Part shown: positions 1 through 39,824 of the stretch, one piece after another
Layout: each line of letters starts with the position of its first letter
How positions within the stretch are numbered: the stretch's first letter is position 1
From: a virus
IMG/VR virus record: IMGVR_UViG_3300008448_000227
Span: 1 to 39,824 of that record
Reading direction: 5' to 3' (one strand)
Length of the DNA: 39,824 nt
Notes under the pieces: model-generated
The model's database searches: none
What the model was told of the DNA's origin: nothing
The model's input: only the letters and a program-made list of their open reading frames with translations
Made by a program: the position numbers and the translations under genes

Positions 1-185
1 AACCATTAAATTACCAAGCTGCAATTTTAAGTGATTTAGAAGATGCTAGAGAAGTTATTCGCCTATTAGGCAGATCAATTACAGAAAATATGATTGACAA
101 ACAATCGACACTAGATAACTTAGCACGAGCAATAAAAAAAATTGATTCAGCAAAACATCTTGTTAATCATCCAAATGCAGTGTAA
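1..185 (+). CDS. C-terminal end of unknown phage protein (5' truncated)
   Basis: The reading frame is open from base 3 to a TAA at 183-185 and encodes about 60 residues ending in HPNAV. The start lies outside the window. The visible part is charged and probably helical (LSDLEDAREVIRLLG, then LDNLARAIKKIDSAKH), with no motif I recognise. The stop is followed at once by the ATG of the next small gene, so it is probably part of the same operon. Function unknown. Confidence 0.6.
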   Translation, partial: PLNYQAAILSDLEDAREVIRLLGRSITENMIDKQSTLDNLARAIKKIDSAKHLVNHPNAV

Positions 186-350
186 ATGAAATCATCTAAA
201 TCTTCACAACCACCAAAAGGTTACAAAAAAATGCAATGTAAATATTGCACTGAAATATGTCAACGTGTCGATGAAAAGGCAACGGCTATAACATGTTCAG
301 AATGTGTATCAAAACTAGTCGCGGGCCAAGTTTTGGAAATACGTAAATAA
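186..350 (+). CDS. Small zinc-ribbon-like protein (54 aa)
   Basis: The ATG directly abuts the TAA of the upstream gene and the frame runs 54 codons to TAA at 348-350. The product has two CxxC pairs, Cys-Lys-Tyr-Cys near residue 18 and Cys-Ser-Glu-Cys near residue 40, separated by about 18 residues. That is the layout of a small zinc ribbon. The N-terminus is basic and Ser/Pro-rich. Small zinc ribbons in phages are often DNA-, RNA- or RNA polymerase-binding adaptors, but nothing here fixes the partner. Position two genes upstream of a gp55-like sigma factor's gene cluster would allow a transcription role; that is inference. Confidence 0.6.
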   Translation: MKSSKSSQPPKGYKKMQCKYCTEICQRVDEKATAITCSECVSKLVAGQVLEIRK

Positions 351-366
351 ATCATTATAATAAGTT

Positions 367-1143
367 ATGTTAGAAGCAGAAAAAATCAAATCAAATTGGG
401 AACGCTATCGAGGATTAGTTAATCAATTCTTTCCTACGCGTAAAGATGCATTAAATAAGATGTATGATGATTTCGAAGATCGAATGGCGTTAATGCCAGC
501 ATCTTCCATGGAACATTTTCATAATGCGTTTGCTGGAGGTTATGTAGACCATGTACTTCGTGTAATGGATTGTGCATTAACTTTGCATAATACATGGACA
601 GTCTGTGGTGCTGATATGTCTGGTTATACCGAAGAAGAATTATTGTTTGCTGCAATGCATCATGATTTAGGTAAAGCAGGATTTCCAGGTGATGGCAATG
701 AAGTATATCAAGTAGAAACTTCGGATTGGCATCGTAAGAACCAAGGTAAAATGTATAAATCAAATGCAAATATTCCATTCACAATGGTACCAGATTTATC
801 AATTTGGTTGTTGCAAGAATATGGTGTTAAAATGTCTTGGAATGAGTATCAAGCAATTAAGATTCATGATGGAATGTATGATGAGGCAAATAAACCGTAT
901 TTCGTTGCTAGATCACCTCAAGCTAAAATGAAAACAAATTTGCCAATACTTTTGCATCATGCAGATCATATGGCGTCTACCATTGAATATGAACGTTGGA
1001 GAAATGGTAAAACATCAGCTCCGGCTCCAGTTGCAGAAAAAAGCAAAACACAAAAAAGCAATGGATTGAAAAATTTAGCAGAAAATAATCCTGCCGTTGA
1101 ACAATCTTTGAACGATATTTTTAAAGCATTTAGCGAGGAATAA
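367..1143 (+). CDS. HD-domain metal-dependent phosphohydrolase
   Basis: The 258-residue product carries an HD-superfamily signature: AGGYVDHVLRVM with His62, then MHHDLGK with His99-Asp100, an IKIHDG segment (His167), and LLHHADHMAS with Asp200. These are the usual metal ligands in the usual order, so a divalent-metal phosphohydrolase acting on a nucleotide or RNA phosphoester is likely. The AGG-x-x-x-H start of the domain resembles the HD domains of YhaM-type 3'-5' exoribonucleases and related proteins, but the substrate cannot be told. The C-terminal 50 residues are a Lys/Ala-rich linker and tail. It sits in the cluster with the late sigma factor, with no late-motif in front, which suggests early or middle expression. 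Confidence 0.75.
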   Translation: MLEAEKIKSNWERYRGLVNQFFPTRKDALNKMYDDFEDRMALMPASSMEHFHNAFAGGYVDHVLRVMDCALTLHNTWTVCGADMSGYTEEELLFAAMHHDLGKAGFPGDGNEVYQVETSDWHRKNQGKMYKSNANIPFTMVPDLSIWLLQEYGVKMSWNEYQAIKIHDGMYDEANKPYFVARSPQAKMKTNLPILLHHADHMASTIEYERWRNGKTSAPAPVAEKSKTQKSNGLKNLAENNPAVEQSLNDIFKAFSEE

Positions 1144-1144
1144 C

Positions 1145-1444
1145 ATGACACTATTTTTTTCAATAACAACAATCATATTCTTGACAGGTACATCGTATTT
1201 TGCAAGACGTGCATTTGTATTAGCTGGATTGCTAGCAGATGAACAAGAATATATGGAACAATTAGAAGTTACAAATGCTTACATGTATTCAAAAATTACA
1301 GAAGCTTATAATTCAATGAAACAAATTGACCGCCTAGGTGCATTTGAAGAAGATGATGAAGCAGGTACAACGTTTGCATTGTTAAAACAAACTATAGAAG
1401 AACTTAAAGAAACATTTGAAGATGGCCAGGAAGAAGAAAAGTAA
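1145..1444 (+). CDS. Small membrane-anchored protein with acidic helical tail
   Basis: The 99-residue product starts one base after the previous stop. Residues 3-20 (FFSITTIIFLTGTSYFA) form one hydrophobic segment followed by Arg-Arg, consistent with an N-terminal membrane anchor with the bulk inside, or a signal anchor. The remainder is acidic and predicted helical (EQLEVTNAYMYSKITEAYNSM, and an E/D-rich C-terminus). I do not recognise a family. Its 3' end overlaps the start of the gp55-like gene by about 23 bases, so the two are probably translationally coupled. Confidence 0.6.
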   Translation: MTLFFSITTIIFLTGTSYFARRAFVLAGLLADEQEYMEQLEVTNAYMYSKITEAYNSMKQIDRLGAFEEDDEAGTTFALLKQTIEELKETFEDGQEEEK

Positions 1445-2120
1445 TAATTATTTTACAAAGATAACTGATATGGCAATCTCTGCTTATAATCAGTCTCCGG
1501 AAAATGAAGCATTTCGTGAAAAAGTTTATCGCAGATTTATTTATCCTGCATTTCTAAAACTTTCGGAAAACATTATCAATAAAATTAAACCGGATTATAT
1601 TGATTCGTCATTTGAAGACTTACAAACAGACTTAGTAACCTTTCTAACAGCACGTTTAAACAAGTTTAATCCTAATGCGGGTAAAGCATATTCTTATTAT
1701 ACTAGAACTGCATTAAATTATATTATAGCAGAAAATCAAAAAGGATACGCAAAAGTAAAAGCAGATACTTTAGAAATTGATATTGATGAACGTCGCAATG
1801 TTATAACAGAAATACACAATGCAGAAATGCGAGAAACGTTAGAATATTTCATGGATGCATACATTGAATATTGTTATGACAATTTAAACTATATTTTTAC
1901 AAATCCAACTGATATTCATGTTGCAGATTCAGTTTTACATATTTTTGAATCTCGCGAGAACATAGAAAATTTTAATAAAAAAGCTCTTTATATTTTTATC
2001 AGAGAACGTACGGGTTTAGAAACAACAAACATAACTCGAGTTATAAAAGTATTAAAAGACATCTACGAAACCAAATTCAAAGAATACGAACGTACAGACT
2101 TCATAAACTTGCCTTTTTGA
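1422..2120 (+). CDS. 55: gp55-like late-transcription sigma factor
   Basis: The 232-residue protein resembles T4 gp55, the sigma-family protein that with gp33 and the sliding clamp directs host RNA polymerase to late promoters. The segment SSFEDLQTDL through NKFNPNAGKAYSYYTRTALN (residues 62-100) parallels the gp55 stretch in which a helical region leads into a folded '..F[DN]..K..NP.AY.TQA..N' core, the sigma region 2-like part. The N-terminus is basic (MARKKKSNN). I chose ATG 1422; an in-frame TTG six bases upstream is less likely. It is longer than T4 gp55 (185 aa), and the C-terminal part (residues 130-232) has no T4 counterpart that I can see. Identity is moderate confidence because gp55 is poorly conserved. 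Confidence 0.6.
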   Translation: MARKKKSNNYFTKITDMAISAYNQSPENEAFREKVYRRFIYPAFLKLSENIINKIKPDYIDSSFEDLQTDLVTFLTARLNKFNPNAGKAYSYYTRTALNYIIAENQKGYAKVKADTLEIDIDERRNVITEIHNAEMRETLEYFMDAYIEYCYDNLNYIFTNPTDIHVADSVLHIFESRENIENFNKKALYIFIRERTGLETTNITRVIKVLKDIYETKFKEYERTDFINLPF

Positions 2121-2129
2121 TATTTATAT
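2120..2129 (+). promoter_or_regulatory. Candidate late promoter motif before the first baseplate-block gene
   Basis: ATATTTATAT lies in the 25-base gap between the gp55-like gene and the next gene, followed by TAAAGGA, which doubles as the ribosome-binding site for ATG 2146. It is one of the recurring boundary motifs. No -35 element is obvious, as expected for gp55-type promoters. Confidence 0.5.
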
Positions 2130-2145
2130 TAAAGGATTTTAAGTT

Positions 2146-2580
2146 ATGGACAAGAATGATGAACTATTCAAAGGAACTAGTTTTGCTGATTTGATGTCCG
2201 ATGTATATCACAATTCTAAAAAGAAGGATAGACAAATAAATCAACTCATTGCTCAGTTGCAACCTTTAATAAAGAATGCATCTGATGCTACTATTATTGT
2301 TCCTTTAATCAAAGAATATTTAGATGTTGCAGTTAAGAATGATGATCATCTTGTAAAATTAACTGCAATCGTTCAACGTTATATTTCTACTAAGCAAACC
2401 ATTTCTGGTGCTGATGGATTAATCAGCGATGAAGAAAAACAGCAACTTATTCGAATAGCTGAACAAACTATGACTGCTGAACTCCGAGATGAATTGGAAG
2501 ATATGAATGCTGATCAGCAAGAACTAACACAAAAAATACAAAATGTTACAAGCAAGTTAGGAACCGATGCAAGCAAATAA
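2146..2580 (+). CDS. Unknown helical protein, first gene of baseplate block
   Basis: The 144-residue product is almost entirely predicted helix, with acidic and Gln-rich heptad-like stretches (for example LEDMNADQQELTQKIQNVTSKL at the C-terminus). I recognise no domain. A good ribosome-binding site (AAAGGA, 2131-2136) precedes the ATG, and a late-motif lies just upstream. It overlaps the following spike-like gene by 14 bases, so coupled translation with a baseplate gene is likely. A chaperone or small structural role in tail assembly is possible, but this is inferred from position only. Confidence 0.6.
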   Translation: MDKNDELFKGTSFADLMSDVYHNSKKKDRQINQLIAQLQPLIKNASDATIIVPLIKEYLDVAVKNDDHLVKLTAIVQRYISTKQTISGADGLISDEEKQQLIRIAEQTMTAELRDELEDMNADQQELTQKIQNVTSKLGTDASK

Positions 2581-3649
2581 TCATATATTTTGGGATGTTG
2601 CAGAAGTATTAGAATATGATTATACGTACTCTTACATTTTTCCTGATGCTGGAAAAACTAATACAGATAGTTTATTTGCTTTAAAAGTTAGATCATGTAG
2701 CACATTATATAATGATCAATTCATATTAGCACGTCCAGCAAACAATGCAATTAAAAGAATTCCATTAGTTGGAGAAATGGTTTTAATTTACAAAACTTTT
2801 AACGAACAATCAACTAAATATAAACGACGAGAAAGTTGGTACTATGTTGATACCGTAGACTTACAAGGTTCTATTAATGAAAACATGTTGCCAGGCATAT
2901 CTGGTAATAAAACTCAAGATGAAATTGATAAAACAAAACCAGGTCGAACATTTACTCGTAAGCCTGTTGCTTTGTTACAACCATATGAAGGCGATACATT
3001 AATTGAAGGGCGTTTAGGAAATAGTATTCGTTTTGGTAGCACTGTTAATATTTCTACAACAGACCGTTCAGTGTCTGAAAATAACACATTAGTTCCTACA
3101 TATTATTATGTGGAACCTACATGGAAAAGTCCTAAACCACCGGGAGAGACAGGACCAGAAAATGATCCAGCACAACCTATTATTGTTTTATCTAATGGTC
3201 GCAAACAACTTCCAAATAAACAATTTATCGTAGAAAATCCAAATGTAGATGCATCTTCATTATATTTAACGAGCAATCAAGTTATTCCTTTAACATTATC
3301 AAAACCAACAACAAAAAATAATTCATTTGAAGGTTCACAATTTATTGGAGTAGGAGATAAAATTGTTTTAAGTGCTAAAACCGATGTTATTGTACTTGAT
3401 TCAAAAAAAGCAATTATATTAAATACTCCGGAAGAAGTACGTATTGGAGGTGATGATGCGGATGAACGGTTTGTTCACGGTGAAGTTTTAAAAGAAATTT
3501 TAGATAAGATAATATCACACTTATTATATACACAAATAAAGTGCGGAGATCTTACCGGTACATTTTTAAATGATACGAATTTGAGAGATGCACAAAAAAA
3601 ATTATATAGTGAGTTAACTAGTAACAAATATTTTTTAAAGAAAACATAA
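2567..3649 (+). CDS. Baseplate hub/spike-like protein with OB-fold region
   Basis: The 360-residue protein looks like a gp5-type baseplate central spike or hub component. Residues about 40-110 (FALKVRSC, IPLVGEMVLIYK, SWYYVDTVD) have the pattern of an N-terminal OB-fold barrel. The segment LQPYEGDTLIEGRLGNSIRF near residues 137-156 is typical of this family in marine T4-like phages. It is followed by short beta repeats (IGVGDKIVLSAKTDVIVLDS, IILNTPEEVRIGGD) that suggest a small beta-helical tip. The C-terminus (FVHGEVLKEILDKII) is helical. No lysozyme domain like that of T4 gp5 is present. It lies three genes before gp25. The family assignment rests on motif memory, not on an alignment. Confidence 0.55.
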   Translation: MQANNHIFWDVAEVLEYDYTYSYIFPDAGKTNTDSLFALKVRSCSTLYNDQFILARPANNAIKRIPLVGEMVLIYKTFNEQSTKYKRRESWYYVDTVDLQGSINENMLPGISGNKTQDEIDKTKPGRTFTRKPVALLQPYEGDTLIEGRLGNSIRFGSTVNISTTDRSVSENNTLVPTYYYVEPTWKSPKPPGETGPENDPAQPIIVLSNGRKQLPNKQFIVENPNVDASSLYLTSNQVIPLTLSKPTTKNNSFEGSQFIGVGDKIVLSAKTDVIVLDSKKAIILNTPEEVRIGGDDADERFVHGEVLKEILDKIISHLLYTQIKCGDLTGTFLNDTNLRDAQKKLYSELTSNKYFLKKT

Positions 3650-3650
3650 T

Positions 3651-4514
3651 ATGCCGGCAATATTTCCTCCATTAGATCGTATACCTAATCTACCTCCACA
3701 AATTACAGATAAAGCTATTCAACAATTGAATAAATTAGTTGATCAATTAGGTGATAAAGTTGTAACTGTAGCAAAAGATTCAGTTAAGTTACCAGAAAAA
3801 TGTAATTGCGATGATCCTAGAATCAAAAAAATCAAAAAAGATTTAACTGATGTGCAAACGCTTATAACTAAATTACAAACAGAGGTACCTAAAATACAAA
3901 AAATTATTAATACTACAAAAACAATAATTACTGCTGCAAATGGAGTAAAAACGGCATTAAGTGCTGCACAACTTTCTAATCCTGTAACTGCGCCTTTATT
4001 TCTTGCAATGTTATTAAAAGACGTACAAGATGCAACTATCAAAAATGCACTAGCATCAGTTCAACAATTAGCAAAAGTCCCTCCGTCATTAACGGCACAG
4101 TTAAATAAATTTGTTCCTCCTATACAAGAAGCTTTAGGTAAGATTGGTTCAAGTTGTAATGGAGAAGTTCCTGCAATTAGTATTCCAACTTCAACGTTGA
4201 GAGATGCAGATGCATTAGATTCATTTGGCGATGGATTTGATTATAATGATTTATTGGATTCTGAATTTTATCAAGAAATAAACGTGTCACAGGAAGATTT
4301 AACAAGTCGATCGGAAAATATTCAAAAATTAATCGAGCAACAACAAAGCTTATTAACATTGCAAGAAGCTCCTAGTCAAGTATATCAACTAGTAGGAAGA
4401 CCATCCGACGATTTAGGTAAAACTGGTGATTATTATATTGATACGCAAAACTTAATGATATATGGTCCTAAGCCATCAGATACAGAATGGCCTAGTATGG
4501 GCGTAAATTACTAA
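3651..4514 (+). CDS. Putative baseplate structural protein
   Basis: The 287-residue product starts with a Pro-rich segment (IFPPLDRIPNLPP). A long helical region follows with a CNCDD motif at about residue 51, then an Ala-rich hydrophobic stretch (residues 95-140) that could pack against or enter a membrane but is probably buried helix. The C-terminal 35 residues include LGKTGDYYIDTQNLMIYGPK, a short motif like the '..G..GDYYIDT....YGPK' ends of many tail-fibre and collagen-like phage proteins. That supports a virion role. It sits between the spike-like protein and gp25. A tail-tip or hub-associated protein is the best guess. Confidence 0.55.
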   Translation: MPAIFPPLDRIPNLPPQITDKAIQQLNKLVDQLGDKVVTVAKDSVKLPEKCNCDDPRIKKIKKDLTDVQTLITKLQTEVPKIQKIINTTKTIITAANGVKTALSAAQLSNPVTAPLFLAMLLKDVQDATIKNALASVQQLAKVPPSLTAQLNKFVPPIQEALGKIGSSCNGEVPAISIPTSTLRDADALDSFGDGFDYNDLLDSEFYQEINVSQEDLTSRSENIQKLIEQQQSLLTLQEAPSQVYQLVGRPSDDLGKTGDYYIDTQNLMIYGPKPSDTEWPSMGVNY

Positions 4515-4519
4515 TCGCA

Positions 4520-4529
4520 ATATTTATAT
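4520..4529 (+). promoter_or_regulatory. Candidate late promoter motif
   Basis: ATATTTATAT followed by ATAAAAAG lies in the 29-base gap before ATG 4544, in the same orientation as the other boundary copies. Confidence 0.5.
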
Positions 4530-4543
4530 ATAAAAAGATTCAT

Positions 4544-5038
4544 ATGGATTCAAAAACATTGATAAAAGCACTTAAACAAGCCGTACGCGATGTTATAAAA
4601 GAAGAGTTAACGGATATTCTTCGCGAAGGGTTACAATCTACTATTAATGAGATGAAGTCTACATCTCACACGACAGTTAATCGTGCAAACGGTAAACCGG
4701 TACCGCAACAAACAGCAAAAAACAAAATACAATTTCAGCGAACTGGTTTTGCAGATATTTTAAATGAAACGCCTTCGATGAAAGAAGGTTCTCCATCTAT
4801 TTCTAGTTTTTCAGAATTAATGTCTGAAAATTATAGAGATATGAGTTTTAGTTCTGCAGATGCACAAGGCTTTGGAATGATGCGACAAAATCAAATGCCG
4901 CAGCAGCCAGCAGCACCCGCAGTAATGCATGACCCCGAGACGGGTAAAACATTTGATGTAGATCCAGTTGTTGCAAAAGCATTGACACGTGATTATTCAG
5001 GATTAATGAAAGCAATTGAAAAGAAAAAAGGTAAATAA
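4544..5038 (+). CDS. Unknown protein in baseplate operon
   Basis: The 164-residue product begins with a strongly amphipathic charged helix (LIKALKQAVRDVIKEELTDI) and continues as a low-complexity, Met/Gln/Pro-rich linker (residues 100-130). A short C-terminal segment, DPETGKTFDVDPVVAKALTRDY, looks like a folded helical cap. Its TAA shares its last base with the ATG of gp25, so it is translated together with the wedge gene. No family recognised. It could be a small wedge accessory protein or an assembly factor. Confidence 0.6.
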   Translation: MDSKTLIKALKQAVRDVIKEELTDILREGLQSTINEMKSTSHTTVNRANGKPVPQQTAKNKIQFQRTGFADILNETPSMKEGSPSISSFSELMSENYRDMSFSSADAQGFGMMRQNQMPQQPAAPAVMHDPETGKTFDVDPVVAKALTRDYSGLMKAIEKKKGK

Positions 5039-5460
5039 TGCCATATCAAGTAATTGAACCGTTAGTTGACCCAGCTAGTTCCGCCGCTTTAGGTGTTGGA
5101 TTACAATCACTCACTCCGATTTATTTAACTACCGATCAAGCATTTGAAAATTTAAAAACTTTGCTATTAACTCATAAAGGCGAACGTTATAATCAACCTA
5201 CATTTGGAACTCGTTTATTATACGTTTTATTTGAACCTAATATGGAATCTTTAAAACAAACGATTGATGATGCCATCAAAACTCCAGTTTCATATTGGTT
5301 GCCGTATATAACAATTGAAAATATTGATATCGTAACTGCAGATGAAAATCCGGATTTATACTATAATATACAAGTAACAATTTCTTTTTCAGTTGCACAA
5401 TATTCAACGCAAACCATAACACTCGGCGTAACTGACACCGGGGTATTAGAAGTAGGTTAA
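5038..5460 (+). CDS. 25: Baseplate wedge subunit gp25 (GPW/gp25 family)
   Basis: The 140-residue product matches the gp25/GpW family of contractile-tail baseplate wedge proteins, which join the sheath to the wedge. It has the family core: DQAFENLKTLLLTHKGERY (residues 33-51, with the conserved Gly-Glu-Arg), then FGTRLLYVLFEP (56-67), and a closing beta region with I-x-I-x-N at residues about 98-102. T4 gp25 is 132 aa, so the length fits. It directly precedes gp6, its known partner in the wedge core. The gene overlaps the previous stop by one base. Confidence 0.88.
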   Translation: MPYQVIEPLVDPASSAALGVGLQSLTPIYLTTDQAFENLKTLLLTHKGERYNQPTFGTRLLYVLFEPNMESLKQTIDDAIKTPVSYWLPYITIENIDIVTADENPDLYYNIQVTISFSVAQYSTQTITLGVTDTGVLEVG

Positions 5461-5461
5461 C

Positions 5462-7342
5462 ATGGAAATAAAAAAAGATATATCATATCTAGGCAAAGAT
5501 TTTAATCAACTTAGAAAAAATCTAATTGATTTTTCAAAACAATATTTTCCTAATACGTATAATGATTTTAATGAATCATCCCCGGGAATGTTGTTCATGG
5601 AAATTGCTGCATATGTAGGAGATGTATTATCATATTACGCAGATAATAATTTAAAAGAATCATTTTTAGAACAAGCATCTGAACGTGCAAATATTTATGA
5701 TTTAGCAAAATCGTTAGGATATCGTCCAAAGAATGTAGTGCCGGCATATGTAACATTAGATGTTTATCAATTAGTTCCTGCTATAGGCACCGGAATCAAT
5801 GTTCAGCCGGATTTTAATTATGCATTATCAATTAAACCAGGTATGCAAATAAAACAAACTGCGGGGTCTGCAGTATTTAGAACATTGGATTCTGTAGATT
5901 TTGGGTATTCATCTTCAATTGATTCTACAGAAATTACTATATACGAAACAGATGATGCAACTAAACTTCCTACATATTATTTATTAAAAAAACAAACTAA
6001 GGCAGTTTCCGGTGAAATAAAAAAACAATCTTTTACATTTTCTAATGCAATTGCATATGATAAAATTGTATTGCCAGATTCCAATATCATTGAAATAATT
6101 TCAGTAACCGAATCAGATGGGGACAATTGGTATGAAGTTCCATTTTTAGCTCAAGACACAATTTTTGAATCTGTACCGAATTTATTAGAAAACGATCCGG
6201 ATTTATATCAGTATCGTTCATCGGCTCCTAGTTTACTTAAATTAAGAAAAACTGCAAAACGTTTTATTACTAGATTGCGAAGTGATAACAAATTAGAATT
6301 ACAATTTGGCTCTGGTATTTCTGATAATAATGATGAAGAAATAATTCCAAATCCTAGTAATGTTGGAAACGGATTAAGTGGTGTTAGAAGATTAGTTGAT
6401 GTAGATATTGATCCTTCAAATTTTTTATATACTAGAACATATGGACAAGCTCCTGCTAATACTACATTATCTGTAACATATACAGTTGGAAATGGTATTT
6501 CTGATAATGTTGCTATAAACACATTAACCAATGTAGATTTCGTTGAATATGATGAAGATATTAATTCTACAAATAACATTTCAATATTGAATTTTGTAAA
6601 AACAACGGTTGCTGTTAATAATGCCGTTCCTGCTGCAGGAGCAAAAACGGCAGATACGTTGCAAGACATTAAAAATAATGCATTAGGTAATTTTGCTACA
6701 CAGAATCGTTTAGTAACACGAGATGATTATATTATACGAGCATATTCAATGCCGCAAAAATTTGGAAGTGTTGCAAAAGCATATATAGTTCCAGATGATC
6801 AAATAGCACAATCAGATTTTCAACAAACTAGAATTGCAAATCCATTAGCAATGAATATGTATGTTTTAGGTTTTAATCAATCTAAACAATTAGTTGCACT
6901 TAATGATGCAATCAAAGAAAATCTAAAAACGTATTTAGGTTATTATCGCATATTAACTGATGCAATAAATATAAAAGACGCATTTATTATCAATATCGGA
7001 ATTGATTTTGAAATTTCAGTTTTATCAAATTATAATAGCAATGAAACGTTATTGAAATGTGTTGATGCAGTACGTTCAATGTTTGATGTAGATAAATGGC
7101 AAATAAATCAACCTGTTATTAAATCAGATATAACTACATTGTTAGCTAACGTAAAAGGCGTTCAAAGCGTTGTAGGAGTTAAATTTAAAAATTTATTTGA
7201 TACTGACTTTGGATATTCTGGTAATGTTTATGATTTAGATACTGCAACACGCAATGGCGTAATTTATCCATCATTAGATCCTAGTATTTTTGAAATTAAA
7301 TTTCCAAATCAAGATATTCGCGGAAGAGTAGTAAGTTATTAA
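5462..7342 (+). CDS. 6: Baseplate wedge subunit gp6 (baseplate J-like)
   Basis: The 626-residue product is close in length to T4 gp6 (660 aa). The N-terminal region is characteristic: YLGKDFNQLRKNLIDFSKQ, then FNESSPGMLFMEIAAYVGDV and DNNLKESFLEQASERANIYD, followed by LAKSLGYRP. This is the conserved start of the gp6/GpJ wedge family. The centre contains LVTRDDYIIRAYSMP (residues about 415-430), a family hallmark of baseplate J. The C-terminus (ITTLLANVKGVQSVVGVKF) matches the domain that forms the inner baseplate ring. It lies one base after gp25, and the two probably form a wedge-core complex as in T4. Confidence 0.87.
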   Translation: MEIKKDISYLGKDFNQLRKNLIDFSKQYFPNTYNDFNESSPGMLFMEIAAYVGDVLSYYADNNLKESFLEQASERANIYDLAKSLGYRPKNVVPAYVTLDVYQLVPAIGTGINVQPDFNYALSIKPGMQIKQTAGSAVFRTLDSVDFGYSSSIDSTEITIYETDDATKLPTYYLLKKQTKAVSGEIKKQSFTFSNAIAYDKIVLPDSNIIEIISVTESDGDNWYEVPFLAQDTIFESVPNLLENDPDLYQYRSSAPSLLKLRKTAKRFITRLRSDNKLELQFGSGISDNNDEEIIPNPSNVGNGLSGVRRLVDVDIDPSNFLYTRTYGQAPANTTLSVTYTVGNGISDNVAINTLTNVDFVEYDEDINSTNNISILNFVKTTVAVNNAVPAAGAKTADTLQDIKNNALGNFATQNRLVTRDDYIIRAYSMPQKFGSVAKAYIVPDDQIAQSDFQQTRIANPLAMNMYVLGFNQSKQLVALNDAIKENLKTYLGYYRILTDAINIKDAFIINIGIDFEISVLSNYNSNETLLKCVDAVRSMFDVDKWQINQPVIKSDITTLLANVKGVQSVVGVKFKNLFDTDFGYSGNVYDLDTATRNGVIYPSLDPSIFEIKFPNQDIRGRVVSY

Positions 7343-7349
7343 GTTTTGA

Positions 7350-7359
7350 ATATTTATAC
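7350..7359 (+). promoter_or_regulatory. Candidate late promoter motif
   Basis: ATATTTATAC followed by TAAAAG lies between the gp6 stop and ATG 7372, in the common orientation and spacing. Confidence 0.5.
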
Positions 7360-7371
7360 TAAAAGTATATT

Positions 7372-8505
7372 ATGTTTAGAATATTTTATCCCGAATCTGA
7401 TGCTACTGTTTATGAAGGATTAGAAACAACAAATACTGGTTTAGATGAAATTCTAGAAATTGGTAAACGTCTTGGAACAGATGGCAGTACATTACAAAAA
7501 TCTAGAGCTTTAATTAAGTTTGATAAAACAGAAATTACTGATACGCTATCAAAATATAGTATCAACATAAATTCTTGCAAATTCATATTGCAACTTTATA
7601 CTAGTAATGCAAAAAATTTACCAGCACAATATACATTAGAATCTAAACTGGTTGCACAGCCATGGATTAATGGTACTGGATATATAAACTCCAATCCGAT
7701 TATTTCAAATGGCGTTACGTGGGCTACTCCGTACGCATCATGGTCATTAGACTCACAAACCGGTGCATTATGGATTTCTAGTTCACAACAAATTGATTTA
7801 GGAACATCTGGAATTAGAGTTTCTGGCTCAGGTGCCGGTGGTAGTTGGTTATATAGTACGGGTAGCACATCATTTTCTAGTTCATATGATTATTCATATC
7901 AAACTACGGATTTAACATTAGATGTTTCTGACTTAGTTTTAAAATTAATTAGTGGAAGTAATAGTCAATCTATAGATAATAATGGATTTATACTTAAGTT
8001 TTCAGATGCAGATGAAGCAGATGTAAATGTAACTGGTTATATTAATTATTTTAGTAAAGAAACTCATACCATATATGTTCCAAAACTAACAATGTATTGG
8101 GACAATTCAGCATATTCATCATCTTTATCGGCTGCAGATTTAGAGTCATATACTGTATATACAAAAATGAAACCAGAATATAAAGATTCTGAAATAGCTA
8201 AAATACGAATTTATACCAGAGATAAATACCCACAAAAATCTCCAACAAATTTATTTCCGATACAAGCAGTTAAACGATTACCATCAACTACTTACTATGC
8301 AATACGAGATGCAGCTACAGATGAGTACATAATTCCTTATGATAATATTTATACTAAAGTAAGTTGCGATAACACTAGTAATTACATTTACGTTGATATG
8401 AATGGTTTTATGCCAGAACGATATTATCGTTTAGAATTTAAAATTGTAGATGGATTTACAGAACAATATATCGACGACGAAATTTATTTTAAAGTAGTTA
8501 GATAA
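7372..8505 (+). CDS. Beta-rich tail/baseplate structural protein, DNRLRE-like
   Basis: The 377-residue product opens with FYPESDATVYEGL, NTGLDEILEIGK and SRALIKFD. This is the pattern of DNRLRE-type beta-sandwich domains ('..D.ti......n.G....l.vG......r.li.Fd'). Matching later strands occur around residues 190-245 (LDVSDLVLKLI, FILKFSDADE, HTIYVPKLTMYWD). The C-terminal 130 residues form a second beta domain. It lies in the wedge operon directly after gp6 and overlaps the next ATG by one base. A structural virion protein that may bind glycans is likely; the exact place in the baseplate is not known. Confidence 0.6.
   Translation: MFRIFYPESDATVYEGLETTNTGLDEILEIGKRLGTDGSTLQKSRALIKFDKTEITDTLSKYSININSCKFILQLYTSNAKNLPAQYTLESKLVAQPWINGTGYINSNPIISNGVTWATPYASWSLDSQTGALWISSSQQIDLGTSGIRVSGSGAGGSWLYSTGSTSFSSSYDYSYQTTDLTLDVSDLVLKLISGSNSQSIDNNGFILKFSDADEADVNVTGYINYFSKETHTIYVPKLTMYWDNSAYSSSLSAADLESYTVYTKMKPEYKDSEIAKIRIYTRDKYPQKSPTNLFPIQAVKRLPSTTYYAIRDAATDEYIIPYDNIYTKVSCDNTSNYIYVDMNGFMPERYYRLEFKIVDGFTEQYIDDEIYFKVVR
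8345..8353 (+). promoter_or_regulatory. Intragenic copy of the late motif
   Basis: ATATTTATA followed by CTAAAG lies inside the DNRLRE-like gene (codons of DNIYTK), 151 bases before ATG 8505. It matches the boundary consensus including the downstream AAA, so it could be an internal late promoter for the next two genes, or a chance match. Confidence 0.25.
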
Positions 8506-9500
8506 TGGAAAATTTTAATCGTACTGTTATAAATAATATAAATTCAAACTCTAATAAAACATCACTTAAACCTATTAGAGATGTTGAAACAAATAATATT
8601 AAAACGAATGCAAAATTAGATTCTGCTAAAATTGCATTTTCGATACCATATCGAAATAATGGAATTACATATCGTTCAAACGACCCGGCTGTAATTGCGC
8701 GAGATGAAGCTGGCAATGTCATTCTTTTAGAAGGCGAACAAAATCAATTATTACGAATTGAACCAATTGCTACTAATATAACTACAACATCAATGTTAAA
8801 AGTTTTAGATACGCAATTTACATATTATAAATTTCCTACTTCATATCCAATTGAAACTACATTAGATTTAGATTTAGATACAAATATAGAATTAGACAGT
8901 ATTGACGACGTTTATGCAAGATATCGTCCAGGGGCATCATTTCGAATACAAACAGCGGCTGGAACTTGGAGTGATGAAGCAAAATTCAATGGTTTCAGTT
9001 TTGATTTTGTTGAAGATGGCGTAACGCAGAAACGCGCGGGACATTATTTTATTACTCCGGAAATAAAAAACTCCGGAGTTGATTTACGATTTAGGATAAA
9101 AATTGAACATAGATATGATACTACAATTGTGCCTGTTGCTCTTGCCCCTAATGAAAACAATCAATTGCAAGTTGAATATTCTTCAGGTTTTGGTACATGT
9201 TACTTTTCTTTAATTAAAAATTCTCCGATTACAGGATTAAACAAATTGTTTAAAGGACCATTTGCTAATTCTTCAGTTACTACGGGAAATTGGGGAGAAA
9301 TATTTCAATATGAAGTTCAAACTTTGAATTTAGATCTAGTAATTTTAAATGAAGAATTTTTAGAAGGAGATTATTTCCAGTTAGGCGGGTTTGCAGGTCA
9401 AAACGATGATACGTCATACCATACAATTGGAGAAATACAATCATATTGGGTGATTACAGATGCATCGAAAAATGTAGACACTTGGAATCAGGAAATTTAA
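8505..9500 (+). CDS. Unknown tail structural protein
   Basis: The 331-residue product has an Asn-rich N-terminus (residues 5-35) followed by predominantly beta structure. The segment TTLDLDLDTNIELDSIDDVY near residues 121-140 is striking for its acidic repeats. The start ATG overlaps the preceding TAA by one base, and the stop lies three bases before the large tail protein, so it belongs to the same late operon. I recognise no domain. A role in the baseplate periphery is inferred from position between gp6 and the 1303-residue protein. Confidence 0.55.
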   Translation: MENFNRTVINNINSNSNKTSLKPIRDVETNNIKTNAKLDSAKIAFSIPYRNNGITYRSNDPAVIARDEAGNVILLEGEQNQLLRIEPIATNITTTSMLKVLDTQFTYYKFPTSYPIETTLDLDLDTNIELDSIDDVYARYRPGASFRIQTAAGTWSDEAKFNGFSFDFVEDGVTQKRAGHYFITPEIKNSGVDLRFRIKIEHRYDTTIVPVALAPNENNQLQVEYSSGFGTCYFSLIKNSPITGLNKLFKGPFANSSVTTGNWGEIFQYEVQTLNLDLVILNEEFLEGDYFQLGGFAGQNDDTSYHTIGEIQSYWVITDASKNVDTWNQEI

Positions 9501-9503
9501 TAT

Positions 9504-12500
9504 ATGTTAAAACAATATAAAAATATTGCTGCGAATGAAAATGCTAAGTCATTTTCAGCCGAACGTATCGATCGTACAAAACTTAATTTAATTTCATATG
9601 ATTCTGATGCTGCATATTATGTAAATAACAAAATAATAACAGATGCCGATTCTAAATTAGAATTACACGTTTATTCCGGCGGAACATGGTTAACAGGTAA
9701 TCATTCAGTACAAGCAAAAAATTCTGCGTCTAGTGTTCGAAATAAAACACTTAATAAACAAGTTCCTTTAAGTAATACAATTTCAATTGATTTATATCAA
9801 GAATTAGAAAAATTAAAATTAACTGCTGGAAATTTTCGTTTTGTTGTTAATTTCTTTAAAAACTTAATTGGTAGTTTCGATAAACAACATTTGCAAATTG
9901 ATGAAATTTCTCCAGACCGTATGGAAATACGCCTTCGAGCAATTGATGCAGATGACCCGGAATTTTTACAACAAATTACTTCATATATTCAGAATGTTAA
10001 TCAAACTTCCGATCGTTTTTATAAATCATACTTATTAAATTTTAGTAGAAATCAATGTGCATTATTTGTAAATAGTGTTGTTGTTGGGGAATACTTATAT
10101 GTAAAGTTAAATGAACCATTATCGGATGAGTTTCAAGTTAATTTTAAATGTTGGATAGTTGAAGAACAAAAAGATGCATATATTGATCGTGTTGCAATTA
10201 CACCAAAAGCTTTACAGAAACAATTTAATAAGTTAGGAAATCCAAATTGGCAAGCAACTGCTAAATATACTACTTCTAATGAAACCGGTTTACGAACATG
10301 GACAGATTTATTAGGTTCATCAACTCAAACATCACAACAAATTATTGATGCATATTTTTCCGGAAGTTTATCGGGCGTAAAATTAAACATAGATTATTCT
10401 GATTTCAATAACTTTATTTTTTATAGCTCAGCAACAGAACGTTTAGAAAATTTTTTATATAAACTTCAACTTTTAGAATATTATACATCACAAAGTATCG
10501 TTGTATCAGGAATTTCCGGTAGTGTTGCAACTACAAATCAAACAGATTTTTTAAATCTAAAATCAAATTTAGTTGGAGGGTTTGATGCATTTGAACAATA
10601 CATGTATTATCAATCATCATCTCTAGTAACAACGTATGAAATTCCAATTGAAACTGTGAATGTTAATGTTGCAAATGTTACTGGCAGTTATATAAAACCA
10701 GTACCGAAATCAAATTCAACATATCCATACGTATTAACTGCAACTACTAGTTCACAATTTAAACAATGGTATGATGGAGTATATAGTTCAGCGTCATTGT
10801 ATGATCAATTGAACATTAATGCATTGGTTTATGCCATTCCGGAATTTATACGTTTAGATCCAACTAATACAGAAACAGTTACGTTTGTAAATATGTTAGG
10901 TCATCATTTTGATATACTTTATACGTATATTCATCATATGACACAAATTAATAAACGTGAAGAAAATCCTAAATTAGGTATGCCAAATGAATTGTTATAT
11001 TCAGTAGCAAAACAATTTGGTTGGAATTTAACTGACGGGAATCAATCTCAAGAACTATGGCAATATTTACTTGGAACTGATGAAGCAGGAACGCCTTTAA
11101 CAGGGTCAAATAGTGTTGGCGATCCATCCGTTCCAGGACGTGATATGACATATACAATATGGCGTCGCATTGTAAACAATTTACCGTATTTATTAAAATC
11201 AAAAGGAACAAAACGAAGTGTACAGGCGCTTCTTTCTTGTTATGGAATTCCGCAATCTTTAATTAGTATTAATGAATATGGAGGACCTAGAATTGAACGT
11301 GCTCCGATATATGAAAAATTAAATTTTGATTATGCATTAGATGTTAGCGGAAGTGTTTCGGGATCTGTCACGGTTACTTATTCACAATCATTAGGTGCAG
11401 TTGAACTGCGTTTCCGGGCTGATGATATCGTAGCAAATCCTTTGATACCAAACACAATGAACTTGTATACAATTGGATCTAATACAGTAACAATTGATTT
11501 TACAAGTGGTAATAAAGGTAATGTACAAATTAATGGAACTAGTTCAGCTGATTTTGAAATATATAATGATGAATGGGTTTCTACATTATTGCGAACTAGT
11601 GGTTCAAATTTGCAACTAGTTGCTAAAAAAGCAAAATATGGAAAAATAGTTTCTACAGTAACAGCTTCTGCAGTTGCATCATTCAACCCAACAGGTTCTT
11701 TAATTATTGGAGGAACAACAGGCGGTAGTAGATTTGTAGGACAACTTCAAGAATTACGATTATGGTCATCGAGCTTAAATGACGCTCCATTTGAAAATCA
11801 TACGAAAGCTCCAGCTGCATATGATAGTAATGCAGATGCATATGATGAACTTATATTTAGATTACCACTCACACAAAAAATTGATCATTCACTAACTAGT
11901 AGTTTATCTGGAATACAACCGATACCTTCTACAATATCTGCATCATTTACAGGTTGGACTAATAATATACCATATGATTCAATTGAAGAAACGTATTATT
12001 ACGATGCTATATCTCTTGGAGCTGGTACATTCGATGATAATAAAATACGCATTGAAGAAAATGAATTAGTTGGAACGTTGGATGTCAAAACCAGAGCCGA
12101 ACGTAGTCAATTTGATAAAGCTCCATTAGACAGTAAAAAATTAGGAGTATATTTTTCTCCGCAAACAATGATTGATGAAGATATTATTGCACAATTTGGC
12201 TTTACTGCATTAGATGAATATATTGGAGACCCGGGAGAAACAGATTCAAAATCATATCCAGATTTAATTCAATTTGCACAAACATATTGGAAAAAGTATT
12301 CAGAACGTAATAATATAAATGATTACATAAAAATGTTTACATTGTTTGATTTATCATTTTTCAAACAATTGGAACAGTTACTTCCAGCTCGTATTAGTAA
12401 ATTAACAGGCGTATTAATTCAACCTAACATATTAGAACGTAGCAAAGATACAATACTCCCGAAAATTTCTAGGTTTGATTCTACATTAAACGTAACAATA

Positions 12501-13415
12501 ACAGAAGTACAGCCAACTGCATCTGGAGATTATTTATACTATACTGCCGGCATCGATGGTAATATTTTATCAATATCAGCTCAAGACGATGATCAATGGC
12601 AAATGTATTTAACTGCGTCAACGGCTGAAAAATATGATGGTGTTGCATATTCCCATGAATATCTAGTATTATCTGGTTCAACATATATTACTGCATCTAC
12701 ACCATATTGGTTAAGTGAAGCAACATGTCCTGCAATTACATCATCAGTATTATCTGAATTTAAACAACAAGATGTTAATGCAATTGTAATAGAAGCAAAG
12801 TTAGCAACAACGGCTTTCTTTCCACTTTCTTCATATAATCTGTTAGATACAATTTCATTTAATAATCCGCTCGCTATACCATCGATTGATGGCGTAATCA
12901 TTAGTTTAAATGATAAAATTTTAATAAAAAATGGTAATAGTCCTAATCTTTTTACTGGACCATTTACTGGATCTTCGAATGGTTTATATGTTGTAACGCA
13001 GATAACTGATGGTATATCGACACCAACTATTTTAACTAGATCAGGATCATATGAATTAGATCCAGGCTTTATGCAAATAATACGTATTACTAGTGGGAGT
13101 GTTAATCGTAATCGTTTTTTTATACAAACTACAGATAATCCAATAACTAATGTATCATTACTTACATCAAGTCCATTAGTCCCAAATTATTCAGGGAATA
13201 CTAATTTGCTTTATAAATTTGTAGAAGTGCAAGATTATACGCCAACAGGAATTGACAATCAACGATATTCTGGAACAAAAATGACATCGCCTGCATTTAA
13301 TGTTAATTCAACACAAACATATGACGGCGGACCTGTTGCAGAATGGAGATCATCAAATCCAAATCAATTGATATATCAAACCTTAGGTCAACAAGGTAGT
13401 TTTAGATTAGCATAA
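9504..13415 (+). CDS. Very large baseplate/tail protein with LamG-like domain (gp7 position)
   Basis: The 1303-residue product is the largest in the window and follows gp25-gp6, the place where T4 has the 1032-residue wedge protein gp7; I see no clear sequence match to gp7. Residues about 440-590 (FVNMLGHHFDILYTYIHHM, WRRIVNNLPYLLKSKGTKRS, VQALLSCYGIP) resemble the helical tail-protein region found in large wedge or tail proteins of marine T4-like phages. Residues about 600-770 have a LamG/concanavalin-like beta sandwich, ending FVGQLQELRLW, a typical last strand. A conserved segment, LIQFAQTYWKKYSERNN, follows near residue 925. The C-terminal third is beta-rich with many Ser/Thr. It is probably a structural wedge protein with a glycan-binding insertion. 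Confidence 0.6.
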   Translation: MLKQYKNIAANENAKSFSAERIDRTKLNLISYDSDAAYYVNNKIITDADSKLELHVYSGGTWLTGNHSVQAKNSASSVRNKTLNKQVPLSNTISIDLYQELEKLKLTAGNFRFVVNFFKNLIGSFDKQHLQIDEISPDRMEIRLRAIDADDPEFLQQITSYIQNVNQTSDRFYKSYLLNFSRNQCALFVNSVVVGEYLYVKLNEPLSDEFQVNFKCWIVEEQKDAYIDRVAITPKALQKQFNKLGNPNWQATAKYTTSNETGLRTWTDLLGSSTQTSQQIIDAYFSGSLSGVKLNIDYSDFNNFIFYSSATERLENFLYKLQLLEYYTSQSIVVSGISGSVATTNQTDFLNLKSNLVGGFDAFEQYMYYQSSSLVTTYEIPIETVNVNVANVTGSYIKPVPKSNSTYPYVLTATTSSQFKQWYDGVYSSASLYDQLNINALVYAIPEFIRLDPTNTETVTFVNMLGHHFDILYTYIHHMTQINKREENPKLGMPNELLYSVAKQFGWNLTDGNQSQELWQYLLGTDEAGTPLTGSNSVGDPSVPGRDMTYTIWRRIVNNLPYLLKSKGTKRSVQALLSCYGIPQSLISINEYGGPRIERAPIYEKLNFDYALDVSGSVSGSVTVTYSQSLGAVELRFRADDIVANPLIPNTMNLYTIGSNTVTIDFTSGNKGNVQINGTSSADFEIYNDEWVSTLLRTSGSNLQLVAKKAKYGKIVSTVTASAVASFNPTGSLIIGGTTGGSRFVGQLQELRLWSSSLNDAPFENHTKAPAAYDSNADAYDELIFRLPLTQKIDHSLTSSLSGIQPIPSTISASFTGWTNNIPYDSIEETYYYDAISLGAGTFDDNKIRIEENELVGTLDVKTRAERSQFDKAPLDSKKLGVYFSPQTMIDEDIIAQFGFTALDEYIGDPGETDSKSYPDLIQFAQTYWKKYSERNNINDYIKMFTLFDLSFFKQLEQLLPARISKLTGVLIQPNILERSKDTILPKISRFDSTLNVTITEVQPTASGDYLYYTAGIDGNILSISAQDDDQWQMYLTASTAEKYDGVAYSHEYLVLSGSTYITASTPYWLSEATCPAITSSVLSEFKQQDVNAIVIEAKLATTAFFPLSSYNLLDTISFNNPLAIPSIDGVIISLNDKILIKNGNSPNLFTGPFTGSSNGLYVVTQITDGISTPTILTRSGSYELDPGFMQIIRITSGSVNRNRFFIQTTDNPITNVSLLTSSPLVPNYSGNTNLLYKFVEVQDYTPTGIDNQRYSGTKMTSPAFNVNSTQTYDGGPVAEWRSSNPNQLIYQTLGQQGSFRLA

Positions 13416-13429
13416 AAATTATACTAAAC

Positions 13430-13439
13430 ATATTTATAT
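13430..13439 (+). promoter_or_regulatory. Candidate late promoter motif
   Basis: ATATTTATAT followed by GAAATAAGG lies in the 43-base gap before ATG 13459. The AAGG serves as ribosome-binding site. Confidence 0.5.
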
Positions 13440-13458
13440 GAAATAAGGTTAAAACATT

Positions 13459-14118
13459 ATGGGATACTTAGATAATTCTAGCGTTACAATTGACGCAATT
13501 CTAACATTAAAAGGTCGCGAATTATTAGCAAAAGGCGGAAATGCATTTAATATTACGCAATTTGCATTAGGCGATGACGAAATTGATTATTCATTGTGGA
13601 ATCCAGATCATCCACTAGGAACTGAGTATTATGGTACTATCATAGAAAATATGCCTATTACCGAAGCAATTCCGGATGAGACCCAGGCTTTAAAATATAA
13701 ACTAGTTACATTGCCAAAACAAACAACTAATATTCCTGTGATTAATGTAGGCAACACTTCAATTACATTAGCAGCACCTGGTAATAGTGCAGTTATTGCT
13801 CCTAATACAAGCAATTTCCAAGGCGGAAATTCAAATTTAGGTTATACAGCAATATTGTCAGATTCTACCGTGGCTGATATAACTGTAACTAGAGCATTAC
13901 AAAATTCAATACTTCCAACTACTCCTAACTTTATTGGAGATAATGAAGATGCACAAAGTGTTGCAGTAGCAGGATTTGAATTTAGAATTACTGCTAAAAC
14001 ACAAATGCTTGAAGATAAAACTGCAACAATTACGATAATTGGTAATGAGACAGGCGGAAGTGTAACTATCAATTTAACAGTTAAAAAAGTAACAACTGCT
14101 ACGGCAGCAAATATGTAA
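13459..14118 (+). CDS. Conserved structural protein of T4-like marine phages
   Basis: The 219-residue product starts MGYLDNSSVTIDAILTLKGR and continues FNITQFALGDDEIDYSLWN. This N-terminal pattern is one I associate with conserved tail or neck-region virion proteins of marine T4-like phages. The C-terminal half (residues about 150-215) is a beta-sandwich of Ig-like character (FEFRITAKTQML, TATITIIGNETGG, SVTINLTVKK). Ig-like domains are common on phage surfaces, where they give weak carbohydrate contacts. It has its own late-motif and is followed six bases later by another structural gene. Confidence 0.55.
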   Translation: MGYLDNSSVTIDAILTLKGRELLAKGGNAFNITQFALGDDEIDYSLWNPDHPLGTEYYGTIIENMPITEAIPDETQALKYKLVTLPKQTTNIPVINVGNTSITLAAPGNSAVIAPNTSNFQGGNSNLGYTAILSDSTVADITVTRALQNSILPTTPNFIGDNEDAQSVAVAGFEFRITAKTQMLEDKTATITIIGNETGGSVTINLTVKKVTTATAANM

Positions 14119-14124
14119 GATAAT

Positions 14125-15453
14125 ATGAAAACAGAAAATTTCATTGAAACATTAAAACAACAACCTAGACTAGGCGGCGTTCCTAGAGTTAATCCAGTAA
14201 CTGGAGAACGAGAAATAGCTCCATCTCTAAATCAAAGACTCGCTGCATCAGGAATTACTCCACCTACATCTCAACAAATTCAGCCAGCGACAGCAGCAGC
14301 TACACAACAGGTACAACAACTTGCTCAACAACTTGCTAATCAAATGGTTGCTGAGATGCAACAAGCTTCGGTATTATCTAGAAATGGACGTACATATACG
14401 AAATTTGATCTTGCAAATGATGTTATTGCAAATCAAACCGAAGTAGTTACTGCTGGTATGTGGTCAGATGGGTTAGCTAATTTAATAACACATTTTACAT
14501 CATCTGCACAAACAACAACACAACGTAGATATTATGTTGACGTATTACATAAAGCGCCTGCAGAAACAGGTTCGGCAGTTCAATATTCATTGGCATTTGG
14601 ACATGCATTAGGTAGTGGGTCTGATTCGCAAGGACAACTTAATGATTCTCCAAGTAAAGCAATTTATTCACAATACCGACAACTTTTACTTTCGCCAACA
14701 GATTCTCGTTTTACAACTGCAGGATCTGGTAGTACTGATTATATCTATGTAATCAACTTTAAACGTAACCGGATGAAAGAACGTTTAGATGCAGGTAATT
14801 TTGAGATTCCATTGCGTTTAATATCAGGTTCGCGTCCTACGAATGCTACCGGTAGTGTTAATGTATCTGGATCTAGATTATTTACATTAATTGATGACTC
14901 ATCTATTTCAACAGCAGCTGTTGGAGATTCTGGAAGAGTTTATAATATTGTATCAGGGTCTATTAACGGCGGTGTATTTAATTCAACAGCTCCAATCTAT
15001 TATGGATTAGTATATCCAGATTATGGAACAATTATATTAGATGGAAAAATGTTAGATCAACAATTAAATTTCCAAACTAATACAGGTTCTAGTTCGGAAG
15101 GAAATAACCATTTTGCATTATTCCATTCTATTTCTGGATCTGCATTAATACAAAATCCAGCAACATTGGATCAATTTGGTTTCTTGGCACGTAATTCAGA
15201 AAAAGTAACAAGTACACATTATTTCGTTCGTGTTAAAAATGCTGAATATAACTTTTCAAATAATCCATCATATGTAACAGGAAGTGTTGGACAAATTTCA
15301 CAAACAACTTTTGTTGGCGATCCTAAAACATATATAACAACAGTTGGGTTGTATAATGATTCTCAAGAATTACTTGCAGTAGCAAAACTTTCTAAACCAT
15401 TACTTAAATCATTCCAACGAGAAGCATTGATTAGAGTTAAATTAGATTTCTAA
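14125..15453 (+). CDS. Structural protein sharing a C-terminal module with its neighbour
   Basis: The 442-residue product has a helical, Gln/Ala-rich N-terminus (residues 45-80, QQVQQLAQQLANQMVAEMQQ) and a beta-rich remainder full of Gly-Ser turns. Its last 45 residues contain YITTVGLYNDSQELLAVAKL, which closely matches YITTIGLYDDAGQLLAIGKL at the end of the protein at 15510-17123. The two proteins therefore share a C-terminal attachment or folding module despite different N-terminal parts. Position in the tail block and composition support a virion protein, such as a short fibre or wedge-peripheral protein. Confidence 0.6.
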   Translation: MKTENFIETLKQQPRLGGVPRVNPVTGEREIAPSLNQRLAASGITPPTSQQIQPATAAATQQVQQLAQQLANQMVAEMQQASVLSRNGRTYTKFDLANDVIANQTEVVTAGMWSDGLANLITHFTSSAQTTTQRRYYVDVLHKAPAETGSAVQYSLAFGHALGSGSDSQGQLNDSPSKAIYSQYRQLLLSPTDSRFTTAGSGSTDYIYVINFKRNRMKERLDAGNFEIPLRLISGSRPTNATGSVNVSGSRLFTLIDDSSISTAAVGDSGRVYNIVSGSINGGVFNSTAPIYYGLVYPDYGTIILDGKMLDQQLNFQTNTGSSSEGNNHFALFHSISGSALIQNPATLDQFGFLARNSEKVTSTHYFVRVKNAEYNFSNNPSYVTGSVGQISQTTFVGDPKTYITTVGLYNDSQELLAVAKLSKPLLKSFQREALIRVKLDF

Positions 15454-15469
15454 AAAACAACAGTAATTT

Positions 15470-15501
15470 AGCCCCGTTATATTTATATGTATAATGGGGT
15501 T
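15470..15501 (+). repeat. Intergenic hairpin enclosing a late motif
   Basis: CCCCGTTAT (15472-15480) pairs with ATAATGGGG (15491-15499) around a 10-base loop, with one G-T wobble inside the stem. The stem extends by one further G-T wobble and one A-T pair on the outside. Only TTTATA follows, so it is a weak terminator at best. The late-like motif spans the left arm and loop. Confidence 0.6.
15479..15488 (+). promoter_or_regulatory. Candidate late promoter motif inside a hairpin loop
   Basis: ATATTTATAT lies 21 bases before ATG 15510. Unlike the other copies it is embedded in a 9-bp inverted repeat and lacks the downstream AAA. Confidence 0.4.
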
Positions 15502-15509
15502 TATACTAT

Positions 15510-17123
15510 ATGGCAGAATCTAGAATGACATACAATGAAATTGGTTACGTAGGACCAACTCCTACAGTATTTAAAAAAATCGATTCTAGTGATGTTACAG
15601 TTAATCCATTTCAGTCATTTAAAACTTGGACAGTATATTCTGGTAGTGCTACTAGTAGTGCATTACCACTAATAGCAATTTATTCTGATACAACAAATTT
15701 ACCGGCATTAGGATCTGAATTAACTATTAATGATTCTTCAAATATTGATGGTTCATTACAGACTGTAACTTATTTTTCCGTTAATCATCAATATTTTAAG
15801 TATAAAAAATTTCCAGCACAAACTTACGGTCCGACTAATTTAAAACAAACAAAAAAACATTTATATCAATCTGCATCTATTCTTTCGATACCGCAAATAC
15901 GAATTGGAGAAGGAATAAAGCCAGCATCATTTAAAATTGCCGGTAATGCTATTTCATATTATGGAACAGCTTCATATGGCACGGGATCATATACATTTTT
16001 ATTTGATTTTAAATCAGATCGTTACGGTAATTTATATGATACTACATTTAATACGCAATCAATTGTTACTAGATCATTGATGTTTGAAGAAGGTTTTAAT
16101 GAATATTTCGATGCTAATAGAGTTGAGTATATTTCTAATAATGTAACATATGTACCGGGCATTACTACAACTACAGGAGGTACATCTCCATATGGATATG
16201 CAGCTAATTTCAATGGAACAGGTTATATAAAAACAGAAATTCCAGGATATTATGATCGTAATCATAATTATGCTATTTCATTTTTTATAAATAGTAACGG
16301 TGTTGCTTCAAATTCTTTAGTATTAGGAAAAGTTTCTAGTTCATTATCTCCACAATATCCATTTAAAATAGAATTAAATAGTGGCAATCAAATTCAATTT
16401 TCAGCTGCTGGTAGCACTACCTATAAAACAGAAATTACATCATCATTACTTATGAATCAATGGCGCCATGTAGTTTGTCAAGTTTCAGGTAGTGATATGC
16501 AAATGTATATTGATGGCATGTTGCATGCAACTGTTAATAGTACATTATTAATAGATACATTATCACCGTTATCAGCATCAGCTCGTATTGACAATACATC
16601 CCCATTATTTATAGGCGGATTTGAAAGTGGTTCTAACTTAACAGGAACTATTGATGAAATACGTATTTTTAATAGAGCATTAACAGCAACGGAGATTGGA
16701 TATTTAGCAGATCGAACCGAAGGTGGGTCTTTTATGCAAACCAATCATGTTGGAAATGTATTTGCACGTCAAGGTATTGCTGTAATCTCAACACCTGATT
16801 ATCGCTTTCATAATATTTTAAATGTTCCATTTACGGCTTCATATAAAAGTACAGTGACTACTCATGAATTAGGCGTTGTTGCAAATGTTGATGCTGGCGA
16901 TTTTAATATGTCAATGAATTTAACATTGACTGATGATAGCGATATTAATTATAAAAATTTCGTAACTGGAAGTGCATTTGCTCCGTATATAACTACAATT
17001 GGTTTGTATGATGATGCTGGACAATTGCTAGCAATTGGTAAATTAGCACAACCTATCCGTAAGCGATCAGATGTTGATATGAACTTTTTAGTTAGATTGG
17101 ATCTAGATAGGAACATAAAATGA
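15510..17123 (+). CDS. Tail structural protein with LamG/concanavalin-like domain
   Basis: The 537-residue product contains a clear LamG-like (concanavalin A-fold) domain at residues about 235-400: YDRNHNYAISFFINS, NQWRHVVCQVSGSDMQMYID (the 'W.hv....g....lyidG' hallmark) and FIGG then GTIDEIRIFNRALTATEI. Such domains bind glycans and are common on phage receptor-binding or decoration proteins. The C-terminus has YITTIGLYDDAGQLLAIGKL, shared with the upstream protein. The stop overlaps the ATG of the kinase-like gene (ATGA), implying coupled translation. A peripheral, surface-contacting virion protein is likely. Confidence 0.65.
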   Translation: MAESRMTYNEIGYVGPTPTVFKKIDSSDVTVNPFQSFKTWTVYSGSATSSALPLIAIYSDTTNLPALGSELTINDSSNIDGSLQTVTYFSVNHQYFKYKKFPAQTYGPTNLKQTKKHLYQSASILSIPQIRIGEGIKPASFKIAGNAISYYGTASYGTGSYTFLFDFKSDRYGNLYDTTFNTQSIVTRSLMFEEGFNEYFDANRVEYISNNVTYVPGITTTTGGTSPYGYAANFNGTGYIKTEIPGYYDRNHNYAISFFINSNGVASNSLVLGKVSSSLSPQYPFKIELNSGNQIQFSAAGSTTYKTEITSSLLMNQWRHVVCQVSGSDMQMYIDGMLHATVNSTLLIDTLSPLSASARIDNTSPLFIGGFESGSNLTGTIDEIRIFNRALTATEIGYLADRTEGGSFMQTNHVGNVFARQGIAVISTPDYRFHNILNVPFTASYKSTVTTHELGVVANVDAGDFNMSMNLTLTDDSDINYKNFVTGSAFAPYITTIGLYDDAGQLLAIGKLAQPIRKRSDVDMNFLVRLDLDRNIK

Positions 17124-17656
17124 TACGTTTAAAACATTTACTTTATGAAATGTCTGAGTCAGATATTGCACGTTGTTTATATAAAATAAAAAATAAATAT
17201 TTTAAATACGTTGCATCTGGCGATAACGGTCGAGTTTATGAAATTAATGGAGAAGACAAAGTTTTTAAAATTACTAAAGAACAAGATGAATATCAAGTAG
17301 CAGAACGCATAGTTAATCAATCAGATAAATTTACAACATTTATTCCAGTATATTATGTTAATGGAAAAGATATGTATATTATGGCAAATGCTGAACAATT
17401 ACCTGGACAAATGAAACAAGAAGTTGATTCATTTATGCAAGAATTTAACAGTTTTGCTCGAGAACAAGGTGGAGAAGTTTCAATATTTGAATTCGTACAA
17501 CAAACTGATTCTGTTAATGCACAATTGGATAATTTTTTAAATGCATTGCAACGCGATGTTGAACGTTTAAATATTCCAGAATTTGAGTTAGATTTAGATT
17601 TTAGATCTGATAATTTGATGATGTGGAACGGGAAAATGGTATTAGTTGATTGGTAA
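17120..17656 (+). CDS. Small protein-kinase-fold protein with possible capsid-targeting N-terminus
   Basis: The 178-residue product has the main landmarks of a kinase or phosphotransferase fold. A Gly-loop-like stretch, ASGDNGRVYEI, lies at residues 32-42. VFKIT follows with the candidate ATP-binding Lys50, then a possible helix-C Glu (57 or 62) and a hinge-like region YIMANAEQL (86-94). A catalytic-loop pattern has Asp160-x4-Asn165, and Asp177 in VLVDW stands where DFG would be. The chain stops one residue after that Asp, so the activation segment and most of the C-lobe are missing, as in minimal or pseudo-kinases. The first ten residues, MIRLKHLLYE, resemble T4 capsid-targeting peptides ending [L/I]-x-E. 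It overlaps the upstream structural gene by four bases. Catalytic activity is unproven. Confidence 0.55.
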   Translation: MIRLKHLLYEMSESDIARCLYKIKNKYFKYVASGDNGRVYEINGEDKVFKITKEQDEYQVAERIVNQSDKFTTFIPVYYVNGKDMYIMANAEQLPGQMKQEVDSFMQEFNSFAREQGGEVSIFEFVQQTDSVNAQLDNFLNALQRDVERLNIPEFELDLDFRSDNLMMWNGKMVLVDW

Positions 17657-17657
17657 T

Positions 17658-17667
17658 ATATTTATAA
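17658..17667 (+). promoter_or_regulatory. Candidate late promoter motif
   Basis: ATATTTATAA followed by TAAAG lies right after the kinase-like gene's stop and 13 bases before ATG 17681. The flanks match the copy at 29614 closely (ATATATTTATAATAAA in both). Confidence 0.5.
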
Positions 17668-17680
17668 TAAAGATCACGAT

Positions 17681-19285
17681 ATGAGTATGATATTAGAACA
17701 AATCATTCGTCAAGTGTTACTAGAAGCAGAATCTGGCGTATTAAAATTAGCATCTAAAAAACAATTTGCAAAAGCAATGGCAGCTGGTGCAAAATTCGCG
17801 TATGCAGTTAAAACAAAAGGTACTTCAGATCCACAAAAAATAAAAATGTTAGTTGTAAATATGTCCGGATTTTCTTCACCGGTACCGGGAACAGTAACAT
17901 CAGATGAAGCACAAGAAAGTGCAAAAACTTTAACATATGTCGGGCCAGGTGGACCTTATGCAAACAAAAAATACATATATGTGATGTCACAGCCAGAGTC
18001 AGATAAACGACAACTTATTAATGTATGGATAATGCCAAAGCCTGCAGAATTTAGCCGAGTATTTGGAACAGACGAACCAGCTGCAAAAAAATCAGGTGAA
18101 AAAGAAAAATCTTTACAAGCTGTTACGGTTGTTAAATCGTCATATAATATCGGAGATGCGAGATTACTCACAGTTAAAGAATATAACGTTATAGCTCAAC
18201 AAGTAGGTGTTAAACAGCTACAAATTGAATCAGAAAAGGATCTAGATACTGCAACAATTCGTCCAAAACAAGTTAATTATCCATATCAATGGGAAACTCA
18301 AGGAGAAACTATTGATGTATATACAATTCCGGAAGAATTAAATAAAAATACAAAAGATACATATGTATACATACAAGGTCGGTCTAAAAAATGGTTGCAA
18401 TATCCTAAGCTTAGATTTGAAACATTTTTAAGTGGCGATCCGGCATATCCAGAATTTCAAAAGTTAACTCCCGATGCTATGAGGATAACGGTTGAAGAAA
18501 AAGAAGATTTATTAGATGAATTAAAATTTAATAACGATATATCAACAGGTAAAGAAACGCCGTTATCTCCGGAAGGAAAAGCAATAAGAGATTGGAATAA
18601 ACAAAAAGATAAATTAGATAAAGAATTTAAAAAAATTAATGATAAATTTTGGCCAACGATAAGTCCGTTACAAAATAGATTAGAACAATTGAAACTCACA
18701 GGTCCTGAAAAAGACTTAGAAAAAGTTCAAAAAGAATATGATGATGAAATAGCATCTGCAGATGGCCGAGCTTGGCTTAAAGCTAAACAAGCTGTCGACA
18801 ACCATGAAAAAACTAGACCGGAATCTGAGTTTGAAAAAGCAAAAAGACAAACAACAGACGCAGAAAAACTAAAACAAACTGCGATAGACACAAAGGCAAT
18901 TGAAGATGCAAAATTAAAAGCAGCGCGAGAAGATAAATATACGGATGCGGATATTATTGCAGCAACTAAAAAATCTTCTGCAACGGGAGCCGAACCTAAT
19001 GATATAACAAAATGGTTTCAAGAATTAATACTTTATAAACTAAAAACTCAACCAAATTTGATAATGTACCTTAAGAATTCGAGTACAGGCGATAAATATA
19101 CTCCGTACGAATTAGCACAGCCACAATATGGGAATTGGGGCGATAGATCAAAAGAATTAACAATAGATATAAAAAAATTATTTAAAAAACAATTTTCAAC
19201 TATTAATGGTTTAGTTACAGATACATATATTAAACTCATTAAACTATTAGACACGATGTCAATACCAGCGCCGAAGCAAAAATAA
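17681..19285 (+). CDS. Large unknown protein with LLE-type N-terminus and central coiled coil
   Basis: The 534-residue product begins MSMILEQIIRQVLLEAESG, a short amphipathic helix ending in Leu-Leu-Glu, a possible prohead-protease site. Residues about 60-260 are mixed alpha/beta. Residues about 295-425 are highly charged and helical (KQKDKLDKEFKKINDKF, KAKRQTTDAEKLKQTAIDT), suggesting coiled coil. The final 100 residues look like a compact helical domain (ITKWFQELILYKLKTQPNLI). I recognise no family. Its own late-motif and its neighbours suggest a late protein. It may be packaged in the head, which is inference. Confidence 0.55.
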   Translation: MSMILEQIIRQVLLEAESGVLKLASKKQFAKAMAAGAKFAYAVKTKGTSDPQKIKMLVVNMSGFSSPVPGTVTSDEAQESAKTLTYVGPGGPYANKKYIYVMSQPESDKRQLINVWIMPKPAEFSRVFGTDEPAAKKSGEKEKSLQAVTVVKSSYNIGDARLLTVKEYNVIAQQVGVKQLQIESEKDLDTATIRPKQVNYPYQWETQGETIDVYTIPEELNKNTKDTYVYIQGRSKKWLQYPKLRFETFLSGDPAYPEFQKLTPDAMRITVEEKEDLLDELKFNNDISTGKETPLSPEGKAIRDWNKQKDKLDKEFKKINDKFWPTISPLQNRLEQLKLTGPEKDLEKVQKEYDDEIASADGRAWLKAKQAVDNHEKTRPESEFEKAKRQTTDAEKLKQTAIDTKAIEDAKLKAAREDKYTDADIIAATKKSSATGAEPNDITKWFQELILYKLKTQPNLIMYLKNSSTGDKYTPYELAQPQYGNWGDRSKELTIDIKKLFKKQFSTINGLVTDTYIKLIKLLDTMSIPAPKQK

Positions 19286-19303
19286 AAAATAAAGGAAATT
19301 ATA

Positions 19304-19672
19304 ATGCCAGAACCAACTAAAATAAACGAACAAGACTTTGAGTTTGATCAAGATGCATTACAACCTGTAAATCAAACAAAGAAAAAGAAAGAAACAGAAG
19401 TAACGCCGAAGCCAGATGTTACACCGCCTAAACCAAAAAATGATTCTAACTTAAAACCTGGCGATGTAATACAATTGAAATCAACCACACTTTATTATTT
19501 TATAAATGGGAAGTTTGTTGAGGCTGAAGAGAAAGGAATGATATGGAAATGGCGTGCTCCGGATTCAACTCGTATTGAGTATATATCAACATCAACGACA
19601 AATAAAAATTGGATTTTTATAAAAATTAAAAACAAAAAGTTTTGGGCACCATTGGATAAAGTAATAAAATAA
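19304..19672 (+). CDS. Small protein with disordered N-terminus and SH3-like C-terminal region
   Basis: The 122-residue product has an acidic, Pro/Lys-rich N-terminal half (residues 1-50, including TPKPDVTPPKPK) that looks disordered. The C-terminal beta-rich segment (VIQLKSTTLYYFINGKFVEA, NWIFIKIKNKKFWAPLDKVI) has strand spacing like a small SH3 barrel. An AAAGGA site precedes the ATG and there is no late-motif in the gap, so it probably shares a transcript with the upstream unknown gene. Function unknown. Confidence 0.5.
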   Translation: MPEPTKINEQDFEFDQDALQPVNQTKKKKETEVTPKPDVTPPKPKNDSNLKPGDVIQLKSTTLYYFINGKFVEAEEKGMIWKWRAPDSTRIEYISTSTTNKNWIFIKIKNKKFWAPLDKVIK

Positions 19673-19691
19673 ACTTTATAAAAAATTAGTT

Positions 19692-20174
19692 ATGGCAAAA
19701 AATCACTTTCACAGTGCAGGAAACTCTAAACGAGCAACTGCATTAAAATATGGTTATAAATCTGGATTAGAACATGTTGTTGCAGAAGCAATAAAATCTA
19801 CTCCATATGATTTGAAATATGAAACAGAAACTATAAATTATATAGTACCAGAGCGTAAAGCAAAATATACGCCTGACTTTGTATTTACAAAACGTAACGG
19901 CCAATTCATGTTCGTTGAAACAAAAGGACGATGGACTACAGCAGATCGTACTAAAATGAAACACGTATTAGCTTCAAATCCTGGCGTAGATATTCGAATG
20001 GTTTTTCAAAATCCTAATCAACGTTTATCAAAAACAAGCAAAACTACTTATGCTGAATATGCATTAAAACTAGGAATACGTCACGTTGCAAAGAAAGATA
20101 TTCCTGCAGAATGGCTCGAAGAATGTGTTAAATCAGGAGAAAGTCCGGTTAATGTTAAACGTTTCTTTGAATAA
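19692..20174 (+). CDS. T7-type endonuclease I (Holliday junction resolvase)
   Basis: The 160-residue product aligns well by eye with phage T7 gp3, the structure-specific endonuclease that resolves branched DNA before packaging. Shared segments are SGLE (Glu27), YTPDF (Asp62), FVETKG (Glu76, Lys78), the D-R-x-K-M stretch, DIRMVFQNPNQRLSK, TYAEYALKLGIRH and IPAEWL. All four metal-site residues of the PD-(D/E)xK nuclease are present. T7 gp3 is 149 aa, so the length fits. T4 uses the unrelated gp49 for this job. It stands just upstream of the primase and recombination genes, consistent with a role in replication intermediates. Confidence 0.88.
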   Translation: MAKNHFHSAGNSKRATALKYGYKSGLEHVVAEAIKSTPYDLKYETETINYIVPERKAKYTPDFVFTKRNGQFMFVETKGRWTTADRTKMKHVLASNPGVDIRMVFQNPNQRLSKTSKTTYAEYALKLGIRHVAKKDIPAEWLEECVKSGESPVNVKRFFE

Positions 20175-20362
20175 GGTTTGATTTTTAAATTATTTTTAAT
20201 ATATTGATGAAAGATTAATGAAATTTATTTAATTAATAGATTGAATGTAATGTTAATGAAATGAAATCGTTTGATCAGTAATGAAATGTATGTATCAAAC
20301 ATATATTATAATATTATTAATAATTAATTGGAATACTTACAGAATTTCAATATATTAATAAT
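20175..20362 (+). other. AT-rich intergenic region with repeated TAATGAAAT
   Basis: This 188-base gap is one of the two longest non-coding stretches. It is very AT-rich and contains TTAATGAAAT at 20215-20224 and 20253-20262, plus TAATGAAAT at 20279-20287, with ATGAAAT again at 20261-20267. It has no late-type motif. It separates late tail genes from the primase and gp47-46 genes, so it plausibly holds early or middle control signals; I cannot identify a specific promoter. Confidence 0.4.
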
Positions 20363-21304
20363 ATGAAGAATCTAAAACTATTACAATTGTTAGAATCAGT
20401 TTTAGGTAAAGGAAAACCTACATCTGGTGATAACATTGCATTCTTTTCTCCTTTTGTTTCTCACTACAAACCAAAATTAGAAATCAATATTCAAACAAAT
20501 CACGCCGGAGAAAATAATTGGCATTGTTGGATATCTGATAAGAAAGGTCGAAGCATTGTTTCACTTTTCAAACAACTCAATTTACCAAAAGAGCGTTTCG
20601 AACAACTTAATAGAATAATTGAATCTGCTAAGTATAGAACAACCGCAACTGAAACAAAAACGGCAACAATTCAACTGCCACAAGAATATGCTCCACTTTG
20701 GATTAAAAAAAATACACCGGATTATCGCAATGCAATTCATTATTTAACTAATCGCGGTATTACAGTATTTGATATTTTAAAGTATCGTATTGGGTATTGT
20801 GAATCGGGAGAATATTCTGGAAAAATAATTATTCCTAGTTATGATGCACAAGGTCAACTCAATTATTTTGTTAGCCGAGCATTTTACAAAGCAGATAAAT
20901 TTAAACATAAGAATCCAAAAATTTCAAAAGATATTATTGGTTTTGAAATGACAATCAATTGGGCTGAACCAATTATACTTTGTGAAGGGTCATTTGATGC
21001 AATTGCAGTTAAACGCAATGCAATTCCACTCTTTGGTAAAATAATTCAACCTGCTTTGCAAAAGAAAATCATTGAAGAACGAGTGAAAAACATTTACATT
21101 TGCTTAGATGCCGATGCATTAAAGAATGCACTTTCAATTGCAGAACGGTTCATGGCAGAAGGCCTTAATGTTTACTTTGTTGAACTGCAGGAAGAAGATG
21201 CATCAGAATTAGGATTTCAAAAAATTACAGAAATTATAGAAAATACTGACTTATTAACATTTGAACGTGTTATGGAGTTAAAAATGGGACTTATATGGAC
21301 ATAA
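20363..21304 (+). CDS. 61: DNA primase, gp61-like (TOPRIM)
   Basis: The 313-residue product resembles the T4 gp61 primase, which makes pentaribonucleotide primers with the gp41 helicase. The TOPRIM core is visible: ILCEGSFDA with Glu208 and ICLDADAL with Asp249 and Asp251, the metal-binding residues. The middle region AIHYLTNRGITVFDILKYRIGYC is typical of DnaG-type and phage primases. The N-terminal region around NNWHCWISDKKGRS (residues 51-64) stands where a zinc finger lies in other primases. Few Cys remain, so the zinc site looks degenerate or lost. The length is close to gp61 (342 aa). It overlaps the recombination nuclease gene by 10 bases. Confidence 0.78.
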   Translation: MKNLKLLQLLESVLGKGKPTSGDNIAFFSPFVSHYKPKLEINIQTNHAGENNWHCWISDKKGRSIVSLFKQLNLPKERFEQLNRIIESAKYRTTATETKTATIQLPQEYAPLWIKKNTPDYRNAIHYLTNRGITVFDILKYRIGYCESGEYSGKIIIPSYDAQGQLNYFVSRAFYKADKFKHKNPKISKDIIGFEMTINWAEPIILCEGSFDAIAVKRNAIPLFGKIIQPALQKKIIEERVKNIYICLDADALKNALSIAERFMAEGLNVYFVELQEEDASELGFQKITEIIENTDLLTFERVMELKMGLIWT

Positions 21305-24300
21305 AACGAATTGATGTTGGAATAGATAAGATTGATAAAATTTATCACGTTTCAGATATTCATATTAGAACATTGAAAAGGCATCGTGAATACCGAGAAG
21401 TTTTCCAAAATCTTTTTGATTACATTGCAAAAACTAGTACAGAAAATAGTGTAGCAGTTGTAACTGGAGATATAGTACATAGTAAATTAGATATGTCCCC
21501 GGAACTAGTTCAGATGCTAGTAGATTTTTTTAATGGATTCAAAATACCTACCATTGTTATTTTAGGTAATCATGATATGAATCTAAACAATATGCATCGT
21601 GTTGATGCAGTGAGTCCTGTATTAGATGTTATTCAAAATCCTAATATTATATTTGTAAAAGATAACGGACTTTTTGAATTAGGCGGAGTTACATGGAATC
21701 ATATGGCAGTTGATAAGACGCCTGCAGAATACGTACGAGCTAAAGATTTTACAGCTTCATATAAAATTGCACTACATCATGGTGCTGTTAATACTGCTAA
21801 AACAGATATTGGTTATCAAATATCAAATGAACATGTAACTACAGAATTATTTGCAGGACATGATGTTACTTTGCTAGGAGACATTCATAAGCCAGCACAA
21901 TTCTTAGATGCAGAACGTACAATTGCATATCCAGGTTCATTGATACAACAAAATCATGGAGAAGCATTAGACCATGGGATATTGGTTTGGAACGTTGAAG
22001 ACCGAACTGCTGAATTTGTTCAAATTGAAAATGATTATGGATATGTTACATTAGAAACTCAAGGTGAAAAAATAGTTTCACATCCACATCGTATGCCGCG
22101 TAAACCTAGAATCCGTATTAAATTTAACGGAACTAGTGCAGCGGATATGAAAAAGCTTGTTGCAACAATTCGTAAAAAATATGATGTACAAGACATAACA
22201 ATTCAACGTACGATTGAACATGCAAATTCTGCAACATCATCTAGTTTAGCAATAGGAAATGTACGAGATGTTGAATATCAAAATACATTGCTTTCAGATT
22301 ATATCGATTCACACTTTCCACAAGCAACTGCAGAAGAAGTAGATGCAATTCGACACATTAATCGAACAATTAATTCAAAGCTACCAGCAGTAGAATCAAT
22401 ACGACATACAACATGGCATCCTATATCTTTTGAGTTTGACAACATGTTTTCATACGGTGAAGGCAATGTTATTAACTTTGAAAATTTACAAGATGTGTGT
22501 GGATTATTTGCTGCAAATACATCTGGTAAGTCATCTTTGCTTGATGCAATAACTTATACTATTTTTGATAAATGTAGTAAAACGGGTAAAGCAAATGAAG
22601 TTTTAAACAATAAAAAAGATTGGTTCCGTGGAGTATTTCGTTTTGAAATGAATGGTATTACTTATACAATCGAGCGACGAGGAACACAAAATAAAAAGAA
22701 AGAAACACACGTTAAAGTTGATGTTGAATTTTATACAGATTCAGAAAATTTAAACGGAGAAGAACGAAGTGAAACAAATAAAAACATACGTCGTTATTTA
22801 GGTACATATGATGATTTTATTTTAACTGCATTTTCACTTCAAGCTGATAATAACAACTTTATTGAAAAGTCACAAAAAGAACGCAAAGACTTACTTTCAC
22901 AGTTTTTAGATATTACGGTATTTGAACAACTTTATCAACTTGCGGCAGATGAAATTAAAGAAACTGCAGGTCGTTTAAAAGATTACAAGAAAACGGATTT
23001 TGCTGAATTAATTATATCAGCTGACACGATTATATCAGATAATCAAGAAACCATTACTGCATTAGAACAGCAAGAAGATGTATTGCAAGATCAACGTAAT
23101 TCTTTGCAAGAACAGATTGTTGAATTGATTGAAACAAAAATGCCAACAACTTACAATGGCCCAGATATCAAAGAATTAAAACGACAAGAACAGGCATTAA
23201 TCAAACAAATTGAATCCATACAAACAGACATTGAAACTGCAGAACAAGACTTAGAGTCATTGATTGCTAAAATTGATGAACAAGAAACGCAACTTGCAGA
23301 ATTCAATGTTACGGAATTAAATGAACAAACAAAATTATACTCACAAAAAGAACATTCAGTTAACATACTTTTACAAAAGTTTCGACAACAACAGGAGATA
23401 GTAAATGCAAAACAAGAAAAAATTAATCACCTTTCAGACCATGAATATGATCCGCAGTGTAAATACTGTACATCTAACGTTTTCGTACAAAATGCAATTG
23501 AAGCACAGAATACAATTGACGCGGATAGAGACGTATTAAATTCAACCAAACAAAAGATTGCGGAGTTGAATCAAGAAATTGAAACATTATCGCCAATATT
23601 TGAACAAACAGAACAATACAATTCTTTACAAAATTCAATTAAAACAAACAAGATTACTTTGGAACGCAATGAATTGCAACTTCAAATTTTAGAAAGCGAT
23701 CTTCAAACCAGAGAATCAGAATTAGAAACTGCAATTGAACGGCAAGAATCATTTCGTCAAAATGAAACTGCAATTAAACACAATCAAACAGTTGACACGC
23801 ATATTGATACATGCAAACAAAAAATAACGGCGATATCAGAACAACTAAAAACTATTCAAAATCAAATTAAAAACAATTACGGTGCAATAGAAGTAGCAAA
23901 AACACAAAAAGCTACGGCAATACAAAACTTAGAACGTTACCGTCAATTAGAAACAGAATACAAAGCATATGAATATTATTTAGAATCAGTTAAACGTGAT
24001 GGTATTCCATATGAATTAATTACAAAAGCGCTCCCTAAAATAGAAGCTGAAATAAACAATGTACTTAATCAAATTGTTGATTTTAACATGGTAATGAATA
24101 CAGATGGCAAAAACATTAACGGATATATTATTTATGATGAAGATAATTTTTGGCCATTAGAATTAACATCGGGTATGGAACGTTTCATTTCTTCATTAGC
24201 AATTCGCATAGCACTTATAAATGTTTCAGCATTACCACGTCCAAATTTCATTGCAATCGATGAAGGATGGGGTTCATTAGATGCAGATCATATTTCTTCT

Positions 24301-24441
24301 GTAGTTAATTTGTTTGAATATTTTAGAACTAAATTTGATTTCTCAATTATCATTTCGCACGTTGATTCGATGCGAGATATGGTAGATTCATTAATAGAAG
24401 TAAACAAGACACAAGGATTTAGCCAGATTAATCATGTTTGA
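21295..24441 (+). CDS. Fused recombination nuclease-ATPase (gp47 + gp46; Mre11/SbcD + Rad50/SbcC)
   Basis: The 1048-residue frame joins two proteins that T4 encodes separately. Residues 1 to about 370 are an Mre11/SbcD/gp47 phosphoesterase: DIH (Asp21, His23), GDI (Asp59), GNHD (Asn92, His93), HHG (161-163) and GDIHKP (His198). Residues about 372-1048 are the Rad50/SbcC/gp46 ATPase: an N-lobe with SGKSS (Lys412), a long coiled coil (about 565-900) with a zinc hook Cys722-x2-Cys725, the signature TSGMERF (958-964), Walker B FIAIDEGWGSLD (985-996) and the H-loop SHVD (His1022). The P-loop begins with Ala406 instead of Gly. No stop or likely internal start lies at the junction. Its role is DNA end resection in recombination-dependent replication and host DNA breakdown. 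Confidence 0.9.
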   Translation: MDIKRIDVGIDKIDKIYHVSDIHIRTLKRHREYREVFQNLFDYIAKTSTENSVAVVTGDIVHSKLDMSPELVQMLVDFFNGFKIPTIVILGNHDMNLNNMHRVDAVSPVLDVIQNPNIIFVKDNGLFELGGVTWNHMAVDKTPAEYVRAKDFTASYKIALHHGAVNTAKTDIGYQISNEHVTTELFAGHDVTLLGDIHKPAQFLDAERTIAYPGSLIQQNHGEALDHGILVWNVEDRTAEFVQIENDYGYVTLETQGEKIVSHPHRMPRKPRIRIKFNGTSAADMKKLVATIRKKYDVQDITIQRTIEHANSATSSSLAIGNVRDVEYQNTLLSDYIDSHFPQATAEEVDAIRHINRTINSKLPAVESIRHTTWHPISFEFDNMFSYGEGNVINFENLQDVCGLFAANTSGKSSLLDAITYTIFDKCSKTGKANEVLNNKKDWFRGVFRFEMNGITYTIERRGTQNKKKETHVKVDVEFYTDSENLNGEERSETNKNIRRYLGTYDDFILTAFSLQADNNNFIEKSQKERKDLLSQFLDITVFEQLYQLAADEIKETAGRLKDYKKTDFAELIISADTIISDNQETITALEQQEDVLQDQRNSLQEQIVELIETKMPTTYNGPDIKELKRQEQALIKQIESIQTDIETAEQDLESLIAKIDEQETQLAEFNVTELNEQTKLYSQKEHSVNILLQKFRQQQEIVNAKQEKINHLSDHEYDPQCKYCTSNVFVQNAIEAQNTIDADRDVLNSTKQKIAELNQEIETLSPIFEQTEQYNSLQNSIKTNKITLERNELQLQILESDLQTRESELETAIERQESFRQNETAIKHNQTVDTHIDTCKQKITAISEQLKTIQNQIKNNYGAIEVAKTQKATAIQNLERYRQLETEYKAYEYYLESVKRDGIPYELITKALPKIEAEINNVLNQIVDFNMVMNTDGKNINGYIIYDEDNFWPLELTSGMERFISSLAIRIALINVSALPRPNFIAIDEGWGSLDADHISSVVNLFEYFRTKFDFSIIISHVDSMRDMVDSLIEVNKTQGFSQINHV

Positions 24442-24450
24442 TATTTATAT
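24441..24450 (+). promoter_or_regulatory. Candidate late promoter motif
   Basis: ATATTTATAT followed by AAAAGA begins on the last base of the gp47-46 stop codon and lies 17 bases before ATG 24468. It marks the return from DNA-metabolism genes to structural genes. Confidence 0.5.
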
Positions 24451-24467
24451 AAAAGATATCATTCGGA

Positions 24468-26948
24468 ATGAAACGCAAAGAAACAGTTTATAAAGGTTTA
24501 GAATTTATTAATGTTTATTTTGAAGATACATCAGCTACATCGCCAGATTATTTTCAAATAACCGAATTTCCAACACGTTTAACTGCGGGTAAGAATTTAT
24601 TTAAACTTCGAGGTCATCCTAGCAATTTACGAGTTGGCGGTGTATTAAATTTAGAAATCTTAGATTATAATGGTGATCCAATTTATTATGAAATTGTAGA
24701 TTATATTGATGAAGACAAATCGCGTGTAATTGCAATTTACATTTATGAAGAAACATCTCCAGGTGACTGCACGATTACTTTAATTTCTGAAGCACAAACA
24801 ATTAACGGTGCACCAGTACCACAAGAATGGCAAGGTCGTCCTAACGTAAGATGGCGTCGCACAGTTCCCGTCAATCCAAATATATCAAATGATTCGGAAA
24901 TCATATTTGCTAAATTACCCGAGATAACAGTATCAGAACAAGTAGGAGTACAGCTTGATAGAATATATTCCGGCAGTCAACAATTTCCTACATACACAAC
25001 GGGAAAGGTAAGATATTTTGCTCTTAACGGAACACCTGCAATAGAAATATCTGGCGGATTATTTACATCTGATATGTCTACGGGAACAATAACAATATCA
25101 ACACCTGTTAATCCTACGCCTACTCCTAATTTCCCGGTGGTTTCCACTCCTTATACAAGTACGATAAAAAAGATATTATCTAGTACTACGGCTTTATTAG
25201 ATACGCAGTATACGGCTTATAGTAGCCAAAGCTTATCTCCACAAACATATACAGCATTTGACTATTCCACATTTTCATTATCATATGAAGCATCTCCAAC
25301 ATATGTTGCTACAGAAAATTCACAATCATTTGCTCTTGTACAAGTTAAAGGCTTAGATCCGTCAACTGGCGATGTTTCTAGAATCAAAGTTTATACGAAT
25401 AATAAAGGCACGGTTGGAACATGGGAATTGGTTAATGATGTTGAACTTGAAGAAACGGAAATATTTGTTAGTAGCACAGCTTCATTATTTCCAGACGAAT
25501 CTATAGGTATTTTTACTTCACAAAGTGTTATCAATACGTATTGGGAAGGTTTTACGTATCAAGGAAAAACAGTAGCAACTGCACCAACATTAACTTGGTC
25601 GACTGCATCATTAAATAATGCAATGTCCATAACAAGTGCAGTTGATATTTCTGCAACAAACGCAGTACATGTAGTACAACAAAAAACAGCTTACGCCGGC
25701 ATATTTATTGCAACGTCATCATATAAAGTTACTATTGATGCATTAGGAACAAGAAGTAGTGACGGATTGAATCCTAGAATGTCAGTATACGTTTCCGGAA
25801 GTGCAACAGCTTTTGATTCAACAGATTATTTCAATCAAGAATTTCCTAGGAGATTAGGTAAAAAAATAGGAGAACTGGAAGTTACTTCAGAGTCACAACG
25901 TTTCGATGACGTAGTGTTTAATTTTGAAACTGATGCCGATGGGACAGCAAATCTTTTATTTGTAATAGAATCCGGTCAATGGCAAATTGCAGATGTACGA
26001 ACAACAACAGATAATGATGCCGGATATTCTCCTAATTATACACGTATTAGATCAATTATCAATACACCACATAAAGCAAACAATCAAATTTCCTTTAAGG
26101 TAGAATATTATAATGTAGCCGGAGTTAAAAGCAAACAAACATCTTATTTGTATAGCAAGTCTTGGCAGGGTGGAAATCGTTATATTGATGGCGATTATTC
26201 AATGCTTACTGGTTCACTATATGTTGCAGATTCATTAGAATCAGGTGTAGCAATATCGGGATATTCTAATTCAGGTTTTATTAGATCATTAGGATACGAA
26301 GGATTTGACGCTGGATTCCCTGGATTTTTATTATGGAGCGGGTCTGCACTTAATGGACAATTATCTAAAAATAATGCACCATACTCGGGTGTAGGATTAG
26401 AACTTTATCTTAATACTTCAAGTTATTTCAGATATTCAACATCAGATAACGAAATATATGTTGCAACAGATAATTTCTTTTTTGGTAATCCAAATACGGC
26501 ATATATTAGCGGAAGTAATGGAAATATTGAAATTTCTTCTAGCAATTTCTTACTAAGTAGTAGTGGAGATGTATTTGCAAATAACGCGACATTTACAGGT
26601 ACAAATGAATCATCAGTATTTACAAATACGACTATAAATATAACTACCTCAAATTCATCTAGTTATTTGCAGAGAATAGGCAACGGCACGTTGCTTAACC
26701 CATACCGATGGAGATTAGTATTAAATGGCGCATTGGGTGGGGAAATTACTCAAAAAATACTTATAGATTGCGACGTTAATACAAGTCCAGAATCTGCTGC
26801 GATTAATAAATTATCAGCCATTACAGATATTTTAATGCCCATTACAACTACTGCAGGTAGTACTATTCAATTAACCATTGCAGATGGTCGTAATGTAAAT
26901 ATAAATGATGCCTTTAGTTTAGCAATTCCTGGCGGATTACCTGCATAA
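24468..26948 (+). CDS. Large tail-fibre-like structural protein
   Basis: The 826-residue product is beta-rich with many Ser/Thr/Gly and no catalytic motif. The N-terminal 150 residues form one compact region (FRLTAGKNLF-like start at 35-45; NVRWRRTVPVNP near 127). Residues about 250-560 contain sandwich-like domains of the type seen in fibres and baseplate appendages. Residues about 675-725 carry ISGSNGNIEISSSNFLLSSS then GDVFANNATFTGT, a repetitive beta pattern typical of trimeric fibre shafts. It follows the gp47-46 fusion and precedes another fibre-like protein. A receptor-contacting fibre or its adaptor is the best guess. Confidence 0.55.
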   Translation: MKRKETVYKGLEFINVYFEDTSATSPDYFQITEFPTRLTAGKNLFKLRGHPSNLRVGGVLNLEILDYNGDPIYYEIVDYIDEDKSRVIAIYIYEETSPGDCTITLISEAQTINGAPVPQEWQGRPNVRWRRTVPVNPNISNDSEIIFAKLPEITVSEQVGVQLDRIYSGSQQFPTYTTGKVRYFALNGTPAIEISGGLFTSDMSTGTITISTPVNPTPTPNFPVVSTPYTSTIKKILSSTTALLDTQYTAYSSQSLSPQTYTAFDYSTFSLSYEASPTYVATENSQSFALVQVKGLDPSTGDVSRIKVYTNNKGTVGTWELVNDVELEETEIFVSSTASLFPDESIGIFTSQSVINTYWEGFTYQGKTVATAPTLTWSTASLNNAMSITSAVDISATNAVHVVQQKTAYAGIFIATSSYKVTIDALGTRSSDGLNPRMSVYVSGSATAFDSTDYFNQEFPRRLGKKIGELEVTSESQRFDDVVFNFETDADGTANLLFVIESGQWQIADVRTTTDNDAGYSPNYTRIRSIINTPHKANNQISFKVEYYNVAGVKSKQTSYLYSKSWQGGNRYIDGDYSMLTGSLYVADSLESGVAISGYSNSGFIRSLGYEGFDAGFPGFLLWSGSALNGQLSKNNAPYSGVGLELYLNTSSYFRYSTSDNEIYVATDNFFFGNPNTAYISGSNGNIEISSSNFLLSSSGDVFANNATFTGTNESSVFTNTTINITTSNSSSYLQRIGNGTLLNPYRWRLVLNGALGGEITQKILIDCDVNTSPESAAINKLSAITDILMPITTTAGSTIQLTIADGRNVNINDAFSLAIPGGLPA

Positions 26949-26977
26949 TACAAAATAAAAAAAAAAGGATTTATATA

Positions 26978-27505
26978 ATGGCACAATATACATTAAGAGC
27001 TGGCAGTACGTATTTAATAACAACATACGGAACGTCGACTAACTCATTAGCATCTATCGGCGGCTCTTCTGAACTTTTTGGAAAAATATTTCATTCAAAT
27101 ATAATTGTAGAGGCACAAGACAACCGTACTTCTACTTTTAAAGGAAATTTACAAGTAAATGAACTGTTTATAATTAGTGGTTCATTACGAATTAATAATC
27201 CTTTAACTATTACTGGAAGTACTACAATATCTAGTCAAGATACGAGAACAGTATATTTAGTATCAACAACAGGTTCAGCTGTTAACATAACATTACCAAT
27301 CATTGGCGCGCCAGACAATGGACGTATTTTAATTTTTAAAAAAATAGGAGGAACGAATTCATTGACACTAGATGGTCCAGGAACGACACCCATCGATGGT
27401 AATTTAACAATATCAACAACTGATGCATCAGCATCTATACAATTATTATTTCAAAATAATTCTATAGGCTGGTATATTATATCTCAATATGGTACTTGGA
27501 CATAA
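26978..27505 (+). CDS. Fibre-tip-like beta-structured protein
   Basis: The 175-residue product is beta-rich. A central part of short strands (GNLQVNELFIISGSLRINNP, LTITGSTTISS) looks like beta-helix rungs. A C-terminal domain of about 90 residues (YLVSTTGSAVNITLPI, GRILIFKKIGGTNSLTLDGP) ends in an aromatic cap, WYIISQYGTWT. That C-terminal type is common in distal ends of phage fibres. An AAAAGGA site stands 8 bases before the ATG. It probably partners the 826-residue protein upstream. Confidence 0.55.
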   Translation: MAQYTLRAGSTYLITTYGTSTNSLASIGGSSELFGKIFHSNIIVEAQDNRTSTFKGNLQVNELFIISGSLRINNPLTITGSTTISSQDTRTVYLVSTTGSAVNITLPIIGAPDNGRILIFKKIGGTNSLTLDGPGTTPIDGNLTISTTDASASIQLLFQNNSIGWYIISQYGTWT

Positions 27506-27506
27506 C

Positions 27507-27516
27507 ATATTTATAT
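27507..27516 (+). promoter_or_regulatory. Candidate late promoter motif
   Basis: ATATTTATAT followed by AAAACGG lies 2 bases after the fibre-tip gene's stop and 14 bases before ATG 27531. Confidence 0.5.
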
Positions 27517-27530
27517 AAAACGGAAACAGA

Positions 27531-29612
27531 ATGAACAAAATAACAACGTTATTTCCTGGTGGATTCAAACCATTAACTGGAGCACATTTAGCACTTGCAC
27601 AACGTTATGCTACACATCCAGATGTCGATCGCGTAATACTTTTAATAGGTCCAAAGGAACGAGATGGAATAACTCGAGAAAAAACAATTGAAATATTCAA
27701 TTTAATCAATCGCAATCCTAAAATTGAAATACAACCAACAGCATTCAACTCTCCTATCATGGCCGCATATGAATACTTATTTGCATTGCCGGAAAATGAA
27801 ACAGGTCGTTATGCCATGGCTGCATCTACAAAAGGAGATGATTATGTACGAACAAAAGACTTTGTTCCAAATGTTGATAAATATAAAATGGTCGGCGACA
27901 AATCTGGAAGAAAAATACCTGCAGGAGTTGATGCTACAGAATTAAATTTGGATGTAGATCCGATCGCATATAAAAATGGAGAACCTATATCGGCATCAAC
28001 TATTAGAGCTGCAATTGCAAATCGAGATTATGAAACGTTCCGAGCTTCATATCCTGCGCAGAATGATGCTGAAGTAAAAAATATTTGGCAAATATTAACC
28101 GGAGTACAAGAAACTGTATTTTCTAAAGAATGGTGGCGTAAACAACTACAAGAAGATGCAGATGCTGTTTATGAATCAATGATGTTTACAAAAGAAAAGA
28201 AACGCCATGCAGATAAAATAAGCAAGTTAAAAAATTTCCTAGAAAAAAATAGAGGTCGAGAATTTGTATATGATTTTGGAGATTTTGAAAAAACAGTGAT
28301 GGGTGCTTCTTTATTAGAAGGAGTCGAAGCAATAAGCATGATTACTGAAGGCGGCGCAGCAGGACATATGGCTCATCCATATGATGATCATTCACTGACG
28401 TTTGGTGATATGAAAGAAATTGTTGCACGTGCATTAGAAGGACGATTGGATATCGAATCTGCAGTAACGGAAAAAACTGATGGACAAAATATTCAAGTAA
28501 CATGGAAGAACGGACAGCCTGGCTTTGCACGAAATAAAGGAACTGTTATTAATCCAATGACTCCAGATCAATTGATTGCAGATTTCGAAAGAAAATATCA
28601 AGAAAGCATTGCAAAGAATGGAGCAGAAGCTTCAGAAGGATATAAACGAGTTGTAGAAGCATATAGAGCTTGTGCAGAAGATTTAACTAGTGCATTAACA
28701 AAATTACCACCAAATGTATTGCAACAAACATTTAAAGATGGTCGAGTATTTGCAAACATGGAAATAATTTTTCCTGCAACTAAAAATGTAATATCATATG
28801 ATAAAGCTCATCTTCAATTTCACAATTTGGTTGAATATGATGAAGCGGGTCAAGTAGTTGAAACTGATTTAGCCGGAGGTGGTATGCTACAAAAAATCAT
28901 ACAAGATGCAAATGCACATTTACAAAATACATTTTCATTTATTCCTCCGCAACGCATAAAGATTGGAAGAATAGCAGATTTTGAAGATCAACAAGCTGCA
29001 TTTTTCAATGAAATAGATCAATTACGTAATCGTTACGGTTTACAAGATACAAACCTAGTTTCGGATTATCATAGAGCTTGGTGGAGTGATGTAGTACGTG
29101 CAAAAGCAAAAGAATTAGGCTATGAAATTCCAGATGCAATTTTATCAGCACTAGTAAATCGTTGGGCGTTTGCAGACAAATCAGCAAATATTACTGCACT
29201 CAAAAAACAAATTGACAATCCAGAATTCGTTAATTGGGTAACTGAATTTGATAAAAAAGACTTTAAAACATATTACAAACAAAACATGGAACCGTTTGAA
29301 AGTATATTTTTACGGCTAGGTGCAGTTGTATTACGTAATGCAGAAAACTTCTTAGCAGCAAATCCATCAAAATCAGTACAAGAGTTAAAACAAGATTTAG
29401 CTGAATTGATCAAAGAATTACAAACAACTAATGATATCGATACTATTAAGAAATTAGAACACGAACTACGCCGTATACAAAAGCTAGGTGGGTTTGAAGC
29501 AATTGTTCCATCAGAAGGAGTAGTATTCGTATACGGCGGACATACCTATAAATTAACCGGGGCATTTGCACCCGTTAATCAGATACTAGGAGTATTGAAA
29601 TACGCACGATGA
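27531..29612 (+). CDS. Bifunctional-looking nucleotidylyltransferase / ligase-type adenylation protein
   Basis: The 693-residue product joins two nucleotidyl-transfer domains. Residues 1 to about 200 are an HxGH-superfamily nucleotidylyltransferase: FPGGFKPLTGAH (Thr16-Gly-Ala-His19) and ISASTIR (153-159), as in NMN or phosphopantetheine adenylyltransferases. Residues about 265-480 and 655-693 look like an ATP- or NAD-dependent ligase adenylation domain: EKTDGQNI with candidate adenylated Lys315 (KxDG, motif I), ANMEIIF with Glu411 (motif III), SEGVVF at 661-666 (motif IV) and YKLTGAF with Lys674 (motif V). A helical insertion (about 480-655) separates motifs III and IV. The substrate is not clear: NAD synthesis or repair for the first domain and RNA or DNA end joining for the second are guesses from family. 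A late-motif in front argues for late expression. Confidence 0.75.
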   Translation: MNKITTLFPGGFKPLTGAHLALAQRYATHPDVDRVILLIGPKERDGITREKTIEIFNLINRNPKIEIQPTAFNSPIMAAYEYLFALPENETGRYAMAASTKGDDYVRTKDFVPNVDKYKMVGDKSGRKIPAGVDATELNLDVDPIAYKNGEPISASTIRAAIANRDYETFRASYPAQNDAEVKNIWQILTGVQETVFSKEWWRKQLQEDADAVYESMMFTKEKKRHADKISKLKNFLEKNRGREFVYDFGDFEKTVMGASLLEGVEAISMITEGGAAGHMAHPYDDHSLTFGDMKEIVARALEGRLDIESAVTEKTDGQNIQVTWKNGQPGFARNKGTVINPMTPDQLIADFERKYQESIAKNGAEASEGYKRVVEAYRACAEDLTSALTKLPPNVLQQTFKDGRVFANMEIIFPATKNVISYDKAHLQFHNLVEYDEAGQVVETDLAGGGMLQKIIQDANAHLQNTFSFIPPQRIKIGRIADFEDQQAAFFNEIDQLRNRYGLQDTNLVSDYHRAWWSDVVRAKAKELGYEIPDAILSALVNRWAFADKSANITALKKQIDNPEFVNWVTEFDKKDFKTYYKQNMEPFESIFLRLGAVVLRNAENFLAANPSKSVQELKQDLAELIKELQTTNDIDTIKKLEHELRRIQKLGGFEAIVPSEGVVFVYGGHTYKLTGAFAPVNQILGVLKYAR

Positions 29613-29613
29613 T

Positions 29614-29622
29614 ATATTTATA
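29614..29622 (+). promoter_or_regulatory. Candidate late promoter motif
   Basis: ATATTTATA followed by ATAAAATTGG lies directly after the stop of the nucleotidyltransferase fusion and 18 bases before ATG 29641. Confidence 0.5.
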
Positions 29623-29640
29623 ATAAAATTGGATAAATAG

Positions 29641-30519
29641 ATGGCTGAAAAACATAAAAGCAAATACAAAGCACCAAAAGATTTAGAAAAATCTCAAAAA
29701 CCAAAATCACGTAAAGATCTTAAAGATTATACCGAAGATGACAAAAAAGGTGCATTGAATCCTAAAACTACAGGAGATAAACAACTTAATGTATTACGTA
29801 AAACAGATAAAGTCGTACAAGATGACGGCAAAATGTTTCCGAAATACAATGATGATGATCGTCTTTACAAAGATTTAGAAGATGCTGATTATGATCCAAA
29901 AACTGCAGCAAAGCGTTTAAAGAAACGTCAAGATACTGAAGAAAAAGAAACTGCAGATGTTCTTAAAGATAAAATTGAAAATTTAACAAGAGAACAAAAA
30001 GAACGTTTAAAAGATCGTTTAGTAAGAGAATATATTCGTAGAAAAATCAATAACATTATATTAGAACAACCTACGGAAGAGCCACCTGCAGAAGAACCAG
30101 CACCAGAAGCTGAAGCTCCAGCAGAAGAACCAGCACCAACAGATGTACCTGCAGAAACACCACCTGCAGATGCAGCTGCACCAGCTCCAGAAGCACCAGC
30201 GCCTGCTCCAACCGATGCTGCACCGCCGGCACCAACTGACGCCGCAGCGCCTGCTCCAACCGATGCTGCAGCACCTGCAACACCACCGGCACCTGCAGCA
30301 GAAACACCTGAAGAAACAAAAAATGGTATTACTAAGGAAATGGAAAAAGCAAAAGGTACAGTGGGACAAATTGAATCGCTCATGAAAGGTATTAATCAGT
30401 ATTTTAAAGATGCTGATCCTAGAGACATTAAACGTTTTTATAAATTATTCAATCGAGTAATTAGCCGACGTTTATCTATGCCAGCTGAACAAGATTCAGA
30501 ACAAGCTGATAAAAAATAA
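29641..30519 (+). CDS. Lys-rich protein with Ala/Pro repeat linker
   Basis: The 292-residue product has three parts. Residues 1-140 are highly charged and Lys-rich with helical stretches (LKDKIENLTREQKERLKDRL). Residues about 142-225 are a low-complexity Pro/Ala/Glu linker containing copies of APAPTDAA. The last 65 residues form a helical domain (KEMEKAKGTVGQIESLMKGI, NQYFKDADPRDIKRFYKLFN). The linker resembles flexible spacers in secreted or multi-domain proteins. No family recognised. A late-motif precedes the gene, so a late or virion-associated role is possible. Confidence 0.6.
   Translation: MAEKHKSKYKAPKDLEKSQKPKSRKDLKDYTEDDKKGALNPKTTGDKQLNVLRKTDKVVQDDGKMFPKYNDDDRLYKDLEDADYDPKTAAKRLKKRQDTEEKETADVLKDKIENLTREQKERLKDRLVREYIRRKINNIILEQPTEEPPAEEPAPEAEAPAEEPAPTDVPAETPPADAAAPAPEAPAPAPTDAAPPAPTDAAAPAPTDAAAPATPPAPAAETPEETKNGITKEMEKAKGTVGQIESLMKGINQYFKDADPRDIKRFYKLFNRVISRRLSMPAEQDSEQADKK
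30199..30270 (+). repeat. Three 24-base tandem units encoding APAPTDAA-type repeats
   Basis: Units lie at 30199-30222, 30223-30246 and 30247-30270. Units one and three are identical, while unit two is diverged at the DNA level and encodes PPAPTDAA. The tract is the most GC-rich stretch of the window and falls inside the Ala/Pro linker of the gene at 29641. Confidence 0.8.
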
Positions 30520-30533
30520 ATAAAACAAGTTAT

Positions 30534-31184
30534 ATGGGAAAAACAAACAAGTTACAAAACATCAAGGCTATCCAGCAAATGTTGGAAGGCAATCACAAGT
30601 TCCAAACCAAGAAAACTATAGGATTTTCAGATGCTAAAGATGCAGCAAGAAAATCAGAACGTCACGAAATTGGCGATACGTGGGAAGAAACTGATCACAC
30701 CGGCAACGTTTGGGTCATTGAACAAAAAGATGGATATCGAGTTCGCAAAACAAAAAATGCAGAAGTATTTCAAGAAATACGAGATTCATTACGTTCATTT
30801 CCAAATTGTCGCAAAGACGTATGTACATGTTTAGCACCAAAGCCATTAGATGAAACGATGCGTAAAGCAAATGGTATGTGTTTTGATTGTACAATTGAAA
30901 TGGAACATGATTTAAAAAAACAAGGCAAATTTGAAGAATATGAAAAGAAACGTATTCATGAAAATGCATTAGCTTGGTTACGTAATGCAGAACAAGATGT
31001 TGAAATGTTAAAACAAACATACACGCAAGCTTCTGAATTTATTCTTAATAGCGAAGGCGAAACAGAAACTTATGCTGCAAGAATGTCCCCGGAAGAATTT
31101 AAAGAAAAAGTAGAAGCAGAATTTGCTAAATTTAAAGAAGATTTTTTAAAACGATTAGATGGAGAAGATGATGAAAACAATTAA
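30534..31184 (+). CDS. Unknown protein with Cys cluster (possible zinc site)
   Basis: The 216-residue product has a basic N-terminal region, a short beta segment (NVWVIEQKDGYRVRKT, residues 58-73), and then a Cys cluster: Cys92-x4-Cys97-x-Cys99 and Cys116-x2-Cys119 (within MCFDC). The spacing is compatible with a zinc-ribbon-like structural site. The C-terminal 95 residues are charged helix (EEYEKKRIHENALAWL to the acidic end). It ends inside the next gene. The position just ahead of the packaging genes matches that of small terminase genes in T4, but no gp16 similarity is visible, so I leave it as unknown. Confidence 0.6.
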   Translation: MGKTNKLQNIKAIQQMLEGNHKFQTKKTIGFSDAKDAARKSERHEIGDTWEETDHTGNVWVIEQKDGYRVRKTKNAEVFQEIRDSLRSFPNCRKDVCTCLAPKPLDETMRKANGMCFDCTIEMEHDLKKQGKFEEYEKKRIHENALAWLRNAEQDVEMLKQTYTQASEFILNSEGETETYAARMSPEEFKEKVEAEFAKFKEDFLKRLDGEDDENN

Positions 31185-31518
31185 AAAATATTGGGCTTTG
31201 ATACTAGGAGCAATACTAGGAATTTTTGGTATTGTAATAGCCATAATGAAAAAACATGATAACAAACAAGCAGATAAAATAGATCAAAAGATTGATGATA
31301 ACAATCAACAAATTGATATTTTAACTGGTAAAATAGAAGTCGTTGAAGAACAAAGAGAAGATGTTAAACAAGATATCGAAGAACAAGTAGCAGCAATTGA
31401 AGCAACTAAAGATGCAAAAGATGCAATTCAACCCGAAACGCCCGAAACAGTTGCTGATGCAAAAGAAAATATTTTAAATAATACAAATCGTCGACGTGGT
31501 AGAAAAAAGAAATCATGA
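31171..31518 (+). CDS. Membrane-anchored coiled-coil protein (inner-membrane spanin-like)
   Basis: The start is taken at ATG 31171 because GGAG at 31161-31164 gives a well-spaced ribosome-binding site; ATGs at 31159 and 31168 are in frame but less well placed. The 115-residue product has a short basic N-terminus, one membrane segment (residues 8-26, WALILGAILGIFGIVIAIM), then a helical coiled-coil-like stretch (DKIDQKIDDNNQQIDILTGK, VVEEQREDVKQDIEEQV) and a basic C-terminus. That topology fits an Rz-type inner-membrane spanin subunit, though a structural or holin-related role is not excluded. It overlaps the next gene by four bases. Confidence 0.5.
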   Translation: MKTIKKYWALILGAILGIFGIVIAIMKKHDNKQADKIDQKIDDNNQQIDILTGKIEVVEEQREDVKQDIEEQVAAIEATKDAKDAIQPETPETVADAKENILNNTNRRRGRKKKS

Positions 31519-31895
31519 AAAAGTTATTAGTTGCATTATTATTTCCAGCATCATGTTTCACACAAACAATTCCAGATACATGTTTTACTGAACAACAAGT
31601 TATTGAAATATCTATGACATTAGATTCGCTTTGGGAAGCGGATAGCATTAACAATGTTTTAATAGAACAACAAGAAAATGTAATTAAAAGTTGCAGAACA
31701 TTGATTGCATTGGATAGTGTTCAAATTGCATATCAAAAACAACAAATTGAATTGCTAAATGATAACGTTGATTTATATATTAAGCGTCAACGTCAACTTC
31801 AACCAAAGTGGTATGATTCAAAAGGCCTTTGGTTTGGTAGTGGACTTGTTACTGCAATATTAACAGCATTTTCTATTTCTAGTTTAATAAATTAA
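31515..31895 (+). CDS. Signal-peptide plus C-terminal membrane-anchor protein (spanin-like)
   Basis: The 126-residue product starts with a signal sequence, MKKLLVALLFPASC. Cys14 could be a lipidated residue, although the lipobox PASC is imperfect at -3. The central part is helical (EQQENVIKSCRTLIALDSVQ, IAYQKQQIELLNDNV). The C-terminus has a second membrane segment, residues 104-124 (GLWFGSGLVTAILTAFSISS). A lipidated N-terminus together with a C-terminal membrane anchor is the topology of unimolecular spanins such as T1 gp11 (131 aa), which fuse inner and outer membranes during lysis. The ATGA overlap with the membrane coiled-coil gene adds weight to a lysis pair. This call rests on topology only. 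Confidence 0.5.
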   Translation: MKKLLVALLFPASCFTQTIPDTCFTEQQVIEISMTLDSLWEADSINNVLIEQQENVIKSCRTLIALDSVQIAYQKQQIELLNDNVDLYIKRQRQLQPKWYDSKGLWFGSGLVTAILTAFSISSLIN

Positions 31896-31896
31896 T

Positions 31897-33474
31897 ATGT
31901 CACAACCTAATATAAAACAGATCATTCAACAACAGTACACGATGTGTGCTAAAGATCCTGTTTTCTTTATGCGACAATATTGTTATATACAACATCCTAA
32001 AAAAGGAAAGATTAAATTTAATTTATTTCCATTTCAGGAAGATTCACTAACAGAATTACGAGATAATCGATACAGCGTTATATTGAAATCTCGCCAGTTA
32101 GGAATATCAACTCTATCTGCAGGTTTTGCTCTTTGGAGCATGTTGTTCAAAGAAGATTTTAATGTACTTGTTATTGCAACAACTCAAGAAGTAGCTAAAA
32201 ACTTAGTTACAAAAGTACGCGTAATGCATGACAATTTACCAAGTTGGTTAAAAGGTACAATTGAAGCTGATAATAAACTTTCTCTTAAATTTAAGAATGG
32301 TTCACAAATAAAGGCAGTATCATCAGCAACAACCGGTGCACGTTCAGAAGCATTATCACTATTAATCATAGATGAGGCTGCGTTTATACGTAACATTGAA
32401 GAAATATGGATAGCATCGCAAGCAACCCTATCAACGGGTGGTGGTGCAATAGTTTTATCAACGCCAAATGGTGTGGGTAATTGGTTTCATCAAACATGGG
32501 CAGATGCTGAAGCAGCAATTAATGGATTCCATACAATTAAATTGCATTGGACAGTTCATCCGGAACGAGACCAAGCTTGGCGCGATCAACAAACACAATT
32601 ATTGGGTGAACGGGGTGCTGCACAAGAATGTGATTGTGACTTTATTTCATCAGGCCATACTGTTATCGATGGTGCTATATTAATGGATTATGAATTAAAA
32701 TGTAGCGATCCAATTGAAAAACGAGGTTTTGATAATGGGTATTGGATTTGGGAATATCCGGACTATCAAAAAGATTATTTAGTAGTAGCAGACGTTGCAC
32801 GAGGCGATGGCGGTGACTGGTCAACATTTCATGTTATAGATGTACAAGACATACGACAAGTTGCAGAATACAAAGGAAAACTTCCTCCTAAAGATTTTGG
32901 TAATATGCTCGTAACAGTTGCAACTGAATGGAATAATGCACTGCTAGCAATAGAAAATGCAAATATAGGTTGGGCTGCAATTCAACCGGCACTAGATAGA
33001 AATTACGAAAATCTATTTTATACATATAAAGATGATGGTTATGTTGATGTAGATGTACAACTTAAAAAAGGTTATGATATGAAAGATAAGAGCCAAATGG
33101 TTCCTGGAGTATCAACAACCACACGTACACGTCCATTAATGATATCAGCTCTTGAAATGTATATGCGAGAACATACTCCAGTAATTAGATCAAAGCGACT
33201 TATACAAGAACTTTTTGTATTTGTTTGGTTAAATGGAAAAGCACAATCGCAACAAGGTTATAACGATGACTTAGTAATGGCATTCTGTATTGGTTTGTGG
33301 TTACGAGATACAACTCTTAAATTACGTCAACAAGGAATTGAACTTAACAAACGTGCATTGTCTCAATTTCAAAAAACTGATTCAGTTATATACACAGGTA
33401 AATCTACAAATCAAAATGATTCATGGAAATGGAATAACGGCCAGAACGATGAAAATTTAACCTGGCTTCTGTAA
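31897..33474 (+). CDS. 17: Terminase large subunit gp17 (packaging ATPase-nuclease)
   Basis: The 525-residue product is a T4 gp17-like packaging motor. The ATPase part shows FNLFPFQEDSL, a Walker A-like loop KSRQLGIST (residues 64-72), Walker B LLIIDEA (155-161, Asp159 and Glu160) and the coupling motif LSTPNG (187-192). The nuclease part starts at VVADVARGDG (Asp299) with later acidic residues including AIENAN and YNDDLVMAF, the RNase H-fold sites. The A-loop has Ile where T4 has Lys (SRQLGKT in T4); Lys64 at its start may take over, as in deviant Walker A loops of other terminases. It starts one base after the spanin-like gene. No small terminase is obvious upstream. Confidence 0.92.
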   Translation: MSQPNIKQIIQQQYTMCAKDPVFFMRQYCYIQHPKKGKIKFNLFPFQEDSLTELRDNRYSVILKSRQLGISTLSAGFALWSMLFKEDFNVLVIATTQEVAKNLVTKVRVMHDNLPSWLKGTIEADNKLSLKFKNGSQIKAVSSATTGARSEALSLLIIDEAAFIRNIEEIWIASQATLSTGGGAIVLSTPNGVGNWFHQTWADAEAAINGFHTIKLHWTVHPERDQAWRDQQTQLLGERGAAQECDCDFISSGHTVIDGAILMDYELKCSDPIEKRGFDNGYWIWEYPDYQKDYLVVADVARGDGGDWSTFHVIDVQDIRQVAEYKGKLPPKDFGNMLVTVATEWNNALLAIENANIGWAAIQPALDRNYENLFYTYKDDGYVDVDVQLKKGYDMKDKSQMVPGVSTTTRTRPLMISALEMYMREHTPVIRSKRLIQELFVFVWLNGKAQSQQGYNDDLVMAFCIGLWLRDTTLKLRQQGIELNKRALSQFQKTDSVIYTGKSTNQNDSWKWNNGQNDENLTWLL

Positions 33475-33480
33475 CAAGTT

Positions 33481-33490
33481 ATATTTATAT
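33481..33490 (+). promoter_or_regulatory. Candidate late promoter motif before the portal gene
   Basis: ATATTTATAT followed by TAAATAATAG lies 6 bases after the terminase stop and 19 bases before ATG 33510. Confidence 0.5.
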
Positions 33491-33509
33491 TAAATAATAG
33501 ATAAATAAT

Positions 33510-35336
33510 ATGGCGTCTTTAAGAAAACGTTTACAGAATCTTTTTAGTACAAACGTTATTGTACGTGCAGTAGGAAAAGATAAATTAAAAGTATTAGATA
33601 CTAACCGTTTACAATCAACAGGTAATTTAAAACAAACAAAAGTAGCTGATAGATATTCTCGTTTACATGGAACGAATCGTAATCGCGTAGGTGGTTATGG
33701 CGGATATGATTCAAACTATTACATGAATCAAAACCGTATACAACTTTATACGGATTATGAGATGATGGATAAAGATCCAATCATTAGTTCAGCTCTAGAT
33801 ATTTATGCAGACGAATCAACACTTGCTGATCAATTTGGTGATATCTTAACAATACGATCTGAAAAAACTCAAATTCAAAAAATACTTTATAATTTATTTT
33901 ATGATGTTTTAAACATTGAATTCAATTTATGGCCATGGATTAGAAACATGGTTAAATATGGCGATTTCTTTTTGAAGTTGGATATTGCTGATGAAATTGG
34001 AATCATGAATGCTCGTCCATTTTCTAGCTACGAAATAGAAAGAATGGAACAATATAATGAAGCAACAGGTGAATATGAAATTAAATTTCGACACGCTGTA
34101 TCAGAACAAGTTCCATATGATGTTTTTGAAATAGCACATTTCCGTATGTTATCAGATTCTAACTTTTTACCATATGGTAGATCAATGTTAGAAGGAGCTC
34201 GTAAAGAATTTCAAAAACTAACAATGCTTGAAGATGCAATGTTAATTCATCGTATAATGAGAGCACCAGAAAAACGTATTTTTAAAATTGATATTGGTAA
34301 TATTCCGCCAAATGAAGTTGACACATTCATGGAACAAATTATCAATAAAATGAAAAAAATTCCACACGTTGATCATAATACTGGCAATTACAATTTAAAA
34401 TTTAATCTTAACAACATGTTGGAAGATTATTATTTGCCAGTGCGTGGCGGTCAGTCAACAACATCAATTGATACATTACCAGGTATGACATTTACAGGTA
34501 TGGATGATATTGAATATGTTAAAAATAAGATGATGGCTGCACTTAAAATTCCTAAGCCATTTTTAGGTTATTCAGAAGCAGTTGAAGGTAAATCTACATT
34601 AGCATCAATGGATATTCGTTTTGCTAGAACCATTGAACGTATTCAAAAAATTGTATGTTCTGAATTATATAAAATTGCTGTAATACATTTATATTCGCAA
34701 GGCTTTGAGGGAGAAGATTTAGCCGCATTTGAATTGGAATTGACAGCGCCATCTATCATATATGACCAACAAAAAGTTGCATTAATGACTGAAAAAATGA
34801 CAGTTGCAACGGCCATGAAAGATTCCAAATTACTTTCAGACAGATACATATATGAATTTATATTTAATATGTCAGAAGATCAATGGTTGCAAGAACGAAC
34901 AAATGTTATTGAAGATCTTAAACTTAGATTCCGTCAAAATCAAATTGAACAAGAAGGAAATGATCCTGCAATAACTGGAGTATCATATGGAACGCCACAC
35001 GATTTAGCAACCGTTCATATGTCATCATCAGAAGTAGAAGAAAAAGATCCAGGAGGTCGTCCAAAAGAAGGAATTAAATTTGGTCAACATAAAAATGCAT
35101 TTGGGTGGGATCCTATAGGAACAAAAGGAATTGATCAGGAATTAGATCCTGAGAATCGCAAGTCAACATTCACCCCAGACCCTCGATTAAGAACACGTCA
35201 AAATTTCTTTAGAACGGAACAAATTACCAAGAAAATGGGTAAATCAAAAGAAGCAAAACTTATTAAAGAATCACTAACAGATTCAACAACTGATCCAGAT
35301 GCAGGAACAATGTTAGATGAAAACAACATTTTATAA
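33510..35336 (+). CDS. 20: Portal protein gp20
   Basis: The 608-residue product is a clear T4 gp20-type portal, the dodecameric head vertex through which DNA is packaged. Recognisable segments are YTDYEMMDKDPIISSALDIY (near residue 80), the conserved region around NLWPWIRNMVKYGDFF, LEDAMLIHRIMRAPEKRIF (about 246-265), LPVRGGQ followed by TLPGMTFTGMDDIEY, and MMAALKIPKPFLGY. T4 gp20 is 524 aa; here the extra length is mostly a C-terminal hydrophilic tail (residues about 500-608). The gene follows gp17 directly, so gp18 and gp19 are missing from this spot. Confidence 0.93.
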   Translation: MASLRKRLQNLFSTNVIVRAVGKDKLKVLDTNRLQSTGNLKQTKVADRYSRLHGTNRNRVGGYGGYDSNYYMNQNRIQLYTDYEMMDKDPIISSALDIYADESTLADQFGDILTIRSEKTQIQKILYNLFYDVLNIEFNLWPWIRNMVKYGDFFLKLDIADEIGIMNARPFSSYEIERMEQYNEATGEYEIKFRHAVSEQVPYDVFEIAHFRMLSDSNFLPYGRSMLEGARKEFQKLTMLEDAMLIHRIMRAPEKRIFKIDIGNIPPNEVDTFMEQIINKMKKIPHVDHNTGNYNLKFNLNNMLEDYYLPVRGGQSTTSIDTLPGMTFTGMDDIEYVKNKMMAALKIPKPFLGYSEAVEGKSTLASMDIRFARTIERIQKIVCSELYKIAVIHLYSQGFEGEDLAAFELELTAPSIIYDQQKVALMTEKMTVATAMKDSKLLSDRYIYEFIFNMSEDQWLQERTNVIEDLKLRFRQNQIEQEGNDPAITGVSYGTPHDLATVHMSSSEVEEKDPGGRPKEGIKFGQHKNAFGWDPIGTKGIDQELDPENRKSTFTPDPRLRTRQNFFRTEQITKKMGKSKEAKLIKESLTDSTTDPDAGTMLDENNIL

Positions 35337-35344
35337 TTTTATGT

Positions 35345-35354
35345 ATATTTATAT
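35345..35354 (+). promoter_or_regulatory. Candidate late promoter motif
   Basis: ATATTTATAT followed by CAAAAGG lies in the 39-base gap between the portal gene and ATG 35376. Confidence 0.5.
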
Positions 35355-35375
35355 CAAAAGGCACCGTACAGAAAT

Positions 35376-36227
35376 ATGAAAAAATTAAAACATTCGAAGT
35401 ACAAAAACACGGGCATTCTTTTCGAAATGTTAGTAAGAAAATTAACATCGGAAACATTATCATCAGATAAGTCAATTACTATCGATATAATTAAAAAATA
35501 TTTCGGTAAAAATACGGAATTAGCAAAAGAATTACATTTATATAATTCACTAGTTAAAGAGCAGTTTAAATCAGAAGCACGTGCAATTGATTATGTTAAT
35601 AATGTAAAAGAAGCATATAAAAAATTAAATCAAACAACACTGCGTCGTCAACGATATAATTTAGTAAAAGAAATTTCTGAAAACTTTGTATTTGAAAATA
35701 TGTCTAAAATACATATTGCAAATTATAAAACATTGGCTTCAATTTACATATTGTTTGAATATGGCGAAACTGCATCTACAAAACAGTTGTTAGAATGTAA
35801 GAATGTTATTTTAGATCATATGATGTTAACGGAACGTAAAATTGAAGAAAAAGATCCAATCATCGAATCTTTCTCTAAACAAGAAAAGGCAATGCGTTTA
35901 TTAACATATAAATTAATGATTGATAAATTCAATAGCAAATATTCTAGTTTAAATGAATCACAAAAACAATTGTTAAATAAATACATTACTAATGTTAACG
36001 ATACAGAAGCACTTAAAGAATATATTCAAAAAGTAATTCCTAGTTTAAAGAAAACATTGGCAGAACATGCAAAAAGAATTACAGATAAAGTAACGCAAAT
36101 CAAAGTGCAAAAATTATCTGAAATGCTTTGCAACGTAGAAAACATGAAAAAAATTAAAGAATCTCATGTATTATCTTTGTTACGATATATGGATTTAGTT
36201 GATGAATTAAAAGAGGTGCATATATGA
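35376..36227 (+). CDS. Unknown helical protein of the head locus
   Basis: The 283-residue product is highly charged, Lys-rich and predicted almost wholly helical. It starts MKKLKHSKYKNTGILFEMLV. The sections QLLECKNVILDHMMLTERKI and LNKYITNVNDTEALKEYIQK alternate basic and acidic faces. It stands between portal and prohead protease, where T4 has the small prohead core proteins gp67 and gp68, but the length and sequence do not match them. A prohead core or portal-associated assembly role is an inference from position. It overlaps the next ATG by four bases. Confidence 0.6.
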   Translation: MKKLKHSKYKNTGILFEMLVRKLTSETLSSDKSITIDIIKKYFGKNTELAKELHLYNSLVKEQFKSEARAIDYVNNVKEAYKKLNQTTLRRQRYNLVKEISENFVFENMSKIHIANYKTLASIYILFEYGETASTKQLLECKNVILDHMMLTERKIEEKDPIIESFSKQEKAMRLLTYKLMIDKFNSKYSSLNESQKQLLNKYITNVNDTEALKEYIQKVIPSLKKTLAEHAKRITDKVTQIKVQKLSEMLCNVENMKKIKESHVLSLLRYMDLVDELKEVHI

Positions 36228-36976
36228 ATTCGTTCTTAAAAAGCATAGAAAAACGGTTTACTTTATTAAATGAGTCTATAGATTTAGATGCAAATACTGA
36301 AGAACAGGATGTTTTTGAAGAAGATGAATTAGAAGAACAAAATACGACAGCCGCTGTTGCTGGATATGATATACCCGCTGCATTTAGTAAACGAGGTGCC
36401 GATGATGATACTGTCGAAGCATTAGGATATAAACGCGTTAAACGAAATGAATCAGTTAATACGCCTCCAACATATAAACCAGGTATTCCGCAAAAACCAG
36501 AAGCAGATGAAGAAGAATATACGGATAAGTTTCTATTTTCTGATGATTCAAAATGGCAACATAAAAATTATGATTATCCTTCTAAACCATATGCTAAATC
36601 ATATAAAAAATATTCAGATCGAGCTGCACATGTAACAGAGCCACAACAAGTTCAATATGATTGGTCAGGGGTAAAAAACAAAACAGGTAAAGTATATGAA
36701 GCAATGGATTCTAAATATGAAAAACTAATTGAATCATATAAACAATTTGCAACGGGTGATTCTAAATCAACACCAGAACAAAAAGTAAAACATACAATTA
36801 AAGAAGTTGCAAAACGTTTACAAGAAGTTGAACAACTAGTTGCTAATACTGCTAGATTAAAAACAGAATCTGGTATGAGTAGAGATGGTTATGGAAAATC
36901 CGTAAACACTGCATTAACAAAAATATCAGAACGATTAATAAAAATTTCAGAGCGAGTAAGAGCATTAGGAGAATAA
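36224..36976 (+). CDS. Unknown head-locus protein with acidic N-terminus
   Basis: The 250-residue product starts MNSFLKSIEKRFTLLNE, a basic amphipathic helix ending in Leu-Asn-Glu, then becomes strongly acidic (residues 20-40, including EEDELEEQN). The middle is Pro/Tyr/Lys-rich and probably extended. The last 80 residues are helical (HTIKEVAKRLQEVEQLV, ALTKISERLIKISERVRALG). It sits directly before the prohead protease and is coupled to the upstream gene by an ATGA overlap. An internal or core protein processed by gp21 is plausible but unproven. Confidence 0.6.
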   Translation: MNSFLKSIEKRFTLLNESIDLDANTEEQDVFEEDELEEQNTTAAVAGYDIPAAFSKRGADDDTVEALGYKRVKRNESVNTPPTYKPGIPQKPEADEEEYTDKFLFSDDSKWQHKNYDYPSKPYAKSYKKYSDRAAHVTEPQQVQYDWSGVKNKTGKVYEAMDSKYEKLIESYKQFATGDSKSTPEQKVKHTIKEVAKRLQEVEQLVANTARLKTESGMSRDGYGKSVNTALTKISERLIKISERVRALGE

Positions 36977-36977
36977 T

Positions 36978-37607
36978 ATGAACAAGCCACTACTAGTAGA
37001 ATATATGCCATTTAAGCCTGTTGGTTCACTCAATGAATCAAATGGAGCTGCATATGGAATACCTGGAGGTTTCGTAGTTCAAGGAGTATTGCAAAGAGCA
37101 GGAGCAAAAAATCAAAATGGTAGAGTTTATCCTAAACCTATTTTAGAAAGAGAATGTCAACGTTATCAACGTGAATATATTAGTCAACATAGAGCATTAG
37201 GAGAATTAGATCATCCAGAATCGTCAGTAGTTAACTTAAACAACGTTTCACACAATGTTTTAAAAATATGGTGGAATGGAGATGATTTACTTGGAGCAGT
37301 ACAAATACTTGATACTCCATCGGGAAACATTTTGAAATCTTTATTTAAAGCTGGTATTACTTTAGGTATTTCTAGTCGCGGATTAGGTTCAGTTAAAGAA
37401 TTACGTAATGAAGGTGTAGTAGAAGTACAAGAAGATTTTGAATTAATTTGTTGGGACTTTGTATCTAATCCTTCAACTCATGGGGCTTTTATGCGGCCTA
37501 CGAGCATGAATGAATCAACAAGCAAAAATATACAAACAAATAAATACGGTCGCGTAAATGATATTATTACATCAATTTTATGCGATGATGGAAAGTGTAG
37601 GATATAA
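36978..37607 (+). CDS. 21: Prohead protease gp21
   Basis: The 209-residue product resembles T4 gp21 (212 aa), the herpesvirus-assemblin-like serine protease that matures the prohead by cutting after [L/I]-x-E. It has NQNGRVYPKPILERE (residues 45-59, the family's 'N.N.RvYp...l..e' start), ALGELDHP with candidate catalytic His79, and GISSRGLG with the candidate catalytic Ser (132 or 133). The N-terminal 20 residues end in SLNE, which fits self-cleavage of a pro-segment. Placement between portal-associated genes and the scaffold gene is as in T4. Confidence 0.9.
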   Translation: MNKPLLVEYMPFKPVGSLNESNGAAYGIPGGFVVQGVLQRAGAKNQNGRVYPKPILERECQRYQREYISQHRALGELDHPESSVVNLNNVSHNVLKIWWNGDDLLGAVQILDTPSGNILKSLFKAGITLGISSRGLGSVKELRNEGVVEVQEDFELICWDFVSNPSTHGAFMRPTSMNESTSKNIQTNKYGRVNDIITSILCDDGKCRI

Positions 37608-38014
37608 TGAATATGAAAAGTAAATTGCAAACATTACGGGATTTGCTGTATGAAACAGAAACAAAGAAAACAGTATTTTCTGAACAACCAGAACCTTTAA
37701 CAACTGAAGACAAACGTGCTTTTGCGGAATCTTTAAAATCATTTTCTCAATTAGGAGAATCTGTTTATGGTAATAGAAACTTAGAAGAAATTACAGAACG
37801 AATATCTAAAATGGTTGAAACTGCAAGTCGTATGGTTACGGAAAAAGAAGATGTAGTTGATTCAGTATCTGCAAGTCGTCATATGAAACATGTTTCTGCA
37901 GCATTAAATGAATTTAAAAAATCAGCAGCAGAGATGATGATTCACGAAAGAAGATTGGCAGCAGCATATGAAGATATTGCAGAAGGTCTTAGCAAATACT
38001 ATAAAATAGATTAA
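37607..38014 (+). CDS. Small helical head-locus protein, possible gp21 substrate
   Basis: The 135-residue product overlaps the protease stop by one base. It begins MNMKSKLQTLRDLLYE, a basic amphipathic helix ending in Leu-Tyr-Glu, followed by a Thr/Glu-rich hinge and a helical body (ITERISKMVETASRMVTEKE, VSAALNEFKKSAAEMMIHER). An internal ATG two codons in (37613) is an alternative start. No family recognised. Size, helicity and location suggest a prohead core protein of the gp67/68 type, which is inference. Confidence 0.6.
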   Translation: MNMKSKLQTLRDLLYETETKKTVFSEQPEPLTTEDKRAFAESLKSFSQLGESVYGNRNLEEITERISKMVETASRMVTEKEDVVDSVSASRHMKHVSAALNEFKKSAAEMMIHERRLAAAYEDIAEGLSKYYKID

Positions 38015-38052
38015 TTTGGATTTTTTAAAAAAAGTCCTTATAATAAAGGTGA

Positions 38053-38544
38053 ATGATGAATGTATTTAAAAAATTATACAAAGACTTTTTCGGAATAAAC
38101 GAGCAAACGACAAAAACAAAAGTAACAGTTCCAGGTACTGATCCAAAACAACTAGATCAATTAAAAGCATTTAATCAAGAATTGACTAAAACTAAAGATT
38201 TGCTTAAAATGGGAGAAGAAGAAATTGATGAAGCACAATTGGTTAATAACATTACCGATTACCGCGGAGGAGTTGAGTACGTTCTTCGAGACCCTTCAAC
38301 TGCAGAAAGTGTAGCACGAGAAATTGAAGAATGGACTGCTAAAAAAGGATTTACAATTGTAACTAAAAAAATGTCTAAAACAGGACGAGTTGCATATTTT
38401 TATTTTAGATTAGGACAAGACCCTGCATTAGAATCTCAAAAATTACAAGGATATTTAGCACAGAAGCCAGAAATTAAACATTTTAGATTTAACGTAAGAC
38501 AACAAGCAGCACCACAAGTAAAAAGACCACAAGGAAAATTTTAA
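38053..38544 (+). CDS. Unknown head-locus protein
   Basis: The 163-residue product begins MMNVFKKLYKDFFGINE, another short basic helix ending in Ile-Asn-Glu. After a Thr/Lys-rich linker, residues 65-150 form an alpha/beta domain (YRGGVEYVLRDPSTAESVAR, GFTIVTKKMSKTGRVAYFYF, RLGQDPALES). The C-terminus is basic and Gln/Pro-rich. AAAGG at 38045-38049 is a good ribosome-binding site for ATG 38053 or 38056. I recognise no family. Confidence 0.6.
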   Translation: MMNVFKKLYKDFFGINEQTTKTKVTVPGTDPKQLDQLKAFNQELTKTKDLLKMGEEEIDEAQLVNNITDYRGGVEYVLRDPSTAESVAREIEEWTAKKGFTIVTKKMSKTGRVAYFYFRLGQDPALESQKLQGYLAQKPEIKHFRFNVRQQAAPQVKRPQGKF

Positions 38545-38553
38545 AACAAATAT

Positions 38554-38802
38554 ATGAATAAAAAACAAAAACAACACCAATCAATTATTCCAGGAAACCC
38601 AACAGCAGTAAATGTAACGGGAACGCAAAGAGAAGATTTAGCATTTGCATTGAAAATGTGGAAACGTAAAGTTAAAGACTCCGGAGTATTAGAATCAATT
38701 AAAGAAAACAAAACATTTACAAAACCTAGTGTTGCAAAGAGAGCAGAAAGAATCGATGCTGCATATCGACAAAGAATGCAAGACTTAAGAATGAAAAATT
38801 AA
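38554..38802 (+). CDS. rpsU: Phage-encoded ribosomal protein bS21 homologue
   Basis: The 82-residue product has an unstructured N-terminus and a bS21-like core. LAFALKMWKRKVKDSGVLES (residues 29-48) matches the bacterial pattern 'alrrFkr.ceksGvl.e.r', and FTKPSVAKRAERIDAAYRQR (55-74) matches 'yekPs..rkrk...a.kr'. bS21 sits at the platform of the 30S subunit next to the anti-Shine-Dalgarno end of 16S rRNA and influences initiation. Phage bS21 genes have been reported, including in marine phages. Here it is the last gene before the strong terminator of the head operon, so it should be expressed with head genes. Whether it is incorporated into host ribosomes is unknown. Confidence 0.8.
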   Translation: MNKKQKQHQSIIPGNPTAVNVTGTQREDLAFALKMWKRKVKDSGVLESIKENKTFTKPSVAKRAERIDAAYRQRMQDLRMKN

Positions 38803-38823
38803 ATTTTCTTAAAAAAGATTTAG

Positions 38824-38851
38824 GCCCTAACAAAAAAGTTAGGGCTTTTTT
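38824..38851 (+). terminator. Rho-independent terminator after the bS21 gene
   Basis: GCCCTAAC (38824-38831) and GTTAGGGC (38838-38845) form a perfect 8-bp stem with an A6 loop, followed by TTTTTT at 38846-38851. It is the only classical terminator I see and it closes the head operon upstream of the scaffold gene. Confidence 0.92.
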
Positions 38852-38872
38852 ACTGTTTTTTATTTTAGCTCT

Positions 38873-38882
38873 ATATTTATTT
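38873..38882 (+). promoter_or_regulatory. Variant late promoter motif before the scaffold gene
   Basis: ATATTTATTT lies 22 bases after the terminator T-run. It differs from the consensus in one core base and is 108 bases from ATG 38991, much further than the other copies, implying a structured leader. Confidence 0.4.
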
Positions 38883-38888
38883 TAGAAT

Positions 38889-38957
38889 ACGCTATTCACT
38901 CTATATAATATAGCGTCACATAAATTATTTATTCTTATTAAGATTCTCAATAATCTT
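38889..38957 (+). promoter_or_regulatory. Scaffold-gene leader with two hairpins
   Basis: ACGCTAT (38889-38895) pairs with ATAGCGT (38910-38916), and AAGATT (38940-38945) pairs with AATCTT (38952-38957). Together with AAGGGG at 38979-38984 just before ATG 38991 this forms a roughly 100-base leader between terminator and scaffold gene, unlike the short leaders elsewhere in the window. Confidence 0.45.
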
Positions 38958-38990
38958 ATTTCCAAAAAACAAAATTTAAGGGGAAAACAA

Positions 38991-39824
38991 ATGGCAAAAT
39001 CAGACTTGCTAAAAGAAGCAATCGCAGATGCTAAAGCTGTTAAAGAAACTGCATTAGCAAACGCAAAAATTGCATTACAAGAAGCATTTGCTCCAAGAAT
39101 CAGAGAAACGCTAATGGCTGAGCTAGAAGGCGATTTAGAAGATGAAGAAGCAACAGCAGATGTAACTGCAACAGAAGAGCCGGTAGGCGATGAAATGGGC
39201 GGAATGCCAGATTCAGTAAATGTTGGATTAGATTTCAATGACGATGGCGAATATGATCTAACTGGTATAGTTGGTGGAAGTGATGAAGAAGTGGCAGACG
39301 AAATGCCAGCAGAAGAAGAACCAGCAGCAACTCCAGATGACATGAACGCTGAGTACAATGAAGGGTATGAGTCGGAAGAAGATTTGAATTTAGAAGAAAT
39401 CATTCGTGAATTAGAAGGCGATATGATGAGTTCTGAAGAAGATGAAATTGAAGATATTGCAGCTGAAGGAATGCATTACGAAATGGATGAAGATCCTAGT
39501 TCAGATGAGTACGGAGATTCAATTGACGAAATCATTGAAGCAATATTGCGTGAAGATGAAATGATGGATGATTCGGGAATGCCAGCAGAAGAAGAAGGTG
39601 TTGTTGAAGCAATGGAAGCTGAACTTGAATCTAAAGAAGAAGAGTTACAAGAAGCTTACAAAACAGTTAAGCAACTTAAAAACATCATTAACGAAGTAAA
39701 TCTTCTTAACGCAAAACTTCTTTACACCAACAAATTGTTCCGTAATTTTGAATTGTCAGAAGGTCAAAAAATGAAAGTAATTGAAAACTTTGACAGAGCT
39801 GGTAATACAAGAGAAGTAAAATTA
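38991..39824 (+). CDS. 22: Prohead scaffold (core) protein gp22, 3' truncated
   Basis: The frame is open from ATG 38991 (strong site AAGGGG) to the window end, 278 codons. The product starts with a helical Ala/Lys-rich segment (MAKSDLLKEAIADAKAVKE). It continues as a very acidic region (residues about 45-210, many runs of Glu/Asp) and ends with LNAKLLYTNKLFRNFELSE and QKMKVIENFDRAGNTREVKL. The last part is the conserved C-terminal pattern of T4-like scaffold proteins. gp22 forms the core on which the capsid protein assembles and is then digested by gp21. The major capsid gene gp23 would be expected next, beyond the window. Confidence 0.85.
   Translation, partial: MAKSDLLKEAIADAKAVKETALANAKIALQEAFAPRIRETLMAELEGDLEDEEATADVTATEEPVGDEMGGMPDSVNVGLDFNDDGEYDLTGIVGGSDEEVADEMPAEEEPAATPDDMNAEYNEGYESEEDLNLEEIIRELEGDMMSSEEDEIEDIAAEGMHYEMDEDPSSDEYGDSIDEIIEAILREDEMMDDSGMPAEEEGVVEAMEAELESKEEELQEAYKTVKQLKNIINEVNLLNAKLLYTNKLFRNFELSEGQKMKVIENFDRAGNTREVKL

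Follow-up and report, generated by a model that had tools for sequence, protein, structure and literature searches.

In the window, the 39,824-nucleotide stretch of viral DNA that was analysed (IMG/VR record IMGVR_UViG_3300008448_000227), a tailed phage encodes what we take, with a probability of roughly 0.88, to be a Mimivirus R555-type enzyme that combines Mre11 and Rad50 (SbcD and SbcC; gp47 and gp46 in T4) in a single polypeptide. The gene lies at 21295..24441 on the plus strand, where all other features given below are also located, and its frame opens with an ATG at 21295 and runs uninterrupted to a stop codon ending at 24441, giving a protein of 1048 aa; the original prediction had described one 1048-codon frame at these positions and was borne out in coordinates, frame and length. 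Within this one chain, an N-terminal Mre11/SbcD-type phosphoesterase is followed by a complete Rad50/SbcC-type ATPase. Pfam placed Metallophos (PF00149) at residues 15-200 (E 5.7e-12) and gave an SMC_N match with E 1e-7, under the curated cut-off, while the SbcC-like PHROG_77 spanned residues 351-1046 (E 8e-54). A profile built from 39 relatives matched the solved structures of E. coli SbcC (8.9e-38), an archaeal Rad50 (2.9e-27) and T. maritima Rad50 as well as T. maritima Mre11 (2.8e-12). A scan of IMG/VR with the fusion found 373 relatives, 80 of which were kept for analysis.

The nuclease core occupies residues 13-232 (21331..21990; boundaries approximate, from the structural model) and carries the motifs DIH at 21-23, GDIVH at 58-62, GNHD at 91-94, H162 and GDIH at 195-198. 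Every motif that had been predicted, with the numbering D21, H23, D59, N92, H93, H198, C722/C725 and A406, was located as stated, and H162, which was absent from that list, is also invariant. In the alignment, the metal ligands D21, H23, D59, N92, H162 and H198 are invariant in the window's group, and all phosphoesterase metal ligands are conserved except the equivalent of P. furiosus Mre11 His206, which is replaced by Asp196 of the GDIH motif and is invariant as Asp in groups A1 and A2. A second replacement, GDxxD to GDxxH, is present as GDIVH. Despite its invariance, Asp196 could change the nuclease or make it weaker, and a protein whose nuclease half is inactive or altered, acting mainly as a DNA-tethering ATPase or cleaving in another mode, would be consistent with the fixation of both replacements in the group and with the GHFH, GHYH or GHIH found at the GDIH position in the checked split homologues from phages and E. 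coli. We nevertheless consider this unlikely, given that the six remaining metal ligands are invariant and that Asp is capable of ligating Mn2+. The core is followed by beta strands and a helix at residues 233-306 (21991..22212; model secondary structure), which by their position would form a capping-type region.

In the ATPase half, the alignment, the model and the profile searches delimit an N-lobe at residues 373-560 (22411..22974), with Walker A at 406-413 (AANTSGKS, including A406 and G411-K412), and a C-lobe at residues 904-1047 (24004..24435), with the signature motif TSGME at 958-962 (S959-G960), the Walker B motif IAIDEGWGSLD with D989-E990 and the H-loop residue H1022. Between the lobes, model helices at residues 561-899 (22975..23991) make up a coiled coil with two arms of ~160 residues each, joining at the zinc-hook motif C722-K-Y-C725 (23458..23469), which was identified from the sequence and the alignment. 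The full Rad50/SbcC set of Walker A, signature motif, Walker B, H-loop and coiled coil with a CxxC hook is therefore present, as had been foreseen. The original prediction had regarded the alanine at the start of the P-loop as a local oddity; the alignment showed Ala406 to be fixed in both the window's group and the Mel-JY01 group, which rules out a P-loop defect, and Gly to be found in most deeper relatives. The aligned E. coli P-loop is TGPTGAGKT, and the general Walker A pattern [AG]xxxxGK[ST] permits Ala at the first position. Two full-length fused relatives (L102 and L126, 1043 aa) were found to be without any CxxC zinc-hook motif.

The AlphaFold model, computed from a 39-row alignment, had a mean pLDDT of 82.6 and a pTM of 0.46; this value, low owing to the long coiled coil, makes the relative placement of domains unreliable. 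The order along the modelled chain was the nuclease core, the beta-rich capping-type region, two helices, a coil at 361-372 and the first ATPase strand. The two helices (326-340 and 346-360) occupy the position expected for the Rad50-binding helix-loop-helix of Mre11 and are assigned as such (residues 326-360, 22270..22374), and the 12 residues that follow (361-372, 22375..22410) are a linker without regular structure in the model. In the T. maritima complex, the C-terminus of Mre11 lies ~28 Å from the N-terminus of Rad50, a gap that 9-12 linker residues would span (Yoshida et al., PMC3175470), and the linker of the window protein is within this estimate. Given the helix-loop-helix and the linker length, the usual nuclease-ATPase tether is most likely kept; its proposed replacement by a short linker near residues 330-372 was not borne out by the model. 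In a codon comparison of the window gene with 13 relatives, pN/pS was 0.05-0.23 for the whole gene and 0.00-0.17 for residues 319-372. Along the gene, the most constrained parts included the ATPase lobes and the helix-loop-helix, and the least constrained part was the coiled coil.

A T7 endonuclease I-type Holliday-junction resolvase gene (160 aa, 19692..20174; PF05367, E 4.4e-33) and a DnaG-type primase gene (313 aa, 20363..21304; phrog_47, E 1.2e-26) lie upstream, the 3' end of the latter sharing 10 bases with the start of the fusion gene, and a gene for an 826-aa protein with no match in Pfam or PHROG searches (24468-26948) follows directly downstream, as it also does in Microcystis phage Mel-JY01. 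Endonuclease I, primase, fusion and the 826-aa protein were present in 77, 79, 80 and 74 of the 80 relatives, respectively, and this order was seen in those relatives' loci that were printed. The window also contains terminase, portal, head protease and baseplate genes. RecA was found in 11 of 13 large records. Seven large contigs from the window's wider group each had a RecA gene and a single match to SbcC, which was the fusion; a second strong one was not found in these seven, IMG/VR contigs often being fragments. The exception was a 735-kb phage (LR756501.1) with both the fused gene and a separate, stronger SbcC-like match elsewhere (278537-282124 and 670999-672753), so that some jumbo phages may hold two systems.

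This neighbourhood fits a T4-like module for recombination and replication in which one chain contains both subunits, and the protein is likely to be a single-chain equivalent of T4 gp47-gp46 that processes DNA ends for RecA-dependent recombination and replication. Two chains would associate through their nuclease domains and through ATPase heads that have bound ATP, taking on the usual M2R2 shape, and the helix-loop-helix would sit, as it does in split complexes, at the base of the coiled coil. Such an enzyme would bind and resect DNA ends, and may open hairpins; the 3' single strands left by resection would feed RecA-type strand invasion during recombination-dependent replication, and endonuclease I would resolve the resulting junctions. 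Fusion would secure co-expression and a 1:1 stoichiometry, and new chemistry probably need not be invoked for the fused enzyme. Since T4 gp46 and gp47 also act in host DNA degradation (annotation of NC_000866), the protein might instead serve mainly host DNA breakdown or the countering of host defence, but we regard this as quite improbable in view of the conserved position next to a primase and a junction resolvase and of the RecA in the same contigs. A single-chain end-processing enzyme of this kind would be a handy construct of fixed stoichiometry for studying the ATP gating of the nuclease.

T4 gp47/gp46 and their cyanophage and herellevirus homologues share with the window protein the same two domains, the CxxC hook and, as predicted for it, a role in phage recombination, and their nuclease gene lies upstream of the ATPase gene, matching the domain order of the fusion. 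They differ in having GHFH or GHYH where the window has GDIH, in an identity of ~20-24% in the ATPase part, and in being encoded as two distinct genes that small ORFs usually separate, whereas the window has one uninterrupted frame.

The fusion is a genuine single chain and not a frameshift or assembly artefact, as the original prediction had held. Over the part of the gene present, 79 of the 80 kept relatives were without an internal stop, the sole interrupted copy (L019) having a single stop at residue 765, and further scans seeded from more distant members gave 30 extra IMG/VR loci, 29 of which were fused without interruption. At the junction (residues 330-400), pN/pS was 0.06-0.17 across the 13 relatives, which indicates that the junction is coding and under purifying selection. 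A union of two normal genes by misassembly, frameshift or loss of a stop is conceivable from their identical order in T4-like phages and from single relatives whose frame is cut by a stop (L019) or changes (L104), but it is ruled out by the open frame in independent contigs, by the selection over the junction and by the distant groups being likewise fused. The possibility of relatives with two genes had also been raised, but nearly every relative found is fused, and in a large phage group the fused enzyme is the rule.

Such fusions had been presumed exceptional, but have been known since 2011, when Yoshida, Claverie and Ogata reported an Mre11/Rad50 fusion in Mimivirus R555 together with twelve further cases from a phage, plasmids, bacteria and eukaryotes (PMC3175470). 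The same study found R555-like genes to be abundant in aquatic viral fractions, on GOS scaffolds that also carried primases of phages and endonucleases of the T7 gp3 type, and reported that the active site of R555 has GDxxH in place of GDxxD and Asp in place of His206 (PMC3175470). The GDIH motif, which the original prediction had also listed as a local oddity, is accordingly a replacement already described for R555, besides being fixed in the window's group. By their published description, R555-type fusions share with the window protein the domain order, GDxxH, Asp for His206, a viral origin, a retained helix-loop-helix with a linker of 9-12 residues, and, on the GOS scaffolds, a nearby phage primase and T7-gp3-type endonuclease. 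The window protein is shorter (1048 aa versus 1351 aa for R555) and, unlike R555, is encoded in a tailed phage. Compared through this description of R555, the window protein belongs to the published R555-type fusions. Both the occurrence of such fusions and how abundant they are among aquatic viruses had been published before, and the protein illustrates well something known rather than being a discovery. A search of open-licence papers found nothing on phage fusions after the 2011 paper and nothing on Mel-JY01. In structural searches, the model matched Mre11-Rad50 complexes (Foldseek against PDB), and its best matches among viral proteins (BFVD) were giant-virus proteins from Tupanvirus (E 4.7e-70), Harvfovirus (E 1.4e-68), Yasminevirus, Terrestrivirus and Catovirus. 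The top ones are DNA-repair proteins that align over about 1,300 columns, those of Tupanvirus and Harvfovirus having the full length of a fusion, and their fusion status is read from length and alignment span.

Fused copies were also found in a 735-kb uncultured phage and in the complete genome of the isolate Mel-JY01, whose protein WWT39521.1 (1066 aa, annotated as an AAA domain protein) is 40% identical to the window protein over 99% of its length. Mel-JY01 has the same motifs and an upstream primase; unlike in the window, this primase is itself preceded by a GIY-YIG gene, and the examined stretch around the fusion gave no match to endonuclease I. More remote single-chain nuclease-ATPase proteins are BPT24_019 of Tenacibaculum phage pT24 (1310 aa) and gene 71 of Xanthomonas phage phiXF1 (951 aa), which have GDIH or GDLH in the nuclease and are very divergent from the window protein (~22-30% in pieces). 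Searching GTDB gave ten loci (L122-L131), all in MAGs labelled as Nitrosopelagicus, Pelagibacteraceae, Dehalococcoidia and others; they are mostly on small contigs, several with the same phage gene order, and seem to be contigs of phages that were binned together with cellular genomes. In PLSDB, tblastn at E<=1e-5 gave partial matches only and did not recover the fusions of C. kluyveri and Deferribacter known from the literature.

We built trees from 20 fused proteins and seven split sequences, covering phage and metagenome sequences and E. coli. The nuclease tree placed all 20 fused proteins on one side of a branch (97/89), while the ATPase tree grouped 19 of them (100/99) and placed phiXF1 among the split phage homologues, for which reason phiXF1 may be a separate fusion; constraining all 20 together in the ATPase tree was not rejected (AU p 0.176). 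With few split sequences, several long branches and neither giant-virus nor cellular fusions in the trees, a single origin is possible. A history in which the fusion arose once in an old viral lineage and later came to be shared by tailed phages and giant viruses, instead of arising several times as the 2011 study proposed, is less likely than not. Under it, Asp196 and His62 would be the active-site signature of a single line of enzymes and might point to an altered metal preference or mode of cleavage.

Two fused genes were broken at the same site of the nuclease. In a 484-kb phage (L083, LR756508.1), the gene at 2980-7205 is interrupted between the GDIHK motif and SGSLIQQNHGE by an insert at about 3620-4650, which encodes, in an ORF of 305 aa, an endonuclease domain resembling TnsA (Pfam E 5.8e-6) and has no credible Rfam intron match; the gene may have been split by a mobile endonuclease. 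In a distant relative (L104, 3313-6547), the frame changes after GDIHKMQY and before AYPGST, where a start and a stop overlap at ATGAAAAAGGTTAG and the residues preceding the break resemble those of L083. An inserted module common to both genes, a site of frameshifting or a sequencing error could account for the shared position of the two breaks.

Follow-up and report, generated by a model that had tools for sequence, protein, structure and literature searches.

RNA ligase 1 of phage T4 (Rnl1, gp63; PF09511) is a phage enzyme for tRNA repair. Gp63 is recorded both as RNA ligase 1 and as the catalyst of tail-fibre attachment (Snopek 1977 as cited in PMC3400036). Known RNA repair systems are built from kinase, phosphatase, tRNA nucleotidyltransferase and ligase (PMC7824862, PMC3400036). 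In fungal Trl1 and Pnkp-type enzymes, the RNA-ligase fold shares a polypeptide with domains that heal RNA ends. PPAT (CoaD), NaMNAT (NadD) and NadM/NadR have the HIGH-superfamily fold, with (T/H)xGH-like and ISxxxR motifs. Phage polyvalent proteins are multidomain mosaics among late genes (PMC5512222). Proteins A0A6J5MBE6 and A0A6J5MCV5 of uncultured Caudovirales phages and WWT39297.1 of Microcystis phage Mel-JY01 are members of the family described here. They are annotated only as cytidylyltransferase-like, and the ligase domain is not named.

The window is the whole stretch of 39,824 nt analysed. Its source is a T4-like virus of bacteria. The open reading frame singled out in the earlier note is real, and all of the motifs listed there are present in the ligase order. 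The gene and its parts are as follows.

27531..29612, + strand: whole gene, nucleotidylyltransferase plus RNA-ligase-fold protein, 693 aa, ATG start
27531..28115, + strand: predicted HIGH-superfamily nucleotidylyltransferase domain, aa 1-195, AF2 model with matching fold
28116..28346, + strand: linker, aa 196-272, modelled with low confidence; relatives have domains inserted here
28347..29609, + strand: predicted RNA-ligase-fold domain, aa 273-693

The protein shares with T4 Rnl1 the adenylation-domain fold and the motif order, and Rnl1 is its best profile match. It differs from Rnl1 in the K-x-T form of motif V, two helical insertions, the lack of a C-terminal domain, a gene without PF09511 match, a fused nucleotidylyltransferase and a late locus beside the terminase large subunit gene (TerL). 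Relatives of the window protein resemble Trl1 and Pnkp-type enzymes in carrying kinase or HAD phosphatase with the ligase fold, but the domain order is different; Trl1 and Pnkp have neither a HIGH nucleotidylyltransferase nor a tRNA nucleotidyltransferase, and the window protein has no healing domain. It differs from PPAT, NaMNAT and NadM/NadR in having TGAH instead of TxGH, no Nudix or NadR-type kinase partner, and a fused ligase. Unlike polyvalent proteins, it has a stable nucleotidylyltransferase-ligase pair as its core; the likeness to them lies in the multidomain mosaics of the family and the late locus.

The N-terminal domain is almost certainly of the HIGH-superfamily nucleotidylyltransferase fold, as judged from the model. 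The pLDDT of the AF2 model is 80-94 over most of residues 1-190, and the domain has the Rossmann-type nucleotidylyltransferase fold of the PF01467 superfamily. The model matches NaMNAT and PPAT (Foldseek E 2.9e-4 to 7.7e-4; NaMNAT 2.9e-4), with VIA Z 13.8 and rmsd 3.3 over 157 residues against PPAT. Among PDB sequences, a profile of seven relatives matches PPAT 3nd5 (E 1.1e-4). Of the earlier assignment to the NMNAT/PPAT kind, the fold stands; as to the kind, the closest solved structures are PPAT and NaMNAT alike. Against PF01467 (CTP_transf_like) the window protein scores 13.6 bits, at a cut-off of 21, which is exceeded by long relatives (L148, 42.7 bits; L173, 42.0; L120, 38.0). Two motifs are recognised.

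27576..27587, + strand: TGAH, (H/T)xGH-like active-site motif, aa 16-19, aligned with TNGH of PPAT 3nd5
27987..28007, + strand: ISASTIR, second nucleotidylyltransferase motif, aa 153-159

Conservation was scored over 48 diverse relatives aligned with the window protein, to which they are 30-88% identical. H19 (last His of TGAH), S154 and R159 never vary. TGAH is a Gly-to-Ala change relative to (H/T)xGH; it is present in 29 relatives, G-x-H-H in 12 and H-x-G-H in seven. The form follows clade, with TGAH in the clade of the window and G-x-H-H or H-x-G-H in marine relatives. The linker has pLDDT < 60 in large part. The pTM of the whole-protein model is 0.57, and the relative placement of the two domains is uncertain.

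The C-terminal domain very probably has a polynucleotide-ligase-type adenylation fold, mostly RNA-ligase-like. Structure models cover window and IMG/VR sequences. Modelled alone by AF2, the domain has pLDDT 89.9 and pTM 0.86, and shows the adenylation-domain fold of covalent nucleotidyltransferase RNA ligases. The top 22 Foldseek rows are all polynucleotide ligases, mostly RNA ligases, with T4 Rnl1 first (E 5.3e-4). VIA Z is 9.0 against Naegleria RNA ligase (186 aligned, rmsd 4.0), 8.5 against Trl1, 8.5 against Rnl1, 8.2 against Rnl2 and 8.1 against the editing ligase; against DNA ligases it is lower, 5-6.6. Of 55 diverse members, 23 match PF09414 (RNA_ligase) at an E value of 1 or below; none of the remaining families, out of 24,736, matches the C-terminal domains of more than three. 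The best PF09414 E value among these members is 0.0046, below the curated cut-off; in whole-record searches three relatives give E 2.6e-4, 8.1e-4 and 9.9e-4. The curated cut-off of PF09414 is not reached by the ligase domain of the window protein or its relatives. The C-terminal profile scores 35.2 against three Rnl1 sequences, the maximum of 100 column-shuffled profiles being 29.4. For Rnl2 the score is 24.3, no better than shuffled profiles give, and carries no weight here. With T4 DNA ligase and with a control protein there was no match. PF09511 has no match at the fusion gene in 20 records, and finds true Rnl1 genes elsewhere in two of the same records. No ligase was found by single-sequence Pfam, NCBIfam and PDB searches with the window protein, and a first profile search of PDB sequences gave only chance matches for the C-terminal domain. 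Identification of the ligase needed fold comparison, larger alignments and the shuffled control. Fold, motifs and the Rnl1 profile comparison together uphold the ligase-type adenylation domain proposed in the earlier note.

The motifs and insertions of the C-terminal domain are the following.

28470..28484, + strand: ligase motif I EKTDG, aa 314-318, Lys315 predicted AMP-accepting lysine, aligned with KEDG (Lys99) of T4 Rnl1
28527..28541, + strand: motif Ia-like ARNKG, Arg334 invariant
28563..28742, + strand: first helical insertion, aa 345-404, helices in models
28755..28769, + strand: ligase motif III NMEII (Glu411), within ANMEIIF aa 408-414, aligned with ANFEF of T4 Rnl1
28875..29501, + strand: second, large helical insertion between motifs III and IV, aa 449-657, helices in models
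29514..29528, + strand: ligase motif IV EGVVF (Glu662), SEGVV aa 661-665, Glu and Gly invariant
29547..29561, + strand: ligase motif V YKLTG, aa 673-677, Lys674 and Thr676 invariant in 48 relatives

K315, D317, G318, R334, E411, E662, G663, K674 and T676 never vary in the 48 relatives. The motifs are not chance strings, since the active-site residues of both domains are invariant. Motifs I (KxDG), III and IV are conserved and stand in the order of RNA ligases. Judging by fold and motif order, Lys315 should lie in the nucleotide pocket. Motifs III and IV are separated by 251 residues (E411 to E662), mostly helical by prediction (449-461, 484-657). This exceeds the spacing of Rnl-type ligases by roughly 170-180 residues, in agreement with the helical insertion of about 170 residues noticed before. 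The helical insertion at 345-404, between motifs Ia and III, is additional to that account. Motif V is K-x-T, not K-x-K, in 48 of 48 relatives, Thr676 replacing the second lysine, and only about 15 residues and no further domain follow it. Both features would suit a C-terminal covalent nucleotidyltransferase that adenylylates itself or another molecule and seals no ends. Such an enzyme is given a low probability: the kinase, phosphatase and tRNA-nucleotidyltransferase partners of relatives suit sealing, and the large helical insertion could stand in for the missing domain.

The ligase domain is present in > 580 viral contigs among the matches listed (two scans, each with > 580 confirmed relatives). 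In nearly all complete reading frames it is preceded by the nucleotidylyltransferase; two exceptions were seen, LR756500 (L034) having the ligase domain by itself and Lak phages (L036) the nucleotidylyltransferase by itself. The gene adjoining the lone ligase domain (L034:5259-7220) encodes a C-terminal HxGH nucleotidylyltransferase. It was considered as a second fusion on account of ISENLDGS, ligase-like by eye, in its N-terminal part, and was rejected when a profile test did not bear this out. Purifying selection acts on both domains of the fusion family: dN/dS is about 0.09-0.22 for the nucleotidylyltransferase and 0.04-0.16 for the ligase domain, and about 0.4-0.5 for the linker in five of seven comparisons. 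One relative (L002:1818-3887) is 98% identical to the window in the ligase domain, only 83% in the nucleotidylyltransferase and 51% in the linker, and this inequality suggests recombination within the gene.

Relatives are absent from the plasmid collection. Six GTDB contigs match, all of them MAG contigs. Contigs L215, L216 and L217 are of this phage family and occur in bacterial and archaeal MAGs; L215 and L217 carry TerL and portal genes and are likely misbinned phage. No host is claimed on this account. Flavobacterium phage immuto was rejected as a relative: its TerL is 54% identical, but the protein annotated there as NadR lacks a ligase domain. By eye this immuto protein (L221:3132-5855) is a 907-aa mosaic of a Pol-beta nucleotidyltransferase, a HIGH nucleotidylyltransferase and a metallopeptidase motif, HEMIHH.

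Relatives carry domains that the window protein lacks: kinase, phosphatase and tRNA nucleotidyltransferase. In a Pfam census of 38 long relatives, an AAA_33 P-loop kinase occurs in 17, a PolyA_pol head with RNA-binding domain in two (L217, E 1.5e-29 for the head; L192), HD in one and RNase_T in one. The kinase matches the phage polynucleotide kinase family in L148 (E 8.4e-5) and seryl-tRNA kinase in L132 (E 9e-4); relatives' kinase also matches zeta toxin. One relative with 65% identity to the window protein, L087, has a HAD domain between nucleotidylyltransferase and ligase, which matches the phage polynucleotide-kinase family (E 9.4e-12). The linker is a hot spot for inserted domains, with inserts in L017, L019, L028, L042, L084 and L087. 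In-frame inserts observed there include an HNH-like endonuclease, a zinc ribbon (CxxC...CHECG), an SGNH-like domain and a conserved 130-residue domain (L028, L042, L017, L020, L027, L084). A further relative of 1203 aa (L114:1450-5058) carries a retropepsin-like Zn_protease (PF05618, E 4.5e-7) and, by eye, a Pol-beta type nucleotidyltransferase between the two domains.

The kinase, HAD phosphatase and tRNA nucleotidyltransferase fused in relatives support the link to nucleic-acid end repair that had been proposed from the window alone. RNA repair is preferred, because these added domains are parts of known RNA repair systems. The protein is read, at about even chances, as a late-expressed two-enzyme protein in which a ligase for repairing RNA ends, most likely those of tRNA, is joined to a nucleotidylyltransferase. 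Since many related viruses keep the domain pairing, it probably represents a type of viral RNA-repair protein that has so far gone unrecognised. Lys315 of the C-terminal domain would accept AMP from ATP; the AMP would be moved to a 5'-phosphate RNA end, which would then be sealed to a 3'-OH as by T4 Rnl1. The large helical insertion between motifs III and IV may substitute for the C-terminal substrate-recognition domain of other ligases. The N-terminal domain would take ATP together with either a small phosphorylated compound, similar to NMN or phosphopantetheine, or the RNA end. The healing steps of kinase, HAD phosphatase and tRNA nucleotidyltransferase would be performed in this phage by other proteins. 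It is presumptive that the protein ligates, that RNA is its substrate and what part the first domain plays; packaging in the virion is possible. Evidence against the RNA-ligase reading consists of Thr676 in motif V, Pfam scores below cut-off, the absence of healing domains from the window protein and the unvarying late site beside TerL.

The variety of the added domains may also be read in another way. Zinc ribbon, HNH-like, SGNH-like, retropepsin-like, RNase_T, ParB and kinase domains are gathered at one hot spot or at the N-terminus, as might be expected of a polyvalent protein with two unrelated counter-defence activities, made late and packaged for the next host. The nucleotidylyltransferase would restore NAD or another dinucleotide depleted by host defence, the ligase would mend cleaved tRNA, and chemical cooperation would not be required. 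The genes of such proteins are reported to lie close to late virion genes (PMC5512222). A P-loop kinase with a HIGH nucleotidylyltransferase recalls NadR (PMC9503650), and the nucleotidylyltransferase of L148 matches the phage NMN adenylyltransferase family (E 4.7e-4). However, relatives' kinase is AAA_33/zeta-like and N-terminal to the nucleotidylyltransferase, unlike NadR as described, and nucleotidylyltransferase and ligase stay paired far more consistently than the other domains are kept, a hint that the two cooperate. One survey of phage NAD systems states that NadM never occurs in a phage lacking NadV (PMC9503650), whereas NadV is found in only one of 20 records holding the fusion family, most of them fragments; it was not found in the 190-kb Mel-JY01 genome. 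Given the single NadV among 20 records, NAD synthesis by the N-terminal domain is possible but unsupported. The polyvalent reading is kept as a doubtful one. Chemical coupling of the two activities, as imagined in the earlier note, is speculation.

In one further reading, a quite improbable one, both domains share one substrate. The nucleotidylyltransferase would adenylylate an RNA 5'-phosphate or decorate it with a dinucleotide, or reverse such caps with pyrophosphate, and the motif-V-altered ligase would seal or transfer the activated end. NMN, the usual acceptor of such an enzyme, is itself a nucleoside 5'-monophosphate. If true, the protein would represent a previously undescribed split-active-site RNA ligase or machine for RNA capping or decapping.

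The late motif reported upstream of the gene is present, and the placement between fibre genes and TerL is confirmed and conserved among relatives. The elements concerned are listed below.

27508..27515, + strand: TATTTATA, late-promoter-like motif, 23 nt upstream of the start codon
2121, 4521, 7351, 13431, 15480, 17659, 24442, 27508, 29615, 33482 and 35346 of the window: TATTTATA copies before + strand genes
30534..31184, + strand: cysteine-rich conserved neighbour protein, function not assigned, 3' in all 96 close loci and 59 of 84 distant ones where the flank is long enough
31897..33474, + strand: TerL (terminase large subunit), conserved 3' gene, phrog_2 E 5e-43

The 11 copies of TATTTATA before + strand genes of the window lie 21-30 nt 5' of them. 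The pattern is slightly over-represented in the window (17 found, 9.4 expected) and is the reverse complement of the T4 late motif TATAAATA as read on the coding strand. It is a probable late-promoter element of this phage group. The fusion gene probably heads its own late transcript, since TATTTATA stands upstream of it as before the other + strand genes; the next copy, at 29615, is ahead of the following gene. Of 115 loci flanked by 4 kb or more, spanning widely diverged relatives, 114 have TerL downstream of the fusion gene. The fibre gene of the window precedes the fusion in only three of 13 distant loci, so that fibre-gene linkage is weaker than TerL linkage.

A fixed late site beside TerL is unusual for a repair gene, T4 rnlA, rnlB and pseT being located elsewhere. 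A position directly after fibre genes and before TerL would suit a role in morphogenesis like that of T4 gp63, in fibre or head assembly, with the catalytic core a relic or a second job. Rnl1 as the nearest ligase family by profile and the double function of gp63 agree with this, but all tested catalytic residues of both domains are kept under strong purifying selection and the fibre gene is seldom upstream in distant loci; a morphogenetic role is unlikely. The synteny with TerL would equally fit a DNA nick- or end-processing enzyme tied to packaging. That is highly improbable: likeness to RNA ligases in fold and profile is greater than to DNA ligases, and the partner domains are RNA enzymes.

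In the literature searched, coverage of which is incomplete, no description of the ligase domain or the fusion was found, and searches for DUF6267, Mel-JY01 and a published fusion gave nothing relevant. In a widespread phage family that databases label, at most, 'cytidylyltransferase-like', there appears to be an RNA-ligase domain not recognised before, together with a cofactor-type nucleotidylyltransferase. The family could supply new laboratory ligases. If true, the RNA-repair reading would give a new architecture for phage RNA repair, sited in the late packaging region of T4-like phages, and would raise the question why an NAD/CoA-type enzyme travels with an RNA ligase.
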